Below, one piece after another: positions 1-64,000 of a stretch of 64,000 nucleotides of DNA. Numbering within the stretch: the first letter of the stretch is position 1; every line of letters starts with the position of its first letter. The notes under the pieces are model-generated. The model worked only from the letters and a program-made list of their open reading frames with translations. It did no database searches and had not been told where the DNA came from. Origin of the DNA: Thermococcus sp. (GTDB taxonomy: Archaea > Methanobacteriota_B > Thermococci > Thermococcales > Thermococcaceae); NCBI RefSeq assembly GCF_027011145.1, contig NZ_JALVAO010000060.1:1-64000 (forward strand). Direction: 5' to 3'. The position numbers were made by a program, and so were the translations under genes.

Positions 1-98
1 TCAATCGTGACCCTGAGCTTTCCCTTCCCTTCCTTGATGAAGCTCTCCTCTTTCATTTCCCTCACCCTGTCTGGATTGGCCGGCTGAATGCACGGCAT
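1..98 (-). CDS. N-terminus of an unidentified protein (partial)
   Basis: The first 32 codons run off the left edge on the minus strand, starting MPCIQPANPDRVREMKEESF. The ATG at 98 follows a GGTGGT element and lies 19 bases after the stop of the acetyltransferase, so the two are probably cotranscribed. The fragment is hydrophilic and too short for me to assign a family. Confidence 0.6.
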   Translation of the reverse strand, partial: MPCIQPANPDRVREMKEESFIKEGKGKLRVTI

Positions 99-116
99 GG
101 TAACCACCAATAAAGG

Positions 117-611
117 TTACTTCTCCTTGGACTTTATCTGGCTTTCGGTTCGCCTAACCATCCTCACCCATATACCGTGCTTTCCGACTTCCCGGAATCC
201 GTACTCCTCGTAAAATCTCTTGGCCCTCTCGTTTTTTTCGCCGACCCAGAGCTCGACGTCCTTGCCCTTTAGATACTCCAGGCACTTCTCCATGAGTTTC
301 CTCCCTATCCCATGTCCCTGATACTCTCTATCCACCGCGAACTCGTGGATTGCGCCCACAGTTTTACCCTCGTACTTGCTGTACCAATCGTCGTCGCAGA
401 CTATGAAGCCGACTATCCTGTCGCCGATTTTTGCAACAAAAAAGCCGTCTCTGGCCTTGCTCCAGCACCACCTTAGGTATCTCTTGGCGTAGCTCTCCCC
501 CTCACCGCCGTATTCGCGCATACCCTCGTAGGCGTTCATGTAAATCTCTATCAGCCTCTCAAGCGTTTCCTGGTCGAGTTCCTTTAGCTTCTCTATTCTT
601 ACTTCCGCCAT
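117..611 (-). CDS. GNAT-family N-acetyltransferase
   Basis: A 164-residue protein of the GCN5-related family, which moves an acetyl group from acetyl-CoA to an amine. The acetyl-CoA pyrophosphate loop is visible as YQGHGIGRKLM near residues 98-108, followed by the usual C-terminal pattern (NERAKRFYEEYGFREVG). A longer reading from 644 exists, but ATG 611 lies about 26 bases below a TTTTTAAA box at 633-640, the spacing of a leaderless archaeal mRNA. The substrate cannot be told from the sequence; protein N-termini, amino acids or polyamines are all possible. Confidence 0.85.
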   Translation of the reverse strand: MAEVRIEKLKELDQETLERLIEIYMNAYEGMREYGGEGESYAKRYLRWCWSKARDGFFVAKIGDRIVGFIVCDDDWYSKYEGKTVGAIHEFAVDREYQGHGIGRKLMEKCLEYLKGKDVELWVGEKNERAKRFYEEYGFREVGKHGIWVRMVRRTESQIKSKEK

Positions 612-630
612 CGGTTTAAGGTAGGGGTGG

Positions 631-640
631 GGTTTAAAAA
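631..640. promoter_or_regulatory. TATA element between acetyltransferase and MBF1
   Basis: GGTTTAAAAA sits between the divergent genes. On the minus strand it is 26 bases from ATG 611 (leaderless); on the plus strand it is about 43 bases before ATG 680, leaving a short leader that contains the ribosome binding site. It could serve both genes. Confidence 0.5.
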
Positions 641-679
641 GCATGACTCCGAGGTTTGAGAGGTGAAAAGGTGGTAGCT

Positions 680-1213
680 ATGAGCAAGGCCAAGCCCCGC
701 TACTGCGAGATATGTGGAGCTCCAATAAAAGGCCCCGGCCACAGGATAAGGCTTGAAGGTGCCGAAGTTCTCGTCTGCGACCGCTGTTATGAGAAGTACG
801 GTAGGAAGAAGTCCGGATTCAGCATAATGCCCACGAGAAGGGAACCGAGGAGAAGGCCCGCTCCGGCTCCCAGGCCAAGGAGGGAACCAAAACCCTACCG
901 CGAGAGGCCCCTCTACACCGAGGAAATCGTTGAGGACTTTGCAGAGAGAGTTTATAAAGCTATACAGAAGAGTGGCAAAAGCTACGAGGAGTTATCTCAT
1001 GAAATCGGGCTTTCCGTCAACGACCTTCGTGCCATAGCCCACGGTTACCGCGAGCCGACTATAAAGGAAGCTAAAAAGCTTGAGAAGTATTTCAAGATTA
1101 CTCTCATAGAACGCGTTGAGGAAGAGTTTGAGGAGAAAAAGACAATTCCAAAGGACTACGAGCCCACTCTCGGCGATATAGCCAACATCAGGATTAGGAA
1201 GAGGAAGAAGTAA
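680..1213 (+). CDS. mbf1: Archaeal multiprotein bridging factor 1 (aMBF1)
   Basis: A 177-residue protein with an N-terminal zinc ribbon (CEIC at about 12-15, CDRC at about 36-39), a basic proline/arginine linker and a C-terminal Cro/Xre helix-turn-helix (about 85-140). This is the archaeal MBF1 architecture; in eukaryotes MBF1 bridges TBP and activators, while archaeal forms have been linked to the ribosome. ATG 680 follows AGGTGGT at 669-675; the upstream in-frame codons from 656 contain the ribosome binding site and are unlikely to be translated. Nearby TBP fits a role in the basal machinery. Confidence 0.92.
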   Translation: MSKAKPRYCEICGAPIKGPGHRIRLEGAEVLVCDRCYEKYGRKKSGFSIMPTRREPRRRPAPAPRPRREPKPYRERPLYTEEIVEDFAERVYKAIQKSGKSYEELSHEIGLSVNDLRAIAHGYREPTIKEAKKLEKYFKITLIERVEEEFEEKKTIPKDYEPTLGDIANIRIRKRKK

Positions 1214-1214
1214 G

Positions 1215-1640
1215 CTAAACCTCTTCAATCTCCCAGTCTTCCCTCCTTTTCTTCTCGGCTTTTCTTCTCACTTCTTCGGCCTTTGTCCTCTTCGGCGGGT
1301 GAAAACCACGGAGCTTTTCAAAGGTTCCCCAGAGGCGCATGAGCTCCTCCCAGACTTCTGTATCGGGTGGGATAACGAGAACGTGGGCCGGCGGATGAAT
1401 GTCCATAAGCCTTCCGATGGCTTTCCGTGGGGGCAGGTCTATCTGGGCAACGACGTGGGCTTTAAACTTCTTCCTCGGCTTCTCACCGCTGATTTTCTCA
1501 AAGGCCCAGTCGGACAGAGCGGGGGGAATTATCCTCGGGTCACCGCGAATCTTCATTCCTCCATATCTCACGAGATCAGCTAAAGCTACACTTGCCTTCT
1601 GAAAGTTGTCGGCTCGTACTAAAACTATCGTGTTTCTCAT
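1215..1640 (-). CDS. Conserved archaeal protein, DUF356-like
   Basis: A 141-residue soluble protein beginning MRNTIVLVRADNFQKASVAL, a pattern I associate with the archaeal DUF356 family of unknown function; that assignment is from memory. The C-terminus is highly charged (KRTKAEEVRRKAEKKRRED). Its stop is one base past the stop of MBF1 (convergent). A CCTTTAAAAGG box at 1671-1680 probably provides the promoter. Confidence 0.6.
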   Translation of the reverse strand: MRNTIVLVRADNFQKASVALADLVRYGGMKIRGDPRIIPPALSDWAFEKISGEKPRKKFKAHVVAQIDLPPRKAIGRLMDIHPPAHVLVIPPDTEVWEELMRLWGTFEKLRGFHPPKRTKAEEVRRKAEKKRREDWEIEEV

Positions 1641-1779
1641 GGTCTCACCACCCTAACCTCAGCGGGTAACCTTTTAAAGGTTCGCCGATTTTAGTTACCG
1701 AAAGTTTTAAAAACTTTGCGTTTCTAAAAACCTCGGAGCCTTTTTAAGGGAGGAGCTGAGGAGAAGGAGGGGTGATAGA

Positions 1780-3483
1780 ATGTATCTGAAGAAGAGGCAC
1801 CTTGAGATACTCAGGGAGATGAAGAAGACCGAAAGTCAGGCCGAGATTGAGGCCAAACTGCCGGAGGAGTTCCAGATAAGGGCTATAGAGCTCTACATAC
1901 TCGGATTTGCCGAGCTCGATGGTGGAAAGATTAAGCTCACCGATGCCGGAAGGAAGCTCCTCGAGATTAGCGATTCACTCAACCTTGAGGAACTGCCGGA
2001 CGTTATAGCGGACACCGAGATTATGAAGATGCTCGAACTCCTTGAGGAGACCGGGAAGATACCCGAAAGCTGGCTCGAAAAGCTCAAGGAGAGAAAGCTC
2101 GCCGATGAGAACGGCCTTACGGAATTTGGGAGGGCCCTCCTCCAGCTCTACCGCGAGACCCACCCGGTTGTCTACTTAACCCCGGAGATAGCCTCGTTCC
2201 TGAGGGGAATGCCCAAGCTCGGAACCCTCGATGAGCTCGTTACCTTCAAGAACTCAAGGCTCTACGGCGATAACATCGTCAACGCCCTACAAGCCATGCG
2301 CCTGCTCCTGATTTCACCGCCAACCGAGAAGGGCAGGGCCTTCACAACGACCCCGGCGGCGAGGCTCGCACTTAAAGCTCTAAGCATGATTCCGGTTTTC
2401 GCCAGGGCGATAGTCCTCAGGAAGGAGGACTTCGAGGCCCTTAAGGCCGGAAGGAGCAACACCGAACTCGAGAGCATGGGCCTCAGCGACGAGAAGGGAA
2501 CGACCGAGTTTGGAAAGGCCATGATGGAGACCTACGAGGCGATGGGAAAAGTTGAGGAAAAGGTTCTCCCGATTTACCTACTCGAGGATGAGCTGAGCGT
2601 CCTCAAGGCAATTCAGGAGATAGAGAAGAAGTACGAAACCAACCCAGACGTTCTGCCCACCGAGAAGGAGATTGGAAAGAGGGTTGAAATCGAGGATCTT
2701 GGCGCGGTGCTTCACCTCCTCGAGAGCAAGGAGCTCGTTGAGAGAAGGCTCGTCAAAAACAAGGACACCTACTGGCTCACCGAGTGGGGCAGGGAAGCGA
2801 TAAACTTCGGAACAGTCAGCCCCGATGCCATGAAGGCGGTAACCTACAGCGAGAGCGGTGACGTGCCGATAGCGGAGTGGGTTATAAAGGCCCAGGAGGA
2901 GGGCGTCGTAAAGGCCGGCGTTACAGACAAGGGAAGGTTTTACCTGAGGCTCAGCAGGTCTATTGAGAGAAAGCCCTTCCTCACCAAGTACGATGTCGCG
3001 ATACTCGCCAAAACGCCGAGGAAGAAGTACATCCACAGGGATGAGCTTGTTGAGCTCGTCCAGAACTACGTGGGTGGCGACGAGAAGGAAATCACCAGGG
3101 CTATAGGAGAGGCCGAGGCTAAGGGCTTCGTCGTCGAGCTCCAGAACGGCATGGTGAAGCTCACGGAGCTCGGAGATAAGGTCAAGACAGCGTTGGAGAA
3201 CGCGAAGCTCCAGGAGATCCTGAAGGTCAAGTTCAGCGTCACGCCAACGCTCTACAACGTGCTCAGAGTCATCTACGAGAACCTGGAGACCTTCAACAGA
3301 ATCTGGAAGGAGAAAGGTGAAGTCAAGGGCTACAAGATGGAGGAAGTTGACGTCATCAGGAAACACCTCAGCCTGAGCGACGACGAGATAAAGAAGGCTT
3401 TAACGATGCTCCGCGAGCTTGGCTTCCTCGGAAGCAAGAGCTTGACAGAAGCAGGTAGGGTTCTCGTTGAGGCCTACCTTTGA
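1780..3483 (+). CDS. DUF505 family winged-helix repeat protein
   Basis: A 567-residue protein with repeated units of the form 'helix-helix-LT(D/E)xGR', for example KLTDAGRKLLE, GLTEFGRALLQ, WLTEWGREAI, KLTELGDKVK and SLTEAGRVLVE. Such strings are the beta-wing ends of tandem winged-helix domains, and the architecture fits archaeal DUF505. A nucleic-acid or protein scaffold role is plausible, but no function is known to me. ATG 1780 follows a strong AAGGAGGGGTGA site; CCTTTTTAAGG at 1739-1749 is a likely TATA box. The gene stands alone, 100 bases before TBP. Confidence 0.75.
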   Translation: MYLKKRHLEILREMKKTESQAEIEAKLPEEFQIRAIELYILGFAELDGGKIKLTDAGRKLLEISDSLNLEELPDVIADTEIMKMLELLEETGKIPESWLEKLKERKLADENGLTEFGRALLQLYRETHPVVYLTPEIASFLRGMPKLGTLDELVTFKNSRLYGDNIVNALQAMRLLLISPPTEKGRAFTTTPAARLALKALSMIPVFARAIVLRKEDFEALKAGRSNTELESMGLSDEKGTTEFGKAMMETYEAMGKVEEKVLPIYLLEDELSVLKAIQEIEKKYETNPDVLPTEKEIGKRVEIEDLGAVLHLLESKELVERRLVKNKDTYWLTEWGREAINFGTVSPDAMKAVTYSESGDVPIAEWVIKAQEEGVVKAGVTDKGRFYLRLSRSIERKPFLTKYDVAILAKTPRKKYIHRDELVELVQNYVGGDEKEITRAIGEAEAKGFVVELQNGMVKLTELGDKVKTALENAKLQEILKVKFSVTPTLYNVLRVIYENLETFNRIWKEKGEVKGYKMEEVDVIRKHLSLSDDEIKKALTMLRELGFLGSKSLTEAGRVLVEAYL

Positions 3484-3584
3484 ATTTTCTCTTCTTCAAT
3501 GTTCCATTTTGAGCATAAAGCTTTAAAAAGCGATTCCCTCATTTATAAAAGGGTTTTTAAACCCACCATTCGGAGGTGTAAACC

Positions 3585-4157
3585 TTGGTGGACATGAGCA
3601 ATGTAAAGCTCAGGATTGAGAACATCGTCGCTTCTGTTGACCTCTTTACGGAACTGAACCTTGAGAAAGTGATTGAAATCTGCCCCAACTCCAAGTACAA
3701 CCCGGAGGAGTTCCCCGGAATCATCTGTCGCTTCGATGAACCCAAGGTTGCCCTGCTTATTTTCAGCTCCGGGAAGCTCGTCGTCACCGGGGCCAAGAGC
3801 GTTGAGGACATAGAAAGGGCCGTTAACAAGCTCATCCAGATGCTCAAGAAGATTGGAGCGAAGTTCCACCGCGCGCCTCAGATTGACATACAGAACATGG
3901 TCTTCAGCGGTGACATCGGCATGGAGTTCAACCTTGACGCGGTTGCGCTGAGCCTTCCGAACTGTGAGTACGAGCCCGAGCAGTTTCCGGGAGTTATCTA
4001 CCGCGTCAAGGAACCGAGGGCCGTCATACTGCTCTTCTCCTCCGGTAAAATCGTCTGTTCCGGGGCCAAGAGTGAGCACGACGCCTGGGAGGCCGTCAGA
4101 AAGCTCCTCCGCGAGCTGGAGAAGTACGGTCTAATCGAGGAAGAGGAGGAGTGGTGA
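3585..4157 (+). CDS. tbp: TATA-box binding protein (TBP)
   Basis: A 190-residue TBP, the factor that bends TATA DNA and nucleates archaeal transcription initiation with TFB. It is the classical saddle of two direct repeats (about residues 8-92 and 98-183), each with the blocks [13 protein letters not shown] and LLIFSSGK-V-(T/S)GAKS. The acidic tail EEEEEW is typical of Thermococcales TBPs. The preferred start is TTG at 3585, six bases after GGAGGTG (3572-3578); GTG 3588 and ATG 3594 are alternatives. Upstream TATA candidates are at about 3540-3550. Confidence 0.97.
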
Positions 4158-4163
4158 GGCCTC

Positions 4164-5165
4164 TTGGCCTTCTCCGTTATCTACTCTCCTGTCTTCCTCG
4201 AACACAGGCCCGAGAACTATCATCCGGAGAATCCGGAGAGGCTGTTGAGGGCCGTAAAGGTTCTCCAGCGGTTGAACCTGTGGAAGCCCGTTGAACCGGT
4301 TCCGGTCCCGGAGGAAGAACTCCTAAGGGTTCACTCGAAGGAATACGTGGAGCTCGTGAGGGAGAAAAGTCAATCGTTTTCCTACCTCGACCCGGACACG
4401 TACGTCTCTCCCGGCACATGGGAGGCCTCTCTCCTCGCCTTCGGTGCTTCCCGCTTGGCAGTTGAGCTGGCCTTGAAGTATAGGGGCATATACCTTGCCC
4501 TCGTCAGACCACCGGGCCACCACGCCGGAAAATCCGGTAGGGCATTCAACGCACCGACGCTGGGCTTCTGCATCTTCAACAACTCAGCCTACGCCGCCAA
4601 AGTCGCCGAAGAGCTCACCGGAAAGGTTCTCGTCATAGACTTCGATGCCCACCACGGTAACGGGACTCAAGAGATACTCTGGGACGATAAAAATGCCGTC
4701 CACATAGACCTTCACGAGCGGGACATCTACCCCTGGAGCGGTTATGAGCACGAAGTCGGCGGAAAAGGGGCCGAGGGCACAAAAATCAACCTGCCCATGC
4801 CCCATTATGCAGGCGATGACGACTTCATCTACGCCTGGAGCGAGGTTGTTTTACCCGTTCTAGCCCAGCTCAAGCCGGAGCTTGTCATTGTATCGGCTGG
4901 CTTCGACGGTTTCCTCGGTGAAAACCTGACGACCCTTCGTCTTAGCGAACTCTTCTTCGCCTACGCCGGCTCAACGCTCTCACGCTACCCGCTGGCGGTA
5001 ATCTTCGAGGGTGGCTACTCCGTTGGTCTCGATAAAGGCCTGCCAGCTTTCATCAGGGGCTACCTCAGCGGGGAAATTCGGGAAGTTCCCGTAAGTCCGT
5101 CCTACGAGACCCTGAGAACCGTGGCGAGGGTGAAGGAGATACAGTCGGAGTGGTGGGAGTTCTGA
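4164..5165 (+). CDS. Histone deacetylase-family amidohydrolase
   Basis: A 333-residue zinc hydrolase of the arginase/deacetylase fold. Visible motifs are PPGHHAG (about 114-120), the metal-binding DFDAHHGNGTQ and SAGFDG segments, and the FEGGY tyrosine motif. Relatives remove acetyl groups from lysines, acetoin or acetylpolyamines; polyamine genes 10 kb away make acetylpolyamine a reasonable guess, no more. The start is TTG at 4164, whose GGTGAG ribosome binding site overlaps the TBP stop codon six bases upstream, so TBP and this gene are probably cotranscribed. Confidence 0.88.
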   Translation: MAFSVIYSPVFLEHRPENYHPENPERLLRAVKVLQRLNLWKPVEPVPVPEEELLRVHSKEYVELVREKSQSFSYLDPDTYVSPGTWEASLLAFGASRLAVELALKYRGIYLALVRPPGHHAGKSGRAFNAPTLGFCIFNNSAYAAKVAEELTGKVLVIDFDAHHGNGTQEILWDDKNAVHIDLHERDIYPWSGYEHEVGGKGAEGTKINLPMPHYAGDDDFIYAWSEVVLPVLAQLKPELVIVSAGFDGFLGENLTTLRLSELFFAYAGSTLSRYPLAVIFEGGYSVGLDKGLPAFIRGYLSGEIREVPVSPSYETLRTVARVKEIQSEWWEF

Positions 5166-5198
5166 CTTATAAGCAGGCAAAAAGAAAAATGTAAGGCT

Positions 5199-5807
5199 TC
5201 AAAGCCCCAGCATCTCCTTCGCGGCCTTGACACCCAAATCGAAGGCCTTCATGTTCACATCTATAGTCTTCGGCGGAACGCTTACGCGGATAACTTCTCT
5301 CACGTGCTCGGCCGAGAGAGGGAAGCCTGGCGTCTGGGTCAGTGCTCCGATAAGGACGACGTTGGTAGTGACTATGTTCCCGGCTTCCATGGCTAGCTTT
5401 TCAGCGTCGAAGGCCATGAACTTGCCCTCGAAGTCCTCCTCGATTATTTTTTTGATTTCCTCTAAACTCGGATAAGTGGCGAGCCCCATGGAGACTTGGA
5501 CAGGTGGAATTGGGCGAGCGTTAGTGAAAACCAGACCACCCTTTTTGAGATAATTGATGTAGCGCAGGGCCTCGACAGGCTCGAAGGACAGTATTACGTC
5601 GGCTTTTCCCTCTGGGACCATCGCGCCATAAACATCTTCGCCAAAGCGAACGTAGGCTATGACCGAACCGAAACGCTGGCTCATTCCGTGAACTTCTCCA
5701 ACGCGAACCTTGTAGCCGGCCCTCAAAGCCGCCCAGCCGAGCAGGTTCGCCGCGGTGAGGATTCCCTGACCGCCAACGCCGGTGATAACTATGTTGTATT
5801 CCCTCAT
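5199..5807 (-). CDS. iorB: Indolepyruvate ferredoxin oxidoreductase, beta subunit
   Basis: A 202-residue subunit of the enzyme that oxidatively decarboxylates aryl 2-keto acids (indolepyruvate, phenylpyruvate, hydroxyphenylpyruvate) to aryl-acetyl-CoA, reducing ferredoxin. The N-terminal [15 protein letters not shown] and MSQRFGSV segments are typical of the gamma-type domain of the 2-oxoacid oxidoreductases. ATG 5807 is two bases after the iorA stop and has GGTGA six bases upstream; a GTG at 5813 lies inside that site and is less likely. Last gene of a three-gene operon. Confidence 0.93.
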
Positions 5808-5809
5808 TT

Positions 5810-7753
5810 TCACTCACCCCCCTCAAGAGGCTCGAAGGCATCAAAGGGACAGACCTGCGCACAGCCGCCACAGCCCCAGCACATCGTTGGGTCTATCTTA
5901 GCTTTCTTCTTCTCTGCGTCCCAGTAGATTGCAGGACAGCCGTAGGCGTTGATACAAATCTTACACCCGGTACACTTGTCTTCGATGACATGGTAGATTG
6001 GCCACTTCTCTCCCTTCCTCCTCATCTGACCTATCCTGTATAGCGCACAGGGCTGTCTGGCAACGACAACGCTTACGCCGTCAACGGCTAGAGCTTCCTT
6101 TATTGCCCGCTCAGTTGCCTTTATGTCGTATGGGTCTACAACCTTAACGAAGTCCGCTCCCATTGCCTTGGCGACTTTCTCTATAAGTATCCTCTTGCCC
6201 GGTCCGTGAGGAGTGTCTCCGGTTCCGGGGTTGGGCTGGTCGCCGGTCATTGCCGTGACGAGGTTGTCGAGGACAACTATGACCACGTTGGAGCGGTTGT
6301 AGATTGCATTAGCCAAGGCAGGTAGGCCTGTGTGGAAGAACGTCGAATCACCTATGGTGGCGACTATTATTTTCTTCTCTTTACCGGTCTTCCTCTCTTC
6401 CTCGCCTGGAACGCCGTTAAGGGCAACATCAAGACCGTGAGCCATTCCTATAGAACCACCCATTGCTATTGTTGTGTCGACGGTCTTGAGTGGCGGTAAA
6501 ACACCGAGGGTATAACAGCCTATGTCGCTGGGGAATATTGCCTTTGGAGTTGCGGCGCGCCTAATCGCGTAGAAGGTGTTCCTATGCGGACAGGCCGGAC
6601 AGAGGCTCGGCGGCCTCGGTGGAACCATCTTCGAGACCTTTTCGTACTTCCTGTCTATCTCCTCAAAGTCTATCGGCGTTTCCATTCCAAGGAACTTGGC
6701 TATAGCTATTACAGCCCTCCTCGTAGTCATCTCGTAAACGCGCGGAACGAGGTCTTTGCCGTGAATCGGAATCCTCAGACCTTTATCATAGGCCCAGGTC
6801 TTGACCTGCTCCTCAACAACTGGTTCAAGCTCTTCAACGATGAGAACTTTCTCGAGGCCATCAAGGAACTTCTCGAGCAGGCCGTAGGGAACCGGGAAGG
6901 GCGTTCCGAGCTTGAGTATCTTGACATTGTCAACGCCGAGCCACGCCAGGGCCTCCTTAACGTATGCATAGCTGAGACCCGGGGCGATTATACCGACCTT
7001 GGCGTTTTCATCGCCTTCAATCCAGTTGAATGGGCTCTCATTAAATTCTTCACGGAACTTCTCGAGAGTCTCGAGCAACCATGGGTGCTTCTTCCTCTGG
7101 AAAGCCGGTATATCGACGTATCTCTCCGGGTTCTTCTCGAAGTTCCCGAACTTCCTCTTTGCCTGTTTTATCTCCTCCGGCAGTTCGCCCAGAACGACGT
7201 CGCCACGCATATGGGAGCTCCTCGTTGTTGTTCTGAGTATTATCATCTGGCCGTACTTCTCGCTTACCTCAAAGGCATACTTTACCATATCCTTTGCTTC
7301 CTGAACGCTTGAAGGTTCTAGGACAGGAATCCCTGCGCTTTTGGCTATTGCCCTTGTGTCCTGCTCGTTCTGACTGCTCCACATGCTCGGATCATCTGCT
7401 ACCATAACTATCAGTCCGCCGTTGACTCCCATGTATGTTGCTGTCATGAAACTGTCCATGGCAACGTTTAATCCAACGTGCTTCATTGCCGTCATGGCCC
7501 TGAGACCGCTCCAAGCCGCGGAAAGGGCCGTCTCAAATGCAACCTTTTCGTTGGTCGAGTATTCCATGTAAACGCCGGCCTTTTTGGCAACCATTGCCAT
7601 CGTGTCGGTAAGTTCTGAACTCGGCGTTCCAGGATAGGCGGCAAAAACTGCTATGTTGCCCTCTAAAGCACCGCGTGCTATGGCTTGATTCCCAAGGAGG
7701 AGAACTCTCTCCCCTGGCTTGTCCCACAACACTATATCTGTAACCTTCGCCAT
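5810..7753 (-). CDS. iorA: Indolepyruvate ferredoxin oxidoreductase, alpha subunit
   Basis: A 647-residue catalytic subunit. The N-terminal pyrimidine-binding domain is followed by the thiamine diphosphate motif [16 protein letters not shown]...VVLDN (about 445-485) and a C-terminal ferredoxin-like region with [14 protein letters not shown] and [12 protein letters not shown], ligands for two 4Fe-4S clusters; [10 protein letters not shown] near the middle is typical of the family. The start at 7753 has a full GGAGGTG site. It lies 38 bases after the acyl-CoA synthetase gene, linking keto-acid oxidation with ATP-forming thioester cleavage. Confidence 0.96.
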
Positions 7754-7791
7754 TTACACACCTCCTAATTCTGAGTGATGAAAAATGAAAA

Positions 7792-9168
7792 TCAATCTTC
7801 CTTCAAAACACCGGCATTCTTCGCCTGTTGAACGAGGGCGTAGGCCCCAGCGGCCACATCCTCTGGCCTTTCATAGCTCGGGATTCCGTTGGCCTCGAGC
7901 AGTTCCTTGGCCTTCTCGCTGACGTAACCGGCCATGAAAAGTGCCAGAACTGGTTTTCCGTTGTTCACCTCTTTCACAGCCTTGATAACTCCCTCGGCGT
8001 GCTCCGTGGGAGTCATTCCCGCGAAGGTCGGGACGACGCAGATGCTTATGAGCATGTCAACGTTTTTATCCTGAAGCAGGGCCTTCGCCGTCCTGTAGTA
8101 GTCCTCTCCCCTCGCGGAGGCTATCATATCAACAGGGTTCTTAACTGCCGCCATCGGCGGGAGGAAGGAGCGCAGTTCCTCTATCGTCTTTTCCTCAAGG
8201 TCTGCCAGCTTTAACCCTCTCTTATCAATCTGGTCCGCGGTGAGAACGCCTGGACCGCCTGCGTTCGTCATTATCGCGACGCGCCTGCCTCTAGGCAATG
8301 GCTGTGTAAAGGCCCTGGCCATGCTGAGCATGTCGTCTATGGTCTCAGCTACGAGAACGCCACTCTGCTTGAAAGCCGCTTCATAAATCTTCCAGCTTCC
8401 CGCTAAAGAGCCTGTGTGACTTGAAGCGGCCCTTGCCCCGCTCTCGCTTCTTCCCGCTTTGAGAGCTATGACGGGCTTCTTCTTGGTGACGCGCTTGGCA
8501 ACTTCAATGAATTTTCTTCCGTCCTTTATTCCCTCTATGTAGAGTGCTATTGCCTTGTCCTCCTCTGTGTCGGCCAAATACTCCATGAAGTCAGCAAAGT
8601 CTAGGTCTGCCATGTTGCCAACGCTAACGAACTTGGAGAAACCTATCCCCTCCTTGACGGTCTTGTAAACAATTCCCGCCCCTAAAGCTCCGCTCTGGCT
8701 CACGAAGGCTATGTCGCCCTTTCTTGCATCCATTATGAAAGTCGCGTTCATGTCGTTGTGGGTGTTCATAACGCCGACACAGTTCGGGCCGATAAGCCTC
8801 ATCCCATACTTATGGGCAATCTCTACCAGCTCGCGCTCCTCTTTCTTGCCTTCCTCGCCGGTTTCACCGAAACCAGCTGTTATGATGACTGCCCCTTTGA
8901 CACCTTTCTCTCCACAGTCGATGAGTGTTTGCTTGACAAACTTCTTTGGAACAACTATTATGGCGAGGTCAACCTTGTCTGGAATGTCTTTCACGCTTTT
9001 ATATGCTTTAACACCCTGAACGACCTCGTCCTTGACGTTGACTGGGTAAACTTTGCCTTCCTTGTATTTTTTCAGGTTTTTAAAAACTTCATAACCGAGC
9101 TTCAGCGGGTCGTTTGATGCTCCGATAACTGCTATCCCCTCCGGCCTGAAGAAGTAGTCGAGAGTCAT
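7792..9168 (-). CDS. Acyl-CoA synthetase (ADP-forming), alpha subunit
   Basis: A 458-residue subunit of the archaeal enzyme that converts acyl-CoA + ADP + Pi to acid + ATP + CoA. The CoA-binding Rossmann domain is at the N-terminus (FFRPEGIAVIGASNDP), followed by succinyl-CoA synthetase-like ligase domains. SSHTGSLAGS near residue 257 carries the histidine phosphorylated in catalysis. ATG 9168 follows GGTGAGG; an extension to 9264 would cross the probable promoter (TTATATAC at about 9199-9206). The ATP-grasp beta subunit is not in the window. Cotranscription with iorAB suggests an aryl-acid preference. Confidence 0.92.
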   Translation of the reverse strand: MTLDYFFRPEGIAVIGASNDPLKLGYEVFKNLKKYKEGKVYPVNVKDEVVQGVKAYKSVKDIPDKVDLAIIVVPKKFVKQTLIDCGEKGVKGAVIITAGFGETGEEGKKEERELVEIAHKYGMRLIGPNCVGVMNTHNDMNATFIMDARKGDIAFVSQSGALGAGIVYKTVKEGIGFSKFVSVGNMADLDFADFMEYLADTEEDKAIALYIEGIKDGRKFIEVAKRVTKKKPVIALKAGRSESGARAASSHTGSLAGSWKIYEAAFKQSGVLVAETIDDMLSMARAFTQPLPRGRRVAIMTNAGGPGVLTADQIDKRGLKLADLEEKTIEELRSFLPPMAAVKNPVDMIASARGEDYYRTAKALLQDKNVDMLISICVVPTFAGMTPTEHAEGVIKAVKEVNNGKPVLALFMAGYVSEKAKELLEANGIPSYERPEDVAAGAYALVQQAKNAGVLKED

Positions 9169-9333
9169 AAACCTCACCGTTAAAATCTGGGCCGAATCGT
9201 ATATAAGCTTTCCCAAAGGGAGCATCGGAGAATTTTGGAGCATTGTTGAGTAATTTACGTTCATGAATGGGCGTTTTTTGGCATCGAAAGATTTAAGTAA
9301 GCTCCGGTTATTTTAATTCCGGAGGTGGTGGGA

Positions 9334-10011
9334 ATGGTGAAGGTTCGCTTTCTGGGACACGCAGCTTTTTACATCGAGGGAAGCAAGAAAATCCTGATAG
9401 ACCCATTCCTCAGCGGAAACCCGCAGGCCGCTGTAAAGCCAGAAGAACTCGAAGCCGACCTTATTCTGGTCACCCACGCCCACGGTGACCACATTGGAGA
9501 TGCCATAGAGATTGCCAAGAGAACCGGCGCGAAGATAGTCGCTATGTACGATATAGCGAACTACATCAACGAGCAGGCCAACGGCGAGGTCGAGACTATA
9601 GGCATGAACTACGGGCCAACGGAGATAGACGGGGTTGGAATCGTTCAGGTTCCGGCCTGGCACTCGAGCAGTGATGGCAAATATAGCATAGGCAACGCCT
9701 CCGGCTTCATAGTCAAGCTCGATGGAAAAACAATCTACCACGCCGGGGACACCTTTGTTTTCCTCGACATGGGCCTCTTCAGCGAGCTTTATGGGCCGAT
9801 TGACGTGGCTTTGCTCCCGATAGGCGGGCACTTTACGATGGGGCCGAGGGAAGCGGCAAAGGCAGTTGAGCTACTCAAACCAAAGAAAGTCGTGCCGATG
9901 CACTACAACACATGGCCACCGATTTCAGCGGACCCAGAGGAGTTCAAGAAGCTCGTTGGGGACAGGGCAGAGGTGGTAATCCTCAAGCCCGGCGAGGAGC
10001 TTGAGCTTTGA
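9334..10011 (+). CDS. UPF0173-type metal-dependent hydrolase
   Basis: A 225-residue metallo-beta-lactamase-fold protein of the YycJ/UPF0173 type. The signature THAHGDH (about 47-53), further metal ligands at YHAGDT and the C-terminal PMHYNTWP are clear. The physiological substrate is unknown. ATG 9334 has GGAGGTG six bases upstream. It ends three bases into the longest upstream reading of the next gene, whose true start is farther on, so the two could be cotranscribed. Confidence 0.9.
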   Translation: MVKVRFLGHAAFYIEGSKKILIDPFLSGNPQAAVKPEELEADLILVTHAHGDHIGDAIEIAKRTGAKIVAMYDIANYINEQANGEVETIGMNYGPTEIDGVGIVQVPAWHSSSDGKYSIGNASGFIVKLDGKTIYHAGDTFVFLDMGLFSELYGPIDVALLPIGGHFTMGPREAAKAVELLKPKKVVPMHYNTWPPISADPEEFKKLVGDRAEVVILKPGEELEL

Positions 10012-10055
10012 AAAACCTTTTAAGAACTTCTTTTATTTCCCTCTTAGGTGGTGAA

Positions 10056-11066
10056 ATGAGTAGATGGAGAATTCTTGGTTTCGTATTGGCTATGATGTTC
10101 ATCTTTTCGATTTCTCATATAGTTTTGGCTCAAACACCAAACGAGAGTTCTCCCTATGATCTAATAATAGTTAGAAACGACAATCTGATTGATTACATAG
10201 TTGCCATTCCATACTCAAAACTTCTTGGAATTCCGATACTTCCAGTTAACCCCAACGAGCTTGATACAGCAACTCTTGCTCAGCTCCAGAGCTACGAGCA
10301 GTTCGGCTGGTACAAAGTGCTTGTGATAGGTGACTACAAGGCGATTAGCCAGAAAGTACAGGAACAGTTAATCAGCCTTGGGTTCCAGGTGACCAGAATA
10401 GGCGGAGCAACTAGGGTGGACACCTCTGTTAAGCTCGCCGAGGAGTTCTATCCCAACGGCGCTGACACCGTTGTTCTCGCAAGTGCCAGCGATTATGGTT
10501 CGGCTTTAGCTGCCGCTAGGTGGGCGATGACATACAACAATCCCCTTCTTTTAACAAATCCCAATAATCTCTCGAAGTCAGTGATTGAGGGTCTAAAAAA
10601 ACTTCACCCACGACAAGTGGTTCTCATCGGCGCGGGCATGTCCAAGAACATCGAGCATGAACTTCAGGCTCTAGGTTATCGAACATATTGGGTTAGGGAG
10701 ACGATTACAATATCAATTCCAACGACTACGCCCCAAACAAAAACCAACTGGACCCTCGTTATCGGTGCCGTGATAATCACCCTCGCAATAGCGATTCCGG
10801 CTTCCCTCTACTATGCCAAGAAGAAGTGGTCAGCAAACAGGGTTCCTATTGAGGTCTTAACTGAAAAGGAGCGGATAGTAGTGAAGGCAATCCTCGATAA
10901 AGGTGGGACGGTAAAGCAGGAGGAGTTACCTGAACTTACCGGCTATTCAAGGCCGACGATAAGCAGAATAATCCAAGAACTCGAGAAGAAACAGCTGGTC
11001 GAGAGAGAAAAGGTTGGAAAGACGTTCATAGTCAGGCTGACCAAAGAGATAGTCATGCGCGAGTAG
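10056..11066 (+). CDS. Membrane-anchored regulator: CWB2 ectodomain + TM + winged helix
   Basis: A 336-residue protein with an unusual layout. Residues 1-25 form a signal peptide or anchor ending VLAQ. Residues about 35-215 resemble the cell-wall-binding repeat 2 fold, with RIGGATRVDTSVKLAEEF and VVLIGAG as landmarks. A Thr/Pro-rich linker leads to one membrane helix (about 233-258, WTLVIGAVIITLAIAIPAS) with a positive KKK edge, so the last 75 residues are cytoplasmic. These form a MarR-like winged helix (LTEKERIVVKAIL...YSRPTISRIIQELEKKQLVER). It looks like a one-component sensor passing an outside signal to DNA. ATG 10056 follows GGTGGTGA; ligand and targets are unknown. Confidence 0.8.
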   Translation: MSRWRILGFVLAMMFIFSISHIVLAQTPNESSPYDLIIVRNDNLIDYIVAIPYSKLLGIPILPVNPNELDTATLAQLQSYEQFGWYKVLVIGDYKAISQKVQEQLISLGFQVTRIGGATRVDTSVKLAEEFYPNGADTVVLASASDYGSALAAARWAMTYNNPLLLTNPNNLSKSVIEGLKKLHPRQVVLIGAGMSKNIEHELQALGYRTYWVRETITISIPTTTPQTKTNWTLVIGAVIITLAIAIPASLYYAKKKWSANRVPIEVLTEKERIVVKAILDKGGTVKQEELPELTGYSRPTISRIIQELEKKQLVEREKVGKTFIVRLTKEIVMRE

Positions 11067-11125
11067 CGGTCGGCTAAGCCCTCCGCTCATCATTCTTCAG
11101 GGTCCTGGCTGTTTCTTCATCCCGC
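11066..11125 (-). ncRNA. Candidate C/D box guide sRNA
   Basis: Read on the minus strand: C-like ATGAAGA (11120-11114), 13-nt guide, perfect D' CTGA (11100-11097), 3-nt spacer, perfect C' ATGATGA (11093-11087), 13-nt guide, D-like CCGA (11073-11070). A 4-bp terminal stem GCGG/CCGC flanks the boxes. The internal D'/C' pair is canonical; the terminal C and D boxes each deviate by one base. No rRNA target was recognised. It occupies the gap after the CWB2 regulator gene. Confidence 0.5.
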
Positions 11126-11140
11126 AAGAAAAGAAGGAAA

Positions 11141-11284
11141 TCACTTGCGGAAGAGATGGCCGTGGGCCCTGTTCACGTGCCTTGTGAAGGCCTTGGCATC
11201 GCGGAAGACCATTCCACACCTGGGACAACGGAAGAGTATCTCCCCGTCCCTGTCCTTAATCTTTATGGCCTTCAGCACCGCCAT
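11141..11284 (-). CDS. Small C2H2 zinc-finger protein
   Basis: A 47-residue protein, [20 protein letters not shown] followed by a single C2H2 finger: C20-x2-C23-x12-H36-x4-H41, with hydrophobic core positions F28 and F33. It ends in a basic GHLFRK tail. A GGTGGAGGAG site precedes ATG 11284, and TTTAAAAG at about 11313-11322 is a promoter candidate. Small single-finger proteins are common in Thermococcales; a nucleic-acid or protein contact role is likely, with no known function. Confidence 0.8.
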
Positions 11285-11330
11285 CTCCTCCACCCCCGAG
11301 CGGATTTTTAATTCTGTCTTTTAAACTTTG

Positions 11331-12143
11331 CTAAATCCATATCCTGTTGCCCTTGACCTTGAGGTAGCCGAGTGTTTGGAGTGTTTTGAGAAAGTCCTCT
11401 ATGGCATCTTCGTCGTAGTATATGTTTATCCTCTCGTTTCTGCCCTCGACGGTTATGGGCTCAAGCTCCATGATTGCCTCAATGAGCTCGTTCTTCCTCC
11501 TGTACTTCTCAGCTAGCTCAAGTATCTTTTCCGCCAGAACAGAGCGGGCTATCCCATCGAACATCGCTTCAACATAGCTTTCCTCCGTTGCGTAACCCTC
11601 TGCAATTTCAAGGGCTGTCTCAATGAGCTCCCTCTCAACCTCAAGAACTTCGACGTAATAATGCTTTTCGAGGGTGTATTCAGTTACGAGCGTCGCGCTG
11701 AGCTTTTCCTCAAGCTCTTCCAGTTCCTCACCGATTTCCTCCACCGGGAAGCGGAGTTCCAGGATGAGCGTGTCTAATGGAAGTTTTTCCCTTAGGAGGA
11801 AGCCTCCCTCGGTTTCCTCGATGGCGTTCGCCTCAATCAAAGCACTCACAACCGAGAGCTTTGGCAAATCCGGCTCCTCGAAGAGAGTCCCCAGTTCCTT
11901 TGTTTCTCCTGGCTCCCAGTCTTCAATGAGTTCATCGTAGGCCAGTTTAACGGCCTCAAGCTCCTCCCCGATGGCCGGAACGTTCGATGCAACTTCCACG
12001 AGTTCTGCATAGGTTCCCCTTATTACGACGTAGTGTTCAATCTCCGCCCGGGTTTCCTCCTGGGTTCTGTTCATTATTCCCGCCCTGCTGAGCTCCCTTG
12101 ACAGGGCGTTCATGTCTTCTTTAGTTAGCACCTCGAACCTCAT
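11331..12143 (-). CDS. Hypothetical acidic protein with C-terminal winged-helix-like segment
   Basis: A 270-residue protein I do not recognise. It is very acidic and helical, with many Glu-rich stretches (EEIGEELEELEEKL) and a C-terminal segment DFLKTLQTLGYLKVKGNRIWI that looks like the end of a winged helix. It starts inside the end of the preceding gene (23-base overlap), so translation is probably coupled. No signal peptide or membrane segment is seen. Confidence 0.7.
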   Translation of the reverse strand: MRFEVLTKEDMNALSRELSRAGIMNRTQEETRAEIEHYVVIRGTYAELVEVASNVPAIGEELEAVKLAYDELIEDWEPGETKELGTLFEEPDLPKLSVVSALIEANAIEETEGGFLLREKLPLDTLILELRFPVEEIGEELEELEEKLSATLVTEYTLEKHYYVEVLEVERELIETALEIAEGYATEESYVEAMFDGIARSVLAEKILELAEKYRRKNELIEAIMELEPITVEGRNERINIYYDEDAIEDFLKTLQTLGYLKVKGNRIWI

Positions 12144-12816
12144 CTTCTTCCCCAGTATCTGAAACCCCTTTGACGTTATAACCTTTCCTTGACAAATCCA
12201 GCAGTGTCGTGAGAAGTGCCTTCACGGGTTTGTTGTGCAGTCTCGCGATTGTCTCCCTTACCTCCTCCACAAGATTTTCCTCAAACCTCGCGTATAGCAA
12301 CAGCCCGTAGGCCATCAACTTCGGATTTCCCTCACCGAGACGCTCTATTGCGCTCGCCAGTGAGGGGTTGTTCAAAAGTTCATCCGCCAGGGTTTCCAAA
12401 GCTTTCCTGTCATCGCTTTCAACGGCCCTCTTCAGGGGCTCATAGAAGGCCTTGAGAACCAGTCTAGCCATCCTCTCCCTCTCCAGAAAGTCCCTTTCCG
12501 GTTCTTCCTTCTTTTTCCGGGTCATGAGGTAGTAGATTAGGGGCACGCTGAAGGCAACTATCATCATGGCGTAGAGACCAGTGGGTATTGTAACTCCAGA
12601 GGGTGACCTTTTTGAGATGAAAACTATTACAACAAGGCCAATGGTGAACCACAGTAGCATCCCCGCGAGATAATAGGGTGAGTAATCCTTAACCTTGGGG
12701 CCCTTTGCCCTACCACCGAGTTCTTCTATTCTTCTCAGGTTCTCCTCGGCTATCTCGATCTCTGCCTGAAGGCGTTTTATCCTGCGGTTGATTTCATCAA
12801 AGACTTCTTCTTTCAT
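12121..12816 (-). CDS. Hypothetical membrane protein with N-terminal coiled coil
   Basis: A 231-residue protein. Residues 1-35 form a coiled coil (EINRRIKRLQAEIEIAEENL), followed by two membrane helices at about 48-68 and 78-97, then a helical cytoplasmic domain of about 130 residues. The two-TM hairpin between soluble helical parts suggests a scaffold or sensor in the membrane. I know no family. ATG 12816 follows GGTGGGAG; the longer reading from 12825 begins inside that site. It is translationally coupled to the acidic protein downstream. Confidence 0.7.
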   Translation of the reverse strand: MKEEVFDEINRRIKRLQAEIEIAEENLRRIEELGGRAKGPKVKDYSPYYLAGMLLWFTIGLVVIVFISKRSPSGVTIPTGLYAMMIVAFSVPLIYYLMTRKKKEEPERDFLERERMARLVLKAFYEPLKRAVESDDRKALETLADELLNNPSLASAIERLGEGNPKLMAYGLLLYARFEENLVEEVRETIARLHNKPVKALLTTLLDLSRKGYNVKGVSDTGEEDEVRGAN

Positions 12817-12862
12817 ATCTCCCACCGATTATTCCACGTTGGGGTTGATACTTAATTAGTTT

Positions 12863-13738
12863 TTACTCGGTCACCATGCGGTAGAAGGCTATTGCACCTA
12901 TGAGAGCGTAGGCATACTGGGTTATGAACTTGTAGAGAAATGCAACGACTATTGCCGTTGGACTGTCTCCTATAGCGAGTGTAATACCAAGCTCGTTTGC
13001 CCCTATTCCGCCTGGGGTTCCAAGGATACCTCCGAGGAAGTTTGAGTACAGAATCGCCTCAAGGAAGCTGATATAGTTCTCGTGAATCCCAAAGGTTCTG
13101 GCCGTTAGGTAGAGGGTCGTTGAGTTGGTCAGCGCGAGCAGAATTCCTACGAATACCCCTAAAATTACAGTCTTTATGTCCCCCCTTGCTCTGTGCCAGC
13201 CTGAATATATCTTTTCAAAAGTTTGAGTTCGCTTGAGTTTTTGGAACGCTGGATAAAGGGCTCGGTATGTGGCTTCATCAAAAACAATTGTCGTAAATAG
13301 TAGTAATGCAAGAGCGAACGCAACTGGGTTTTTTCCTATTGCTGACACGAGAAGCAATCCTGAAAGAAATTCAGTTGCTATCGCTAGTAATCCGACACCC
13401 ATGGTATACCAGTAATCAGTTCCGAGCAACTTGACTTTTACTAAAATACCAACCGCTGTGTTGAGTGAGAACCCCAGATAAGTTCCAGAGAGCGTTGCTA
13501 AAAAAGTCCTCCTAAACGAGACCCTTGAGGCATGGTGGACGTAGATATACCAGAGAGTTGTGTAGAGTATGTACCCTACAAAACCAGTGGCTACCGCCGT
13601 CAGAAAGTAGGGGGATAACAGAGAGGATAAACTCAAGTGTGTCTTTGATGCTTCTGAATAAACTTTGTGAATTAAGTACGATGTTATGGCCACAGTAAGT
13701 AACAGTGCTCCAAATTTTCTCCTGTCCACTTTCTTCAC
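12863..13738 (-). CDS. Flippase-like integral membrane protein (UPF0104 / AglD-type)
   Basis: A 291-residue protein with about eight hydrophobic segments, matching the lysylphosphatidylglycerol synthase transmembrane region (flippase-like) family. The conserved late motif [12 protein letters not shown] is present. Relatives translocate lipid-linked substrates, but the substrate here is unknown. The ATG overlaps the end of the aminopropyltransferase gene by four bases, so the two are cotranscribed. The coding sequence is visibly AT-richer than the aminopropyltransferase gene. Confidence 0.82.
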
Positions 13739-14577
13739 TCCTTCTCAAGGAGTTCTCTCACGTATTTTGGCATCTGGAAGAGGGTCTCGTGCCTCTCGGG
13801 GTCGTAGTAATAGAGCTCCTTGGGGGCCCTGCTAATGTCAACCTTCCTGAAGTCTATCCCCCCCTTAACCCCAACGAGGAAGGCCCAGGGTGAAGCGTAG
13901 CCTATCACAGGGAAGCTGAAGTAGTAGACCCTGTCGAAGACCTTCTTCATGGCCCTGTATGCATCAAGGAGCTCGTTGGTGAAGAGATAAACACTCCCCG
14001 CCTGGGTGATGTATATTCCAGGGTCGTTGAGCTTCTCGTAGGCCGTTCTGTAGAAATCCTCCGAGAAAAGCAACTTGGCTGGCCCAACGGGGTCGGTTGA
14101 ATCAACGATTATGGCATCAAAGCGCTCTCCGCTTTCCCTCAGGTATTTCACGCCGTCTCCAATTATCAGCTCAGCCCTTGGGTCCTCGAAGGCTCCCCTG
14201 TCAATTCCGAGGTAAATCCTCGAGACCTCTACTACCATCTCGTCTATCTCGACCATCGTGACCTTTTCGACGTCGTGTCTGAGAACTTCCCTCAGCGTTC
14301 CTCCGTCACCGCCGCCTATGATGAGGACTCTCTTCGGGTTCGGATGCGCGAGCATTACCGGATGAACTAGAACTTCATGGTAGCTCTCCTCACCGATCTC
14401 GACGAGCTGAACCGTGCCATCGAGAACGAGGAGTTTACCGAAGCCCTCAGTTTCGTAGAGTTCGAGCCTCTGGTATTTCGTCTGGGTCTCAAAGAGCCTC
14501 TCCTTGACTTTGAATCCAACGCCGTAGCCCCGGGGATACCACTCGATGAATGCTCTCTCTTCCTCGCTGTATCCCAT
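13735..14577 (-). CDS. speE: Polyamine aminopropyltransferase
   Basis: A 280-residue spermidine-synthase-fold enzyme that transfers an aminopropyl group from decarboxylated S-adenosylmethionine. Motifs include the SAM loop [17 protein letters not shown] (about 81-97), the acidic EIDEMV and the catalytic-loop DSTDPVGPA. In Thermococcales the ortholog preferentially acts on agmatine, giving N1-aminopropylagmatine. PdaD, which makes agmatine, lies 560 bases away. ATG 14577 follows GGTGAGG; GTG 14586 overlaps that site. Confidence 0.92.
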
Positions 14578-14670
14578 AAACCTCACCTGAGGTTAGCTTA
14601 TCTTTTGAGTTTTAAATCTATGGGTTTTCACGGGGCAAAGTTATTAAGGCCCCTCTGAGAGTTGGTATTG

Positions 14671-15144
14671 ATGTCTGAGACGGAACTTAGAAAAAGGCTT
14701 GCTCAAAGGATATCTACTCTGTGGAGTGAAATAACGCGAGACGATAATGGGATACCCCACATAGTTGGTGAAATAAACGCTAACCCCAAGTTAGACGTTG
14801 ACATTAACGTGGCCTTTTTCGATGACTATCGTTTAGAGCGTTTTCTCGATGATGGGGTGCTTTTCTTTGTCTTTCCTGCTGATGAGGACAGTCCAAGGGC
14901 ATTGTTTGTTTCTCTCTGGCGTTTTCTCCAGGGAAAAGGTGTCCCCAAGCTCCTGATTCCCGGAATAAGGCTTGAAGGTCCCTTGAGTGAGTCCCTTAGA
15001 AAGCTTGGCTTTGAAGTCCTGTGGATGACTGGCGACTCGATAATTGAAGTCTGGGCTACTAAGGGTAGAATTCGATACGCGATGGTCTTCCAAAGAACAG
15101 GGGAAAATGAGTTCACGCTGGTTGAAAAGAAAAGGGTTCAGTAG
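14671..15144 (+). CDS. Hypothetical protein
   Basis: A 157-residue soluble protein with no family that I recognise. It has an alternating alpha/beta pattern and no signal peptide. ATG 14671 has no clear ribosome binding site but lies about 28 bases below an AGTTATTAAGG TATA-like element (14638-14648), suggesting leaderless expression. The last seven bases overlap the convergent pdaD gene. Confidence 0.65.
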   Translation: MSETELRKRLAQRISTLWSEITRDDNGIPHIVGEINANPKLDVDINVAFFDDYRLERFLDDGVLFFVFPADEDSPRALFVSLWRFLQGKGVPKLLIPGIRLEGPLSESLRKLGFEVLWMTGDSIIEVWATKGRIRYAMVFQRTGENEFTLVEKKRVQ

Positions 15145-15611
15145 GGGAACATGACAACGACGGCTATTGCCGCCGCTGGCCTGTCCTTAACGGTGATTTC
15201 GGCGCTCGCGACCTTGAATTCCGCCAGTTCCCAGCCCCTGTTGGCGAAGCCTTCTTCGACCATCTTCCTGACTATCCTCTCAGCCTCTTCCTTGGTGCAG
15301 TAGCCGGCGTATTCATATATCAAACCGCCCTCGTTGTTCTTACTGATGCCAACTCCCAAAGCGGCGCTGATGGTCATTCCAGGCTCATCGCTCTCGATGT
15401 GGGCATAGACGGTTGGAAGGAGCATTCCAATCGGAACGTCGTGGACTTTGTCCATCCACTCGATGTGTGCGGGAATGACACTACTGAGCTTGACAAGGTT
15501 AACGTTGCCTATGCCCAGTTTGAGGAGTGCGTTGTCAAAGGCGTTGAGCTTTGTTCCACCTTCGGCGGTGGCCGCTCCAAGGAAAGCCCTCTTGGGTGTC
15601 GTCCAGCTCAT
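15138..15611 (-). CDS. pdaD: Pyruvoyl-dependent arginine decarboxylase
   Basis: A 157-residue proenzyme that decarboxylates arginine to agmatine, the first step of archaeal polyamine synthesis. Self-cleavage should occur between Ser43 and Ser44 in KLSSVIPAHIEW, turning Ser44 into the pyruvoyl cofactor of the larger chain. The downstream glycine-rich AALGVGIS and EYAGYCTKEEAE segments are typical. ATG 15611 follows GGTGGTGA. It pairs functionally with the aminopropyltransferase gene at 13735-14577. Confidence 0.95.
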   Translation of the reverse strand: MSWTTPKRAFLGAATAEGGTKLNAFDNALLKLGIGNVNLVKLSSVIPAHIEWMDKVHDVPIGMLLPTVYAHIESDEPGMTISAALGVGISKNNEGGLIYEYAGYCTKEEAERIVRKMVEEGFANRGWELAEFKVASAEITVKDRPAAAIAVVVMFPY

Positions 15612-15679
15612 TCTCACCACCTTAAAGCTCTTTAATCACTCCACCGCTTAGCTTCGAGCTTATAAACCTTGCCCAAAAT

Positions 15680-16807
15680 TCATTCGTTTTTCACCGCAGT
15701 CAAAATTCTCCCAATGGTTGCCGAGAGGAATATTCCCGCGACGGAGGTGAAGGCAGTTATCGAATATAGCTCGCCGGTCAGAACGCCATAGCTGTTGCCG
15801 AGGTCAGCAACGAGCAGTCCGAGGATTCCAAAACTGACTAATCCAGTGGCCTTCGCGAGGGAACTCACAGGCTTTCCGTCCCACTCGAGGATTACAGTGA
15901 GGAGGAAGCGGATAATGTAGACAACGAAGAACCCGTAGAGGACCATAAGGGTTATTTCCGCCCTGAAGTTCATACCACGCCAGGCGAAGAAAATTGGCGC
16001 AAATATTCCACTCGTTACACCGCTGAGTATGGTTTCCAGCCTCTCGTACTGCTTCGTGCCCACCAAATCGCTATGGAGGATGAGCCCAGCTAGAAAACCA
16101 CCGATTGTGAAGTGCATTCCAACTTCCTCGCTTATGAATCCTAGCATTGCGGCGAAGACCATGAAGAGGCCGAAGACGGCTTCATCGCTTTTCAGCTTCC
16201 TCAGCTGGGTTATGAGCCAGACCTTGTGCTGAATTCCAATCTTATAGTTGATGTAGAGAACTCCGCCTATGAAAATGACCTGTTTCGCTACAGTTACCAA
16301 GAGGTTTGCAGTACTCTCGGCACCTTTGAAGTTTGCTAGGACGTAGACTAGGATAAGTATTGCCACCTCGCTGATTATCGCGTATGATAGTGCCACGTGG
16401 AGGTAATCCTCACCGAAGAAGCGTTTCAGCCTTACCACTATCGGAGCGCTCGCTACTGCAAGTATTGAAGCCGCCAGCATGTTGCCGGTTCCAATTCTAT
16501 ACCCCGTAAAGGGCAGGGTGACGAGTAGCATGACCCCCAGCGTGACGAGGTAAACGGGAAGGGCCTTTCTCCCGCCCATGTGGAGCTCTTCCGGTGTTAT
16601 CTCTAAGCCTGCAGAAATCATAAGGAAGAAAATTCCAAATTCAGCGAGAAGGTTCATTTCCTCGGCGGGAACGTTGGTTAAAACGTAGCCAAGGATTAAA
16701 CCCGCTGTTATCTCGCCCACTATTCCCGGGTAACCAAGCCTTTCGAAGAGCTCTGCGAGGAATCTTCCAAATGCAATTATTATGAGGACGTAGCCTATTA
16801 TCTGCAT
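15680..16807 (-). CDS. Cation:proton antiporter (CPA2-type)
   Basis: A 375-residue membrane protein with 11-12 predicted helices and the monovalent cation:proton antiporter-2 pattern. Landmarks are the N-terminal LGYPGIVGEITAGLILG, FFLMISAGLEI and the later FTIGGFLAGLIL. There is no cytoplasmic TrkA-N domain, so it is the short form. Na+, K+ or H+ specificity cannot be told. It is a single gene with its own ATG at 16807. Confidence 0.85.
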   Translation of the reverse strand: MQIIGYVLIIIAFGRFLAELFERLGYPGIVGEITAGLILGYVLTNVPAEEMNLLAEFGIFFLMISAGLEITPEELHMGGRKALPVYLVTLGVMLLVTLPFTGYRIGTGNMLAASILAVASAPIVVRLKRFFGEDYLHVALSYAIISEVAILILVYVLANFKGAESTANLLVTVAKQVIFIGGVLYINYKIGIQHKVWLITQLRKLKSDEAVFGLFMVFAAMLGFISEEVGMHFTIGGFLAGLILHSDLVGTKQYERLETILSGVTSGIFAPIFFAWRGMNFRAEITLMVLYGFFVVYIIRFLLTVILEWDGKPVSSLAKATGLVSFGILGLLVADLGNSYGVLTGELYSITAFTSVAGIFLSATIGRILTAVKNE

Positions 16808-16918
16808 TCCCTCACCCCGCCTTAGAGTCCCCTAAATTCTGTGCCTGGCACGATATAAGCGTTTCCATTTCGAGAAAGGTTTAAATGCTCAAACCTGTTA
16901 CATCGAGCGGTGATGTTC

Positions 16919-17323
16919 ATGATTGAGGTCGGTGAATACAGGGTCAAGGAGGGCCTCTACTACACCAAGGACCACGAGTGGGTTCAGGTTCTTGAGGACG
17001 GGACGGTTTTAGTTGGCATAAGCGACTATGCCCAGAAGGAACTTGGTGATCTCGCTTATGTCGAACTCCCCGAGGTCGGGAAAGAGCTCAACAAGGGCGA
17101 CGTTCTCTGTGAGCTCGAGAGCGTTAAGGCCGTTTCCGAGGTCTACGCCCCCGTCAGCGGTGAAGTCGTTGAGGTCAACGAGGAACTCGAGGATTCACCC
17201 GAGCTACTCAACGAAGACCCCTACGAGCACTGGATTGCCAAACTCAAGCCGAGCAACCTTGAGGAAGAACTCAAAGAACTTATGGACGCGGAAGCCTACG
17301 CCAAGTATCTTGAGAGCCTCTGA
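16919..17323 (+). CDS. gcvH: Glycine cleavage system H protein
   Basis: A 134-residue lipoyl carrier that shuttles the aminomethyl group between the P, T and L proteins. The lipoyl lysine is Lys70 in ELESVKAVSEVYAP; the N-terminal YYTKDHEWV is typical. ATG 16919 is four bases after GGTGAT; GTG 16910 and ATG 16913 fall within the ribosome binding site. A TTTAAATG box lies at about 16880-16887. No other gcv gene is in the window. Confidence 0.95.
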   Translation: MIEVGEYRVKEGLYYTKDHEWVQVLEDGTVLVGISDYAQKELGDLAYVELPEVGKELNKGDVLCELESVKAVSEVYAPVSGEVVEVNEELEDSPELLNEDPYEHWIAKLKPSNLEEELKELMDAEAYAKYLESL

Positions 17324-17369
17324 GCAAGGCTTTAATACTTTTCTCTCCTATTCTCTCTGGGTGTTTGCC

Positions 17370-17708
17370 ATGAAGGTTCTGAAGGAGTGGGATGTCAAGG
17401 TAAAGCTCGTCAAAACCAGGAGAGGAGCGATTCTCCACATGATAGAGCTCGAGCCCGGGCACTTCTACCTCGAGCAGAACCCCCTCAAGGATTCCAAGTA
17501 CGGGGTTGCCTACAGGAAGATTAAGGAGAACTTCCCGGAGTTCTACATGTTCTGGGAGATTAAGAACAACCGCTACACCGGGAAGCTTCTGGCTGGAGCG
17601 TTCCTTGAGAAGAAGGAAATCGACGACTTCATAACTCTCCTGGCTCAGACCGAGGACTTCAAGAAGTTCGAGGAAATCCTCGAGGAGATTGAAGAGATAG
17701 AGGAGTGA
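17370..17708 (+). CDS. Conserved hypothetical protein
   Basis: A 112-residue protein starting MKVLKEWDVKVKLVKTRRGA. It is alpha/beta with a strongly acidic C-terminal helix (EEILEEIEEIEE). I know of no assigned function. ATG 17370 follows GGGTG, and CTTTAATAC at about 17331-17339 is a TATA candidate, so it is probably transcribed apart from gcvH 46 bases upstream. The stop codon overlaps the predicted 3' stem of a minus-strand guide RNA. Confidence 0.7.
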   Translation: MKVLKEWDVKVKLVKTRRGAILHMIELEPGHFYLEQNPLKDSKYGVAYRKIKENFPEFYMFWEIKNNRYTGKLLAGAFLEKKEIDDFITLLAQTEDFKKFEEILEEIEEIEE

Positions 17709-17764
17709 GCTCGGCTCCATTCTTTCATCATTTCGTCAGATACCCTAGAGGTCGTCATTGCTCA
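17706..17764 (-). ncRNA. Candidate C/D box guide sRNA A
   Basis: Minus strand: C box ATGACGA (17758-17752), 12-nt guide, D' CTGA (17739-17736), 4-nt spacer, C' ATGATGA (17731-17725), 10-nt guide, D-like CCGA (17714-17711). A 5-bp stem TGAGC/GCTCA (17764-17760 with 17710-17706) closes the molecule. Box order, guide lengths and stem fit archaeal box C/D sRNAs; the weak point is the CCGA D box. No target identified with confidence. Confidence 0.6.
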
Positions 17765-17796
17765 TTATCTCTTTTTAGAGAAGGGATAAAAACCTG

Positions 17797-17856
17797 ACGG
17801 CTCCGTCAGTATACCCCTCATCACGTTTCAGCTACCGTGAGGTTCGTCATTGCCGT
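17797..17856 (-). ncRNA. Candidate C/D box guide sRNA B (23S rRNA target)
   Basis: Minus strand: C box ATGACGA (17850-17844), 12-nt guide ACCTCACGGTAG, D' CTGA (17831-17828), 3-nt spacer, C' GTGATGA (17824-17818), second guide, then D as either CTGA (17809-17806, 8-nt guide) or CGGA (17805-17802, 12-nt guide). With CGGA, the boxes are directly enclosed by a 5-bp stem ACGGC/GCCGT and the changed C-box and D-box bases could pair C-G. Ten bases of the first guide complement UACCGUGAGG, a highly conserved 23S rRNA segment. Confidence 0.68.
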
Positions 17857-17911
17857 TTGAATTGCGAGACTGTCACTAATCTCGAGGGAAAGTATAAGGA
17901 AATGGAAAACC

Positions 17912-20222
<2,311 letters not shown>

Positions 20223-20265
20223 GATGAACACCTCCGTGCATGAGCTCAAAGTTGGACATCTAAAT

Positions 20266-20292
20266 GTTCAGAACACTTAGTGTTTATAAATA
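20266..20292 (-). promoter_or_regulatory. sudBA promoter: TATA box with SurR-like operator
   Basis: On the minus strand TATTTATAAAC (20292-20282) is the TATA box, about 60 bases before the sudB start. The adjoining plus-strand sequence GTTCAGAAC-ACTTA-GTG (20266-20282) matches the Thermococcales SurR consensus GTTn3AACn5GTT except for the last base. Between TATA and transcript start, such a site would be expected to repress. The same stretch contains a 13-bp palindrome AACACTTAGTGTT (20272-20284). Confidence 0.6.
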
Positions 20293-20386
20293 TGTGCTCA
20301 ACCAAAGGTTTAGAACTCCGAATGGATTTCGAAGGGTTATTTTAAAACTTGAAGGAAACGCTTTTTAAATCCCGGGAAAAGCTTTC

Positions 20387-20617
20387 ATGGTGTTGGTAAT
20401 GGAGGCCAAGATGTTGGTTTATCACATTTCGGTTATCACAACTGCCCTTGGCATGTTCCTTCCACTGCTCTACGGTGCGGTTGGGCCTGTCAGAGAGGTT
20501 CTGGGAAGCAACCCCCTCCTGAAATCGCTTGCAATAATCATCTTAGGCTGGATAATCGCCTACATTACCTTTGAGGAGAAAGAGGAGAGCAGAGAAAACA
20601 CGTTCACAGCTTCCTGA
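20387..20617 (+). CDS. Small two-helix membrane protein
   Basis: A 76-residue protein with two membrane helices (about 12-32 and 46-62) and a charged C-terminal tail EEKEESRENT. ATG 20387 is about 22 bases below CTTTTTAAATC (20361-20371), compatible with leaderless translation; ATG 20399 is an alternative start. The 3' end overlaps the convergent trmI gene by 14 bases. I recognise no family. Confidence 0.55.
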   Translation: MVLVMEAKMLVYHISVITTALGMFLPLLYGAVGPVREVLGSNPLLKSLAIIILGWIIAYITFEEKEESRENTFTAS

Positions 20618-21374
20618 GAAACGTTATGTAACCTGTGTGGGCAAGCATGGTCGTCTTCGGCCTCATGCAGTCCCTTTTAACTTCCTGTTCCCTGACGAGA
20701 ACCTCAACAACCCTCGGCTTCATGAAGTGCTCTTTGTACTCCTCCAGCGCCCTGAAGAAGCGGTGAACCTGGTTCATGCACGGTGTATAGGCCACGAAGT
20801 AACCTCCGGGCCTCAAAACGTCAACCGCGTGGGGAAGAACGTTCTCGGGCTGTGGAAGATCAAGAACGATATGGTTGGCCCTCTCTTCATCTATTCCATC
20901 GTAGATGCTCTTGTTTTTTAGAAGAACTCTATCCGAGAAACCGGCGAGTTCTATGTTCTTCTTTGCTATCTCGTAGAAGTCCTTTCTCACTTCGTAGCTT
21001 ATTACCCTTCCCGCTGGTCCTACAGCATTGGCCAGAAAAATCGTCAGGGCCCCGCTCCCGGCCCCGGCCTCTATCACAATATCTCCCGGCGAGATTCCGG
21101 CGTAGGCTATGATTATTCCAGCGTCTTTTGGATGGACTATCTGAGGTCCACGCTTCATTTTCGCTATTATATCGTTGATGTCGGGCTTTAGCGCTACGAA
21201 TGTTTCCCCCTTATGGCTCTCTATTCTCGTTCCATAAGGTTTTCCTATGAGCTCACCTAGGTTTAATATCCCCAAATCAGTATGAAACTCCTTTTTTTCA
21301 ACTTTCACAAGATATCTCTTTCCCCTTTTGTCAATGAGAACAACACTGCTTCCCTCTTTAATCACTAACGCCAC
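20604..21374 (-). CDS. trmI: tRNA (adenine-N1)-methyltransferase TrmI
   Basis: A 256-residue SAM-dependent enzyme that makes m1A at positions 57/58 of the tRNA T-loop, important for thermal stability. An N-terminal small beta domain precedes the Rossmann domain with motif I IVIEAGAGSGALTIFLA (about 99-115), the acidic YEVRKDF and the catalytic-region VLDLPQPENVL. ATG 21374 lies inside the end of the DUF257 gene (17-base overlap), so the pair is an operon. Confidence 0.93.
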   Translation of the reverse strand: MALVIKEGSSVVLIDKRGKRYLVKVEKKEFHTDLGILNLGELIGKPYGTRIESHKGETFVALKPDINDIIAKMKRGPQIVHPKDAGIIIAYAGISPGDIVIEAGAGSGALTIFLANAVGPAGRVISYEVRKDFYEIAKKNIELAGFSDRVLLKNKSIYDGIDEERANHIVLDLPQPENVLPHAVDVLRPGGYFVAYTPCMNQVHRFFRALEEYKEHFMKPRVVEVLVREQEVKRDCMRPKTTMLAHTGYITFLRKL

Positions 21375-21978
21375 CGTCCTTGTAAATTTTGATATTCCCT
21401 TCTGAGACTTCCACTATGGCTGTGCTGAGTTCTTCTAGTATGGCCAACCGAGAGCGTTTTATGACTTCGGAGTTGATGAAATTGATTATTACCAAATCCT
21501 CAGCTGGAATTGTGCTTACGGCCGTCAATATGGCCTTTATGGCATTCTCTGGATTGAAATGGATATAATGAGCAAGCCCAAATGTTACCATGTATTTTGG
21601 CTTCTGTGGAAGTCTAGAGATTTTGCTCATAATTGAGTGGTAGCTTCTCAGAAAAGTATGGGGATCATAGCTTGGGACTACGTCCTCAAGAATTTCTCCA
21701 TATGTCACAGTCCCTGGTCCCACACGAACAACTTTTAAGTCCCTGAGAAGCTCGATAATGCTTGAATAATCAACTTCCCCTCTCCTCATGAACTTCCTCA
21801 GTAAAATCTCCCCCATGCCAAAGAAATCCACTACAACAACGCCTCCCTCGCCTATTGCAGGTAAAAGTTCTCCCCATGCGAGCGTTTCTATAGGTTCTCG
21901 CGACCGATACTCAACTAAAACAACGTCCCCGGGAGCCATAAAGCTCAACACGTCTTTTTCAAGATTTTTGATTACCAT
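21358..21978 (-). CDS. DUF257 family protein
   Basis: A 206-residue alpha/beta protein resembling the Thermococcales-restricted DUF257 family, which has a RecA/P-loop-like look but no consensus Walker A here. Landmarks are GDVVLVEYRSREPIETLAWGELL and VVVDFFGMGEILL. The function is unknown. ATG 21978 follows GGTGA; the preceding in-frame start at 21990 lacks such spacing. The gene is AT-richer than the sudBA genes nearby. Confidence 0.72.
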   Translation of the reverse strand: MVIKNLEKDVLSFMAPGDVVLVEYRSREPIETLAWGELLPAIGEGGVVVVDFFGMGEILLRKFMRRGEVDYSSIIELLRDLKVVRVGPGTVTYGEILEDVVPSYDPHTFLRSYHSIMSKISRLPQKPKYMVTFGLAHYIHFNPENAIKAILTAVSTIPAEDLVIINFINSEVIKRSRLAILEELSTAIVEVSEGNIKIYKDGGVSD

Positions 21979-22035
21979 GATCTTCACCAAAAGGGTTTTT
22001 AACGCCCACTCTTTTAAATCTTGCCGGGTGGAAAA

Positions 22036-22362
22036 ATGAAGTTTGTGATATGGCCGAGTGAGCTAGATAGAAGACTTAGCAGGAAATATGGAAGAACAGT
22101 CCCTAAGAATATCGCCGTTGATAAACCTAAATTCTCTGAAATTGAGGATGCAATATTAATTCTCGGCATGAAAATTCTTGAAAAGGACACCCATAAGCTA
22201 AATCCCCGTCTTTCGGGACTTGAAGAAGAACTAAGAACTTACGGCTTTATGAAAATTGAAAGCCCATATGGAAAATCGAAGAGCCTCAAAATGATTGCGG
22301 AAAAGATTAGAGAACTCCGTTCGCGTTCAAAATCAACTAAGGCTAAGAGAAAGAGAAGGTGA
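22036..22362 (+). CDS. srp19: Signal recognition particle 19 kDa protein (SRP19)
   Basis: A 108-residue protein that binds helices 6 and 8 of 7S RNA and primes SRP54 binding. The family start MKFVIWPSELDRRLSRKYGR, the KNIAVDKP segment and the basic C-terminal tail are characteristic. ATG 22036 follows GGGTGG. The stop codon abuts the stop of the convergent RAM-domain gene at 22363. The coding sequence is AT-rich for this genome. Confidence 0.92.
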   Translation: MKFVIWPSELDRRLSRKYGRTVPKNIAVDKPKFSEIEDAILILGMKILEKDTHKLNPRLSGLEEELRTYGFMKIESPYGKSKSLKMIAEKIRELRSRSKSTKAKRKRR

Positions 22363-22605
22363 TCACTCCTCGTCCATTTCAACTACTATCGCGGTGGTAG
22401 TGTCTATAACCCCATCGATGTTATGTATGTCGTGGAGTATTCTTCTGGTCAGTTCTCCAAGGTCTTTGGCTTCGATGTGGACGATGGCATCGTAGGGACC
22501 GGTGACGGCATCTGCCTTTGTAACGCCCGGTATCTGCTTGAGAGCCTCAATGACGCTCTCAACTTTTCCAATCTCAACTGTTAACAAAACATACGACCTA
22601 ACCAT
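22363..22605 (-). CDS. Stand-alone Lrp/AsnC ligand-binding (RAM) protein
   Basis: An 80-residue beta-alpha-beta protein (YVLLTVEIGKVESVIEALKQI, ADAVTGPYDAIVHIEAKD) with the amino-acid-binding domain of Lrp regulators and no DNA-binding domain. Such single-domain proteins assemble into rings and bind amino acids, sometimes modulating full-length Lrp proteins. ATG 22605 follows GGTGAT; GTTTAAG-like TATA GCTTAAATGAGC lies at about 22650-22661. Confidence 0.88.
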   Translation of the reverse strand: MVRSYVLLTVEIGKVESVIEALKQIPGVTKADAVTGPYDAIVHIEAKDLGELTRRILHDIHNIDGVIDTTTAIVVEMDEE

Positions 22606-22696
22606 AGACATCACCGCCGAAATTTTCTTCGCAATTTAGTTGGAGTTCTGCTCATTTAAGCTTTTCGTAGTACAGGCATTCGGCCAATAGGATATG

Positions 22697-22752
22697 TGAT
22701 TGCAATCAAAGAATCATCGTTGTGACAAAATGACCATCGAAAAATTTATACG
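22697..22752 (+). promoter_or_regulatory. Promoter of the peptide transporter with upstream palindrome
   Basis: AAATTTATAC (22743-22752) is a good TATA box about 50 bases before ATG 22800. TGATTGCAATCA (22697-22708), a perfect 12-bp palindrome, lies about 35 bases upstream of the TATA, where an archaeal activator could bind. The regulator is unknown. Confidence 0.5.
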
Positions 22753-22799
22753 TCTTCCAAGATAACATATAGTGCCTCAATCGACAGAGGTGAGCGTTT

Positions 22800-25004
22800 A
22801 TGAAAGGGAAAGTGGCAGTGACACTTCTGCTGGTTTTTGTTGTGGCATTTTCAGTAGTAGCTAGTGGCTGTATCGGTGGTGGGAGTAGTCCCACAACGAC
22901 AACAATAAGCCCCGCAGGGGGTTCTACTTCGACTTCTCAGGCATCCTCTACTCAAACGACATCAAGTTCTTCAACAACCGTGCAGTCATCTAAGGCTATA
23001 ACATATATTGAGGAGCACCTATCCAATGCGACGGTTATAGAAACTCCAAAGTACGTCGTCGTCGTTGGACCTGAAGGAAAGGGAGCCAAAGTTTCAAACC
23101 TACCCAACAAGCCGGTCATCGTGGTCTCTTACAAGGTCGATGAGAAGAAGACTCCTAGTATAGAGGAGCTCATGAAGAACCAACAGGGCTTCGGTCAAAT
23201 AAACCCTGCATTCCTCCGTGACCCGAGGATGGACGCTTTAATCCAGCTCGGCAGGAAAATAACAGATCCCAATATTAGGGAGGCACTATATAATGCCCTG
23301 TACATTCTTGCCAACAAAGAGGTTCCGGAGATAATTCTCGGTGATACTAAGGCTACCCGCGTCTACTGGAACTGGGTGCACAACTGGTATTACAATCCTG
23401 TTCTCGCACCGCGCTGGGACCTCGTTATGGAGGACAAGAACGCACCGACGGTCAGCATTGGAATAGGTGACTACAAGAACGAGCCCGGAACAATCGTTGA
23501 AACAACCATAGGATGGCCGAGCTCCTTCGACCCGGCATTTGACTACGAGACCTTTGGATGGGCCCTCTACCACAACGTTGGTGATACCCTCGTTACATAC
23601 TGGGAAAACGAGACCAAGAAGGTTTCACCCGACTTGGCTGTCGCGTGGGCCCACAACAAGGACGGAACCGTCTGGTACTTCGTTATAAGGGGAGGAGTTA
23701 AGGCTTACGACCCCAAGACCGGCAAGCTCTATCCGATTAATGCTACGGATGTTGAATTTGAGTTCTGGCGCATTCTCAGGGCAGGTTACTCCGTCAACTG
23801 GATGCTGGCAACCTACACCGACCTCAACAAGAGCTATGCTATGAGTGAAAGCGAGTTTGAGAAGGTTCTCCAGAACGGTGGAATAATAGCCGACTTCAAC
23901 GGCAAGACAAAGGAGGTTAAGAGTCTCAACGAGCTCCTCCAGTTCTTCGGCTACAGCGGACCAACTGCTGGAGTTTACAAGCTCGTTCTCCCGCACCCAT
24001 ACGGTGGAATACTGAGCGTTCTTGCAGACCCATACCTGATGGTCATCCCCGCGAAATACCTGCTCGGAGACAAGTACGAGGAGGCCATGAAGGCCTCTGA
24101 CTGGGGTAGAAAACCATGGGAGTGGGCCAAGTACGTCCAGCCGGGTTCAAAGGACCCAATACACCAGATGCTTCAGAACAACTACATTGGAGTGTTCACC
24201 GGGCCGTTCTACATCAAAGACGCCAAGCAGAACAGCTACATAATCCTTGAGAGGAACCCCTACTACTGGAACTCCAGCGTCTGGAGCAAGCTGGAGGAGA
24301 AGTATCCGAATTACGTCACGACCAAGCGCGTCATATACGTCCTCTCAGACGATGCAACAACGCGCATAAGCCTCTTCCAGAAGGGTGTTGCGGATATAGC
24401 GGCGGTTCCAGTTGACAGGCTCGACGCGGTCAAGAACCTCAAGCTCGGCAACTTTGAGTCAAAGATTGACTCCTTTGTCACACCGGATATGGTGTTCATA
24501 GTTCTCAACGCCGCGAAGAAGCCCTTCGATAACGTCAAAGTGAGGGAGGCCCTTGCTTGGGCAACACCCTACGAGCAGATTTACCAGGCGGTTTACAAGG
24601 GCTACATGGTGCCGAACTACGGCCCGATTCCAATTGGATGGCTCGGCTATACCGAGTGCTGTGTCATCAAGTACAAGTACAACATCGCAAAGGCACTCCA
24701 GCTTATCAGGGAGTCCGGCATAAACCCAAGTGACTACACCATAACGATTTATTACAACACCGGAAACACCCAGCGTGAAAAGATAGCAACGCTCCTCCAG
24801 AACACGTGGGGACAGCTTGGTTTCAAGATTTCAGTTACGCCTCTCTCGTGGCCGACACTCCTGAGCAAGACGGCCAGCGGAGACTTTGATGTCTACATCG
24901 TTGGATGGGCACCCGACTTCCTCGACCCCGACGACTACGTCGGCCCATTCCTCCAGAGTGCTGTTGTCTTTGACAGCCTCAACTACGAGGTTATTGAAGG
25001 GTGA
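22800..25004 (+). CDS. Family-5 peptide ABC transporter binding lipoprotein, apparently circularly permuted
   Basis: A 734-residue extracellular binding protein. The signal peptide ends in lipobox ASGC with Cys24, followed by a Ser/Thr-rich linker (about 29-64), typical of archaeal surface lipoproteins. Oddly, residues about 139-203 (DPRMDALIQLGRKITDP...ILANKEVPEI...VYWNWVHNWYYNP) resemble the C-terminal end of family-5 binding proteins. The usual N-terminal signature (SSFDPAFDYETFGWALYHNV) comes only at about 241, and the chain stops about 22 residues after DPDDYVGPF, where relatives continue for roughly 100. The order thus looks circularly permuted. ATG 22800 follows GAGGTGAGC. Confidence 0.88.
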   Translation: MKGKVAVTLLLVFVVAFSVVASGCIGGGSSPTTTTISPAGGSTSTSQASSTQTTSSSSTTVQSSKAITYIEEHLSNATVIETPKYVVVVGPEGKGAKVSNLPNKPVIVVSYKVDEKKTPSIEELMKNQQGFGQINPAFLRDPRMDALIQLGRKITDPNIREALYNALYILANKEVPEIILGDTKATRVYWNWVHNWYYNPVLAPRWDLVMEDKNAPTVSIGIGDYKNEPGTIVETTIGWPSSFDPAFDYETFGWALYHNVGDTLVTYWENETKKVSPDLAVAWAHNKDGTVWYFVIRGGVKAYDPKTGKLYPINATDVEFEFWRILRAGYSVNWMLATYTDLNKSYAMSESEFEKVLQNGGIIADFNGKTKEVKSLNELLQFFGYSGPTAGVYKLVLPHPYGGILSVLADPYLMVIPAKYLLGDKYEEAMKASDWGRKPWEWAKYVQPGSKDPIHQMLQNNYIGVFTGPFYIKDAKQNSYIILERNPYYWNSSVWSKLEEKYPNYVTTKRVIYVLSDDATTRISLFQKGVADIAAVPVDRLDAVKNLKLGNFESKIDSFVTPDMVFIVLNAAKKPFDNVKVREALAWATPYEQIYQAVYKGYMVPNYGPIPIGWLGYTECCVIKYKYNIAKALQLIRESGINPSDYTITIYYNTGNTQREKIATLLQNTWGQLGFKISVTPLSWPTLLSKTASGDFDVYIVGWAPDFLDPDDYVGPFLQSAVVFDSLNYEVIEG

Positions 25005-25008
25005 ACCC

Positions 25009-25035
25009 TTTCTTTTCTTTTGCTCCTCTTTTGGT
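25009..25035 (+). terminator. Pyrimidine-rich tract after binding-protein gene
   Basis: Directly after the stop codon comes a run of T/C with blocks CTTTCTTTTCTTTT and CCTCTTTTGG. Archaeal RNA polymerase terminates at such T-rich tracts, so partial termination here could make binding-protein mRNA more abundant than permease mRNA. Confidence 0.45.
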
Positions 25036-25060
25036 TCTCAACAACAGGGAGGGAAACGAC

Positions 25061-26062
25061 GTGGCAGGGCTTGGAAAATTCCTGGTGAGAAGGGCGCTGA
25101 CGTTTGTTCCAACTCTCATTGGGGTTACGCTCATTGTTTTCGTTATAGCCTACGTGATTCCCGCCAATCCCGTCCGTGCCTGGGCGGGGGGTGAAAAGGC
25201 TTCTCAAGCCGCGATTGAGATGATTAAGAAGGAGTACCATCTCGACCAGCCGTGGTACGATCAGTATATCTTTCTTGTAAAGGGCCTCTTTACGAACTCT
25301 CTCCTTGACCCCTTGAATCAGGAGCCCGTCTTTGACAACATAGGTAACAGGTTCGTTGTGACTTTTCAACTGGCGTTGTTTGCATTCTTTTTTGTTGTGC
25401 TTATGGGATTACCCCTCGGAATAATCTCGGCCCTAAAAAGGAACAGCACAGTGGACATGGTGCTCAGAATAATAGCCTTGGTCTTCATATCAACTCCAAT
25501 TTACGTTATAGCTTACCTCTTCATATGGCTCTTCTTCATCCACTGGAACGCAACAACACTCGCAGGAATACCCCCTGGACCGCCACATAAAATAACCCAT
25601 ATCCCTGTGATAGATGACATCCTAACCCTCAACTGGAGCAACTTCGTTCAGCAGGTAAAACGTTTCTGGCTCCCGGGCTTTACCCTTGGAATAGCGGCAG
25701 CTGGTGTTCTAATGAGGTTCACAAGGAACTCCTTCCTTGAGGCATACAGTAGGGACAGCACGCTGTTCCTCAAAGCAAAGGGTGTTCCTAAGAGCAGGCT
25801 TTACAGACACGTCCTCAAGAACGCCCTCGTCCCTGTGATAACCATACTGGCTCTCCAGTTCGGCGGGCTTCTGGCCGGAACACCGATTACGGAGACCGTT
25901 TTCAACCTTCCGGGAATAGGTCGCTACGCACTTCAGGCAATAATGTATCTGGACTTCCCGGCTTTGATAGGCGTCACGTTCCTCTACGCGATAGTCTTCG
26001 TCACGGCAAACCTGATAGCCGACATACTCTACGCGATAATCGACCCGAGGGTTAGGTTCTGA
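25061..26062 (+). CDS. Peptide ABC transporter permease (DppB-type)
   Basis: A 333-residue inner permease with six membrane helices. The N-terminal RRALTFVPTLIGVTLIVFV, the family loop and the EAA motif region (EAYSRDSTLFLKAKGVPKSRLYRHVLKNALVPVIT) that contacts the ATPase are clear. I start at GTG 25061, eight bases after GGGAGG; an in-frame GTG at 25001 overlaps the preceding stop and would translate the T-rich tract. It forms the membrane channel with the DppC-type partner. Confidence 0.92.
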   Translation: MAGLGKFLVRRALTFVPTLIGVTLIVFVIAYVIPANPVRAWAGGEKASQAAIEMIKKEYHLDQPWYDQYIFLVKGLFTNSLLDPLNQEPVFDNIGNRFVVTFQLALFAFFFVVLMGLPLGIISALKRNSTVDMVLRIIALVFISTPIYVIAYLFIWLFFIHWNATTLAGIPPGPPHKITHIPVIDDILTLNWSNFVQQVKRFWLPGFTLGIAAAGVLMRFTRNSFLEAYSRDSTLFLKAKGVPKSRLYRHVLKNALVPVITILALQFGGLLAGTPITETVFNLPGIGRYALQAIMYLDFPALIGVTFLYAIVFVTANLIADILYAIIDPRVRF

Positions 26063-26073
26063 GGGTGGTGGTC

Positions 26074-27273
26074 ATGGTCAAACAGGAGGAATACGAACCA
26101 AAGGAAGAGTACGAGATGAGCATACTGGATAGAATCAGTGACAGGCTCATAGACGGCCTTGCATCCTTTATAAGCCTCTTCAAAAAGGACTGGAAGCGAA
26201 GGAATCAGTCGAGAATTAAAGAATGGAAGCTAATGGCGTACGCCATAAACCGTTCCCCTCCGACGTTGCTCGGGCTTTTCATAGTCATCATTTACATCTT
26301 CATCGGCATATTTGGACCTTACTTGACTCCTTGGTCGTATGACTTCTTCCCAGTGAATTACAACTACTCAACCCAGCTTGCACCACCGGGCTCGACTTAC
26401 TTCCTCAACGTTACGGAGCTCAAAAACGGGTACATAATCCACTACACGACATACATCCACTATCCCCTCGGTTCGGACACCTACGGAAGGGACGTTCTTA
26501 GTCTTCTTCTCGCGGGAGCCAGAACGGCGCTGGTGTTGGACATATTTATCATCCTCATAGGCCCGACAATAGGAATAATCCTCGGACTGATTTCCGGCTA
26601 CTACGGTGGGAAGGTCGATGAGGTCATAATGCGTATTACGGACATGTTCCTGGCATTCCCGGGGCTTATACTCGCCATTGCCCTCTCCGCGGTTCTACCG
26701 GGCAGAATTCAGAACTTCCTGAATGCCCACACATGGGCCCAGACGCTCGTTTTAAAGCTCTTCGCATTGCACCCGAGAGACGTTAACAACCTTGGAAAGC
26801 TCTTGGCGGTTTTTGTCGCTCTGGTCATAGTCTGGTGGCCGGGCTACGCTAGGGTAACGCGCGGTTCAACGCTGACGGAGAAGGAGAACCTATACGTCGA
26901 GGCTGCCCGTGCGATAGGCCTACCAACCAGAACGATACTCTTCAGGCATATACTTCCCAACATCATAGGCCCTATTTTGGTTATGATCACGATGGACTTC
27001 GGTGGAATAATCCTTACGGAGGCTGGCCTGAGTTTCCTTGGACTCGGTGCCGTTCCACCAATACCGGACTGGGGTAACCTAATCAACCAGGGTTCACAGC
27101 AGTTCCCACAGGCATGGTGGCTCGTTGCCTTCCCGGGATTGGTTATAGTCACCGTCGTCCTTGGCTGGAATCTCCTCGGTGATGGTTTGAGAGACGTCCT
27201 TGACCCGAGGACAAGGAGGAGCCTCGAGTTCAAACTCAAGAAGAAGTCCGGTGGGGGTGAAGAGAATGCCTGA
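26074..27273 (+). CDS. Peptide ABC transporter permease (DppC-type)
   Basis: A 399-residue second permease. A charged cytoplasmic N-terminus of about 65 residues precedes the first helix (PTLLGLFIVIIYIFIGIFG). An extracellular insertion (about 90-135) leads to HYPLGSDTYGRDVLSLLLAGARTAL, the standard DppC entry. The EAA loop is YVEAARAIGLPTRTILFRHILPNIIGPI. ATG 26074 follows GGGTGGTG. It overlaps the next ATPase gene by eight bases. Confidence 0.93.
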   Translation: MVKQEEYEPKEEYEMSILDRISDRLIDGLASFISLFKKDWKRRNQSRIKEWKLMAYAINRSPPTLLGLFIVIIYIFIGIFGPYLTPWSYDFFPVNYNYSTQLAPPGSTYFLNVTELKNGYIIHYTTYIHYPLGSDTYGRDVLSLLLAGARTALVLDIFIILIGPTIGIILGLISGYYGGKVDEVIMRITDMFLAFPGLILAIALSAVLPGRIQNFLNAHTWAQTLVLKLFALHPRDVNNLGKLLAVFVALVIVWWPGYARVTRGSTLTEKENLYVEAARAIGLPTRTILFRHILPNIIGPILVMITMDFGGIILTEAGLSFLGLGAVPPIPDWGNLINQGSQQFPQAWWLVAFPGLVIVTVVLGWNLLGDGLRDVLDPRTRRSLEFKLKKKSGGGEENA

Positions 27274-28246
27274 GCCCATCATAGAAATCAAAAACCTCAG
27301 CGTTTACTTCTACACCTACGCAGGTGTTGTCAAGGCGATAGAGAACGTGTCCTTTGACATCTACCGTGGCGAAACACTGGCCCTCGTCGGTGAGACCGGC
27401 TGTGGAAAAAGCGTCACCTCAAGGGCGATAACCAAGCTCATCGAGAGCCCCGGTAGGATAGTGAACGGTCAGGTGATTTACCACAGGGACGACGGCTCAA
27501 CAATCGATTTGCTCAAGCTAAGCGAAGAGGAGATACGGGAAATCCGGGGTAATGAGATAGCATACATCTTCCAAGACCCGCATTCCTCCCTTGACCCCCT
27601 GTACACCGTTGGATATCAGATAGGTGAGGCCATGGAAGTTCACGGCAAGGTCAAGAACATAAAAGAAGGCATAGCGAAGGCTGTGGACATTTTGAGGGAA
27701 GTCCTCATCCCAGATCCTGAGAGGAGAGTTAAAAATTATCCCCATGAACTTTCCGGGGGTATGAAACAGAGGGTTGTGATTGGAATAGGGATAGCCAACA
27801 ACCCGAGGTTGCTCATAGCTGACGAGCCCACAACCGCGCTCGACGTTACCGTTCAGGCACAGATACTCGAGCTTCTCAACGAGCTGAAGAGAAAATATAA
27901 TGCGACAGTTCTCCTCATAACTCACAACCTGGGTGTTGTTGCGGAAACGGCCCAGCGCGTCGTTGTCATGTACGCGGGGAAGGTTGTTGAGATAGGCAGT
28001 GTTGACCAGATATTCCACAACCCCCTGCATCCATACACCATTGCACTTCTCAGGGCAGTGCCAAACCCCCTAAAGAGGATAGAAAAGCTCGAGAGCATTC
28101 CCGGAACAGTCCCGAACCTTATAACTCCACCGAAGGGCTGTCGCTTCCACCCGAGATGCCCACTGGCTGAAGAGCGTTGCAGAAAAGAGGAGCCCAAACT
28201 CAAGGAGATAGAACCGGGCCATTTTGTGGCCTGCCACAGATACTGA
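27266..28246 (+). CDS. Peptide ABC transporter ATPase (DppD-type)
   Basis: A 326-residue ATPase with Walker A GETGCGKS, Q-loop FQDPHSSLDP, signature LSGGMKQRVVI, Walker B LLIADEPTTALD and switch His in LITHN. The C-terminal oligopeptide-ATPase extension includes CRFHPRCPLAEERC, cysteine ligands of the 4Fe-4S type seen in this subfamily. ATG 27266 overlaps the end of the permease gene, so translation is coupled. Confidence 0.94.
   Translation: MPEPIIEIKNLSVYFYTYAGVVKAIENVSFDIYRGETLALVGETGCGKSVTSRAITKLIESPGRIVNGQVIYHRDDGSTIDLLKLSEEEIREIRGNEIAYIFQDPHSSLDPLYTVGYQIGEAMEVHGKVKNIKEGIAKAVDILREVLIPDPERRVKNYPHELSGGMKQRVVIGIGIANNPRLLIADEPTTALDVTVQAQILELLNELKRKYNATVLLITHNLGVVAETAQRVVVMYAGKVVEIGSVDQIFHNPLHPYTIALLRAVPNPLKRIEKLESIPGTVPNLITPPKGCRFHPRCPLAEERCRKEEPKLKEIEPGHFVACHRY
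28130..28155. repeat. 26-bp exact repeat in paralogous ATPase genes, copy 1
   Basis: These 26 bases, encoding PKGCRFHPR, recur exactly at 29100-29125 in the second ATPase gene. The surrounding genes have diverged in many synonymous positions, so the identity hints at conversion or strong constraint. Confidence 0.7.
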
Positions 28247-28256
28247 GGTGATGACG

Positions 28257-29228
28257 ATGGAACCAGTGCTCAAGGTTGAAAACCTCAAAAAGTATTTCCC
28301 CGTTAGGAGCCTCCTGAGAACTGTTGCGTGGGTTAAAGCCGTTGATGGAGTCAGCTTCGAGATAATGCCCGGTGAAACCTTTGGACTGGTTGGGGAAAGC
28401 GGTTGCGGGAAGACAACCACGGGAAGAACAATACTCAGGCTCATCGAACCGACAGAGGGCAAGATTACCTTTATGGGAAAGGACGTGACAGGGCTCAAGG
28501 GGAAGGAACTCCTCTGGTTCAGGCGACATGCCCAGATAATGTTTCAGGACCCGTATTCCTCCCTTAACCCAAGACAGACAGTTTTCAACATTATAATGGA
28601 GCCAGTCAAGTTCCACGGTATAGAGGTCGATGACCCGGAGGAGTTCGTTATACGCCTGTTGGAGAGCGTTGGTCTTAACGAGATGCACCTCTACCGCTAT
28701 CCCCACGAGTTCTCCGGGGGACAGAGACAGAGGATTGCATTGGCTAAAATACTCGCACTTCAGCCCGACTTCGTTGTCCTTGACGAACCAACTTCCGCCC
28801 TCGACGTTTCGGTTCAGGCCAACATTTTAAACACCCTCAAGGAGCTCCAGAAGAAGCACGGCTTTTCGTATCTCTTCATAAGCCATGACCTTGGCGTTGT
28901 CAAATACATGAGCCACCGCATGGGGGTCATGTACCTCGGAAAGCTCGTGGAGATAGGCCCGGCCGAGAGAATCTTTGAGAACCCGCTACATCCCTACACC
29001 CAGATGCTCCTCTCGGCCATACCAATCCCCGATCCCGAACTCGCAAGGAAAAAGAAGAAAATGGAAATTAAGGGCGAACCTCCGAGTCCAATCAATCCGC
29101 CGAAGGGCTGTCGCTTCCACCCGAGGTGCCCCCTGGCCAAGGCAGGACTCTGCGACAAGAAAGAACCGCCTCTCATCGAAGTTGAAAAAGACCACTACGT
29201 GGCCTGCTGGCTCTACGCAAAGTCCTGA
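28257..29228 (+). CDS. Peptide ABC transporter ATPase (DppF-type)
   Basis: A 323-residue partner ATPase: Walker A GESGCGKT, Q-loop FQDPYSSLNPRQ, signature FSGGQRQRIAL, Walker B FVVLDEPTSALD, switch FISHD. The C-terminal CRFHPRCPLAKAGLC repeats the motif of the DppD-type protein, with a 26-bp exact DNA repeat between the two genes. ATG 28257 is five bases after GAGGTGA; ATG 28251 is too close to it. The last 16 bases overlap the convergent hypothetical gene. Confidence 0.94.
   Translation: MEPVLKVENLKKYFPVRSLLRTVAWVKAVDGVSFEIMPGETFGLVGESGCGKTTTGRTILRLIEPTEGKITFMGKDVTGLKGKELLWFRRHAQIMFQDPYSSLNPRQTVFNIIMEPVKFHGIEVDDPEEFVIRLLESVGLNEMHLYRYPHEFSGGQRQRIALAKILALQPDFVVLDEPTSALDVSVQANILNTLKELQKKHGFSYLFISHDLGVVKYMSHRMGVMYLGKLVEIGPAERIFENPLHPYTQMLLSAIPIPDPELARKKKKMEIKGEPPSPINPPKGCRFHPRCPLAKAGLCDKKEPPLIEVEKDHYVACWLYAKS
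29100..29125. repeat. 26-bp exact repeat in paralogous ATPase genes, copy 2
   Basis: Second copy of the 26-bp identity found at 28130-28155, in the same codon phase of the DppF-type ATPase gene. Confidence 0.7.
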
Positions 29229-29842
29229 GCCCTTTTCCTTATTTCCTCCGTTACTCCAACGTTTTTAAAAAGCGCGGAGAAAAATGCAGTCCTGAAAACC
29301 GGGTCGATTTTGAGGAGGTTTGTGTAGACCTTATCAACCCCTTCCTCTCCAAGAACCCGTCCATTGGCGAGCCGGAGCTTTCTGTAAAGAACTCCCAGTT
29401 CTGTGATTTTAACACCTTCAAGTTCGTCTTCACCTTTGACGCCCAGTATTCTCTCCAGCAACGCAAGGGCAAGCGAATACTCCCGCTCAGCCTTCGACAG
29501 TTCCTCATCTATTGCAACGTGTCTGCTGTGACCCGTTGGGATTCCAAGTATTCTCCAGACGTTCCAGCGCCTCATGTGGGTTATCCTCTTCTCCCTGACC
29601 TCATTTGAGTTTTCAAGGAGTTCCCGGTAAAGCCCCTTCAGGAGTTCTTCAACGGGTTTTCCCAGAAGTTTCGGAAGCGCGTCGTTGACCTCTTCCTTTA
29701 GGGCTACTGCCGAGGTATCTTTTATCATAACGACCTTCCTCGGCTCAAGGGAGACGAACTCGATGAAGTATGTGTCAATCGCAAAGGTTCCCCTCTTTTT
29801 CCCATTTTTTCTCACTTCAAAGAGAACGTATGGAACGTTCAT
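29213..29842 (-). CDS. Conserved hypothetical protein
   Basis: A 209-residue soluble protein beginning MNVPYVLFEVRKNGKKRGTF. It is an N-terminal beta-rich part followed by mostly helical sequence. I do not recognise a family. ATG 29842 and ATG 29848 are both possible; neither has a clear ribosome binding site at normal spacing. It lies divergently beside hel308 and ends within the peptide ATPase gene. Confidence 0.65.
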   Translation of the reverse strand: MNVPYVLFEVRKNGKKRGTFAIDTYFIEFVSLEPRKVVMIKDTSAVALKEEVNDALPKLLGKPVEELLKGLYRELLENSNEVREKRITHMRRWNVWRILGIPTGHSRHVAIDEELSKAEREYSLALALLERILGVKGEDELEGVKITELGVLYRKLRLANGRVLGEEGVDKVYTNLLKIDPVFRTAFFSALFKNVGVTEEIRKRAQDFA

Positions 29843-29854
29843 GGTCATCCCAAA

Positions 29855-29865
29855 CCTATTTAACC
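29855..29865 (+). promoter_or_regulatory. TATA box of hel308
   Basis: CCTATTTAACC is centred 33 bases before ATG 29893, predicting transcript start near 29885 and a leader of about eight bases containing GGTTGAG. Confidence 0.55.
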
Positions 29866-29892
29866 ACCTCCTCAATAAGGCTTGCGGTTGAG

Positions 29893-32052
29893 ATGAGGGT
29901 TGACGAACTCCCAGTAGATGAGAGGATAAAGGACATCATCAAAGGCCGGGGCATAAGGGAGCTCTACCCACCGCAGGCCAAAGCCTTAAAGAGCGGTGTT
30001 TTAGAAGGCAGAAACCTTGTTCTGGCAATTCCAACCGCCAGCGGGAAGACCCTTGTGAGCGAGATAGTCATGGTGAACAGGCTCCTCCGGGATGGATGTA
30101 AAGCGGTTTACCTCGTTCCGCTGAAGGCCCTGGCCGAGGAGAAGTACCGCGAGTTCAAGGAGTGGGAAAAGCTCGGTCTTAAGGTTGCCGCGACGACCGG
30201 CGACTACGACTCAACGGACGAGTGGCTTGGGAAGTACGACATAATAGTTGCCACCGCCGAGAAGTTCGACTCGCTCCTGAGGCACAACGCCAGATGGATT
30301 GACGATGTAAAACTTGTGGTTGCCGACGAGGTTCACCTTATCGGTTCGTACGACAGGGGAGCGACGCTGGAGATGATTCTAACCCACATGCTCGGAAGGG
30401 CCCAGATTTTGGCCCTGAGTGCCACAGTCGGCAACGCCGAGGAGCTGGCGGAATGGCTTGATGCAGAACTTGTAGTTAGCGACTGGCGTCCCGTTGAACT
30501 AAAAAGAGGAGTTTTCCACACGGGAACGCTCATCTGGGAGGACGGCAAGGTAGAAACCTACCCCGAGAACTGGTATTCCCTCGTCGTCGATGCCGTGAAG
30601 AGGGGTAAAGGGGCCCTCGTCTTCGTAAACACAAGGAGGAGTGCAGAGAAGGAAGCAATAGCCCTCTCAAGGCTGGTATCAAGCCACCTCACCAAGTCCG
30701 AGAGAAGGGCCCTTGAGAGTTTGGCCTCCCAGCTTGAGGACAATCCCACGAGCGAGAAACTGAGAAGGGCAATAAAAGGTGGCGTTGCCTTCCACCACGC
30801 CGGCTTAAGCAGGGCCGAGAGGACTTTGATAGAAGACGCCTTCAGGGAGGGGCTGATTAAGGTCATAACGGCGACGCCGACCTTAAGTGCTGGTGTCAAT
30901 TTACCGTCATTTAGAGTAATAATCCGCGACACCAAGAGATACGCGGGCTTTGGCTGGACGGACATTCCAGTCCTTGAGATACAGCAGATGATGGGCCGTG
31001 CCGGAAGGCCGAAGTACGACAGGGTTGGAGAGGCGATAATAATAGCGAGAACTGACGAACCCGGCAAGCTGATGGAGCGCTACATAAGGGGGAAACCGGA
31101 GAAACTGTTCTCCATGCTCGCCAACGAGCAGGCCTTTAGGAGCCAGATTTTGGCCCTAATCACGAACTTCGGAATAGGGAGCTTTGGAGAACTGGTTCGC
31201 TTCCTCGAAAGAACCTTTTACGCCCACCAGAGAAAGGATTTAAGTTCCCTGGAATACAAGGCCAAGAACGTTGTTTACTTCTTAATCGAGAACGAGTTCA
31301 TAGATTTGGACCTTGAGGAGAAGTTCATGCCCCTTCCATTCGGCAAAAGGACGTCCCAGCTCTACATAGACCCCCTCACGGCTAAAAAGTTCAGGGACGC
31401 CTTCCCGAAACTCGAGAAAAACCCGAACCCCTTTGGAATCTTCCAGCTCGTCGCCTCAACCCCAGACATGGCGACTTTAACGGCCAGAAGGCGCGAAATG
31501 GAGGACTACTTCGACCTGGCATACGAGCTTGAGGAGGAGCTCTACTCAAGCATACCCTACTACGAGGATTCCCGCTTTCAGGGCTTCCTGAGCCAGATAA
31601 AGACAGCCAAAGTCCTCCTCGACTGGATAAACGAGGTTCCCGAAGCAAGGATTTACGAGACCTACGCGATAGACCCGGGCGACCTCTACAGACTCCTGGA
31701 GCTGGCCGACTGGCTCATGTATTCCCTCATAGAGCTCTACAAGCTCTTTGAACCGAAGGAGGACGTTCTTCAATACCTTCGGGACCTTCACCTAAGGCTC
31801 AGACACGGCGTTCGCGAGGAGCTCCTTGAGCTGGTTAAACTTCCGAACATCGGAAGGAAGAGGGCGAGGGCCCTGTACAACGCCGGCTTCAGGAGCGTTG
31901 AGGAAATAGCCAACGCGAAACCAGCGGAGCTTCTTGCCGTTGAGGGAATCGGAGCCAAAATCCTCGACGGAATATACCGATACCTTGGGATAGAAAAGCG
32001 GGTGAGGGAAAAGCCAAAGAGGAAGGGGACCCTTGAGGACTTCCTCAGATAG
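29893..32052 (+). CDS. hel308: ATP-dependent DNA helicase Hel308 (Hjm)
   Basis: A 719-residue superfamily 2 helicase acting at stalled replication forks. Motifs: PPQAKAL (Q motif), Walker A PTASGKT, DEVH box ADEVHLIGSYDRG, SAT motif LSATVGN, motif VI QMMGRAGRPKYD. A winged helix and ratchet domain follow, and the C-terminus holds a helix-hairpin-helix (LPNIGRKRARALYNAGFRSVEEI...VEGIGAKI). Length matches the Pyrococcus Hjm protein. ATG 29893 is chosen over a 41-codon upstream extension that would run through the promoter. Confidence 0.96.
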   Translation: MRVDELPVDERIKDIIKGRGIRELYPPQAKALKSGVLEGRNLVLAIPTASGKTLVSEIVMVNRLLRDGCKAVYLVPLKALAEEKYREFKEWEKLGLKVAATTGDYDSTDEWLGKYDIIVATAEKFDSLLRHNARWIDDVKLVVADEVHLIGSYDRGATLEMILTHMLGRAQILALSATVGNAEELAEWLDAELVVSDWRPVELKRGVFHTGTLIWEDGKVETYPENWYSLVVDAVKRGKGALVFVNTRRSAEKEAIALSRLVSSHLTKSERRALESLASQLEDNPTSEKLRRAIKGGVAFHHAGLSRAERTLIEDAFREGLIKVITATPTLSAGVNLPSFRVIIRDTKRYAGFGWTDIPVLEIQQMMGRAGRPKYDRVGEAIIIARTDEPGKLMERYIRGKPEKLFSMLANEQAFRSQILALITNFGIGSFGELVRFLERTFYAHQRKDLSSLEYKAKNVVYFLIENEFIDLDLEEKFMPLPFGKRTSQLYIDPLTAKKFRDAFPKLEKNPNPFGIFQLVASTPDMATLTARRREMEDYFDLAYELEEELYSSIPYYEDSRFQGFLSQIKTAKVLLDWINEVPEARIYETYAIDPGDLYRLLELADWLMYSLIELYKLFEPKEDVLQYLRDLHLRLRHGVREELLELVKLPNIGRKRARALYNAGFRSVEEIANAKPAELLAVEGIGAKILDGIYRYLGIEKRVREKPKRKGTLEDFLR

Positions 32053-32377
32053 CCTCTCCTTCTCCTCCCGTCCAGAGAACAAAGACGTTTCTTTCCGGGT
32101 TAAGGCCATTTTCATGTGCTTCTGAGTATAACCTTCCGCCTGTTCTCTGGCCGAGGAAATACGCCAGAACAAAGGTCAGTATAAAGGGAACTCCAGAGGC
32201 GTTCCAGCTGAGTCCGGCAAGGTACCTCATAAGCACTACGAGGGGAACCGGAAGGTGAACGGCCAAGGCCCATTCAAGTTTGTTACCCGTTCTCTTTGCG
32301 TGTGCCCTCCAGAACCCGAACGGGATATTTACGAGGAACGTAACTACGAGTCCGATAATGAACCAGCTCACGTTCAT
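32045..32377 (-). CDS. Small membrane protein
   Basis: A 110-residue protein with three predicted membrane helices (about 4-24, 38-58, 64-84) and a polar C-terminus. The start MNVSWFIIGLVVTFLVNIPF lies after GGTGGGAAAG. It overlaps the end of hel308 by eight bases, tail to tail. I cannot assign a function. Confidence 0.65.
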   Translation of the reverse strand: MNVSWFIIGLVVTFLVNIPFGFWRAHAKRTGNKLEWALAVHLPVPLVVLMRYLAGLSWNASGVPFILTFVLAYFLGQRTGGRLYSEAHENGLNPERNVFVLWTGGEGEAI

Positions 32378-32480
32378 CTTTCCCACCAACACTGTTCCTG
32401 TGACAAACCTTAAAAAGTTTTGCTATCCTAATTAAACCCAACTTTTTTAAAGCTCCTTCCCCCTACTCGGGGTGGGCTCG

Positions 32481-33050
32481 ATGATTGTAATAGTAACGGG
32501 AATGCCCGGTTCTGGAAAGAGCAAAATCGTGAAAGAGTTTGAGAAGAGAGGTTTTCCAAGCGTTTCTCTCGGCGATATCGTGCGCGAGGAGACCGTAAAG
32601 CGAGGCCTTGAGCTTACCAAGGAGAACGTTGCCAAGGTGAGCATTAGGCTGAGGCAGGAGCTGGGCCAGAATGCCGTGGCTAAGCTCGCCGTTAGGAAGG
32701 TGGAAGAGCTCCTGAAAAAAAGTCCAATCGTCGTTATCGATGGGGTTCGTTCCCTTGATGAGGTAGGAACGTTTAGAGGAGCCTTTCCAGATGAGGACAT
32801 AGTCATAGTGGCCGTGCACACACCACCAAAGCTTCGCTTTGAAAGGCTTAAAGCCCGCGGAAGGCACGATGACCCCAAAACGTGGGAGGACTTTGAGGAA
32901 AGGGACTGGAAGGAGCTCCGCTTTGGAATCGGTGGCGTTATAGCGATGGCAGACTACATGCTCGTTAACGATGGGAGCAAGGAGGAGTACGAAAAAAAGG
33001 TCAAGGAACTCGTTGAAGTTATCCTAGCATTGAGTCGAGGAGAAGCATGA
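32481..33050 (+). CDS. UPF0200 family P-loop kinase-like protein
   Basis: A 189-residue protein with Walker A VTGMPGSGKS (about 5-14), a nucleoside-monophosphate-kinase-like layout and VVIDGVRSLDEV as the Walker B region, matching archaeal UPF0200. The family resembles adenylate and dephospho-CoA kinases; archaeal dephospho-CoA kinase activity has been assigned to a different family, so the substrate stays open. ATG 32481 follows GGGGTGG. The last 32 bases overlap the convergent ZIP gene. Confidence 0.85.
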   Translation: MIVIVTGMPGSGKSKIVKEFEKRGFPSVSLGDIVREETVKRGLELTKENVAKVSIRLRQELGQNAVAKLAVRKVEELLKKSPIVVIDGVRSLDEVGTFRGAFPDEDIVIVAVHTPPKLRFERLKARGRHDDPKTWEDFEERDWKELRFGIGGVIAMADYMLVNDGSKEEYEKKVKELVEVILALSRGEA

Positions 33051-33831
33051 CGTAGAAGCCCGCAAAAAAGCCCAGTGTAACCAGGGTCTCACTCTTCTCG
33101 CTTTTGTATATCTCCGGAATCATCTCCTTCACCGTAACGTAGAGCATTGCCCCGCCGGCCATTCCGAGGCCGTAAGGCAGGAGCCAGCTGAAGAGCGTGA
33201 AAAAGTAAGCACCGAGCAAGACCATCGCCATCTCAGCGAAACCGCTGAGGATTCCCATCAGAATGGGCTGGAGGCGTTTCTTCTGAAGTGTGGCGAGCGG
33301 AAGGGAAACAACCGTTCCCTCCGGAAAGTCCTGGATTCCTATGGCTATCGCAGTAACGAGACCAACCTCAAGGTTGTAAACGAGCGACGTTCCGACGGCC
33401 ATTCCCTCTGGCAGGTTGTGGATTATGACCGCTATCACCAGAAGCCAGACTTTCCTGAGGCGGTTTTTCATGGATTTTGGACCCTCGTAGCCTTTAACGA
33501 GGTGCTCGTGTGGTAGAAGCCGGTCTATTGCATAGATGAGGAGAACCCCCAGGGCTATCCCTACCCCGGCGGGTGCAAAAGAGTCGGTGCTCTCTATTGC
33601 GGGGAGGATTAGGGAGGTGAAGGAAGCGACTATCATGACTCCAGCGGCAAAGCTCAGAGAAAAGTCAACTCCTTCTTCGGGTATTCTTCTGGCAAAGATT
33701 GCAACCATTGCACCGAGTGATGTCATTATCGCGACGAACAGACCAGCGTAAAAGGCCACCCATATTATCTCGCCGTTTGAAACCGCGAGTATCCACTCCG
33801 CTAGGTTTTGAATGAAGTTTTCTAACATCAT
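33019..33831 (-). CDS. ZIP-family divalent metal transporter
   Basis: A 270-residue membrane protein with eight hydrophobic segments. The metal-binding helices show [10 protein letters not shown] and [16 protein letters not shown], the GufA/ZupT-type pattern, with HEH in a polar loop ([13 protein letters not shown]). It should import Zn2+, Fe2+ or related ions. ATG 33831 is used. It is transcribed divergently from the UPF0201 gene. Confidence 0.92.
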
Positions 33832-33899
33832 TAGGCCACCCTAACAAATTCGGCGGTTGGGTTTATAAGCCTTCTTCAGAGCTTAAACCGGTGAGTGGA

Positions 33900-34316
33900 A
33901 TGGAGGAGTTGTTTGAAGAGGTTGAGCTCGAGGCGTACGTTTATCCCACTGAGGACATCGAGAAGGTCAAAAAGGCAATGCTGAACCTCGTTCCGGACCT
34001 TGAGTTTGAAACGTTCGAGAGGGATGAATACGTTATTCTTACCGGACGGACGAGGAGCAAAAAGGCACTGAGCAGGCTTTACGAGCTGTTCCGAGGACAG
34101 GCGATACTCGATACCGCGAGGAGTTTTCTTGAGGAGGGCTACTTCGGGGAAGAGATAATCGTCAAGGTTAACAAGCAGGCCGCCTACGCCGGCGTCGTCA
34201 ACTTCAACGAGGAGGGCCCTCTGGGGCCGATAACGATAATCATCAGAACGAAAAATCCAAAGAAGCTCATGAAGTGGCTCGCCCCGAGGACGAAGGACGG
34301 CGTGCCAATAGAGTAA
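33900..34316 (+). CDS. UPF0201 family RNA-binding-like protein
   Basis: A 138-residue protein of the archaeal UPF0201 (DUF54) family, whose structures resemble ribosomal protein L5-like RNA-binding folds. Landmarks are [21 protein letters not shown] and [29 protein letters not shown] 33900 follows GGTGAGT; GGTTTATAAGCC at 33859-33870 is the TATA box. The function is unknown. Confidence 0.85.
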
Positions 34317-34328
34317 AAAGAAACAGTG

Positions 34329-35606
34329 TCATTCCGATTTCCTTTTTCGTCCCCAGCTTATCCTTGCTGTCAGGATTTTCTCGCTTGCGAAGACCCTTGC
34401 GGTTACGTAAAGGGTAGCTCCTGCAACCGCCGTCAGGTAGAGTATGCTAACTCCAAGCGCCGTGTAGTTACCCATTATAACGTAGCGGTAATCAACAACC
34501 GGGTGCGTGAATGGGCTGGCGAGGAGGATGTATCTGCCGACCGCTGGAAGCGCGTTGAGGTCCACGAACATCAGGATGAAGGACGGGAACGCCAGCGGTA
34601 GTATAACCGAGCTGACGATTGTATTTGCGCTCTGCACGTCCTCCGCGAAAACAGCTAGAAGCATCGCCAAGCTCAGGGAAAAGGCTATCGTCAGGAACAC
34701 CACAACACCGAAGAGGAACATTCCAAGGGGTGTTATTGAGAGGCCGAGCTCGCTCAGTGAAACGCCTGTTTCAGCCCCAAAGCCCGCCATGTACTGCTTG
34801 AGGCCAATCATGTAGGCGAGAGCCGCAATCACCCCCATAACGGCAGTTCCGGTTATCTTTGATGCGACTATCGTCGTTCTCTTCACCGGGAGCGTCAGAA
34901 GGGTTTCCAGTGTCTTGTTTTCTTTTTCGCTCGCCACAGCTCCAGCGGACATCTGGGAGGTTATCATGACCATTAGAAAGACTATGAGGGGTAGTCCGTA
35001 TGACTGAGACGCCAGAACCTGGGAAACAACCGTCGGAGGAACGTTCACGATTCTGCCGAGGAGATAGGACTTGCTCTCCGCCCTTATCGGGTGCAGAATC
35101 GCGTCGGGATTTTTGGCCCCGAGTTGCTGAACTTTGAGCTTCGCTATCTCCTCCGAAAGGACGTTTATTACGGCGTTAATTCTGCTCTCACTCACGCTCT
35201 CCTTCATTCCAGAACCTATCCCTTTGAAGACGCCGTATATCTGGAGGGTGGCAATCCTGTTCTCTTCTATGCTCTCGCTGAAGTTATGGGGAATCACAAC
35301 CAATACGTTCTGATTTTCTTCGAGGGCCTTTTTGAGCGCTTCACCTATCGAGTTGGCCTTTATCAGTGTAACCGAGACGTTCGGCGTGACGTTAAGGGCC
35401 CTTATCAGCAACTCCCCGTACTTTCCGTCGTCAAAGTTCACAATTGCCACGTGCGTTTCTTTCGTTGCGCTCTCAAATCCGAACTGCATCATCTTCCCAA
35501 GTGCCGGATAAACAATCAGCGGGACGATTATAAGGCCAAAGATGAGCTTCTTGTCCCTCATAAGGTTCTTAACTTCCTTCTTGGCCAGAACGAGAAAATC
35601 GCTCAT
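34329..35606 (-). CDS. ABC-2 type export permease (NatB-like)
   Basis: A 425-residue permease with one membrane helix near the N-terminus (LIFGLIIVPLIVYP), a large outside domain (about 45-175) and five or six helices in the C-terminal half (PLIVFLMVMITSQMSAGAVASEKENKTLETLLTLPV is the typical entry). This is the Na+/drug export type. The start codon overlaps the ATPase stop (ATGA). It is the last gene of the Xre-controlled operon starting at 37311. Confidence 0.88.
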   Translation of the reverse strand: MSDFLVLAKKEVKNLMRDKKLIFGLIIVPLIVYPALGKMMQFGFESATKETHVAIVNFDDGKYGELLIRALNVTPNVSVTLIKANSIGEALKKALEENQNVLVVIPHNFSESIEENRIATLQIYGVFKGIGSGMKESVSESRINAVINVLSEEIAKLKVQQLGAKNPDAILHPIRAESKSYLLGRIVNVPPTVVSQVLASQSYGLPLIVFLMVMITSQMSAGAVASEKENKTLETLLTLPVKRTTIVASKITGTAVMGVIAALAYMIGLKQYMAGFGAETGVSLSELGLSITPLGMFLFGVVVFLTIAFSLSLAMLLAVFAEDVQSANTIVSSVILPLAFPSFILMFVDLNALPAVGRYILLASPFTHPVVDYRYVIMGNYTALGVSILYLTAVAGATLYVTARVFASEKILTARISWGRKRKSE

Positions 35607-36361
35607 GAGCCCTCACCCCCAACGGGTTCCGGAATGGAAACCCCAACGGCCCTCATGAAGACCTCCTCGAGGTTCTCCGCGTTGTATCTTTCCTTCAGCT
35701 CTTCCGGTGTTCCAGCTTCAACTATCCTCCCGCCTGAAATCATCGCCACCCTGTCGCAGAGGAACTCTACCTCCAGCATGTTATGGCTTGAGATAAGAAA
35801 TGTCGTCCCCTCTTCCCTTGCAAAGCGTCTTATCGTCTTCCTGATTTCGTAGGCGTTCACTATGTCAAGCCCGCTCGCGGGTTCGTCGAGTATGGCCAGC
35901 TTTGGTTTGACCATCAGAGCTCTAGCTATCAACAGCTTGCGCGTCATTCCCTTTGAGTACGTTGAAACCTTGTCGTCGAGCCTCTCTCCTAAGCCGGAAA
36001 GTTCAATGCCGAGTTTCAGCATTTTTCTGGCCTTACCCTCGTCCTTGGCGTAGAGCCTCGCCATGAACTCAAGGTATTCCCTCCCCGTCAGGTTCTTGTA
36101 GGCACCGGCCTCCTCGGGGAGGTAGCTTATGAGGGCACGGACTTTCTCGGGGTCTTTAACCACGTCGTAGCCGGCTATCTTTGCAGTCCCTGCGGTGGGC
36201 TTGAGGAGGGTTGCAAGAATCTTGAGTGTGGTGCTCTTCCCGGCACCGTTGGGCCCAATTAGGCCGAATATTTCCCCCTCGCCTATGGAGAAGCTTATCC
36301 CCCTGAGGGCCTTGATTTTGCCGTAGTCCTTCTCAAGGTTAATTACCTCCACCATCTCCAT
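35603..36361 (-). CDS. ABC transporter ATPase (export type)
   Basis: A 252-residue ATPase partnering the ABC-2 permease: Walker A GPNGAGKS, Q-loop YLPEEAG, signature region YSKGMTRKLLIARAL (a departure from LSGGQ), Walker B LAILDEPASGLD, switch LISSHN. The C-terminal VGVSIPEP tail is typical of exporter ATPases with regulatory tails. ATG 36361 has GGGAGG about eight bases upstream; longer in-frame sequence is the shadow of the frameshifted upstream gene. Confidence 0.9.
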   Translation of the reverse strand: MEMVEVINLEKDYGKIKALRGISFSIGEGEIFGLIGPNGAGKSTTLKILATLLKPTAGTAKIAGYDVVKDPEKVRALISYLPEEAGAYKNLTGREYLEFMARLYAKDEGKARKMLKLGIELSGLGERLDDKVSTYSKGMTRKLLIARALMVKPKLAILDEPASGLDIVNAYEIRKTIRRFAREEGTTFLISSHNMLEVEFLCDRVAMISGGRIVEAGTPEELKERYNAENLEEVFMRAVGVSIPEPVGGEGS

Positions 36362-36717
36362 GAGTGACCCTCCCGAGGTTGTAGACAACGAGGCCGAGAG
36401 TGGCCAGAACCACGCCAAAGAGGAAAAAGACTCTCTATCCCAGCGTATCCGGCTATGATAGCCGTTCCCAGGCCGGAGGAAACGGCGAGCCATCCGTTGC
36501 GCCGGTGAGTGTTTTTGAAGTCGTGAGAAAGCCCAATGAGGAGCGAACCGAGCATTATTAGGGCCAACTCCACAGTTAGTAGGGGAACGTTTACACGGGT
36601 GAGAACCTTTCCGCTTGGAATGGCCATGCACGCCAGCCGCTCAAGTGGGGGCCTGGCAATTCCCAGCCCTATGCCCATGAGATACAGAACCAGACCCATG
36701 GGTTTCTTCCAGTTCAT
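36339..36717 (-). pseudogene. Frameshifted four-helix membrane protein gene
   Basis: From ATG 36717 the frame encodes MNWKKPMGLVLYLMGIGLGI and two more membrane helices up to about AIIAGYAGI (near 36445). It then turns into non-membrane sequence rich in Arg and Trp. In the +1 frame, from about 36432, the sequence reads VFFLFGVVLATLGLVVYNLGR, an obvious fourth helix, and stops at 36339, overlapping the ATPase start like a normal operon junction. One extra base near 36432-36445 (GGGATAGAGAGTC region) explains the break. It could be a recent mutation, a sequencing error or, less likely, programmed shifting. Confidence 0.75.
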
Positions 36718-36718
36718 C

Positions 36719-36916
36719 TCACTCACCATCATATATGAAAACGTCCTCGATTTTAACGCCGAAGAACCTCGCAATTCTGAAGGCCAGCTTCAGGGAGGGG
36801 TCATATTTGCCCTTCTCAATCGCTATAATCGTCTGCCTCGTAACGCCGAGGGCTCTGGCGAGCTCCTCCTGTGTTAAACCTTTCTTCTCCCTCAGCTCGC
36901 GGAGGCGGTTTTTCAT
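36719..36916 (-). CDS. Xre-family helix-turn-helix regulator
   Basis: A 65-residue single-domain regulator: [20 protein letters not shown], then [22 protein letters not shown], ending [10 protein letters not shown], typical of the YozG/small-Xre class. The recognition helix is [12 protein letters not shown]. It sits inside the operon it probably controls; a pair of 16-bp operators lies at the operon promoter. ATG 36916 has AGGTG nine bases upstream; the longer reading from 36934 starts within the previous gene's end. Confidence 0.9.
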
Positions 36917-36930
36917 GTGGAGAGCACCTC

Positions 36931-37311
36931 TCACATAATTCTGGAGTAGTAATGCCTTAGGACTATCTTAAGAATCGCCGTTAGAGCTAGGGTTATCGAG
37001 GAAGTAACGTAGATTCCTTTCCAAAATTGACTGTTCCTTGAGTTAAAAGACGAAATAACTACTGTGATTGACATCATTATTATTAAAGCCTGAAGGGCTC
37101 TCCTTGATGCTGTCTCGTCTATTCTGAGCGTTCTCTCATCGTTAAAAACTATTCCCTCGCGCTCAAGCCACTCCGAGTATGAGAAAAGAGTTATCATCAA
37201 TCCCACGAGAATCCCCAGCGCGAGAGAGGGGTTGTTGGAGAGAATTGCAATCGCAAGCAATGATCCTGCGATTCCTGTTATGAAGTAGTTTACAAGTTCT
37301 GCTCTCTTCAT
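36931..37311 (-). CDS. DUF2178-like membrane protein
   Basis: A 126-residue protein with four membrane helices in two pairs (about 8-25, 31-48; 80-97, 103-120) separated by the loop [19 protein letters not shown], the hallmark of DUF2178 proteins that often accompany small Xre regulators. A role in sensing or immunity to the ABC export substrate is possible. ATG 37311 follows GGTGAT. It is the first gene of the five-gene operon. Confidence 0.8.
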
Positions 37312-37322
37312 CTTATCACCAT

Positions 37323-37354
37323 GTAAAGTTTCCTTCACGTAAAGCTTCCTTTAC
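37323..37354 (-). promoter_or_regulatory. Tandem 16-bp operator at the Xre/ABC operon promoter
   Basis: Two adjoining 16-bp units, GTAAAGTTTCCTTCAC (37323-37338) and GTAAAGCTTCCTTTAC (37339-37354), differ at two positions; each is an inverted repeat with arms GTAAAG/CTTTAC or GTGAAG/CTTTAC around a 4-base centre. They lie between the TATA box (37358-37369) and ATG 37311, covering the predicted transcript start, as expected for autorepression by the Xre protein. Confidence 0.7.
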
Positions 37355-37357
37355 ATC

Positions 37358-37369
37358 CTTATAAGCCTT
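37358..37369 (-). promoter_or_regulatory. TATA box of the Xre/ABC operon
   Basis: GGCTTATAAGG on the minus strand, followed about 25 bases later by the second operator unit. It predicts transcription start near 37338. Confidence 0.6.
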
Positions 37370-37412
37370 GCCCCCAAAGTTTTTTAAATCGAGGATTGAA
37401 ACTCAAAACCGC

Positions 37413-37500
37413 GCGGGGGTAGCCGAGCCTGGCCAAAGGCGCGGGATTTAGGGTCCCGTCCCGTAGGGGTTCCCGGGTTCAAATCCCGGCCCCCGCACCA
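37413..37500 (+). tRNA. tRNA-Leu (anticodon UAG)
   Basis: An 88-base gene including an encoded CCA end. The acceptor GCGGGGG pairs with CCCCCGC, the anticodon stem-loop is CGGGA-TTTAGGG-TCCCG with anticodon TAG, a long variable arm follows (as in class II tRNAs), and the T arm is CCGGG-TTCAAAT-CCCGG. No intron. TTTTTTAAATC at about 37380-37390 is the promoter TATA. Confidence 0.97.
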
Positions 37501-37775
37501 TAAGAAACTTTTCCCAAAAGTTTCATCGCTGGCGAAAGGTAGGTGTCTCTTCTATAATAAATTCTGAAAAGGCTTTTTATCCTCCTTACCCTTCTGAGGA
37601 GTGTTTTACTGTCTAAAGCGCTCCTTGGGAGCCAAAAAGGTTAAAACTGTTTGGAGGAGTTATCTTGGGTCAGATCCTTTGTAACTTGCTTTTTAGTAAT
37701 GCACGACTAACTACTGTCCCTTAATTTGGAGTAAGGCACTCTTCAGAGACCTCCAAAAGCCAAAACAAAGTTTTT
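37501..37775. other. Intergenic region after tRNA-Leu
   Basis: This 275-base AT-rich gap has no convincing coding frame. Close to the tRNA is a perfect hairpin, GAAACTTTT-CCC-AAAAGTTTC (37504-37524), possibly involved in transcript ending or processing. A GGCTTTTTATCC element at about 37571-37582 resembles a TATA box with no gene behind it. I find no duplicated tRNA end that would mark an integrated element. Confidence 0.6.
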
Positions 37776-38207
37776 TCATTCTCCAATGAGCCTCGTGTGC
37801 TCCTGCTTGATACAGCGGTGGGTGACGGCTATTAGGCCGGCCTCTCTGGCCCTCTTAAATGCCTCTCTGTCGTAAGTTCCGAACTGGAACCACACGACCT
37901 TTGCTCCCTTCTTTATCGCCTGCTCGACGTAGTCCCGCGTGAGTTCCGGTCTCACGAAGAGGTCTACTATCTCAACTTCGTCCGGAATGTCAAGCACGCT
38001 CGGATAGCACTTCCTTCCAAGGACTTCTGAATAGCGCGGGTTAACGGGGTAAACCTCGTAGCCCTTCTCGATTAGATAGCGCATAACCTCATTTGAATCC
38101 CTCTCCGGTTTTGGCGATGCCCCAACGAGGGCAATTTTCCGGTATTTCGTCAGAATCTCCCTCACATCGTCGTCGGTCAGCTTGTCAACGGGGATTATCC
38201 TAACCAT
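37776..38207 (-). CDS. CoA-binding domain protein
   Basis: A 143-residue single-domain Rossmann protein of the CoA-binding family (YccU-like). The nucleotide loop is IALVGASPKPERDSNEV, followed by GYEVYPVNPRYSEVLGRKCYPS and VVWFQFGTYD. The same fold is found at the start of succinyl-CoA synthetases. The biological role is unknown. ATG 38207 follows GGTGGTGAT. Confidence 0.9.
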   Translation of the reverse strand: MVRIIPVDKLTDDDVREILTKYRKIALVGASPKPERDSNEVMRYLIEKGYEVYPVNPRYSEVLGRKCYPSVLDIPDEVEIVDLFVRPELTRDYVEQAIKKGAKVVWFQFGTYDREAFKRAREAGLIAVTHRCIKQEHTRLIGE

Positions 38208-38271
38208 AGTATCACCACCATAGGTTTGGGAAGGAGTTTAAAGCGTTGGCGGAAACTTCTACCGATGGGTC

Positions 38272-38706
38272 ATGCTCTACGAGGAAACGCTCTACTCCCG
38301 GTGGATAATTGTGCTCCTCGTCCCGCCGTTGGTGGCAATGGCCACCGGCCTCTACCTGAGCGTCTCACACGGCGAGGGAGTCGAGATAATGGCCATCGCC
38401 ATGGGCCTCACCGTTGCTGTCGTCCTTGAGGTTATGGCAATTAGGATAAGGATTTACGAGGACAGGATTCTCATAACCGGTTACCTCGGCTTCATGATTC
38501 GGAAGACCGTCAGGCTCGGTGAAATCGAGTGGTTTGCCGTCAGGGAGGGCTGGATGCGCTGTTATGGCACGATCCACTTCACTCTGCCCGCCAGGGGCTG
38601 CGTTGTGCTGAGGCAGAAAAAGGGTCGGACGGTTTCCTTCACGACGAATAATCCCGACGAGGTGGCGCGGGTTCTCGTTTCGCTGGGCGTTCCACGAGGA
38701 GCGTAG
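38272..38706 (+). CDS. Hypothetical membrane protein with PH-like domain
   Basis: A 144-residue protein with two membrane helices (about 11-31, 37-57) followed by about 85 residues of beta-strands ending in a helix (NPDEVARVLVSLGV), the outline of a bacterial PH-like domain. I cannot name the family with certainty. TTTAAAG at 38237-38243 is a TATA candidate. The 3' end overlaps the convergent NfeD-like gene by 68 bases, unusually long. Confidence 0.65.
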   Translation: MLYEETLYSRWIIVLLVPPLVAMATGLYLSVSHGEGVEIMAIAMGLTVAVVLEVMAIRIRIYEDRILITGYLGFMIRKTVRLGEIEWFAVREGWMRCYGTIHFTLPARGCVVLRQKKGRTVSFTTNNPDEVARVLVSLGVPRGA

Positions 38707-39079
38707 TCCCATCCACCCCCACAACCTTAACCCTCTCCCCCGCTTTTGCGATTCCGTTAACGCACTCGGCCCGCCACAGCTCGCCGTCGAGCTTGACGGT
38801 TCCCCTGGGGGTCAAATCCTCAATGACCCTCGCTTCCCGGCCTATCAGAGCCTCGGCTCCCGTTGAGGACTTTTTCTCAAGGCCTCCCCCGAGGACGTAC
38901 GGCGCTATTAGAATGTCCTTGATTAACAGAACTCCCAGAATCAGCCCAGTAATTGGTAGGGGCACGTCTATCCCAACCGCGGGCAGAACAGCGAGCAGGA
39001 CGACCGCCACTATTATCTCATCGGCGGTCAGTGCTATGAATTTGAGAATCCTTCCGCTCACTCCCGACCTTCCAGCCAT
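38639..39079 (-). CDS. Short NfeD-like protein
   Basis: A 146-residue protein: two membrane helices (about 22-42, 45-65), then an OB-fold domain with LIGREARVIEDLTPRGTVKLDGELWRAEC, the NfeD C-terminal signature. The N-terminal ClpP-like protease of long NfeD is missing, and no stomatin gene is adjacent. ATG 39079 follows GGGGTGG and lies inside the end of the peptidase gene (22-base overlap). Confidence 0.85.
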   Translation of the reverse strand: MAGRSGVSGRILKFIALTADEIIVAVVLLAVLPAVGIDVPLPITGLILGVLLIKDILIAPYVLGGGLEKKSSTGAEALIGREARVIEDLTPRGTVKLDGELWRAECVNGIAKAGERVKVVGVDGTTLLVERPAKREPAPPRRDYSS

Positions 39080-39705
39080 CTCCACCCCTCGTTTACCTCA
39101 ATTATCCCCCACCAGCGCCTCAGTTTCCTCCTCGCCCTTTCGTAGTCGGGGTAAAATCTCCCAACGAGGGCCCAGAACTCGCGGGAGTGGTTGAGGTGCC
39201 TCAGGTGTGCCAGTTCGTGGATTACAACATAACCGATTAGGTCCTCCGGTAGCGCGACGAGACGGAGGTTAAAGCTCAGGTTTCCCCTGCCTGAACAGCT
39301 CGCCCACTTCGTCCTCTGGTTCCTTATGTAGATTTTCCCGGGTGAAACGCCCATGAGAATGGAGTAGAAGGCTATCTTGGGACTTAACTTATCCCTCAGG
39401 AGCCCTTTAAGGGCACTTCTGGCCCTTTCCCTTTCCTTCGGCAGGACGAGCCTTTCTTCCTCCAGTTCCAGCGTTCCAACGTTATCAAGCTTGAGCTCGT
39501 AGAACTTTCCTAAGAGCGGAAACCCACGGCCGGCCTCTTTCCTCACCTCTTCGAGCTCCGCCAGCCGGTTTCGCAACCAGCGTTCGTGCTTCCTCAGAAA
39601 GGCCTCAACGTCAAAACCCTCCGGTGCCGTAACTACAACCCTGCCGTCGGGCTTTATTTCAAGCCTCGCGTATCTGACGGGCCTCCTTCGAACCTCGACC
39701 TCCAT
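39058..39705 (-). CDS. YgjP-like metallopeptidase (DUF45)
   Basis: A 215-residue protein with the zinc motif HELAHLRHLNHSREFW near residues 162-177 and the preceding RNQRTKWASCSGRGNLSFNLRL, both diagnostic of the YgjP/WLM-related family. The N-terminal half is beta-rich. ATG 39705 follows GGGTGG. Part of a three-gene overlapping operon with the polyprenol kinase-like and NfeD-like genes. The substrate is unknown. Confidence 0.9.
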   Translation of the reverse strand: MEVEVRRRPVRYARLEIKPDGRVVVTAPEGFDVEAFLRKHERWLRNRLAELEEVRKEAGRGFPLLGKFYELKLDNVGTLELEEERLVLPKERERARSALKGLLRDKLSPKIAFYSILMGVSPGKIYIRNQRTKWASCSGRGNLSFNLRLVALPEDLIGYVVIHELAHLRHLNHSREFWALVGRFYPDYERARRKLRRWWGIIEVNEGWRWLEGRE

Positions 39706-39716
39706 TGAACCACCCG

Positions 39717-40349
39717 TTACCACGCTGTTTGGAGCAGACCTCCGCCGTAGGCGAGCCACAGGAGGAATGCAGTGGCAAAGGGGACTGTGAACTCGTCGTA
39801 GGCCGAGCGCAGGGGGAGACTCTCGATTAGAGTCGCGATAAACGCCACCCCAAAGATTAAGTTCCAGTTAGGGTCCACTGAAAGAACTCTGTGCGCTCCC
39901 CAGAGTGCGAGGGCCGAAACGAGGAACATCGTCGCGCTTCCAACGAGCGTTTTTCGCCTGTTCCAGGGAATCCTCGGCCCGCCAACGGTCTGACCGACGA
40001 TGGCGTTAAAGCAGTCGCCGAAAGTTGAAACCCACAGCGCGGACAGTGCCATGAGCTTTGGAAATACCGTGCATATAATTCCCATCGTTGTCCAGAAGAG
40101 GAAGCTACCCATGAAGTTGTCCATCTCATCTTCCCTTGCCATCGTTTTATAACTCAAATCCGCTATCGGCACGGTGAACTTCCATCCCCTGAGCAGTTTC
40201 AGATGCTGTAGGGTGTAGAGAAAGGCCAGCGACCAGACGACGAGTAGAGTAACCCATTTCGGCGTGAACAGTATTATTGGAGCACCTAAAATTCCCGGCG
40301 AAACGTGCCAGAGCTTTCTAACCAGCTCTCTTCGTGAAATGCGGTTCAT
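39717..40349 (-). CDS. Diacylglycerol/polyprenol kinase family protein
   Basis: A 210-residue membrane protein with six or seven helices, start RRELVRKLWHVSPGILGAP, and the conserved GDCFNAIVGQTVGG...NRRKTLVGSATMF segment typical of Dgk1/SEC59-type CTP-dependent lipid kinases. In archaea the likely substrate is dolichol or another polyprenol. ATG 40349 follows GGTGAAATC; a CGATAAATATCC TATA lies at about 40378-40389. Confidence 0.82.
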   Translation of the reverse strand: MNRISRRELVRKLWHVSPGILGAPIILFTPKWVTLLVVWSLAFLYTLQHLKLLRGWKFTVPIADLSYKTMAREDEMDNFMGSFLFWTTMGIICTVFPKLMALSALWVSTFGDCFNAIVGQTVGGPRIPWNRRKTLVGSATMFLVSALALWGAHRVLSVDPNWNLIFGVAFIATLIESLPLRSAYDEFTVPFATAFLLWLAYGGGLLQTAW

Positions 40350-40438
40350 GATTTCACCTTTAATTGGTGGGGAAAGGGATATTTATCGTTTTCTTTCGTG
40401 GCGATAACTATAAAAGTGCATAATCTATACCGCCATGT

Positions 40439-41143
40439 ATGCGGGTAACATTTGAGCGTATTGTTGTAGTAGACGGGACCCCTGAAAAGTTGAAAAAGTT
40501 TCTGGAGGAGAACACTTTCGTTTACTGGGTTGAGGGTCTAAATGAAGAGGTATGGAAGCTTGCACCAAAGTTCATTGGAGAGCGGTATGAGCGTCATTTT
40601 TACCTTGTAGATTTTGAGGGCAGGAGTTTCCTACTAGCCTCGACGGTTCCCCTTAAGCTTCCCGTTCTCGGTAACCGGGTTGCTAAGTTCGAAGGAAGCA
40701 GAAAAGCCGTCGCGAAAAGAGTTATGTTACACTTTCTCGACCCATTTAGGAGGTTCGTTCGGCTTCAGAAGAGCGCGGACATAGGGATTAAGCGGGTTCT
40801 CTACTTGGCGGTCCTCTATGCCATCTTCCTCTGGTTCAGCCCATATCTTTTGCTCGTCATCGTTCCTATAACTCTACTTGAGTTCGTACCTGGCAATACC
40901 AAGGTCGTGGTTAGAGATGGCGGTGACCTGAGAGTGCTTGCAAGAGAAAAACGAGCTCTATGGGCTCGTGAATTTTTGATTGGCGCATGGCTCATAGTAA
41001 TAGGGGTCGCCATGAATCTGTATCGGGCTTATAGGGGAGAGGGGAGTATGGAAGATGCAATATTCTTGAGCGGGCTTCTCATAGGTATTGCCTTTGATAG
41101 TTATTTGAAGTTTCGGAAGAAGTTTTCTCAACAATCGCTATAA
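40439..41143 (+). CDS. Hypothetical membrane protein
   Basis: A 234-residue protein with an N-terminal soluble domain of about 115 residues and four membrane helices in two pairs (about 118-150, 180-222). I know no family. ACTATAAAAGTG at about 40406-40417 places the transcript start at or near ATG 40439 (leaderless). Its last 65 bases overlap the convergent glycerate kinase gene. AT-richer than the DIP genes. Confidence 0.65.
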   Translation: MRVTFERIVVVDGTPEKLKKFLEENTFVYWVEGLNEEVWKLAPKFIGERYERHFYLVDFEGRSFLLASTVPLKLPVLGNRVAKFEGSRKAVAKRVMLHFLDPFRRFVRLQKSADIGIKRVLYLAVLYAIFLWFSPYLLLVIVPITLLEFVPGNTKVVVRDGGDLRVLAREKRALWAREFLIGAWLIVIGVAMNLYRAYRGEGSMEDAIFLSGLLIGIAFDSYLKFRKKFSQQSL

Positions 41144-42434
41144 CCATGGAGTTCACATTCGTCCCCGTCGGTCCTGTCTTGAGGAGCGCTCCAACTTTCT
41201 TGAGAGCATGGTAGGAGTCGTGCTCCTTCAATGTCTTTTCAACGTCTATTCCTGCATCTTCAAGCTTCCCGAGTGTTTTTCCATCAACTATTCCGCCGGC
41301 TACCTCCGTAGGTCCGTCGGTTCCGTCGGTGTCAAAAGCCACCACCGTCGCGTTCAGTCCTGCTATCTTTCTCGCTATGCTGAGTGCGAACTCCTGATTT
41401 GGACCGCCCAATCCTTTTGAATCGCCAACCGTTACCGTCCACTCTCCCCCGAAGACCATGAGAGCTGGCCTTTTCAGGGGTCTGTCCTTTTTTGCGATTT
41501 CTTCCACTATAGAGCCCACTGCAAGTGCAATTTCCCTTGCTTCACCCTCAAGCGTCGTTGCCATGACCGCGGAATTAAACCCGAGTTCTCTGGCCTTCTC
41601 CACAACGGCCTCGCAGGCTTTTTCGTTGTCGGCGATTATGAAGTTGTGAACGTTTGGAAGGCTCTTGGGAGTTTCCTCGACCAGGCCTTTAAGTCCCATT
41701 TCTATGTGTTCTCGAACGGACTCGGGTAGCTTCTCCCAGATGCCTCTCTTAACCAGAATCTCGTAGGCATCTCTGTATGTTGTTGGGTCCGGTGCCGTTA
41801 TCCCTGAGGCTATTGAACTCACATCGTTCCCAATAACGTCCGAGATAATCAGGCTAATCACCGTTCCCTTTACAGCCTTTGCAAGTCTTCCTCCTTTAAC
41901 CCTGGAGATGTGTTTTCTTACGGTGTTTATCTCCCTTATTGTTGCTCCACTCCTCAGGAGGAGTTCATTCGTAATTTTCAAGTCGTTCAGGCTTATATCC
42001 CCTGCGGGATACACAAAGAGGGCACTACCTCCCCCCGAAATCAGCGTGAGGAGTATATCCTCCTTTTTCACATTTTTTGCCAGTTCCAGCCCTAGTTTCC
42101 CGGCCAAAAGGGAGTTCTCATCGGGGACGGGGTGTCCAGCCTCGATTACCCTGACTCCCTTAGGACAGCCATCTGTGTAGCCGTATTTCGTCACCACAAG
42201 GGACTTCTCAATCATCTCCTCAGGAAGAACGTCGAAAAGGGCTCTGGCCATTTTGCAGGATGCCTTTCCGATGGCCAGGACGTGAACTTTTCCCTTAATC
42301 TTGAATTCGGTTTCTTTTACTCTTAGTTTTCCCTCTTTGAACGTCAGAGAACGCTTAACCGCCAAGTACGGGTCTGCTGACTCCAGTGCTTTTCTAATGA
42401 GCTCAAACATGATGTTGGTCTTTTCTCCTCTCAT
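41079..42434 (-). CDS. Glycerate 2-kinase (MOFRL family)
   Basis: A 451-residue kinase that phosphorylates D-glycerate, feeding 2-phosphoglycerate into glycolysis. Family landmarks: VLAIGKASCKMARAL, EAGHPVPDENSL, LISGGGSALFVYP, SDVIGNDVSSIASG and the C-terminal MOFRL motif GGPNQEFALSIA...DTDGTDGP. TTTTTAAAC at about 42456-42465 is 27 bases above ATG 42434, indicating a leaderless transcript; ATG 42410 is an alternative. The gene runs 65 bases into the convergent membrane protein gene. Confidence 0.92.
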   Translation of the reverse strand: MRGEKTNIMFELIRKALESADPYLAVKRSLTFKEGKLRVKETEFKIKGKVHVLAIGKASCKMARALFDVLPEEMIEKSLVVTKYGYTDGCPKGVRVIEAGHPVPDENSLLAGKLGLELAKNVKKEDILLTLISGGGSALFVYPAGDISLNDLKITNELLLRSGATIREINTVRKHISRVKGGRLAKAVKGTVISLIISDVIGNDVSSIASGITAPDPTTYRDAYEILVKRGIWEKLPESVREHIEMGLKGLVEETPKSLPNVHNFIIADNEKACEAVVEKARELGFNSAVMATTLEGEAREIALAVGSIVEEIAKKDRPLKRPALMVFGGEWTVTVGDSKGLGGPNQEFALSIARKIAGLNATVVAFDTDGTDGPTEVAGGIVDGKTLGKLEDAGIDVEKTLKEHDSYHALKKVGALLKTGPTGTNVNSMVIAIVEKTSSETSNNYQRQYL

Positions 42435-42464
42435 GGTGAGAGGTTTGAAAAAAGTGTTTAAAAA

Positions 42465-43133
42465 TCAGTCGAGCATAGCCAAAACCTTGTCGACCTCGTT
42501 CGAAACCTCAATGTCAAAGAGATGTATCGTCGGCAGGAGCCACCAGAGGCGGTAGTTGTGAGTCTTGTCTTCCTCGCCGTAGTACTGGAAGACGAACCTT
42601 CCAAAGCCCGTCATGTCGCGGTGTATGTCCCTGACTTCCCTGATTACGCGCCTGACCTTCGGCGGGTACTCCTCGTATGGGAGGGGAATGCTCTTGACGA
42701 AAACCCTGTCCTTGAAGAAGTCCGTTGTAAGACCAACGCTACCCACGTGCTTTTCGAGCTGGTTGAACTTCTTGGCCGTCCAGAAGCGGTGGAGAATTAT
42801 CCTAGGATCCTCCTTAGCTAGGGGGAAGTTGCCTTCCTCAGTATCGAGCCAGAACTCAAGGTAGGGCTGGCCCCTCTCTATGATTATCCTTGCCAAGAGT
42901 CTGGCGTTCTTCGGTATTTCCTTCTGGGTCTCGCTTATGTGGTACTCCTTGCCGTCTTGGGTGTAGGTTTCGCCTTCTTCTCTCGTTCCAGCCCTTGAGA
43001 CGAAGTACGCTTCCTTTCCATCTATGGTTCCAAGGTGTAGGTCGTAGCCCCAGGCTTTCAAATCCTTGAACTTGAACCTCCTCTCAGCCGGAACTACTCC
43101 GGTGTTCTCAACTATGTAGTAGCCCTCAAGCAT
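42465..43133 (-). CDS. Conserved hypothetical protein
   Basis: A 222-residue soluble protein, starting MLEGYYIVENTGVVPAERRF. It is alpha/beta with many aromatic residues and no membrane segment. No function is known to me. ATG 43133 follows GAGGTGA; the longer reading from GTG 43142 overlaps that site. The gene precedes the glycerate kinase by 30 bases on the same strand, but the kinase has its own promoter inside that gap and the end of this gene. Confidence 0.65.
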   Translation of the reverse strand: MLEGYYIVENTGVVPAERRFKFKDLKAWGYDLHLGTIDGKEAYFVSRAGTREEGETYTQDGKEYHISETQKEIPKNARLLARIIIERGQPYLEFWLDTEEGNFPLAKEDPRIILHRFWTAKKFNQLEKHVGSVGLTTDFFKDRVFVKSIPLPYEEYPPKVRRVIREVRDIHRDMTGFGRFVFQYYGEEDKTHNYRLWWLLPTIHLFDIEVSNEVDKVLAMLD

Positions 43134-43169
43134 TTTCTTCACCTCAAGTAAATAAAAGTGTTGAGACTT

Positions 43170-43598
43170 TTAAGCTTTTTCCTCATCTATTATGAGCTCC
43201 ACGGTGACCTCGGTTTCCGGATTTTGGAGGAGCTCTACGAGCTCTCTCTTCAGGTCCCTGGCGGATTTATTGGCCCTTATGGCCAATGTCCTTCCGTCTA
43301 TGTAGTCGCTCTTCCTTATCACCATCGAGATTGGGCTTTCGAGCTTTAGATCCGGACTTCCGTAGGCGGTTACTTCATCTTCAACGTCTCCGGCCCTAAT
43401 CACTATTTTCAGTTTGGCTCCCCTCTTCAGGGCCTCTTTGAATTCCTCTCTAAGGTCTTTCAGGGCCTTATCAGCTGAAACGCAGATTATGCAGTCTCCT
43501 CTCGGAGTGAGGAAGTCCTCGGTGGTTATCTCCAGTGTCGAGCGGTGCGTTGCCCTGACGTTTTCATGCCCCCTGCAGTGTATTATTTCCACGAGCAT
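43170..43598 (-). CDS. DUF371 family protein
   Basis: A 142-residue archaeal DUF371 protein. The family opening [22 protein letters not shown] and the [16 protein letters not shown] segment are clear; the C-terminal half has [16 protein letters not shown]. The function is unknown. GGGTTTTATAGGGC centred at about 43623 is 25 bases from ATG 43598, so the transcript is probably leaderless. Confidence 0.88.
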
Positions 43599-43724
43599 GG
43601 GTTCAGCTTTTCTTTGCCCTATAAAACCCTTGGGTTTTCCATCGGTTGCCCACGGGTGGGAAAACTTTTAAAAGATGCCCTTGATTTGAGATACGGCCAC
43701 AGTGTCAGAGTAGAGGTGGTGGAG

Positions 43725-43928
43725 ATGGGAAACATAAAACAAGCTTTCATCAAGAGGACCGCTCGCGAACTCTTTGACAGGTATCCGGACAAGTTCACGA
43801 GGGACTTTGAGCACAACAAGAAAATGGTTCAGGAGCTCACCAACGTTACGAGCAAGACCATCAGAAACAGGATTGCTGGCTACATAACCCGGCTCGTTAG
43901 GATGAAGGAAGAGGGCAAAATCCTTTAA
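43725..43928 (+). CDS. rps17e: 30S ribosomal protein S17e
   Basis: A 67-residue protein, [20 protein letters not shown] then [17 protein letters not shown], the conserved archaeal/eukaryotic small-subunit protein. ATG 43725 follows GGTGGAG. The leader is about 35-40 bases long, below AACTTTTAAAAG at 43661-43673. Longer in-frame sequence upstream runs through the promoter and is not coding. Confidence 0.95.
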
Positions 43929-43955
43929 CGGCCCTCTTTATTCTCTACCCGCTTC

Positions 43956-44549
43956 CTAAAAGTCGTTCAGGTCTTCCATTATCTTTCTCGGGAGCCTCGG
44001 GCCGAGTTCTCTCATGAGCCTCTCGAATTCCCTCTCGTTCTCCTGGGCTATCCTTCTAAGGAGGTTCTCTATGTAGGTCTCCACGAGCAGTCTGACTTCC
44101 TCGAGCTCTTGCTTGGTTTTCATAACCTCATCGACTCGCCTCTCAATCTCGTTAAGGAACTGGATTAGCTCGTTTATTTTGGTCTCCACGGGTTCGGTGG
44201 ACTTTATGAGTTGCCTCGCCTGGGCGTATTCAGCGGTTTGCCTCGGCTTCTTTGGTTCGTACATTTCGGTGCCAAAGGTGTAGGGCGTCAAGAGGACCTC
44301 CAGCCTAAAGCCACGCTTTATGGTGTAGTATTTCCTCGGCCTTCCGCGTGGTATCTTTTCCGTTCTGCCCTCTATGAGTCCCGCTCTCTCGAGGATTCGA
44401 AGGTGTTCTAAGACGGCCTTTTGACCCACGCCGAGTTCCTGACTGAGCTCGCTCACGAAGTAGGGCCTCTTGGTGAGAAGGATGAGAATCCTACGCCTGG
44501 TTTCATTCCCCAGTATGTCCAGCAACTTACCCATCTCGCTCGATTCCAT
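43956..44549 (-). CDS. phr: Heat-shock regulator Phr (ArsR-type winged helix)
   Basis: A 197-residue dimeric repressor. The winged helix (about 8-85) includes LGNETRRRILILLTKRPYFV, then LGVGQKAVLEHLRILERAGLI and the wing KIPRGRPRKYY, near-identical in my memory to Pyrococcus Phr. The C-terminal half is a long coiled coil (INELIQFLNEIERRVDEV...). In Thermococcales Phr represses Hsp20, AAA ATPase and related genes at normal temperature and its own gene. ATG 44549 follows GGGAGGTGA. A palindromic operator overlaps its transcript start. Confidence 0.93.
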   Translation of the reverse strand: MESSEMGKLLDILGNETRRRILILLTKRPYFVSELSQELGVGQKAVLEHLRILERAGLIEGRTEKIPRGRPRKYYTIKRGFRLEVLLTPYTFGTEMYEPKKPRQTAEYAQARQLIKSTEPVETKINELIQFLNEIERRVDEVMKTKQELEEVRLLVETYIENLLRRIAQENEREFERLMRELGPRLPRKIMEDLNDF

Positions 44550-44562
44550 ACTCTCACCTCCC

Positions 44563-44599
44563 TTTCCCTAACCTTAGGTTAGAAAATAGTCTTTAAACC
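44563..44599 (-). promoter_or_regulatory. phr promoter with Phr-type palindrome
   Basis: GTTTAAAG (44599-44591) is the TATA box. CTAACCTTAGGTTAG (44568-44582) is a perfect 15-bp palindrome flanked by TTT and AAA runs. It fits the published-type consensus TTTnnTnnCnnnnnGnnAnnAAA apart from a one-base shift in one outer arm, and covers the predicted start site (about 44570), as in autorepression. Confidence 0.65.
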
Positions 44600-44659
44600 T
44601 TTTTCGGTCTAAAGCTGAGTTTAAAAATGGTTGTTGCCTATGTAAACTTGGTGATTGTC

Positions 44660-45841
44660 ATGTTCGAAGCCAAGCTCGTTTGCACTCACTGCGGTGCCGA
44701 ATATCCCCTGGCATCGGGCATATACAAGTGTCCCAAGTGCGGGGCCCCCCTCGATGTGATCTACCACTACGAGGACATAGCTAACCTCATAGAGGACGAC
44801 GACCCGTGGTTTAGGGAAAGCCCGCACGTCTGGAAGTATTGGATGTTTCTGCCAGTTTCGAACCTCAAGAGAATAGTCACCCTCAACGAGGGTGGCACGA
44901 GGCTCTACAGGCTCAAACGCCTTGAGGAAAAGCTCGACATAGGAAAGCTCTACGTCAAGTATGAGGGCGAGAATCCAACTGGGGCGTTCAAGGACAGGGG
45001 TTCGAGCGTTGAGATAACTAAGGCACTCGAATTCCACGCGAGGAGGGTTATAGTGGCCTCAACGGGGAACATGGCGGCGAGCGTTTCAGCCTACGGCGCC
45101 AAAGCCGGTCTCGAAGTGACCATAGTGGTTCCAGAGGGCACTCCAGAGGAGAAGTTAACCCAGGCGAGGATGTACGGGGCCAAGGTTGAGGTCTTCGGAA
45201 AGACCTACGACGAGGCTTTAGCTGAGGCCGAGAGGAAGGCCGTGGAGGAGGACTACTATTTGACGGGCAACTACCACTACCGTGTGGAGGGACAGAAAAC
45301 TACGGGCTTTGAAATACTCGACCAGCTCCGCTACAACGTTCCGGACTGGATTATCGTCCCAATCGGTGCTGGAACACACCTCAGGGCCATCTGGAAGGGG
45401 GTTAAGGAGTTCTACAAGGTCGGCCTCGTCGAGGATCTGCCGAGGATTGCCGGGGCTCAGATAGAGGGCTACGATGCGATAGTGAAGGCGTGGAAGACGG
45501 GTAAGCCGATTGAGAGAATAGAGAAGAAAGTTCCAACGATAGCGAGCGCCATAGCCGTGAAAAAGCCAGTTGACGGGGAGAACGTGATAAAGGCCGTTAA
45601 TGAGAGCAACGGCCACTTGGATACGGTGACAAACAGGGAAACTGCTGAAGCTGGAATGCTCCTCGGCAGGGAGGGAATCTTCGTGGAGCCCTCATCTGCA
45701 ACAGCCTTGGCCCTCGCCAAGAAGATGCGCGAGGAGGGGGTAATAGACAAAGATGAAACCGTTGTGGTCGTTGCAACAGGACACGGCCTTAAGGACGTGA
45801 AAACGTGGGAGAAAGTTCTTTCAGGGAACTTCGTGATGTAA
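44660..45841 (+). CDS. thrC: Threonine synthase
   Basis: A 393-residue PLP enzyme converting O-phosphohomoserine to threonine. An N-terminal zinc ribbon (CTHCGAEYPLASGIYKCPKC) is followed by the PLP lysine in ENPTGAFKDRGSS, the ASTGNMAASVSAYGAKAG substrate loop and the glycine-rich GAGTHLRAIW. ATG 44660 follows GGTGAT; the extension to 44627 overlaps the promoter of the divergent phr gene. The last 21 bases overlap the convergent thymidine kinase gene. Confidence 0.93.
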   Translation: MFEAKLVCTHCGAEYPLASGIYKCPKCGAPLDVIYHYEDIANLIEDDDPWFRESPHVWKYWMFLPVSNLKRIVTLNEGGTRLYRLKRLEEKLDIGKLYVKYEGENPTGAFKDRGSSVEITKALEFHARRVIVASTGNMAASVSAYGAKAGLEVTIVVPEGTPEEKLTQARMYGAKVEVFGKTYDEALAEAERKAVEEDYYLTGNYHYRVEGQKTTGFEILDQLRYNVPDWIIVPIGAGTHLRAIWKGVKEFYKVGLVEDLPRIAGAQIEGYDAIVKAWKTGKPIERIEKKVPTIASAIAVKKPVDGENVIKAVNESNGHLDTVTNRETAEAGMLLGREGIFVEPSSATALALAKKMREEGVIDKDETVVVVATGHGLKDVKTWEKVLSGNFVM

Positions 45842-46399
45842 ACGGCACCTCGCCTCGTAGCTTTCCTTTCCCCCTACCATTATCACCGGAGAGTCCCTTG
45901 GTGCTGGCTTCCCGTCTATGAGCCTCTGACTCCTCGTTGCCGGTCTTCCGCAGACGGTACAAACGGCCGTGAGGTAGACGATGTTGTCAGCCCTGACGAG
46001 CAGTTCCTTCATAACTGGAAACGGCTCGGCCTTGAAGTCGAGGTTGAGACCGCTCGCTATGACGTAAACCCCCTTGTCGGCAAGCTCGTTTAACGCTCCA
46101 ACGATTTCCATCGGAAAGAACTGGACTTCATCGACCCCTATTACCTCAAAGCCTTCTCTGCTTGTCAGGTCGACTATCATTCGAACCCCATTCTCGTCCG
46201 TTGGAACCACATAGGCTTTGTATCTCAGACCGTTGTGGGCAACGACGTCGCTCGTTGAATAGCGGTTGTCTATGCTCGGCTTGAAGAGCGCGACTTTTCT
46301 CTTTGCGTAGGCCTGTCTCTCGATTCTCTTTATCAGCTCGCTCGTTTTTCCTGCAAACATCGGGCCCGTAATGACTTCGAGAAAGCCTCCTGGATGCAT
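45821..46399 (-). CDS. tdk: Thymidine kinase (type II)
   Basis: A 192-residue salvage enzyme: Walker A GPMFAGKTSEL (about 12-22), Walker B region VIGVDEVQFF with the catalytic Glu, and lasso-domain zinc ligands CTVCG...CRLHHE near the C-terminus. ATG 46399 starts MHPGGFLEVITGPMFAGKT. Single gene between thrC and RubisCO. Confidence 0.95.
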   Translation of the reverse strand: MHPGGFLEVITGPMFAGKTSELIKRIERQAYAKRKVALFKPSIDNRYSTSDVVAHNGLRYKAYVVPTDENGVRMIVDLTSREGFEVIGVDEVQFFPMEIVGALNELADKGVYVIASGLNLDFKAEPFPVMKELLVRADNIVYLTAVCTVCGRPATRSQRLIDGKPAPRDSPVIMVGGKESYEARCRLHHEVP

Positions 46400-46494
46400 G
46401 GGACCACCGTTTGACCTTGGGTTTGTGCGTTAAATTACCTTCGGAGAAAAGTTTGAAGGAAAGACGAAAAGAAACTTCAAAAGCGGGCACTCCA

Positions 46495-47829
46495 TCAGAC
46501 GGGCGTAACGTGGCCCCACTTCTCGAGGGCCCTGGCGAGCTCCTTGTGGGTCTTCGCGTATTCATCAAGGGGTATTCCCTGCATTATGGCATCGATTGCC
46601 TGCCTGACGGCTCTAGCTCCGGCCTTGGGTCCATCGGGGTGGCCCATCGTTCCACCGCCGAGCTGGAGCACTATATCCTTACCGAGGGCCTCTATGACGG
46701 GCTCGATGTTGCCGGGGTGAAGACCTCCTGAGCTAGTCGGGAAGACGGGTTTTATGTGGTAGAACTTCTGCTCAAGGTGGAAGACGTCGTTCTCATCTGG
46801 GACGTAGTGGCTCTCGGTGATTATTCTCTTGTACTGGATTACCTCCCACTTGGTTCCCTCGAGCTTTCCGGCACCGGCAGTTCCAACGTGGAGCTGGTCA
46901 ACACCGATTACCCTTGCGAGTTTCGCCAGAACGAACATCGAGATGCCGTGGTAGGGGTTCCTGTCGAAGGCAGCATGCATCGCCCTGTGGGCGTGCAGAG
47001 CTATGCCGTAATCTTCGGCAAGCTCGCGAATGTAATCGAGAACGCCCCATCCAAGGACAACGATGTCAATCATCGCATGTGGAACACCGTAGTCTGCCAA
47101 GAGTTCGAGCCTTCTCTCCATTTCCAGAACGGGGGCGGTTATGTTTGCAAACCAGGTCTTCTTCTCTCCTGTCTCGTTTTCTGCCTTCTCCATGGCCTTG
47201 GTAACGACCTTGACGCGCTCCTCAAAGCGGTTGTACCACGGGCTTGTGAGGTTCTCATCGTCCTTCAGGTAATCGGCTCCACCCGTGTAGAGGTCGAGGG
47301 CAAGCTTGTAGAGTTCCTCAGGGGAGTAGCCGACCTTCGGCTTTGGAACGACACCGTAGAGGGGCCTGTCGTATATTTCAAGTTTCTTCCTCACACCCTC
47401 AATACCGAAGGCCGGTCCGGGGTAGTCCCTGAGGAACTTCTCGGGGAGATATATATCCTCGAGGCGAAGCCACTTAACACGCTTCATTCCAAAGATGTTC
47501 CCGGCAACACTTGCCAGAAAGCCGGGCATGTTGAAGTCTTCGAAGATATGGAGGGGGTATGCGATTTTTACAATCCAGCTCCCATCGCCCATATCAACGA
47601 AGTCGTAAGCTTTGGCCGAAAGGTCGGCCCATCTTTCCTGCTCATACCACTCATAAAGCGTCGTCCAGGTTCCCGTTGAGCTCTCAGCGGCAACGGCTCC
47701 TGCCGCCTGCTCTATAGTGTACCCTTCCGCAGGTGTAACGCGGAAAACAGCTATCACGTCCCTCTTCCTGTTTGGCTCGTAGTCCTTGTCCACGTAGTAG
47801 TCGTATATTTTGTCGAACTTCTCCACCAT
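46495..47829 (-). CDS. rbcL: Type III ribulose-1,5-bisphosphate carboxylase (RubisCO)
   Basis: A 444-residue large-subunit-only RubisCO. The carbamylated lysine is Lys189 in GGADYLKDDENL, with the metal-binding Asp/Glu next to it; HRAMHAAFDRN and the C-terminal GGGTMGHPDGPKAGARAVRQA phosphate site are intact. In Thermococcales it works with AMP phosphorylase and ribose-1,5-bisphosphate isomerase to convert nucleotide ribose to 3-phosphoglycerate; those genes are not in the window. ATG 47829 follows GGAGGTGATG; TTTTTTATAG at about 47869-47880 is the TATA. Confidence 0.97.
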   Translation of the reverse strand: MVEKFDKIYDYYVDKDYEPNRKRDVIAVFRVTPAEGYTIEQAAGAVAAESSTGTWTTLYEWYEQERWADLSAKAYDFVDMGDGSWIVKIAYPLHIFEDFNMPGFLASVAGNIFGMKRVKWLRLEDIYLPEKFLRDYPGPAFGIEGVRKKLEIYDRPLYGVVPKPKVGYSPEELYKLALDLYTGGADYLKDDENLTSPWYNRFEERVKVVTKAMEKAENETGEKKTWFANITAPVLEMERRLELLADYGVPHAMIDIVVLGWGVLDYIRELAEDYGIALHAHRAMHAAFDRNPYHGISMFVLAKLARVIGVDQLHVGTAGAGKLEGTKWEVIQYKRIITESHYVPDENDVFHLEQKFYHIKPVFPTSSGGLHPGNIEPVIEALGKDIVLQLGGGTMGHPDGPKAGARAVRQAIDAIMQGIPLDEYAKTHKELARALEKWGHVTPV

Positions 47830-48180
47830 TTGCATCACCTCCTCGGTAAACATTCTATAGCATCATGAACTATAAAAAACATACTGCCAAATTATGTGGA
47901 TTGACGAACTTATATTTTCATAAATGATACGATGTTTGGAAATTCTCTTATCCGTATTTGGACTTTGGAGGTCTTTTTTGCCCTTTCATAATCTTCCACC
48001 AAGGGTTGCCGTTTCCCTGTAAACTAGTGAATATCCCAAGGGATTAAAAGTTCTCGACGATTAACTGAAATTGCGCCGATAGACCCATTCAGAGGGCTTC
48101 TTTTCCGAAAAGTTTATATATGCCTTCCCTCCTAGAATAGAACGCAGAAACCTGCAAAAAAGAAATAGGAGGTGTTGTGG
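47830..48180. other. Divergent intergenic region RubisCO / histone
   Basis: These 351 bases hold two promoters. On the minus strand TTTTTTATAGTTC (about 47869-47880) serves RubisCO. On the plus strand AGTTTATATATGCC (48109-48122) serves the histone gene, leaving a leader of about 35-40 bases ending in AGGAGGTG. The AT-rich middle (about 47900-48080) contains no coding frame or RNA motif that I can support. Confidence 0.65.
48109..48122 (+). promoter_or_regulatory. Histone gene TATA box
   Basis: AGTTTATATATGCC with a purine-rich CCGAAA sequence before it (BRE-like), about 65 bases before the histone ATG. Strong match to the archaeal consensus, in keeping with high expression. Confidence 0.65.
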
Positions 48181-48384
48181 ATGGCTGAGCTTCCAATTGC
48201 CCCGGTTGACAGGCTTATTAGGAAGGCCGGTGCCGCTCGCGTTAGCGAGGAGGCCGCCAAGGTCCTCGCCGAGCACCTCGAGGAGAAGGCCCTCGAGATT
48301 GCCAAGAAGGCCGTTGCCCTCGCCCAGCACGCCGGCAGGAAGACCGTCAAGGCCGAGGACATCAAGCTTGCCATCAAGAGCTGA
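48181..48384 (+). CDS. Archaeal histone
   Basis: A 67-residue histone-fold protein, [20 protein letters not shown]...[14 protein letters not shown], that wraps DNA as dimers stacked into a superhelix. No tails. Position next to RubisCO corresponds to the second histone (htkB) of T. kodakarensis, from memory. The ribosome binding site AGGAGGTG is full consensus. A T-rich CTTTTCTTTCCTTT tract follows the stop. Confidence 0.97.
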
Positions 48385-48400
48385 TGGCTTTTCTTTCCTT
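48385..48400 (+). terminator. T-rich tract after histone gene
   Basis: TGGCTTTTCTTTCCTTT immediately follows the stop, typical of archaeal termination. Confidence 0.45.
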
Positions 48401-48888
48401 TACCATAGTTTTATCCTTTTAACCTCTGGCTCTTCTCCGGGTTTTAAGAGGACAAAACCCGGCTCGTCCCACCTCGGGAACGTTGGAGAACCCGGGTTGA
48501 GGAGGTTGACCCTTTTCCCGTACAAACTGAAGGAATCAAAGTAGAAGCGGTGGGTGTGACCAAAGATTAGCAAATCAACTTCCATATCGAGGGCCTTGAG
48601 GGTCAAAAACTGGGCGTTGAGCGAAAGGAGCTGGTGGCCGTGTATGAGGCCTATTCTAAGTCCTTGCACTTCTATGGTCTCCTCCTCCGGGAGGTTGAGG
48701 TAATCAACGTTTCCCCTAACTGCAACGGTCGGTGCTATCTCCTCAAGCGTTTCGAGCACTTCCGGAGAGGTTATATCCCCAGCGTGGAATATGAGCTCTG
48801 GCCTTGTTTCCCTAAGTTTTTCCAAAAGGGGAAGTGGAAGGGCCTTTGCCTTGTCTCCAACGTGGGTGTCGCTCAGTACCGCTATCAT
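48400..48888 (-). CDS. YfcE/MJ0936-type metallophosphoesterase
   Basis: A 162-residue phosphodiesterase with the binuclear metal motifs SDTHVGD (about 6-12), HAGDI, RGNVDY and GHTHR. Relatives cleave model phosphodiesters or cyclic nucleotides; the natural substrate is unknown. I use ATG 48888, two bases after the TFB stop; GTG 48894 overlapping that stop is also possible. Translationally linked to TFB. Confidence 0.88.
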   Translation of the reverse strand: MIAVLSDTHVGDKAKALPLPLLEKLRETRPELIFHAGDITSPEVLETLEEIAPTVAVRGNVDYLNLPEEETIEVQGLRIGLIHGHQLLSLNAQFLTLKALDMEVDLLIFGHTHRFYFDSFSLYGKRVNLLNPGSPTFPRWDEPGFVLLKPGEEPEVKRIKLW

Positions 48889-48890
48889 AC

Positions 48891-49811
48891 TCACATCGGG
48901 ACGTTTATTCCAAGTTTTTCAACGAGCTCCTTGTAGCGGTTCCTCACGGTTACCTCTGTAACGTGAGCTACCTCTGCCACTTCACGTTGCGTTTTCTTCT
49001 CCCCTTCGAGGAGGGACGCTATGTAGAGAGCAGCGGCGGCCAGGCCTGTGGGCCCTTTTCCGCTGGTTATACCGCGCTTTATGGCCTCGCGAAGGATTTC
49101 CTTTGCGCGCTCCTTCGTCCTTGAGCTTACCCCAAGGGCGTCTCCAAAGCGGTCAACGTATTCAATTGGACTCGTAGGACGGAGGTTCAGGTTGAGGCCC
49201 CTCGCGAGGAAGCGGTAACTCCTCCCAATTTCCTTCTTGGTTACCTTAGAAACGGCCGCAATCTCGTCGAGGGTCCTCGGGATTCCCTCCATACGGCAGG
49301 CCGCGTATAGAGCAGCTGAAACCATTCCCTCTATCGACCTTCCACGGATGAGCTTCTTCATAACGGCTTTCCTGTAGAGGGAAGCGGCGACCTCCTTTAC
49401 CCTTCTCGGAAGGCGCATCTGTGCCGCCATTCTGTCGAGCTCACTGAGCGCGAAGGCGAGATTCCTCTCGGCGGCATCGTTTATGCGCATTCTTCTCTGC
49501 CACATGCGGAGCCTTCTCATCTTCGAGCGATACATCCCGGTTATCTGGTTGCCGTGTATGTCCTTATCGCGCCAGTCTATGTCGGTTGAGAGGCCTTTGT
49601 CGTGTATCATAAGCGTCATCGGCGCACCGGTTCTGGCGCGTTTTGCCCTCTGGTCCGGGTCGAAGGCCCTCCACTCCGGCCCCTCATCGACCACGTTCTC
49701 CTCAATCACATAACCGCAGACCTTACAGACTATCTCACCCCTTCTGGGGTCGTATATAAACTCCGTTGACCCGCACACGGGACAAACCCTTTTCGGAGTA
49801 ATCGCTCTCAC
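48891..49811 (-). CDS. tfb: Transcription initiation factor B (TFB, second-type)
   Basis: A 306-residue TFB: N-terminal zinc ribbon [25 protein letters not shown]-reader/linker ([21 protein letters not shown]), then two cyclin-like repeats ending in the BRE-contacting [17 protein letters not shown]. The terminal GINVPM and the neighbours (Gar1, histone) correspond to TFB2 of T. kodakarensis, from memory. The GTG start at 49811 overlaps the gar1 stop. A second TFB gene is not in the window. Confidence 0.95.
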
Positions 49812-50131
49812 CCCCTTCTTCTGGGGGCGGGGCGAGAACGCTTGACTCTTCTAGAATCCTTGGTTTTCTTGGCTTTAGCCTTTTTACTAGATTTTTTACC
49901 CCTCTTCCTTTTATCCACGTAGAGAAGAGCCCCAACGTACTTCTCGGGATTCTTAACCCTTGGTTTGACGGCAACATAGGGATAATCAACGGGACCGAAA
50001 ACATCCTTAACAATACCAACGGGCTTCAAATCCTTGTCAACAACGGGTTCGTTGAGCGATGGAACCCAGTTCGTCCTGACTATCAGGAAACCCTGCTTCG
50101 CGTAGTGAGAAACCTTCCCCAGGCGCTTCAT
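49808..50131 (-). CDS. gar1: H/ACA ribonucleoprotein subunit Gar1
   Basis: A 107-residue protein of the box H/ACA pseudouridylation particle. The beta-barrel core ([19 protein letters not shown]...[20 protein letters not shown]) binds the Cbf5 catalytic subunit. The long C-terminal Lys/Arg-rich tail is RNA-binding. ATG 50131 follows GGTGGGG. It heads an operon with tfb and the phosphoesterase. Confidence 0.92.
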
Positions 50132-50254
50132 AGCCCCACCCCAAAACGGCATCTCCTTTTAAACTTTTCGCTTTTTACCTTAAAAGCCTTTTGGTATTCT
50201 GAGAAAGGTTTTTAACACCAAATCACAAACAATAAAAGATTGGGACGGGTAAAA

Positions 50255-51079
50255 ATGAGATGCCTTGTCGTCGGTCACGTCGTCAGGGACGTAATAAGGC
50301 GCGGTTCGAAAATCGAAGAGAGGCTGGGTGGTGGTGCATACTATTCTGCTCTAGCTCTATCCCGTTTCTGCGACGTTGAGGTTCTTACGAGCTTTTCAAC
50401 CCTCCCGGAGGAGTGGATTGACGAGCTCCGCTTCCTCGGAAAGTTAACGGTTCTTCCCTCTGAGGAGACGACCTCCTACGAGCTAACCTACATTGACTCC
50501 AACAGGCGGGAGCTCAGGCTAATCTCGCGCGCCTCTCCAATCAACGAACTTCCTGTTGGGAGATACGATGCCATACTGCTGAATCCCGTTGCAAACGAGA
50601 TTCCGGAGGAACTCGTTAAGGAGGCCCTTGACAGGGCTAGGCTTGTCTCCGCAGACGTTCAGGGGTTCATACGCTCACCTGAACCGGGTCCCGTAAGGCT
50701 CATCAGGAGGGACGGGTCTTTCCTGAAGGGTGTCAACGTTCTCCACGGGGATGTAAACGAGATTGACTACCTTGCCCTAGACCCTGACTCCTTTGACGTC
50801 CTTCTGCTCTCCAACGGGCCCAATCCCGGCACCGCTTACCTCCGTGGAAGACCATATCGTTTTGTTCCCGTTAGAGTGGAGGTGGAGGAATCAACGGGTG
50901 CTGGGGACGTCTTTCTCGGGGCCTTCACCGGTTTTTACATGAACTGTCCGTTCATCCAGTCCCTTAAGAGGGCCGTTGCCTTTACGGCGCTCTTCTTAAA
51001 GTACCGCTCAGTCGATTTTGGGATGGACGAGGTGAGCGAGCTCTCGAGGAGGGTAACCGTTGAGGCTTTAAGCGGTTGA
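50255..51079 (+). CDS. PfkB-family kinase, probable myo-inositol 3-kinase
   Basis: A 274-residue ribokinase-fold enzyme. The [11 protein letters not shown] substrate loop (about 26-36) and the catalytic [16 protein letters not shown] motif with the Asp base are intact. In T. kodakarensis the ortholog in this gene context was shown to phosphorylate myo-inositol, giving the inositol phosphate used for DIP synthesis; two DIP genes lie 4 kb downstream. Substrate assignment rests on synteny and memory. ATG 50255 follows GGGACGGGT. Confidence 0.85.
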
Positions 51080-51094
51080 GCTGAAGAATGAACG

Positions 51095-51150
51095 ACCGAT
51101 GATGAAACGTCAGCACGCTGAACGCTGATGAGAAGGGACTTCCCTGAGGT
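51095..51150 (+). ncRNA. Candidate C/D box guide sRNA
   Basis: Plus strand: C box ATGATGA (51099-51105), 12-nt guide AACGTCAGCACG, D' CTGA (51118-51121), 3-nt spacer, C' CTGATGA (51125-51131, one base off), 12-nt guide GAAGGGACTTCC, D box CTGA (51144-51147), with a short ACC/GGT stem outside. Both guides have the canonical 12-nt length. The 3' end runs into the ribosome binding site of the Nudix gene. No target recognised. Confidence 0.72.
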
Positions 51151-51157
51151 GAATGGT

Positions 51158-51670
51158 ATGGACAGATACGTCCTTCTTGTTAAAGCACCCAAGGATGAGG
51201 ACATAAGCGGATTCAGAGAGGAAGTAAAGAGACTCGCCGAAGAGCACGGTCTAAAGGCCGAGCTCCACAGGTGCATAGGCCTTACAGTGGACGGCGTTAT
51301 CCTCTACAAAGGTGGCGTCGTTCTCATAAAGAGAAAGAGGGAGCCCTTTAAGGACAGCTTTGCCCTGCCGGGTGGTTTCGTGGAGTACGGGGAAACCGTT
51401 GAGGAAGCTTTGAAACGGGAGATGAAGGAAGAGACGGGTCTCGACGTCAGAATCCTGAGAGTGGTGGGGGTTTACTCCGAGCCAGACAGGGACCCGAGGG
51501 GGCACACGGTTTCAGTTGCTTTCCTCTGCATCGGAGAGGGTGAGCTCAAAGCCGGCGACGATGCGAAGGAAGTTCACGTCGTCCCTATTGATGAGGCCGA
51601 GAAACTTCCTCTGGCCTTTGATCATGCAAAGATACTCAGGGATGCACTTCACCCTAAAGACTGCTGGTGA
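51158..51670 (+). CDS. Nudix hydrolase, probable ADP-ribose pyrophosphatase
   Basis: A 170-residue enzyme with a complete Nudix box (GGFVEYGETVEEALKREMKEETGLDV, about 80-105). About 45 N-terminal residues precede the Nudix fold. The ortholog at this place in T. kodakarensis hydrolyses ADP-ribose to AMP and ribose 5-phosphate in the NAD/nucleoside degradation route that ends at RubisCO, from memory. ATG 51158 follows GAGGTGA; the in-frame stretch from 51128 is the guide RNA and is not coding. Confidence 0.88.
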   Translation: MDRYVLLVKAPKDEDISGFREEVKRLAEEHGLKAELHRCIGLTVDGVILYKGGVVLIKRKREPFKDSFALPGGFVEYGETVEEALKREMKEETGLDVRILRVVGVYSEPDRDPRGHTVSVAFLCIGEGELKAGDDAKEVHVVPIDEAEKLPLAFDHAKILRDALHPKDCW

Positions 51671-51675
51671 TTGCC

Positions 51676-52032
51676 ATGAGACTTGAATACCCGGCCTTTG
51701 GGAAGATAATCGTTGACGGAAAAACCTACGAGCATGACATCGTGGTTTACCCGAGCGGAAGGGTCGAGAAGAGGAAGAAGTGGCTGAGCAAGGGCAAACA
51801 CAGGACGAGCCACAAGCTCGACCCTGAGGAGCTGAGGGAGTACCTGAGGGAGGACTTCGACGTTCTGATAGTCGGCACGGGTTTTTACGGCTACCTCTCC
51901 CTCCTCCCTGAGAGCAGGGCCCTCGTTGAGGGGAAAGGGGTGGTGGAACTTCCCACAGGAAAGGCCGTCGAGCTCTTCAACGAGCTCTGGGGAAAGAAAA
52001 GAGTCCTGGGAATCTTTCACGTCACCTGCTGA
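51676..52032 (+). CDS. Mth938-like domain protein
   Basis: A 118-residue protein of the Mth938/NDUFAF3 family (DUF498), starting MRLEYPAFGKIIVDGKTYEHD, with VLIVGTGFYGYLSLLPE as the central strand-loop. The family fold is known but its archaeal function is not. ATG 51676 follows GGTGAT. It begins five bases after the Nudix stop, so the two are probably cotranscribed. Confidence 0.87.
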   Translation: MRLEYPAFGKIIVDGKTYEHDIVVYPSGRVEKRKKWLSKGKHRTSHKLDPEELREYLREDFDVLIVGTGFYGYLSLLPESRALVEGKGVVELPTGKAVELFNELWGKKRVLGIFHVTC

Positions 52033-53476
52033 GGTACCAGAGCAGGAGCGTGTCCACAGCCAGAAGGAAGGGAACTGAAAGGAACCACCTGAGGTACCAC
52101 AGTCCCCCGGTTATTCCGACGATTAAGCCGTTTACAGCGAGGGTAGCCAGCATTTTCTTCCACGTTGTCTGGGGTAGTGAGACTTCCTCCGCTTTCCAGT
52201 AGAACACCGCGAGGGCCGTTCCGGAGGTGGCAACGGGCAGGAGTACCGCCAGTGGGAGAACCTTTAAGGCTTCTGAGGTTTTGAGGGATAAAACTGCTGT
52301 AGCGAGTGTCCCAGAAACCACGGGAATCGTTGCCATGGTAATTATCTTTCCCCGAAGGAAGGTTTTCAGCTCCAGTGGGAGAGTCCTGAGAACCTCAAAG
52401 GCCCTCCCGTCTATTTTGAGGACGGCATCTATAGAAATCGCCGACGTCCAGCCCACTGCCAGGACGAACCCGAGGGCCGCGCTACCGCTTCCCGAGTTTA
52501 TTGCCCCTATCAGAGAGGGGATTATGACGACAATCGGCATCAGGAGCCCGGTTAAAAGCGACGTGTTCCGCGAGGCAACCTTGAAGTCCTTTAGCGCTAG
52601 CGCCAGGGCCGGGGAATGGAGAGAAATTCTTCCGGTGGTTTTTCTTCCCCCGGTTGCGGTTCCTTCGCTTATTCTCGCCCAGAGCCTCCTGACGGTTAGG
52701 ACGTAAACCGTCCCGATGACCAACCCATATGCTATGAGAAGGCCGATTGAGAGGAGCGGTTTTTCAACGGTTGAAACGGAGAAGGGATACGCTACCGAGT
52801 ACCTCTGGAAGACCTCCTTCAGGCCCTCGTAGTGAGTGGCAACGTAACGCTGGAAGTAGTTCAGGCCATAGAAAAGGGACATCACAACTAGAATTCCAAG
52901 GGCCTTGAGTGCCGTCTTAACGCCCGAGAACCTTCCGCCGGAGACCCTTCCGAACCGGTCGTATATGAAAAGGCCGAGGGTGTGGCCGAGCATCGTCCCC
53001 GTTATCGCCCACGCAAAGCCGAGCAGTCCATTTAATGCTCCAAGCCTTAGAGCCAGTGCAACCGACGGAGCAAGTAGGAAGAGGGCCGTTGGAAGCTCTA
53101 TGGTGAGGAGAAGAACGCTTAGATACCTCCCCCCAACCTCAATGGGAAGCGACAGCAGGGGCTCAAAGAGGCCGAGCGAGACCGCGTACTGGGCAGTTAC
53201 GGCCGTTCCGTAGAGGGCCATTATCATGGGTATCATGCAGTAGCTCGCGTATATTACGGCGGAACCTCCGGGGTCCTTTGTGTAGTACACAGCTGGGGAG
53301 AGAATAAGCCCGAACAGCGAGTACAGAATTGACTGGCTGATAAGGGCCCTTTTCAGGCTTCCTCCCCTTTTGAAGGCCTTCGAGAACTTTTCCCAGTCCG
53401 CCGAAAGCTGGGGGTTTGCCTTCAACCGTCTGTAGGTCATCTCGCGGTAGAGGACGCGTATGATTTCCCATTCCAT
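52022..53476 (-). CDS. ABC-2 type transporter permease
   Basis: A 484-residue protein with 12 or so membrane helices in two halves (about 45-265 and 300-480) around a polar stretch. It is paired with an export-type ATPase whose stop overlaps its start by one base. No outside domain of note. The exported substrate is unknown; lipids, antibiotics or metabolites are all possible. Confidence 0.82.
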   Translation of the reverse strand: MEWEIIRVLYREMTYRRLKANPQLSADWEKFSKAFKRGGSLKRALISQSILYSLFGLILSPAVYYTKDPGGSAVIYASYCMIPMIMALYGTAVTAQYAVSLGLFEPLLSLPIEVGGRYLSVLLLTIELPTALFLLAPSVALALRLGALNGLLGFAWAITGTMLGHTLGLFIYDRFGRVSGGRFSGVKTALKALGILVVMSLFYGLNYFQRYVATHYEGLKEVFQRYSVAYPFSVSTVEKPLLSIGLLIAYGLVIGTVYVLTVRRLWARISEGTATGGRKTTGRISLHSPALALALKDFKVASRNTSLLTGLLMPIVVIIPSLIGAINSGSGSAALGFVLAVGWTSAISIDAVLKIDGRAFEVLRTLPLELKTFLRGKIITMATIPVVSGTLATAVLSLKTSEALKVLPLAVLLPVATSGTALAVFYWKAEEVSLPQTTWKKMLATLAVNGLIVGITGGLWYLRWFLSVPFLLAVDTLLLWYLSR

Positions 53477-54237
53477 CAGAAGGCCTCCTTAAGGGCCCTG
53501 ACGAGCGAGCTGACCTCTTCCTGGCTCTGGGTCAGCTTCAGGAAGACGTCCTCAAGGTTCTCCTCGTGGGCAAAGCTCTTCAGTTCCTCCGGCGTTCCCT
53601 CCGCTATTAGCTCGCCGTTGTAGATTATCCCTATCCTGTCGCAGACCGCTTCGGCTATAGCGAGGACGTGGGTGGAGAACACTATGCTCTTCCCCTCCTC
53701 CTTGAAGCCGTTGAGGAGCTCCTTCATAATCCGCGCGCTCTTGGGGTCGAGGCCGTTGATTGCCTCATCGAGTATTAGAACCTCTGGGTCGTGGAGGAGG
53801 CCCGCTATGATGGAAACCTTTTGCCGTGTTCCAAAGCTCAGCGTTCCTATGAGCTCGCCTACGTACTCCTCTATCCCAAAGGCACTCACAAGCCTCTCAA
53901 CGCGCTCTTCCAGTTCTCCCTTGGGGATTTTCCTTATGCTTCCGACGAGGGAGAAGAACTCCATAGGGGTTAGGCTCTCGTAGAGAAGGGGCGTTTCCGG
54001 GATGTAGCCGGTTATTCTCTTCACATCCATCGGCCTCTCCGCGACGTCTATCCCGTTTACAACGATCTTACCGTCGCTCGGAGGGATTATTCCGGCGAGA
54101 ATTCTCATTGTGGTGCTCTTTCCGCTCCCGTTCGGTCCGAGGAGGCCGTATATCTCTCCATCGTGAACGGTGAAGGAGATGCCTTTGAGGGTAACCCTCC
54201 CGCCGAAGCGCTTGACGAGGTTCTCGACCTCTATCAC
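53476..54237 (-). CDS. ABC transporter ATPase (export type)
   Basis: A 253-residue ATPase: Walker A GPNGSGKS, Q-loop YIPETPLL, signature LSFGTRQKVSI, Walker B LILDEAINGLD (Ala-Ile in place of Pro-Thr), switch FSTHV. Start GTG 54237 follows GGTGGTAGT. Operon with the downstream permease. Confidence 0.9.
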   Translation of the reverse strand: MIEVENLVKRFGGRVTLKGISFTVHDGEIYGLLGPNGSGKSTTMRILAGIIPPSDGKIVVNGIDVAERPMDVKRITGYIPETPLLYESLTPMEFFSLVGSIRKIPKGELEERVERLVSAFGIEEYVGELIGTLSFGTRQKVSIIAGLLHDPEVLILDEAINGLDPKSARIMKELLNGFKEEGKSIVFSTHVLAIAEAVCDRIGIIYNGELIAEGTPEELKSFAHEENLEDVFLKLTQSQEEVSSLVRALKEAF

Positions 54238-54299
54238 ACTACCACCGGTAGGAAGTACGCCTTTGCGCTAATAAAGTTGCCGGAGATGTGAATGAAAAT

Positions 54300-54980
54300 T
54301 TAAGTTTGCTTTTTCTCAAGGTGTGCCCTCTTGACCTCGAGTACGCCGGAATAACTGCACTCGTTCCACCTTTTTTCAACCTCATCGAAGACTATCTTAG
54401 CTTTGAAGAAGGGTGCGTCCCTCACAAAGGTCTCGAACTCCCCGCCTTCTCCAGCGACGTGAATCCTGTACTTCTCGTGGAGCTTAACCAGTTCCTCTAG
54501 GGCCTTCTCATCTATCCTTCTTCCAAGCCAGCGCTCGTCGAGGCCGTAAGCAGAGACCCCAACCATCACAATGTCGAAGATACCGATAAGCTCTCGCATA
54601 TACTCGATAGGGTCGCGGTGCCAGGCAGGGGCGAAGCTCTGGATTCCGAGTTCCTTGGCGACTCTATCGACTCTCTTCTTCTGGTATTCACTAGCCAGAG
54701 CTCCGGCGACAACGCCGTCTATCTTCAGCCCCTCAAGGACGGCCTTCATGTCCTCTACTTCTTTCTCTTTCTCACCGCTCGTGAAGCCCTTGATGAGGGG
54801 AATCCCTATTGCCTTTGCCTGTAGTTCCGTCAGGTGGATGTTGGACACGTGATACATGTAACTTTCCTCGCTCTCGCTGACCATCGAGACGAGGTATTTC
54901 ACCTCAAACCCCTGCTTCAGAGCCCAGTAGAGAGCGTAGTTGGAATCTTTTCCCCCGGAATAGAGGACGGCAACGCGCAT
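54300..54980 (-). CDS. dph6: Diphthine-ammonia ligase (Dph6-type ATP pyrophosphatase)
   Basis: A 226-residue PP-loop enzyme for the last step of diphthamide synthesis on elongation factor 2. PP-loop [11 protein letters not shown] is at residues 7-17; [30 protein letters not shown] and [14 protein letters not shown] are family hallmarks. ATG 54980 follows GGTGGTGGAA. Single gene. Confidence 0.93.
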
Positions 54981-55072
54981 TTCCACCACCGAAAACTTTA
55001 AATTACCTGTGGTTAATTTAAATTCGCTTCTCCCAATGATGCCATGCTGAGGGCCTTAAAAAGGTGATGGCG

Positions 55073-56368
55073 ATGCCAGAGACAGCAGTGATTTTAGCTG
55101 CAGGCCTCGGAACAAGGATGGGCGGAAGGCCAAAGGGACTCGTCAGAGTCGCGGGAAGGGAGATTCTGTACCGGACGATGACGCTTCTCAAGAGAAACGG
55201 CGTTGAGCGCTTCGTCATAGTCACCAACGAACGCTACGCCCCGCTTTACAAGAAGTTCATCGAGAGGCACGGCTTTACCGCGGAGCTGGTTATAAACCCC
55301 GAGCCGGAGAAGGGCAACGGGCACTCCCTCCACCTTGCGGAGGAAAAGGTTTCGGGGAAGTTCGTCCTTGTGATGAGCGACCACGTTTATTCAGAGGCCT
55401 TCGTTGAAAAAGCCATAGGTGGAAACGGCCTCATAGGGGATAGAAGACCGGGATGGATTGACATCAGCGAGGCAACAAAGGTTAAGGTCAGGAACAACCG
55501 GGTAGAGCGCATAGGAAAGAGTCTCAAGAAATGGGACGCCGTTGACACGGGTTTCTTCGTCCTTGACGAGGGGATTTTCAACGTGACGGAAGAGCTTGAG
55601 CGCGAGAAGAACGGCGATTACTCGCTCAGCGAGGTCGTTGAGAGGGCAAAACTTCCGGTTACGTTCGTTGACGGTCTCGGCTGGACGGACGTTGATACGC
55701 CTGAGGAGATAAAAAGGGCAAGGAGGATGCTGGTTAAGACCGCTGTTAAGGGAATCGGTGATGGATTCGTCAGCAGGCACCTGAACAGGAAAATCTCCAC
55801 GGAGATAAGCGCTTTCCTTGTGGATAAAGTCACGCCGAACGAAATGACGGCCTTTACCTTCGCCCTGGGAATTCTCTCCGCTCTGTTGACCCTTGTGAGC
55901 CTCCCTCTGGCGGGTATCCTTTACCAGCTCAGCTCAATCCTCGACGGTATTGACGGTGAGATAGCGAGGGCATCCCTGAGAACGAGCAGGCTTGGCGGTT
56001 ACATCGACTCAATCCTCGACCGCTACGTTGACGGGAGTTTTCTGGCCCTGCTGGCCTACTCAACTCTAAGGGAACCGCTCTGGTATCTCGTCGCGCTTTT
56101 GGCCCTCCTCGGCTCGGTTATGGTCAGCTACTCGACGGAGAGGTTTAAGGGGGCCTTCTGCAGGGATGCCTACTCTGAAGTACCTGTCCTCAGAAAACTG
56201 CCCGGAAAGAGGGATGAGAGGGTCTTTCTCACGATGCTGTTCCTGCTGTATCCCGTTTCAGTCTCTATAAAAGCCCTCTTTGCTTTACTGGCAGTCCTGA
56301 CGAACCTGCGGGTGGCTCTCACACTCTATTTCATCTCCAGAAAAGTTTCACAACCAAAAACTATTTAA
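55073..56368 (+). CDS. Bifunctional inositol-phosphate cytidylyltransferase / DIPP synthase
   Basis: A 431-residue fusion for synthesis of the heat solute di-myo-inositol phosphate. The N-terminal nucleotidyltransferase (AVILAAGLGTRMGGRPKGL, about 5-23) makes CDP-inositol. The C-terminal membrane half (about 235-431) carries the CDP-alcohol phosphotransferase motif DGIDGEIARASLRTSRLGGY...D-x3-D and joins CDP-inositol to inositol 1-phosphate. ATG 55073 follows AGGTGA. It is followed by the inositol-phosphate synthase gene. Confidence 0.95.
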   Translation: MPETAVILAAGLGTRMGGRPKGLVRVAGREILYRTMTLLKRNGVERFVIVTNERYAPLYKKFIERHGFTAELVINPEPEKGNGHSLHLAEEKVSGKFVLVMSDHVYSEAFVEKAIGGNGLIGDRRPGWIDISEATKVKVRNNRVERIGKSLKKWDAVDTGFFVLDEGIFNVTEELEREKNGDYSLSEVVERAKLPVTFVDGLGWTDVDTPEEIKRARRMLVKTAVKGIGDGFVSRHLNRKISTEISAFLVDKVTPNEMTAFTFALGILSALLTLVSLPLAGILYQLSSILDGIDGEIARASLRTSRLGGYIDSILDRYVDGSFLALLAYSTLREPLWYLVALLALLGSVMVSYSTERFKGAFCRDAYSEVPVLRKLPGKRDERVFLTMLFLLYPVSVSIKALFALLAVLTNLRVALTLYFISRKVSQPKTI

Positions 56369-56412
56369 CTAATATAAAATATTTGAAAACAACGAAAAGG
56401 AGGTGGGAGAAA

Positions 56413-57561
56413 ATGGTCAGGGTTGTTATACTCGGGCAGGGCTACGTGGCAAGCATATTCGCAAGCGGTCTTGAGAAGATAAAGGCCGGAAAGCTCGAGC
56501 CCTACGGTGTTCCGCTCGCCAACGAGCTCCCGATTAAGATTGAGGACATAGAGATAGTAGGTTCTTACGACGTTGACAAGGCCAAGGTTGGAAAGGATCT
56601 CTATGAGGTTGTTAAAACCTACGACCCAGAGGCCCCGGAGAGCCTCAGGGGAATCACAATCAGGAAGGGTGTTCATCTCGGAAGCCTCAGGAACCTCCCG
56701 CTTGAGGCTACCGGCCTAGACGAGGAAATGACGCTCAGCGAGGCCGTTGAAAGGCTCGTCAGCGAGTGGAAGGAGCTCAAACCTGATGTGTTCGTGAACG
56801 TCTGCACCACCGAGGCCTTCGTGCCCTTCGAGAGCAGAGAGGAGCTTGAGAAGGCCATCGAGGAGAACAACAGGGACAGGCTCACAGCGACGCAGGTCTA
56901 CGTTTATGCAGCAGCAAAGTACGCGAAAGAGACCGGGGGAGCGGCTTTCGTCAACGCGATTCCCACATTGATAGCAAACGACCCGGCCTTCGTCGAGCTC
57001 GCGAAAGAGAGCAACCTCGTTATCTTCGGCGACGATGGAGCCACTGGTGCAACTCCGCTCACAGCCGACATACTCAGCCACCTCGCCCAGAGGAACCGCT
57101 ACGTTCTCGACATAGCCCAGTTCAACATCGGCGGAAATCAGGACTTCCTTGCCTTGACGGACAAGGAGCGCAACAGGAGCAAGGAGTTCACCAAGTCGAG
57201 CATAGTCAAGGACATCCTTGGTTACGATGCACCGCACTACATAAAGCCCACCGGCTTCCTTGAGCCCCTTGGAGACAAGAAGTTCATAGCGATGCACATC
57301 GAGTACGTCAGCTTCAATGGGGCTCACGACGAGCTCGTCATAACCGGCAGGATAAACGACAGCCCGGCACTGGCAGGTCTCCTCGTTGACCTCGTCAGGC
57401 TCGGAAAGATAGCCGTTGACAGGAAGGAGTTCGGAACCGTGTACGAGGTCAACGCCTTCTACATGAAGAACCCCGGACCGAAGGAAGCGAAGAACATACC
57501 GCGCATCATTGCCCACGAGAAGATGCGCCAGTGGGCTGGATTGAAGCCCAGGTGGCTCTGA
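56413..57561 (+). CDS. Inositol-1-phosphate synthase
   Basis: A 382-residue NAD-dependent enzyme turning glucose 6-phosphate into L-myo-inositol 1-phosphate. The Rossmann start VVILGQGYVASIFASGL, NVCTTEAFVPF, FGDDGATGATPLTADI and QFNIGGNQDFLAL with the catalytic lysine region KEFTKSSIVKDIL are clear. ATG 56413 follows a full GGAGGTG. TAATATAAAATAT at 56370-56382, overlapping the end of the preceding gene, could give it its own promoter. Confidence 0.95.
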   Translation: MVRVVILGQGYVASIFASGLEKIKAGKLEPYGVPLANELPIKIEDIEIVGSYDVDKAKVGKDLYEVVKTYDPEAPESLRGITIRKGVHLGSLRNLPLEATGLDEEMTLSEAVERLVSEWKELKPDVFVNVCTTEAFVPFESREELEKAIEENNRDRLTATQVYVYAAAKYAKETGGAAFVNAIPTLIANDPAFVELAKESNLVIFGDDGATGATPLTADILSHLAQRNRYVLDIAQFNIGGNQDFLALTDKERNRSKEFTKSSIVKDILGYDAPHYIKPTGFLEPLGDKKFIAMHIEYVSFNGAHDELVITGRINDSPALAGLLVDLVRLGKIAVDRKEFGTVYEVNAFYMKNPGPKEAKNIPRIIAHEKMRQWAGLKPRWL

Positions 57562-57607
57562 CGGCAAGCTTTTAACTCCCTTTTCCTATTCTTCTCGGTG
57601 GGTGAGA

Positions 57608-58201
57608 ATGAGCTGGAAGAGGGGAGCCTATCCGGAGTTCACCGTTGAAGATGCGGTCGCGGTTCTTTTCCTGATGAAAAACCCCATTGGAAGAAAGACA
57701 ATTTCGGAACTCCTCGACTTGGGAGAGGGAAGTGTCAGAACGCTGTTAAGGAAGCTTTCAAAGCAGGGACTCATAGAGTCCTCCCAGAGGGGCCACGTCC
57801 TGAGCGAGAAGGGCAGGGAACTCATTGGGGAACTTTCGAAGGCCTTCTCTGAAGTTTACTCTGTGGGAAAGGTTGATGGGTTTCCGGCCTACGCGCTTGT
57901 TGTGAAGAACCCTCCTGAGTTCAAGAGCATCGAACTCAGGGACGAGGCGATAAGGTTCTTCGCTAGGGGTGCAATGATTCTTCTCGTTAGGAACGGGGAA
58001 ATCGTTTTTCCTGAGGACGGCAGACCGTTGAAGGAAACGATGCCTGAACTCGCCGAAAGGCTTTCCACCCTCAGGACGGAGGAGGGAGACATGGTAGTTG
58101 TTACGTGGGCCGAGAATCCGGCAGATGCGATGAAGAGTGCCTATCACGTTGCCGTGTTTTTGAAGGACGTCCCCGAGGAGATAAAGTCCCTCGTGAGGTG
58201 A
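57608..58201 (+). CDS. DUF4443 winged-helix protein
   Basis: A 197-residue protein: N-terminal winged helix (about 12-75, TVEDAVAVLFLMKNPIGRKT...SVRTLLRKLSKQGLIESSQRG) and a C-terminal alpha/beta domain (KSIELRDEAIRFFARGAMILLV) typical of DUF4443. It lies four bases before pyrF in the same operon, so a regulatory role in pyrimidine metabolism is possible but unproven. ATG 57608 follows GGTGGGTGAG. Confidence 0.82.
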   Translation: MSWKRGAYPEFTVEDAVAVLFLMKNPIGRKTISELLDLGEGSVRTLLRKLSKQGLIESSQRGHVLSEKGRELIGELSKAFSEVYSVGKVDGFPAYALVVKNPPEFKSIELRDEAIRFFARGAMILLVRNGEIVFPEDGRPLKETMPELAERLSTLRTEEGDMVVVTWAENPADAMKSAYHVAVFLKDVPEEIKSLVR

Positions 58202-58205
58202 AAGC

Positions 58206-58841
58206 GTGAGCCGGCTAATCCTAGCTCTTGACGTCTACGACCGCGAAAGGGCCATGGAAATAGCCCGGCAAACCGCCGAATACCTCTGGGCGATTAAGGT
58301 CAACTGGCCACTGATAATCGGCTCGGGCCTTAGAATTATTACAGAGCTGAAGCGGGCGACAGGACTTCCGGTCATAGCTGACTTGAAGCTCGCGGACATT
58401 CCGAATACAAACAGGCTGATAGCAAAGAAGGTTTTTGAGGCTAGTGCCGACTACATCATAACCCACGGCTTCGTCGGGCGGGATAGCGTTAAGGCGGTGA
58501 TGGAGCTCGGAGAGGCGATAATCGTCGTTGAGATGAGCCATCTCGGGGCCAAGGAGTTCATCCAGCCGGCAACGGACAAGCTCATTGAGATGGCCAACGA
58601 GCTCAAGCCCTTTGGGGTTATAGCTCCAGCAACGAGACCGGAACGCGTCGTATACATCCGCTCAAAGCTGAAGCCTGGGATTAAGGTGATAACCCCCGGC
58701 GTCGGTGCTCAGGGGGGAAAGGCCGGGGACGTTTTAAAAGCCGGTGCCGACTACATAATCGTGGGAAGGGCAATATACCAGAGCGATAACCCGCGGGAGA
58801 GCGCGAGAAGGATTTACGAGGAGGTGGAAGCATGGAGCTGA
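58206..58841 (+). CDS. pyrF: Orotidine 5'-phosphate decarboxylase
   Basis: A 211-residue TIM-barrel enzyme making UMP. The catalytic lysine motif is ADLKLADIPNTN (about 59-70); VVEMSHLGA and TPGVGAQGGKAGDVLKAGADYIIVGRAI bind phosphate. The start is GTG 58206 after AGGTGA. Overlaps the PUA-domain gene by ten bases. Confidence 0.96.
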   Translation: MSRLILALDVYDRERAMEIARQTAEYLWAIKVNWPLIIGSGLRIITELKRATGLPVIADLKLADIPNTNRLIAKKVFEASADYIITHGFVGRDSVKAVMELGEAIIVVEMSHLGAKEFIQPATDKLIEMANELKPFGVIAPATRPERVVYIRSKLKPGIKVITPGVGAQGGKAGDVLKAGADYIIVGRAIYQSDNPRESARRIYEEVEAWS

Positions 58842-59350
58842 AGGTCAAGCATCCTCTCAGCAAGAAGGAGGTTAAGGAGATAATCCGGGAGATGAGCGAG
58901 ATTTTTGGGGAGGAGATAGCGAAGAAAATGCTGAACAAAAAGGACCGCGTTGAGCTCGCGGAGTTTGACAAGACCACCGAGATTCTCCTCGTCAACGGAA
59001 AGCCCTTCTTCATAAGGCGCAAGGGCCTAATCTTCCCGCTGGTCATAGCGCTCTACGAGCTGTCCAACGATGAGGACCTGAGGAAGTGGCCGAGGCGGGT
59101 TGTGGTTGACGAGGGTGCTGTTCCATACATCATCAACGGCGCCGACGTGATGGCGGCGGGGATAGTTGATGCAGACGAGAACATAAGGGAGGGTGACTTC
59201 GTCTTCGTGGTTGAGGAGCAGTATGGGAGACCCCTGGCTATCGGAATAGCCCTTATGAGCGGTAAAGCAATGAAGGAGAAGCCCAAGGGAAAAGCTGTGA
59301 AGAACATCCACCATGCGAAGGATAAAATCTGGAACGTAACGGTGGGATGA
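58832..59350 (+). CDS. PUA-domain RNA-binding protein
   Basis: A 172-residue protein with an N-terminal pre-PUA domain and a C-terminal PUA domain (about 88-165: [42 protein letters not shown]), found in RNA modification and translation factors such as MCT-1. The exact role is unknown. The ATG lies in the last codons of pyrF with GAGGTGG upstream, so the genes are coupled. Confidence 0.88.
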
Positions 59351-59351
59351 A

Positions 59352-59798
59352 ATGGGGGAAAAGAGGAAAATCAGGGTTCTCGTTGGGGGTGTCTTTGACA
59401 TCCTTCACGTCGGTCACATCCACTTTTTGAAGCAGGCGAGGGAACTCGGCGACGAGCTTGTCGTTATAGTCGCCCACGACGAAACCGTGAGGATGCAGAA
59501 GAGGCGCGACCCAATAAACCCCGCCGAGGACAGGGCGGAGCTCCTGAGGGCGATAAGATACGTGGACGAGGTTTACATAGGCTCTCCCGGGACTATAGAC
59601 TTTGAGCTGGTCAGGAGGATAAACCCGGACGTCATAGCCATCGGTCCCGACCAGAACTTTAACTGCGAAAAGCTCAAGGAAGACCTCAGGAAACACGGGA
59701 TAAACGCTCAGGTAATTCGCGTTCCGTACCTCTACAAGAGCGATAGGGCAAAGACGAGCAAGATAATACAGAGGATTGTGGAAACCTACTGCGAGTGA
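59352..59798 (+). CDS. ribL: Archaeal FAD synthetase (RibL-type)
   Basis: A 148-residue cytidylyltransferase-fold enzyme with [16 protein letters not shown] (HxGH motif about 18-24) and the C-terminal KTSKIIQRI signature. Archaeal RibL makes FAD from FMN and ATP. Very close paralogs use glycerol 3-phosphate, but the length and motifs fit RibL. One base separates it from the PUA gene. Confidence 0.88.
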
Positions 59799-59847
59799 TT
59801 TGAGACCTTATTTTTACCTCTGATTTGACCTTACCCGGGGTGGGGCC

Positions 59848-60177
59848 CTAAGGCTTCAGCTTTGAGATGTAATCGCGCAGGAACTCGGGGTCCTCCCTCT
59901 TCACAGCACTTAAGAGCTCTTCAAACTTCTTCTCCCCGAGGGCGAGACGGAGGTAGTAGTAGAGGTTGACGGCATCTTCCACTATTGCGCTCTGCCTCCT
60001 CCCCTCTTCAGCGTAGAGCTGTATCAGTTTTACGTTCATGTCCCGGCTGACGTAGAGGGTCTTCTGCATCTTCTCCTTCTTCAGGTTGCGCTCCTTCTTT
60101 GGCTTTGAGGGCTTCGTCGGCTTCGTGAGCTCGTCTATCGAGCCGTCGAAGAGCTTGGGGATTTTATCCCTCGGCAA
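59848..60177 (-). CDS. Ribbon-helix-helix partner of ParA
   Basis: A 109-residue basic protein. The N-terminal part is Lys/Pro-rich (TKPTKPSKPKKERNLKKEKM), followed by a ribbon-helix-helix-like core (KTLYVSRDMNVKLIQLYAEEGRRQSAIVEDAVNLYYYL). It overlaps the ParA gene end by 14 bases. This is the layout of ParA/RHH or SegA/SegB-type segregation pairs. TTG 60177, six bases after GAGGTGG, is preferred to TTG 60183. Confidence 0.78.
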   Translation of the reverse strand: MPRDKIPKLFDGSIDELTKPTKPSKPKKERNLKKEKMQKTLYVSRDMNVKLIQLYAEEGRRQSAIVEDAVNLYYYLRLALGEKKFEELLSAVKREDPEFLRDYISKLKP

Positions 60178-60934
60178 TCTCAACCACCTCTTTGGCGAGC
60201 TTTAGGAAGGCCTTCGCGGCGCGACTCTTACCATCAAATTCAAATATGCTCTTCCCCTCGCTCTGGGCCTTCTCAAGGGCTATGGCTTTGGGAATGGTCG
60301 TGAGGATTGGCGCATCTGGATACGTCTCCTTGAGCTCCTTGAGGCGGAGCTTTGGGACCTTCGTCTGCCTTGTGAACTTGTTGGGAACCAGGCCGAGGAG
60401 CTTCAGGTTCTCGTTGGTCTCCTCGCGTATCATTCTCATGAGGTTGAACATGAGTTGCATTCCTATGACCCCGAAGTAGCTGAGCTCGAGGGGAATCAGC
60501 ACGTAGTCGGAAGCGGTCAGCGAGTTAACTAGAAAGATGCCCATGCTCGGCGGGTTGTCAATTAGGACGTAGTCGTAGTCCGGCAGAATGGGTAGTAGTG
60601 CCTTTTCAAGCCTCCTTTCACGGTTGTAGGCGTTTATGATTTCGATTTCTTTCGCCGAAAGGTTCAAATGGCTGGGAATAAGGTCGAGGTTTTCCCTTAC
60701 GTGTATCAGGCTCTCGTCAATCTCGCTTTCTCTGGTCATGAGCGTCCCAACGTGTCTCTCGGCGTAGTCAAGAACCTTCATGCCGATTAGTCCAAAGGTA
60801 AGGTTGAACTGGGGGTCAACGTCAACGAGGAGAACCCTCTTCCCCATATCCGCTAGGGCGAAGCCGAGGTTCATCGTCAGGGTGGTCTTCCCGACTCCCC
60901 CCTTCTGATTGGCAACGCTGATTACCACTGCCAT
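60164..60934 (-). CDS. parA: ParA/Soj-family partition ATPase
   Basis: A 256-residue ATPase with deviant Walker A KGGVGKTTLTMNL (about 9-21), VLLVDVDPQFN (Walker A') and DYVLIDNPPSMG (Walker B). Such ATPases move DNA or position complexes by patterned DNA binding. It is followed by a DNA-binding partner and preceded by FtsZ, making a chromosome role more likely than a plasmid one. ATG 60934 follows GGTGAAA. Confidence 0.92.
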   Translation of the reverse strand: MAVVISVANQKGGVGKTTLTMNLGFALADMGKRVLLVDVDPQFNLTFGLIGMKVLDYAERHVGTLMTRESEIDESLIHVRENLDLIPSHLNLSAKEIEIINAYNRERRLEKALLPILPDYDYVLIDNPPSMGIFLVNSLTASDYVLIPLELSYFGVIGMQLMFNLMRMIREETNENLKLLGLVPNKFTRQTKVPKLRLKELKETYPDAPILTTIPKAIALEKAQSEGKSIFEFDGKSRAAKAFLKLAKEVVEIAEG

Positions 60935-60959
60935 GGGTTTCACCTAACTAAAGGGGAAA

Positions 60960-62198
60960 TCAGGAGAGGTCCTCGAAGTCGTCAAGGACCCTGCTCACGT
61001 ATGAGGGAAGTCCTCCCTTCGGCCCTTCTTCCCTCCTCGCTATAGTCTTGTAGAGCTTGTCCTCAAAGGACTCGAAGGTCTTCTTGGGCTTCGCTGGCAG
61101 GAGTGCCTCCTTGGGGGCCAGCTGGAGTGCCGTTTCACCCCCGAGGATGTGCGGGCTCTTAACGCCGGTCATTATGACCATGGCCCTGACCATCTTGCCC
61201 ATGTCCTCGTCAATCCTCGCTCCCCACTTGATTTCGCTCTTCTCGCCGAGTTTTTCGTAGACGACGTTCATGGCCTCGTTGATTTCGCCCAGGCTTACGT
61301 CAGGACCAACGGTGAAGTGGACGAGAGCCTTCTCACCGCTTCCGTATTCAACGTCGAGGAGCTTGTTCTGGAGGGCGTTCTTGACAGCATCAACGGCCCT
61401 GTTGCTCGAGTCGCTCTCACCGATTCCTATCAATGCAGCGCCACCGTTCTTCATGACGCTGTAAACGTCGGCGAAGTCTATGTTGACCATTGAGGGAAGC
61501 TTTATCGTCTCGGTTATTCCCTTCACCATCCTGGCTATTATCTCATCTGCGAAGCGGAAGGCGGCGTTTATCGGGAGCTTTGGAACGAGCTGAAGGAGCT
61601 TGTCGTTCTCTATTATCACAACAGTATCTGAGTAGTAGAGGAGAGCCTTAATGCCGGCCTTTGCCTTCTCAATCCTCAGCTTGCCCTCGTTCTTGAAGGG
61701 GAACGTTACGACGCTAACCACGAGGGGCTCCCTGAACCTGCCGTTGTGCCTTGCGCGCTCCTTTATGACCCTTGCAACGACTGGAGCCGCTCCCGTTCCG
61801 GTTCCGTTACCCATTCCGGCAGTTATGAAGACGAGGTCCGCATCGCCTATAGTCTCGGCTATCTCGTGGGCGCTCGCCTCCGCCGCGCGATAGCCTATCT
61901 CGGGGTCTCCGCCGGAACCCTTTCCCTGTGTTATCTCCTTTCCAAGGAGAAGCTTCTTGTGGGCCTTTGCGTGCTTTAAGGCCTGAGCATCGGTGTTCAT
62001 CGCTATTAACTCCGCTCCCTGGACGCCGAGCTCATAAAGGCGCGTTATTGTGTTGTTACCTGAACCACCGACACCCACAATCGCGATCTTTATCAAATCG
62101 TCGTCATCTTCAATAAAATTATCTTCCATTTTTGGTCTCTTCGGCTCATCGTCAAGGTCTATCTTTATCCCTGCCTGTTCGAGCAGTTTAAACACCAT
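60960..62198 (-). CDS. ftsZ: Cell division protein FtsZ
   Basis: A 412-residue tubulin-like GTPase: [14 protein letters not shown] (about 42-55), tubulin signature [13 protein letters not shown], and T7 loop region [15 protein letters not shown]. The N-terminal 38 residues are charged and the C-terminus ends in a short acidic-hydrophobic tail ([11 protein letters not shown]) that could bind partners. ATG 62198 has GTTGGGG upstream. Preceded by the cdrS gene 56 bases away on the same strand. Confidence 0.96.
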
Positions 62199-62254
62199 AT
62201 GCCCCAACCCCCAGCGTTGAGTGTGAGCTGATTTAAATCCTCAATTCAAACGGC

Positions 62255-62446
62255 TTATTTTATGATGTAATCGGGTGTTGAGCGGTTTTCAGCGTCAAGC
62301 TGGTAAAGTTCTTTCTTCAGAAGCTCGCGAATTGCCTCGCGGATGATTTCACTCCTGTTGGGGTAAACCCCTTTCTTAACGAGCTGGTCCATTGCGTTTA
62401 TCAGGCCTTGGGGAAGCTGGACACTTATGATTTTCATTCTGCCCAT
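62255..62446 (-). CDS. cdrS: CdrS-type ribbon-helix-helix regulator
   Basis: A 63-residue RHH protein: KIISVQLPQGLINAMDQLVKKG then YPNRSEIIREAIRELLKKEL. Short RHH genes directly before ftsZ are conserved in euryarchaea; in haloarchaea the protein (CdrS) is a master regulator of cell division. ATG 62446 is six bases after GGTGAT; ATG 62437 is an alternative. Upstream lies an AT-rich palindrome ATATT-GTTAT-AATAT (62523-62537). Confidence 0.9.
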   Translation of the reverse strand: MGRMKIISVQLPQGLINAMDQLVKKGVYPNRSEIIREAIRELLKKELYQLDAENRSTPDYIIK

Positions 62447-62606
62447 TCCTGCATCACCACGTGCATTGAACCGCTGTGATAGGTAGTGTTTAATTAGTTA
62501 AATACTTTATGCTTCTGTGTTAATATTGTTATAATATCTTTCTCAAAAAATTTTTGGAAAATTCTTTTAAAGATGTAAATCTCAATGGGAAAATGGTGTT
62601 TGCGAG

Positions 62607-63014
62607 GTGATAAGGATAACAGATGACATCTTTATTTCTCGTGTTATAGTTGAGAATGTTGAATCTCTCATTCCATACCTCGGAGGGACTGTTCAATTAG
62701 TGAGCATTGAATGCTGGAGAGCTGTTGCATTTGCTTCACTACTTGCTCTCCGAGCCTTTGAAAGGGAAACTAATCATGCAAAAACTCTTGGTGGCGAGCT
62801 CCTTCTTCGCTTAGCTGGAACTCTCCAGATAAAGGAGGCAATAAAAAAAGTAGGGGCAAAACCAGGAGAAAACTATTTGGTTGTTTTTGGAGATGAAAAC
62901 AAGGCAAGGGGTATACTCTTAAAGTTAGGACTTAAAGAAATTCCCCTTCATGAATGTCCTGTAGATGTTACGAAAACTTTTTTTGAAAAATCGGCCCTTA
63001 TCGAAGTTTTGTAG
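62607..63014 (+). CDS. cgi121: KEOPS complex subunit Cgi121
   Basis: A 135-residue subunit of KEOPS, which makes t6A in tRNA; Cgi121 binds the Bud32 kinase and recruits tRNA. The segments ECWRAVAFASLLALRAFE and ELLLRLAGTLQIKEAIKKVG are family landmarks. The start is GTG 62607; a CTTTTAAAG TATA lies at 62563-62571. The gene is AT-richer than its neighbours. Confidence 0.88.
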   Translation: MIRITDDIFISRVIVENVESLIPYLGGTVQLVSIECWRAVAFASLLALRAFERETNHAKTLGGELLLRLAGTLQIKEAIKKVGAKPGENYLVVFGDENKARGILLKLGLKEIPLHECPVDVTKTFFEKSALIEVL

Positions 63015-63101
63015 ATAAAAATAACCTTTTTCCAATGTTCAGTTATGGATAGATTTATATACTGCTCTTTTTACACCTCCGGAGTGGCGGGGGGATGAAA
63101 A

Positions 63102-64000
63102 ATGCGCTACAAAAAAAGGAAGTATTTTCTTGCAGGAAGAATAAACATAATCCAGCGTTCAAAAATCAGAGAGCTTTTTGAGAAGGCTTCCAAGATGGAA
63201 GACGTTATCTCCCTTGGAATAGGTGAGCCTGATTTTGATACTCCGGAGGTCATTAAGGACGCCGCGAAGAGGGCCCTCGATGAGGGCTACACCCACTACA
63301 CGCCCAACGCGGGCATTCCCGAGTTTAGAGAAGCTATAGCCGAATACTACAAGGACTTCTATAAAGTTGACGTTGAGCTTGACAACATCCTCGTCACCGC
63401 TGGCGCTTACGAAGCCACTTATCTGGCGTTCCAGAGTATCCTTGAGCAGGGTGACGACGTTATCATCCCCGACCCGGCCTTCGTCTGCTATGTTGAGGAT
63501 GCGAAGATAGCCGAGGCCGGAATCATAAGGATTCCCCTGAGGGAGGAGTACAAGTTCCGCCTTAACCCCGATGAGCTCGTTGAGGCGATAACCAAGAGGA
63601 CGAGGATGATTGTCATCAACTACCCCAACAACCCGACGGGAGCGGTTATGAAGAAGTCCGTCGTCAAGGCAATAGCCGACATAGCTCAAGATTACAACAT
63701 CTACATCCTCAGCGACGAGCCTTACGAGCACTTCCTCTACGAGGGGGCCAAGCACTACCCTATGATTAAGTACGCTCCCGACAACACAATCCTTGCCAAC
63801 TCCTTCTCGAAGACCTTTGCCATGACCGGCTGGCGCCTCGGCTTTGCAATAGCTCCCAAGCAGGTCATCCGGGATATGATTAAGCTCCACGCCTACGTCA
63901 TTGGAAACGTTACTTCCTTTGTCCAGATAGCGGGCATAACGGCCCTCCGCGACAAGAGGAGCTGGGAGGCCGTTGAAAAGATGAGAAAGGTCTATGACGA
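63102..64000 (+). CDS. PLP-dependent class I aminotransferase (partial)
   Basis: The first 299 codons of a fold-type I aminotransferase; the gene continues past the right edge. After a short basic leader (MRYKKRKYFLAGR) come ISLGIGEPDFDTPEVI (substrate/phosphate region), NYPNNPTGAV, the PLP aspartate region ILSDEPYEHFLYEG and the Schiff-base lysine in SFSKTFAMTGWRLG. It is of the aromatic/aspartate type that feeds 2-keto acids to enzymes like IorAB. ATG 63102 follows GGGGGGAT; GATTTATATACT at about 63051-63062 is the TATA. Confidence 0.93.
   Translation, partial: MRYKKRKYFLAGRINIIQRSKIRELFEKASKMEDVISLGIGEPDFDTPEVIKDAAKRALDEGYTHYTPNAGIPEFREAIAEYYKDFYKVDVELDNILVTAGAYEATYLAFQSILEQGDDVIIPDPAFVCYVEDAKIAEAGIIRIPLREEYKFRLNPDELVEAITKRTRMIVINYPNNPTGAVMKKSVVKAIADIAQDYNIYILSDEPYEHFLYEGAKHYPMIKYAPDNTILANSFSKTFAMTGWRLGFAIAPKQVIRDMIKLHAYVIGNVTSFVQIAGITALRDKRSWEAVEKMRKVYD

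Follow-up and report, generated by a model that had tools for sequence, protein, structure and literature searches.

The operon in the window (the whole analysed stretch of 64,000 nucleotides of a Thermococcus sp. contig) begins with a gene encoding a lipoprotein whose front resembles the part with which its relatives end. This raises the question of whether a family-5 (SBP_bac_5) solute-binding protein (SBP) has been circularly permuted here and, if so, by which route its ends were moved. The gene is directly followed by dppBCDF, i.e., two permeases and two ATPases, and its permuted and canonical relatives likewise head a dppBCDF operon. Judging by sequence, the window gene encodes the lipoprotein that captures substrate for a Dpp/Opp-type ABC importer. 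The features of the locus are given in Table 1.

Table 1. Features of the permuted lipoprotein gene and its operon (positions in the window).
Feature	Position	Strand	Basis or remark
ORF, lipoprotein of 734 aa	22800-25004	+	sequence
Signal peptide and lipobox (...VVASGC, lipidated Cys24)	22800-22871	+	sequence
Ser/Thr-rich tether, residues 25-66	22872-22997	+	sequence
Beta-hairpin insert, residues 67-126, carries the new N-terminus	22998-23177	+	cut-site alignment; strands in AlphaFold2 model
Block C, residues 127-208, canonical C-terminal segment moved to the front	23178-23423	+	tblastn, hhalign
C-to-A joint, residues 209-229, canonical C- and N-termini fused	23424-23486	+	
Block A, residues 230-498, canonical N-terminal lobe, starts ...IGWPSSFDPAFDYETFGW	23487-24293	+	block HMM, hhalign
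A-B loop, residues 492-511, both type-2 termini here (cut 504/505)	24273-24332	+	alignment
Block B, residues 511-734	24330-25001	+	block HMM, cut mapping
Asp706 in GWAPD	24915-24917	+	invariant in orthologs
DppB-type permease, GTG start at 25061 preferred	25061-26062	+	PF00528, PF19300
DppC-type permease	26065-27273	+	homolog at the same place in type 1, type 2, and canonical loci
DppD-type ATPase, true start probably about 27266	27200-28246	+	
DppF-type ATPase	28224-29228	+	

The sole match above the Pfam cut-off is SBP_bac_5 (PF00496), which covers residues 274-721 (E 2.1e-62), and the nearest solved relatives found by phmmer are DppA/HbpA-type binding proteins. The 78 aa fragment of the front block alone gives zero Pfam match because the best PF00496 match sits entirely within the core. 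With phmmer, residues 129-178 pair with residues 425-474 of the solved chain 3m8u, beyond the part matched by the core; this match is weak when taken alone. Two of three phmmer alignments close with a weak last domain that places query residues between 129 and 200 at the C-terminal end of the chain. When the tblastn query was split, residues 140-201 were matched downstream of the core in nearly all of the approximately 55 distant relatives (Thermotogota, Atribacterota, Chloroflexota, Thermoproteota, and others; core identity about 21-30%), with E-values down to 6e-10. The front block, residues 66-214, was also compared by hhalign with a whole profile of 46 canonical proteins, on which it was free to match anywhere; it was placed at columns 499-563 of 575 (probability 98.1, E 1.3e-13), and the core, residues 215-734, at columns 11-494 (E 1.8e-67). 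Given this placement and the segment order in tblastn, the front block is homologous to the canonical C-terminus. The sequence-only reading had held that residues of about 139-203 are the extreme C-terminal part of SBP_bac_5 placed first; both searches agree with it, and nothing in the separate alignments of front and core to the family profile speaks against it.

Thus, the C-terminal segment of canonical SBP_bac_5 proteins is present, at the front of the chain. The canonical succession, from the N-terminal lobe through the middle to the C-terminal segment, is not kept: block HMMs give the order C-A-B, and for this reason the window protein was classed as a permuted variant and not as a canonical member. 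CAB is obtained from the orders ABC and BCA of its relatives by rotating the homologous segments cyclically. The family-5 signature of the N-terminus, SSFDPAFDYETFGW, appears late, at residue 241, and the chain ends in block B 17 residues past GWAPDFLDPDDYVGPF (...DPDDYVGPF), and not about 22 residues past it as had been counted. We therefore identify the 734-aa protein, as far as its primary structure tells, as a circularly permuted family-5 solute-binding protein; sequence, profile, and ortholog evidence all agree with the permuted, linker-tethered protein that had been suggested.

The front does not exactly correspond to the missing C-terminal block, as had been assumed. The homologous segment comprises residues of about 140-204, whereas the beta hairpin at residues of about 66-126 has no counterpart in canonical relatives according to the cut-site alignment. 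In the alignment with type-2 relatives (see below), this insert runs on from block B without a break. The insert may be a relic of earlier terminal extensions. The A-B loop is longer in the window protein than in canonical and type-1b proteins. In the lipobox region, V19, A21, G23, C24, G26, and G27 are invariant in 16 orthologs; the tether evolves fast (dN 0.2-0.7 in most ortholog pairs), and block C is under strong purifying selection (dN/dS 0.02-0.05). The synonymous divergence of the front (23025-23441) is about twice that of the remaining part (23442-25001) or more in all ortholog pairs tested (e.g., 1.74 vs. 0.78).

The AlphaFold2 model built from 14 type-1 sequences is of moderate confidence (pLDDT 78.7, pTM 0.69). 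Its top Foldseek matches are DppA/OppA/NikA-type cluster C SBPs, with TM-scores by target length of 0.47-0.62 at the best ranks. Most of the mapped cut sites lie in loops or at loop edges of this model; the model of a type-2 permutant (6 sequences) was discarded due to its pLDDT of 47.9. The cluster B sugar-binding fold was not recognized, as both sequence and fold matches are cluster C peptide/nickel binders. The body is predicted to fold into the normal two-lobed shape. The lipidated Cys24 and the Ser/Thr tether would hold it at the membrane, and peptides bound in the usual cleft at Asp706 would be delivered to DppBC, powered by DppDF. Since Asp706 is invariant and, by alignment, is probably the counterpart of the Asp that binds the ligand alpha-amine in OppA/DppA, peptide binding by the window protein is likely.

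When block A (217-498), block B (511-734), and block C (70-213) were used for profile searches over the relatives' loci, several orders emerged. Canonical ABC was found only in distant relatives. Type 1 (CAB) is represented in Thermococcaceae and many Thermoproteia, and type 1b (CAB with a shifted cut) forms a basal archaeal group. Type 2 (BCA) is found in Desulfurococcales and further members of that class, and also in three Thermococcaceae genomes of the genus g2 (Palaeococcus-type), one of them single-contig. Type 3, starting at about residue 552, is known from one contig (L077, binned as Thermoplasmata). Starting points elsewhere in the chain thus occur in relatives 50-81% identical to the window protein. 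In window numbering (last/first residue), type 1 of the window is cut at 734/66 and several crenarchaeal type-1 proteins at 76/77, so that crenarchaeal members open the same hairpin at differing residues; the cuts are 94/95 in type 1b, 504/505 in type 2, 551/552 in type 3, 572/573 in type 4, about 432/437 (~435) in type 5, and about 207/217 in canonical proteins. The type-3 and type-4 cuts fall inside block B. Every archaeal permutant type (1, 1b, 2, and 3) has an unbroken C-to-A joint, and each complete permutant examined carries, ahead of its new start, a signal or membrane segment and a low-complexity tether of its own.

Types 4 and 5 belong to Anaerolineae, where they occur among mostly canonical relatives; type 4 apparently arose twice and type 5 once. 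A canonical relative of a type-4 protein (L289) is 68-78% identical to it per block, i.e., closely similar canonical and permuted forms coexist in this group. The joints of types 4 and 5 in Anaerolineae and relatives (L122, L282, L285) are clean head-to-tail ones: for example, the canonical C-terminus ...YYYAYSK is followed within a few residues by the canonical N-terminus KNPDTF. Type 5 contradicts the idea that permutation always shifts the tether to the second lobe, and this idea was given up. A plasmid search for homologs gave only distant ones (~25%).

Two readings that deny a permutation can be weighed against these data. If the front block were a foreign or additional domain, with a C-terminus that is merely truncated, the lack of Pfam marking at residues 1-273 would be accounted for; however, the hhalign match of this block to the canonical C-terminus and the tblastn segment order in distant relatives contradict this, as does the fact that both B-C and C-A are continuous in type-2 relatives, and we regard it as very improbable. 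An assembly or annotation artefact might be suspected given that the window comes from a 70-contig draft, but the chance of this is negligible. The window order is present at full length in some 55 Thermococcaceae genomes, which is why, together with the usual dppBCDF setting and the purifying selection, the order is not an assembly artefact; many of these are single-contig chromosomes, including those of other species, and type 2 is likewise seen in a single-contig genome. As to whether Thermococcales orthologs share the order, which had been raised as a check, Thermococcus- and Pyrococcus-type genomes do, whereas Palaeococcus-type genomes carry a different permutant. In a few Thermococcaceae (G003, G017, G099, and G051; loci L158-L160), type-1 copies are broken by a frameshift or stop, which suggests either that the system is lost now and then or that the sequences contain errors.

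For phylogenetic analysis, all bodies were rotated to the canonical order. The archaeal permuted family is monophyletic (100/100), and seven order changes can be noted on the 62-row tree, five of them inside this family. The AU test rejects type 2 as a single clade (p 5e-58), as well as types 1 and 1b together (p 1.6e-33). Several other permutants therefore exist besides that of the window, with statistically distinct origins. The g2 type-2 proteins are nested in type 1 (100/98, and 96/92 with one type-1 sister); they share 79-81% identity with the two nearest type-1 proteins and only 49-51% with type 2 of Desulfurococcales. Given this nesting and the identity of ~80% against ~50%, the switch in g2 is recent and was not a transfer. 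The dipeptide/oligopeptide system PAP_00150-00170 of Palaeococcus pacificus, which is transcribed and lowered by sulfur (PMC6981617), is, from the gene number, probably the type-2 operon. The A-B loops of crenarchaeal type-1 proteins (YYWNKTLWNTKPYGENGKPLHERVIYL) resemble joined type-2 ends (...YYWNKDLWEKEYGYKP + KAIHKQVLYV) and may be the scar of re-fused type-2 termini; the loop of type 1b is short (YYWRGKPSIEEV), like several canonical loops. By parsimony, at least nine relocations at seven sites are needed (in the archaeal family, its origin plus five switches; in Anaerolineae, three more), a count that depends on the trees and on cyclic order being treated as a simple character.

Taken as a whole, we are confident that a canonical family-5 body, the lipoprotein of a Dpp/Opp-type ABC importer, was permuted and fused and then re-opened repeatedly. 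Tandem duplication with trimming is the likeliest route, and permutation by duplication (PMC3320104) is the simplest model here. A canonical gene would have been tandemly duplicated and fused and then cut down to one body; the effectively circular body would have been re-opened repeatedly, probably through further rounds of duplication and trimming, its termini shifting between the hairpin (residues 734/66-95) and the A-B loop (residue ~505), and once to ~552. In a Chloroflexota relative (L287, G632:C43), two canonical family-5 SBP genes stand head to tail (ORFs of about 1571-3640 and 3644-5905). They share one reading frame, with just a stop codon and a new leader between them, and are the substrate that the duplication model requires. 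The 1465-aa frame in this genome was rejected as a double-length gene, being these two separate adjacent genes. Another candidate for a double SBP, a 1296-aa ORF of Chloroflexota (L280, G346:C76), was rejected too: it encodes a BTAD/AAA-type regulator-like protein fused to an SBP-like domain at the C-terminus. The duplication that the sequence-only reading had proposed is made plausible by the tandem copies. Neither double-length fused SBPs nor partial duplicates were found among the sequences examined, and when the DNA downstream of permuted genes was searched for remnants, nothing rose above noise; therefore, the mechanism is one that we infer.

Other routes can be considered in this light. 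One ancestral tandem-fused double might have persisted and been trimmed differently in each lineage, so that a single duplication would underlie all archaeal orders. The C-A joint common to all archaeal permutants agrees with this, and distinct trims would account for the differing hairpin cuts (734/66, 76/77, and 94/95). We consider it unlikely, however, as a double-length protein is absent among the sequences examined and Palaeococcus-type type 2 branches within type-1 sisters of single length and ~80% identity, so that the double form would have had to survive unseen until recently; the likeness of some type-1 A-B loops to re-fused type-2 termini also opposes it. A one-step route by fission and fusion, or by re-insertion of a copy derived from circular DNA or RNA, agrees with the lack of intermediates or fragments in the sequences examined. 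Pyrococcus furiosus produces circularly permuted 23S rRNA (PMC7758197), which shows only that circular RNA intermediates exist there. This route seems less probable still: the anchor remains N-terminal with only the body rotated, and the in-frame tandem copies provide a ready substrate for duplication. A further idea is that the body is evolutionarily circular and that its opening point and tether attachment were re-chosen repeatedly in place (the relocations counted above, including returns to the same site), adaptively and with altered docking on the permease; we hold this to be doubtful.

Most of the natural circular permutants known are single, divergent pairs. Here, chain order differs between orthologous operon genes of about 80% identity, and several independent relocations strike a few recurrent loops. 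With natural pairs as similar as these, often from thermophiles, the mechanism, the tolerance, and the possible benefit of moved ends become testable. Annotation by linear profiles hides these proteins, since the Pfam model either leaves a portion of the chain unmatched or splits into two matches.

One binding protein that is permuted in nature is already known, TpMglB-2 (Tp0684), a circularly permuted glucose-binding lipoprotein designated 'Type Ic/Cluster Bc', whose authors raised a link between permutation and tethering, with tethering as a suggested driver (PMC4990184). The open-access literature searched yielded no account of family-5 SBPs with permuted chains, nor of an SBP family permuted more than once, i.e., of such hopping of the ends. 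Like the window protein, TpMglB-2 serves an ABC system as an SBP that is held by a lipid tether and permuted in nature, with a permutation common to its relatives. However, it is a sugar binder of cluster B, with one permutation type reported and weak sequence similarity in the permuted part, whereas the window family belongs to cluster C (family 5) and has several cut sites and strong similarity between orders. With DppA, OppA, and NikA (SBP_bac_5, cluster C), the window protein shares the sequence family, the dppBCDF operon, and the predicted fold; it differs from them in its rotated chain, the hairpin insert at the new termini, and the site on the body from which the tether extends. Permuted motif orders are also found in DNA methyltransferases, with several cyclic orders in one family, attributed to duplication (cited in PMC3320104). 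Intermediates are documented for them, whereas none was seen among the sequences examined here; unlike them, the window family contains orthologous operon genes of ~80% identity that differ in order, and its repeated switches are supported by trees.
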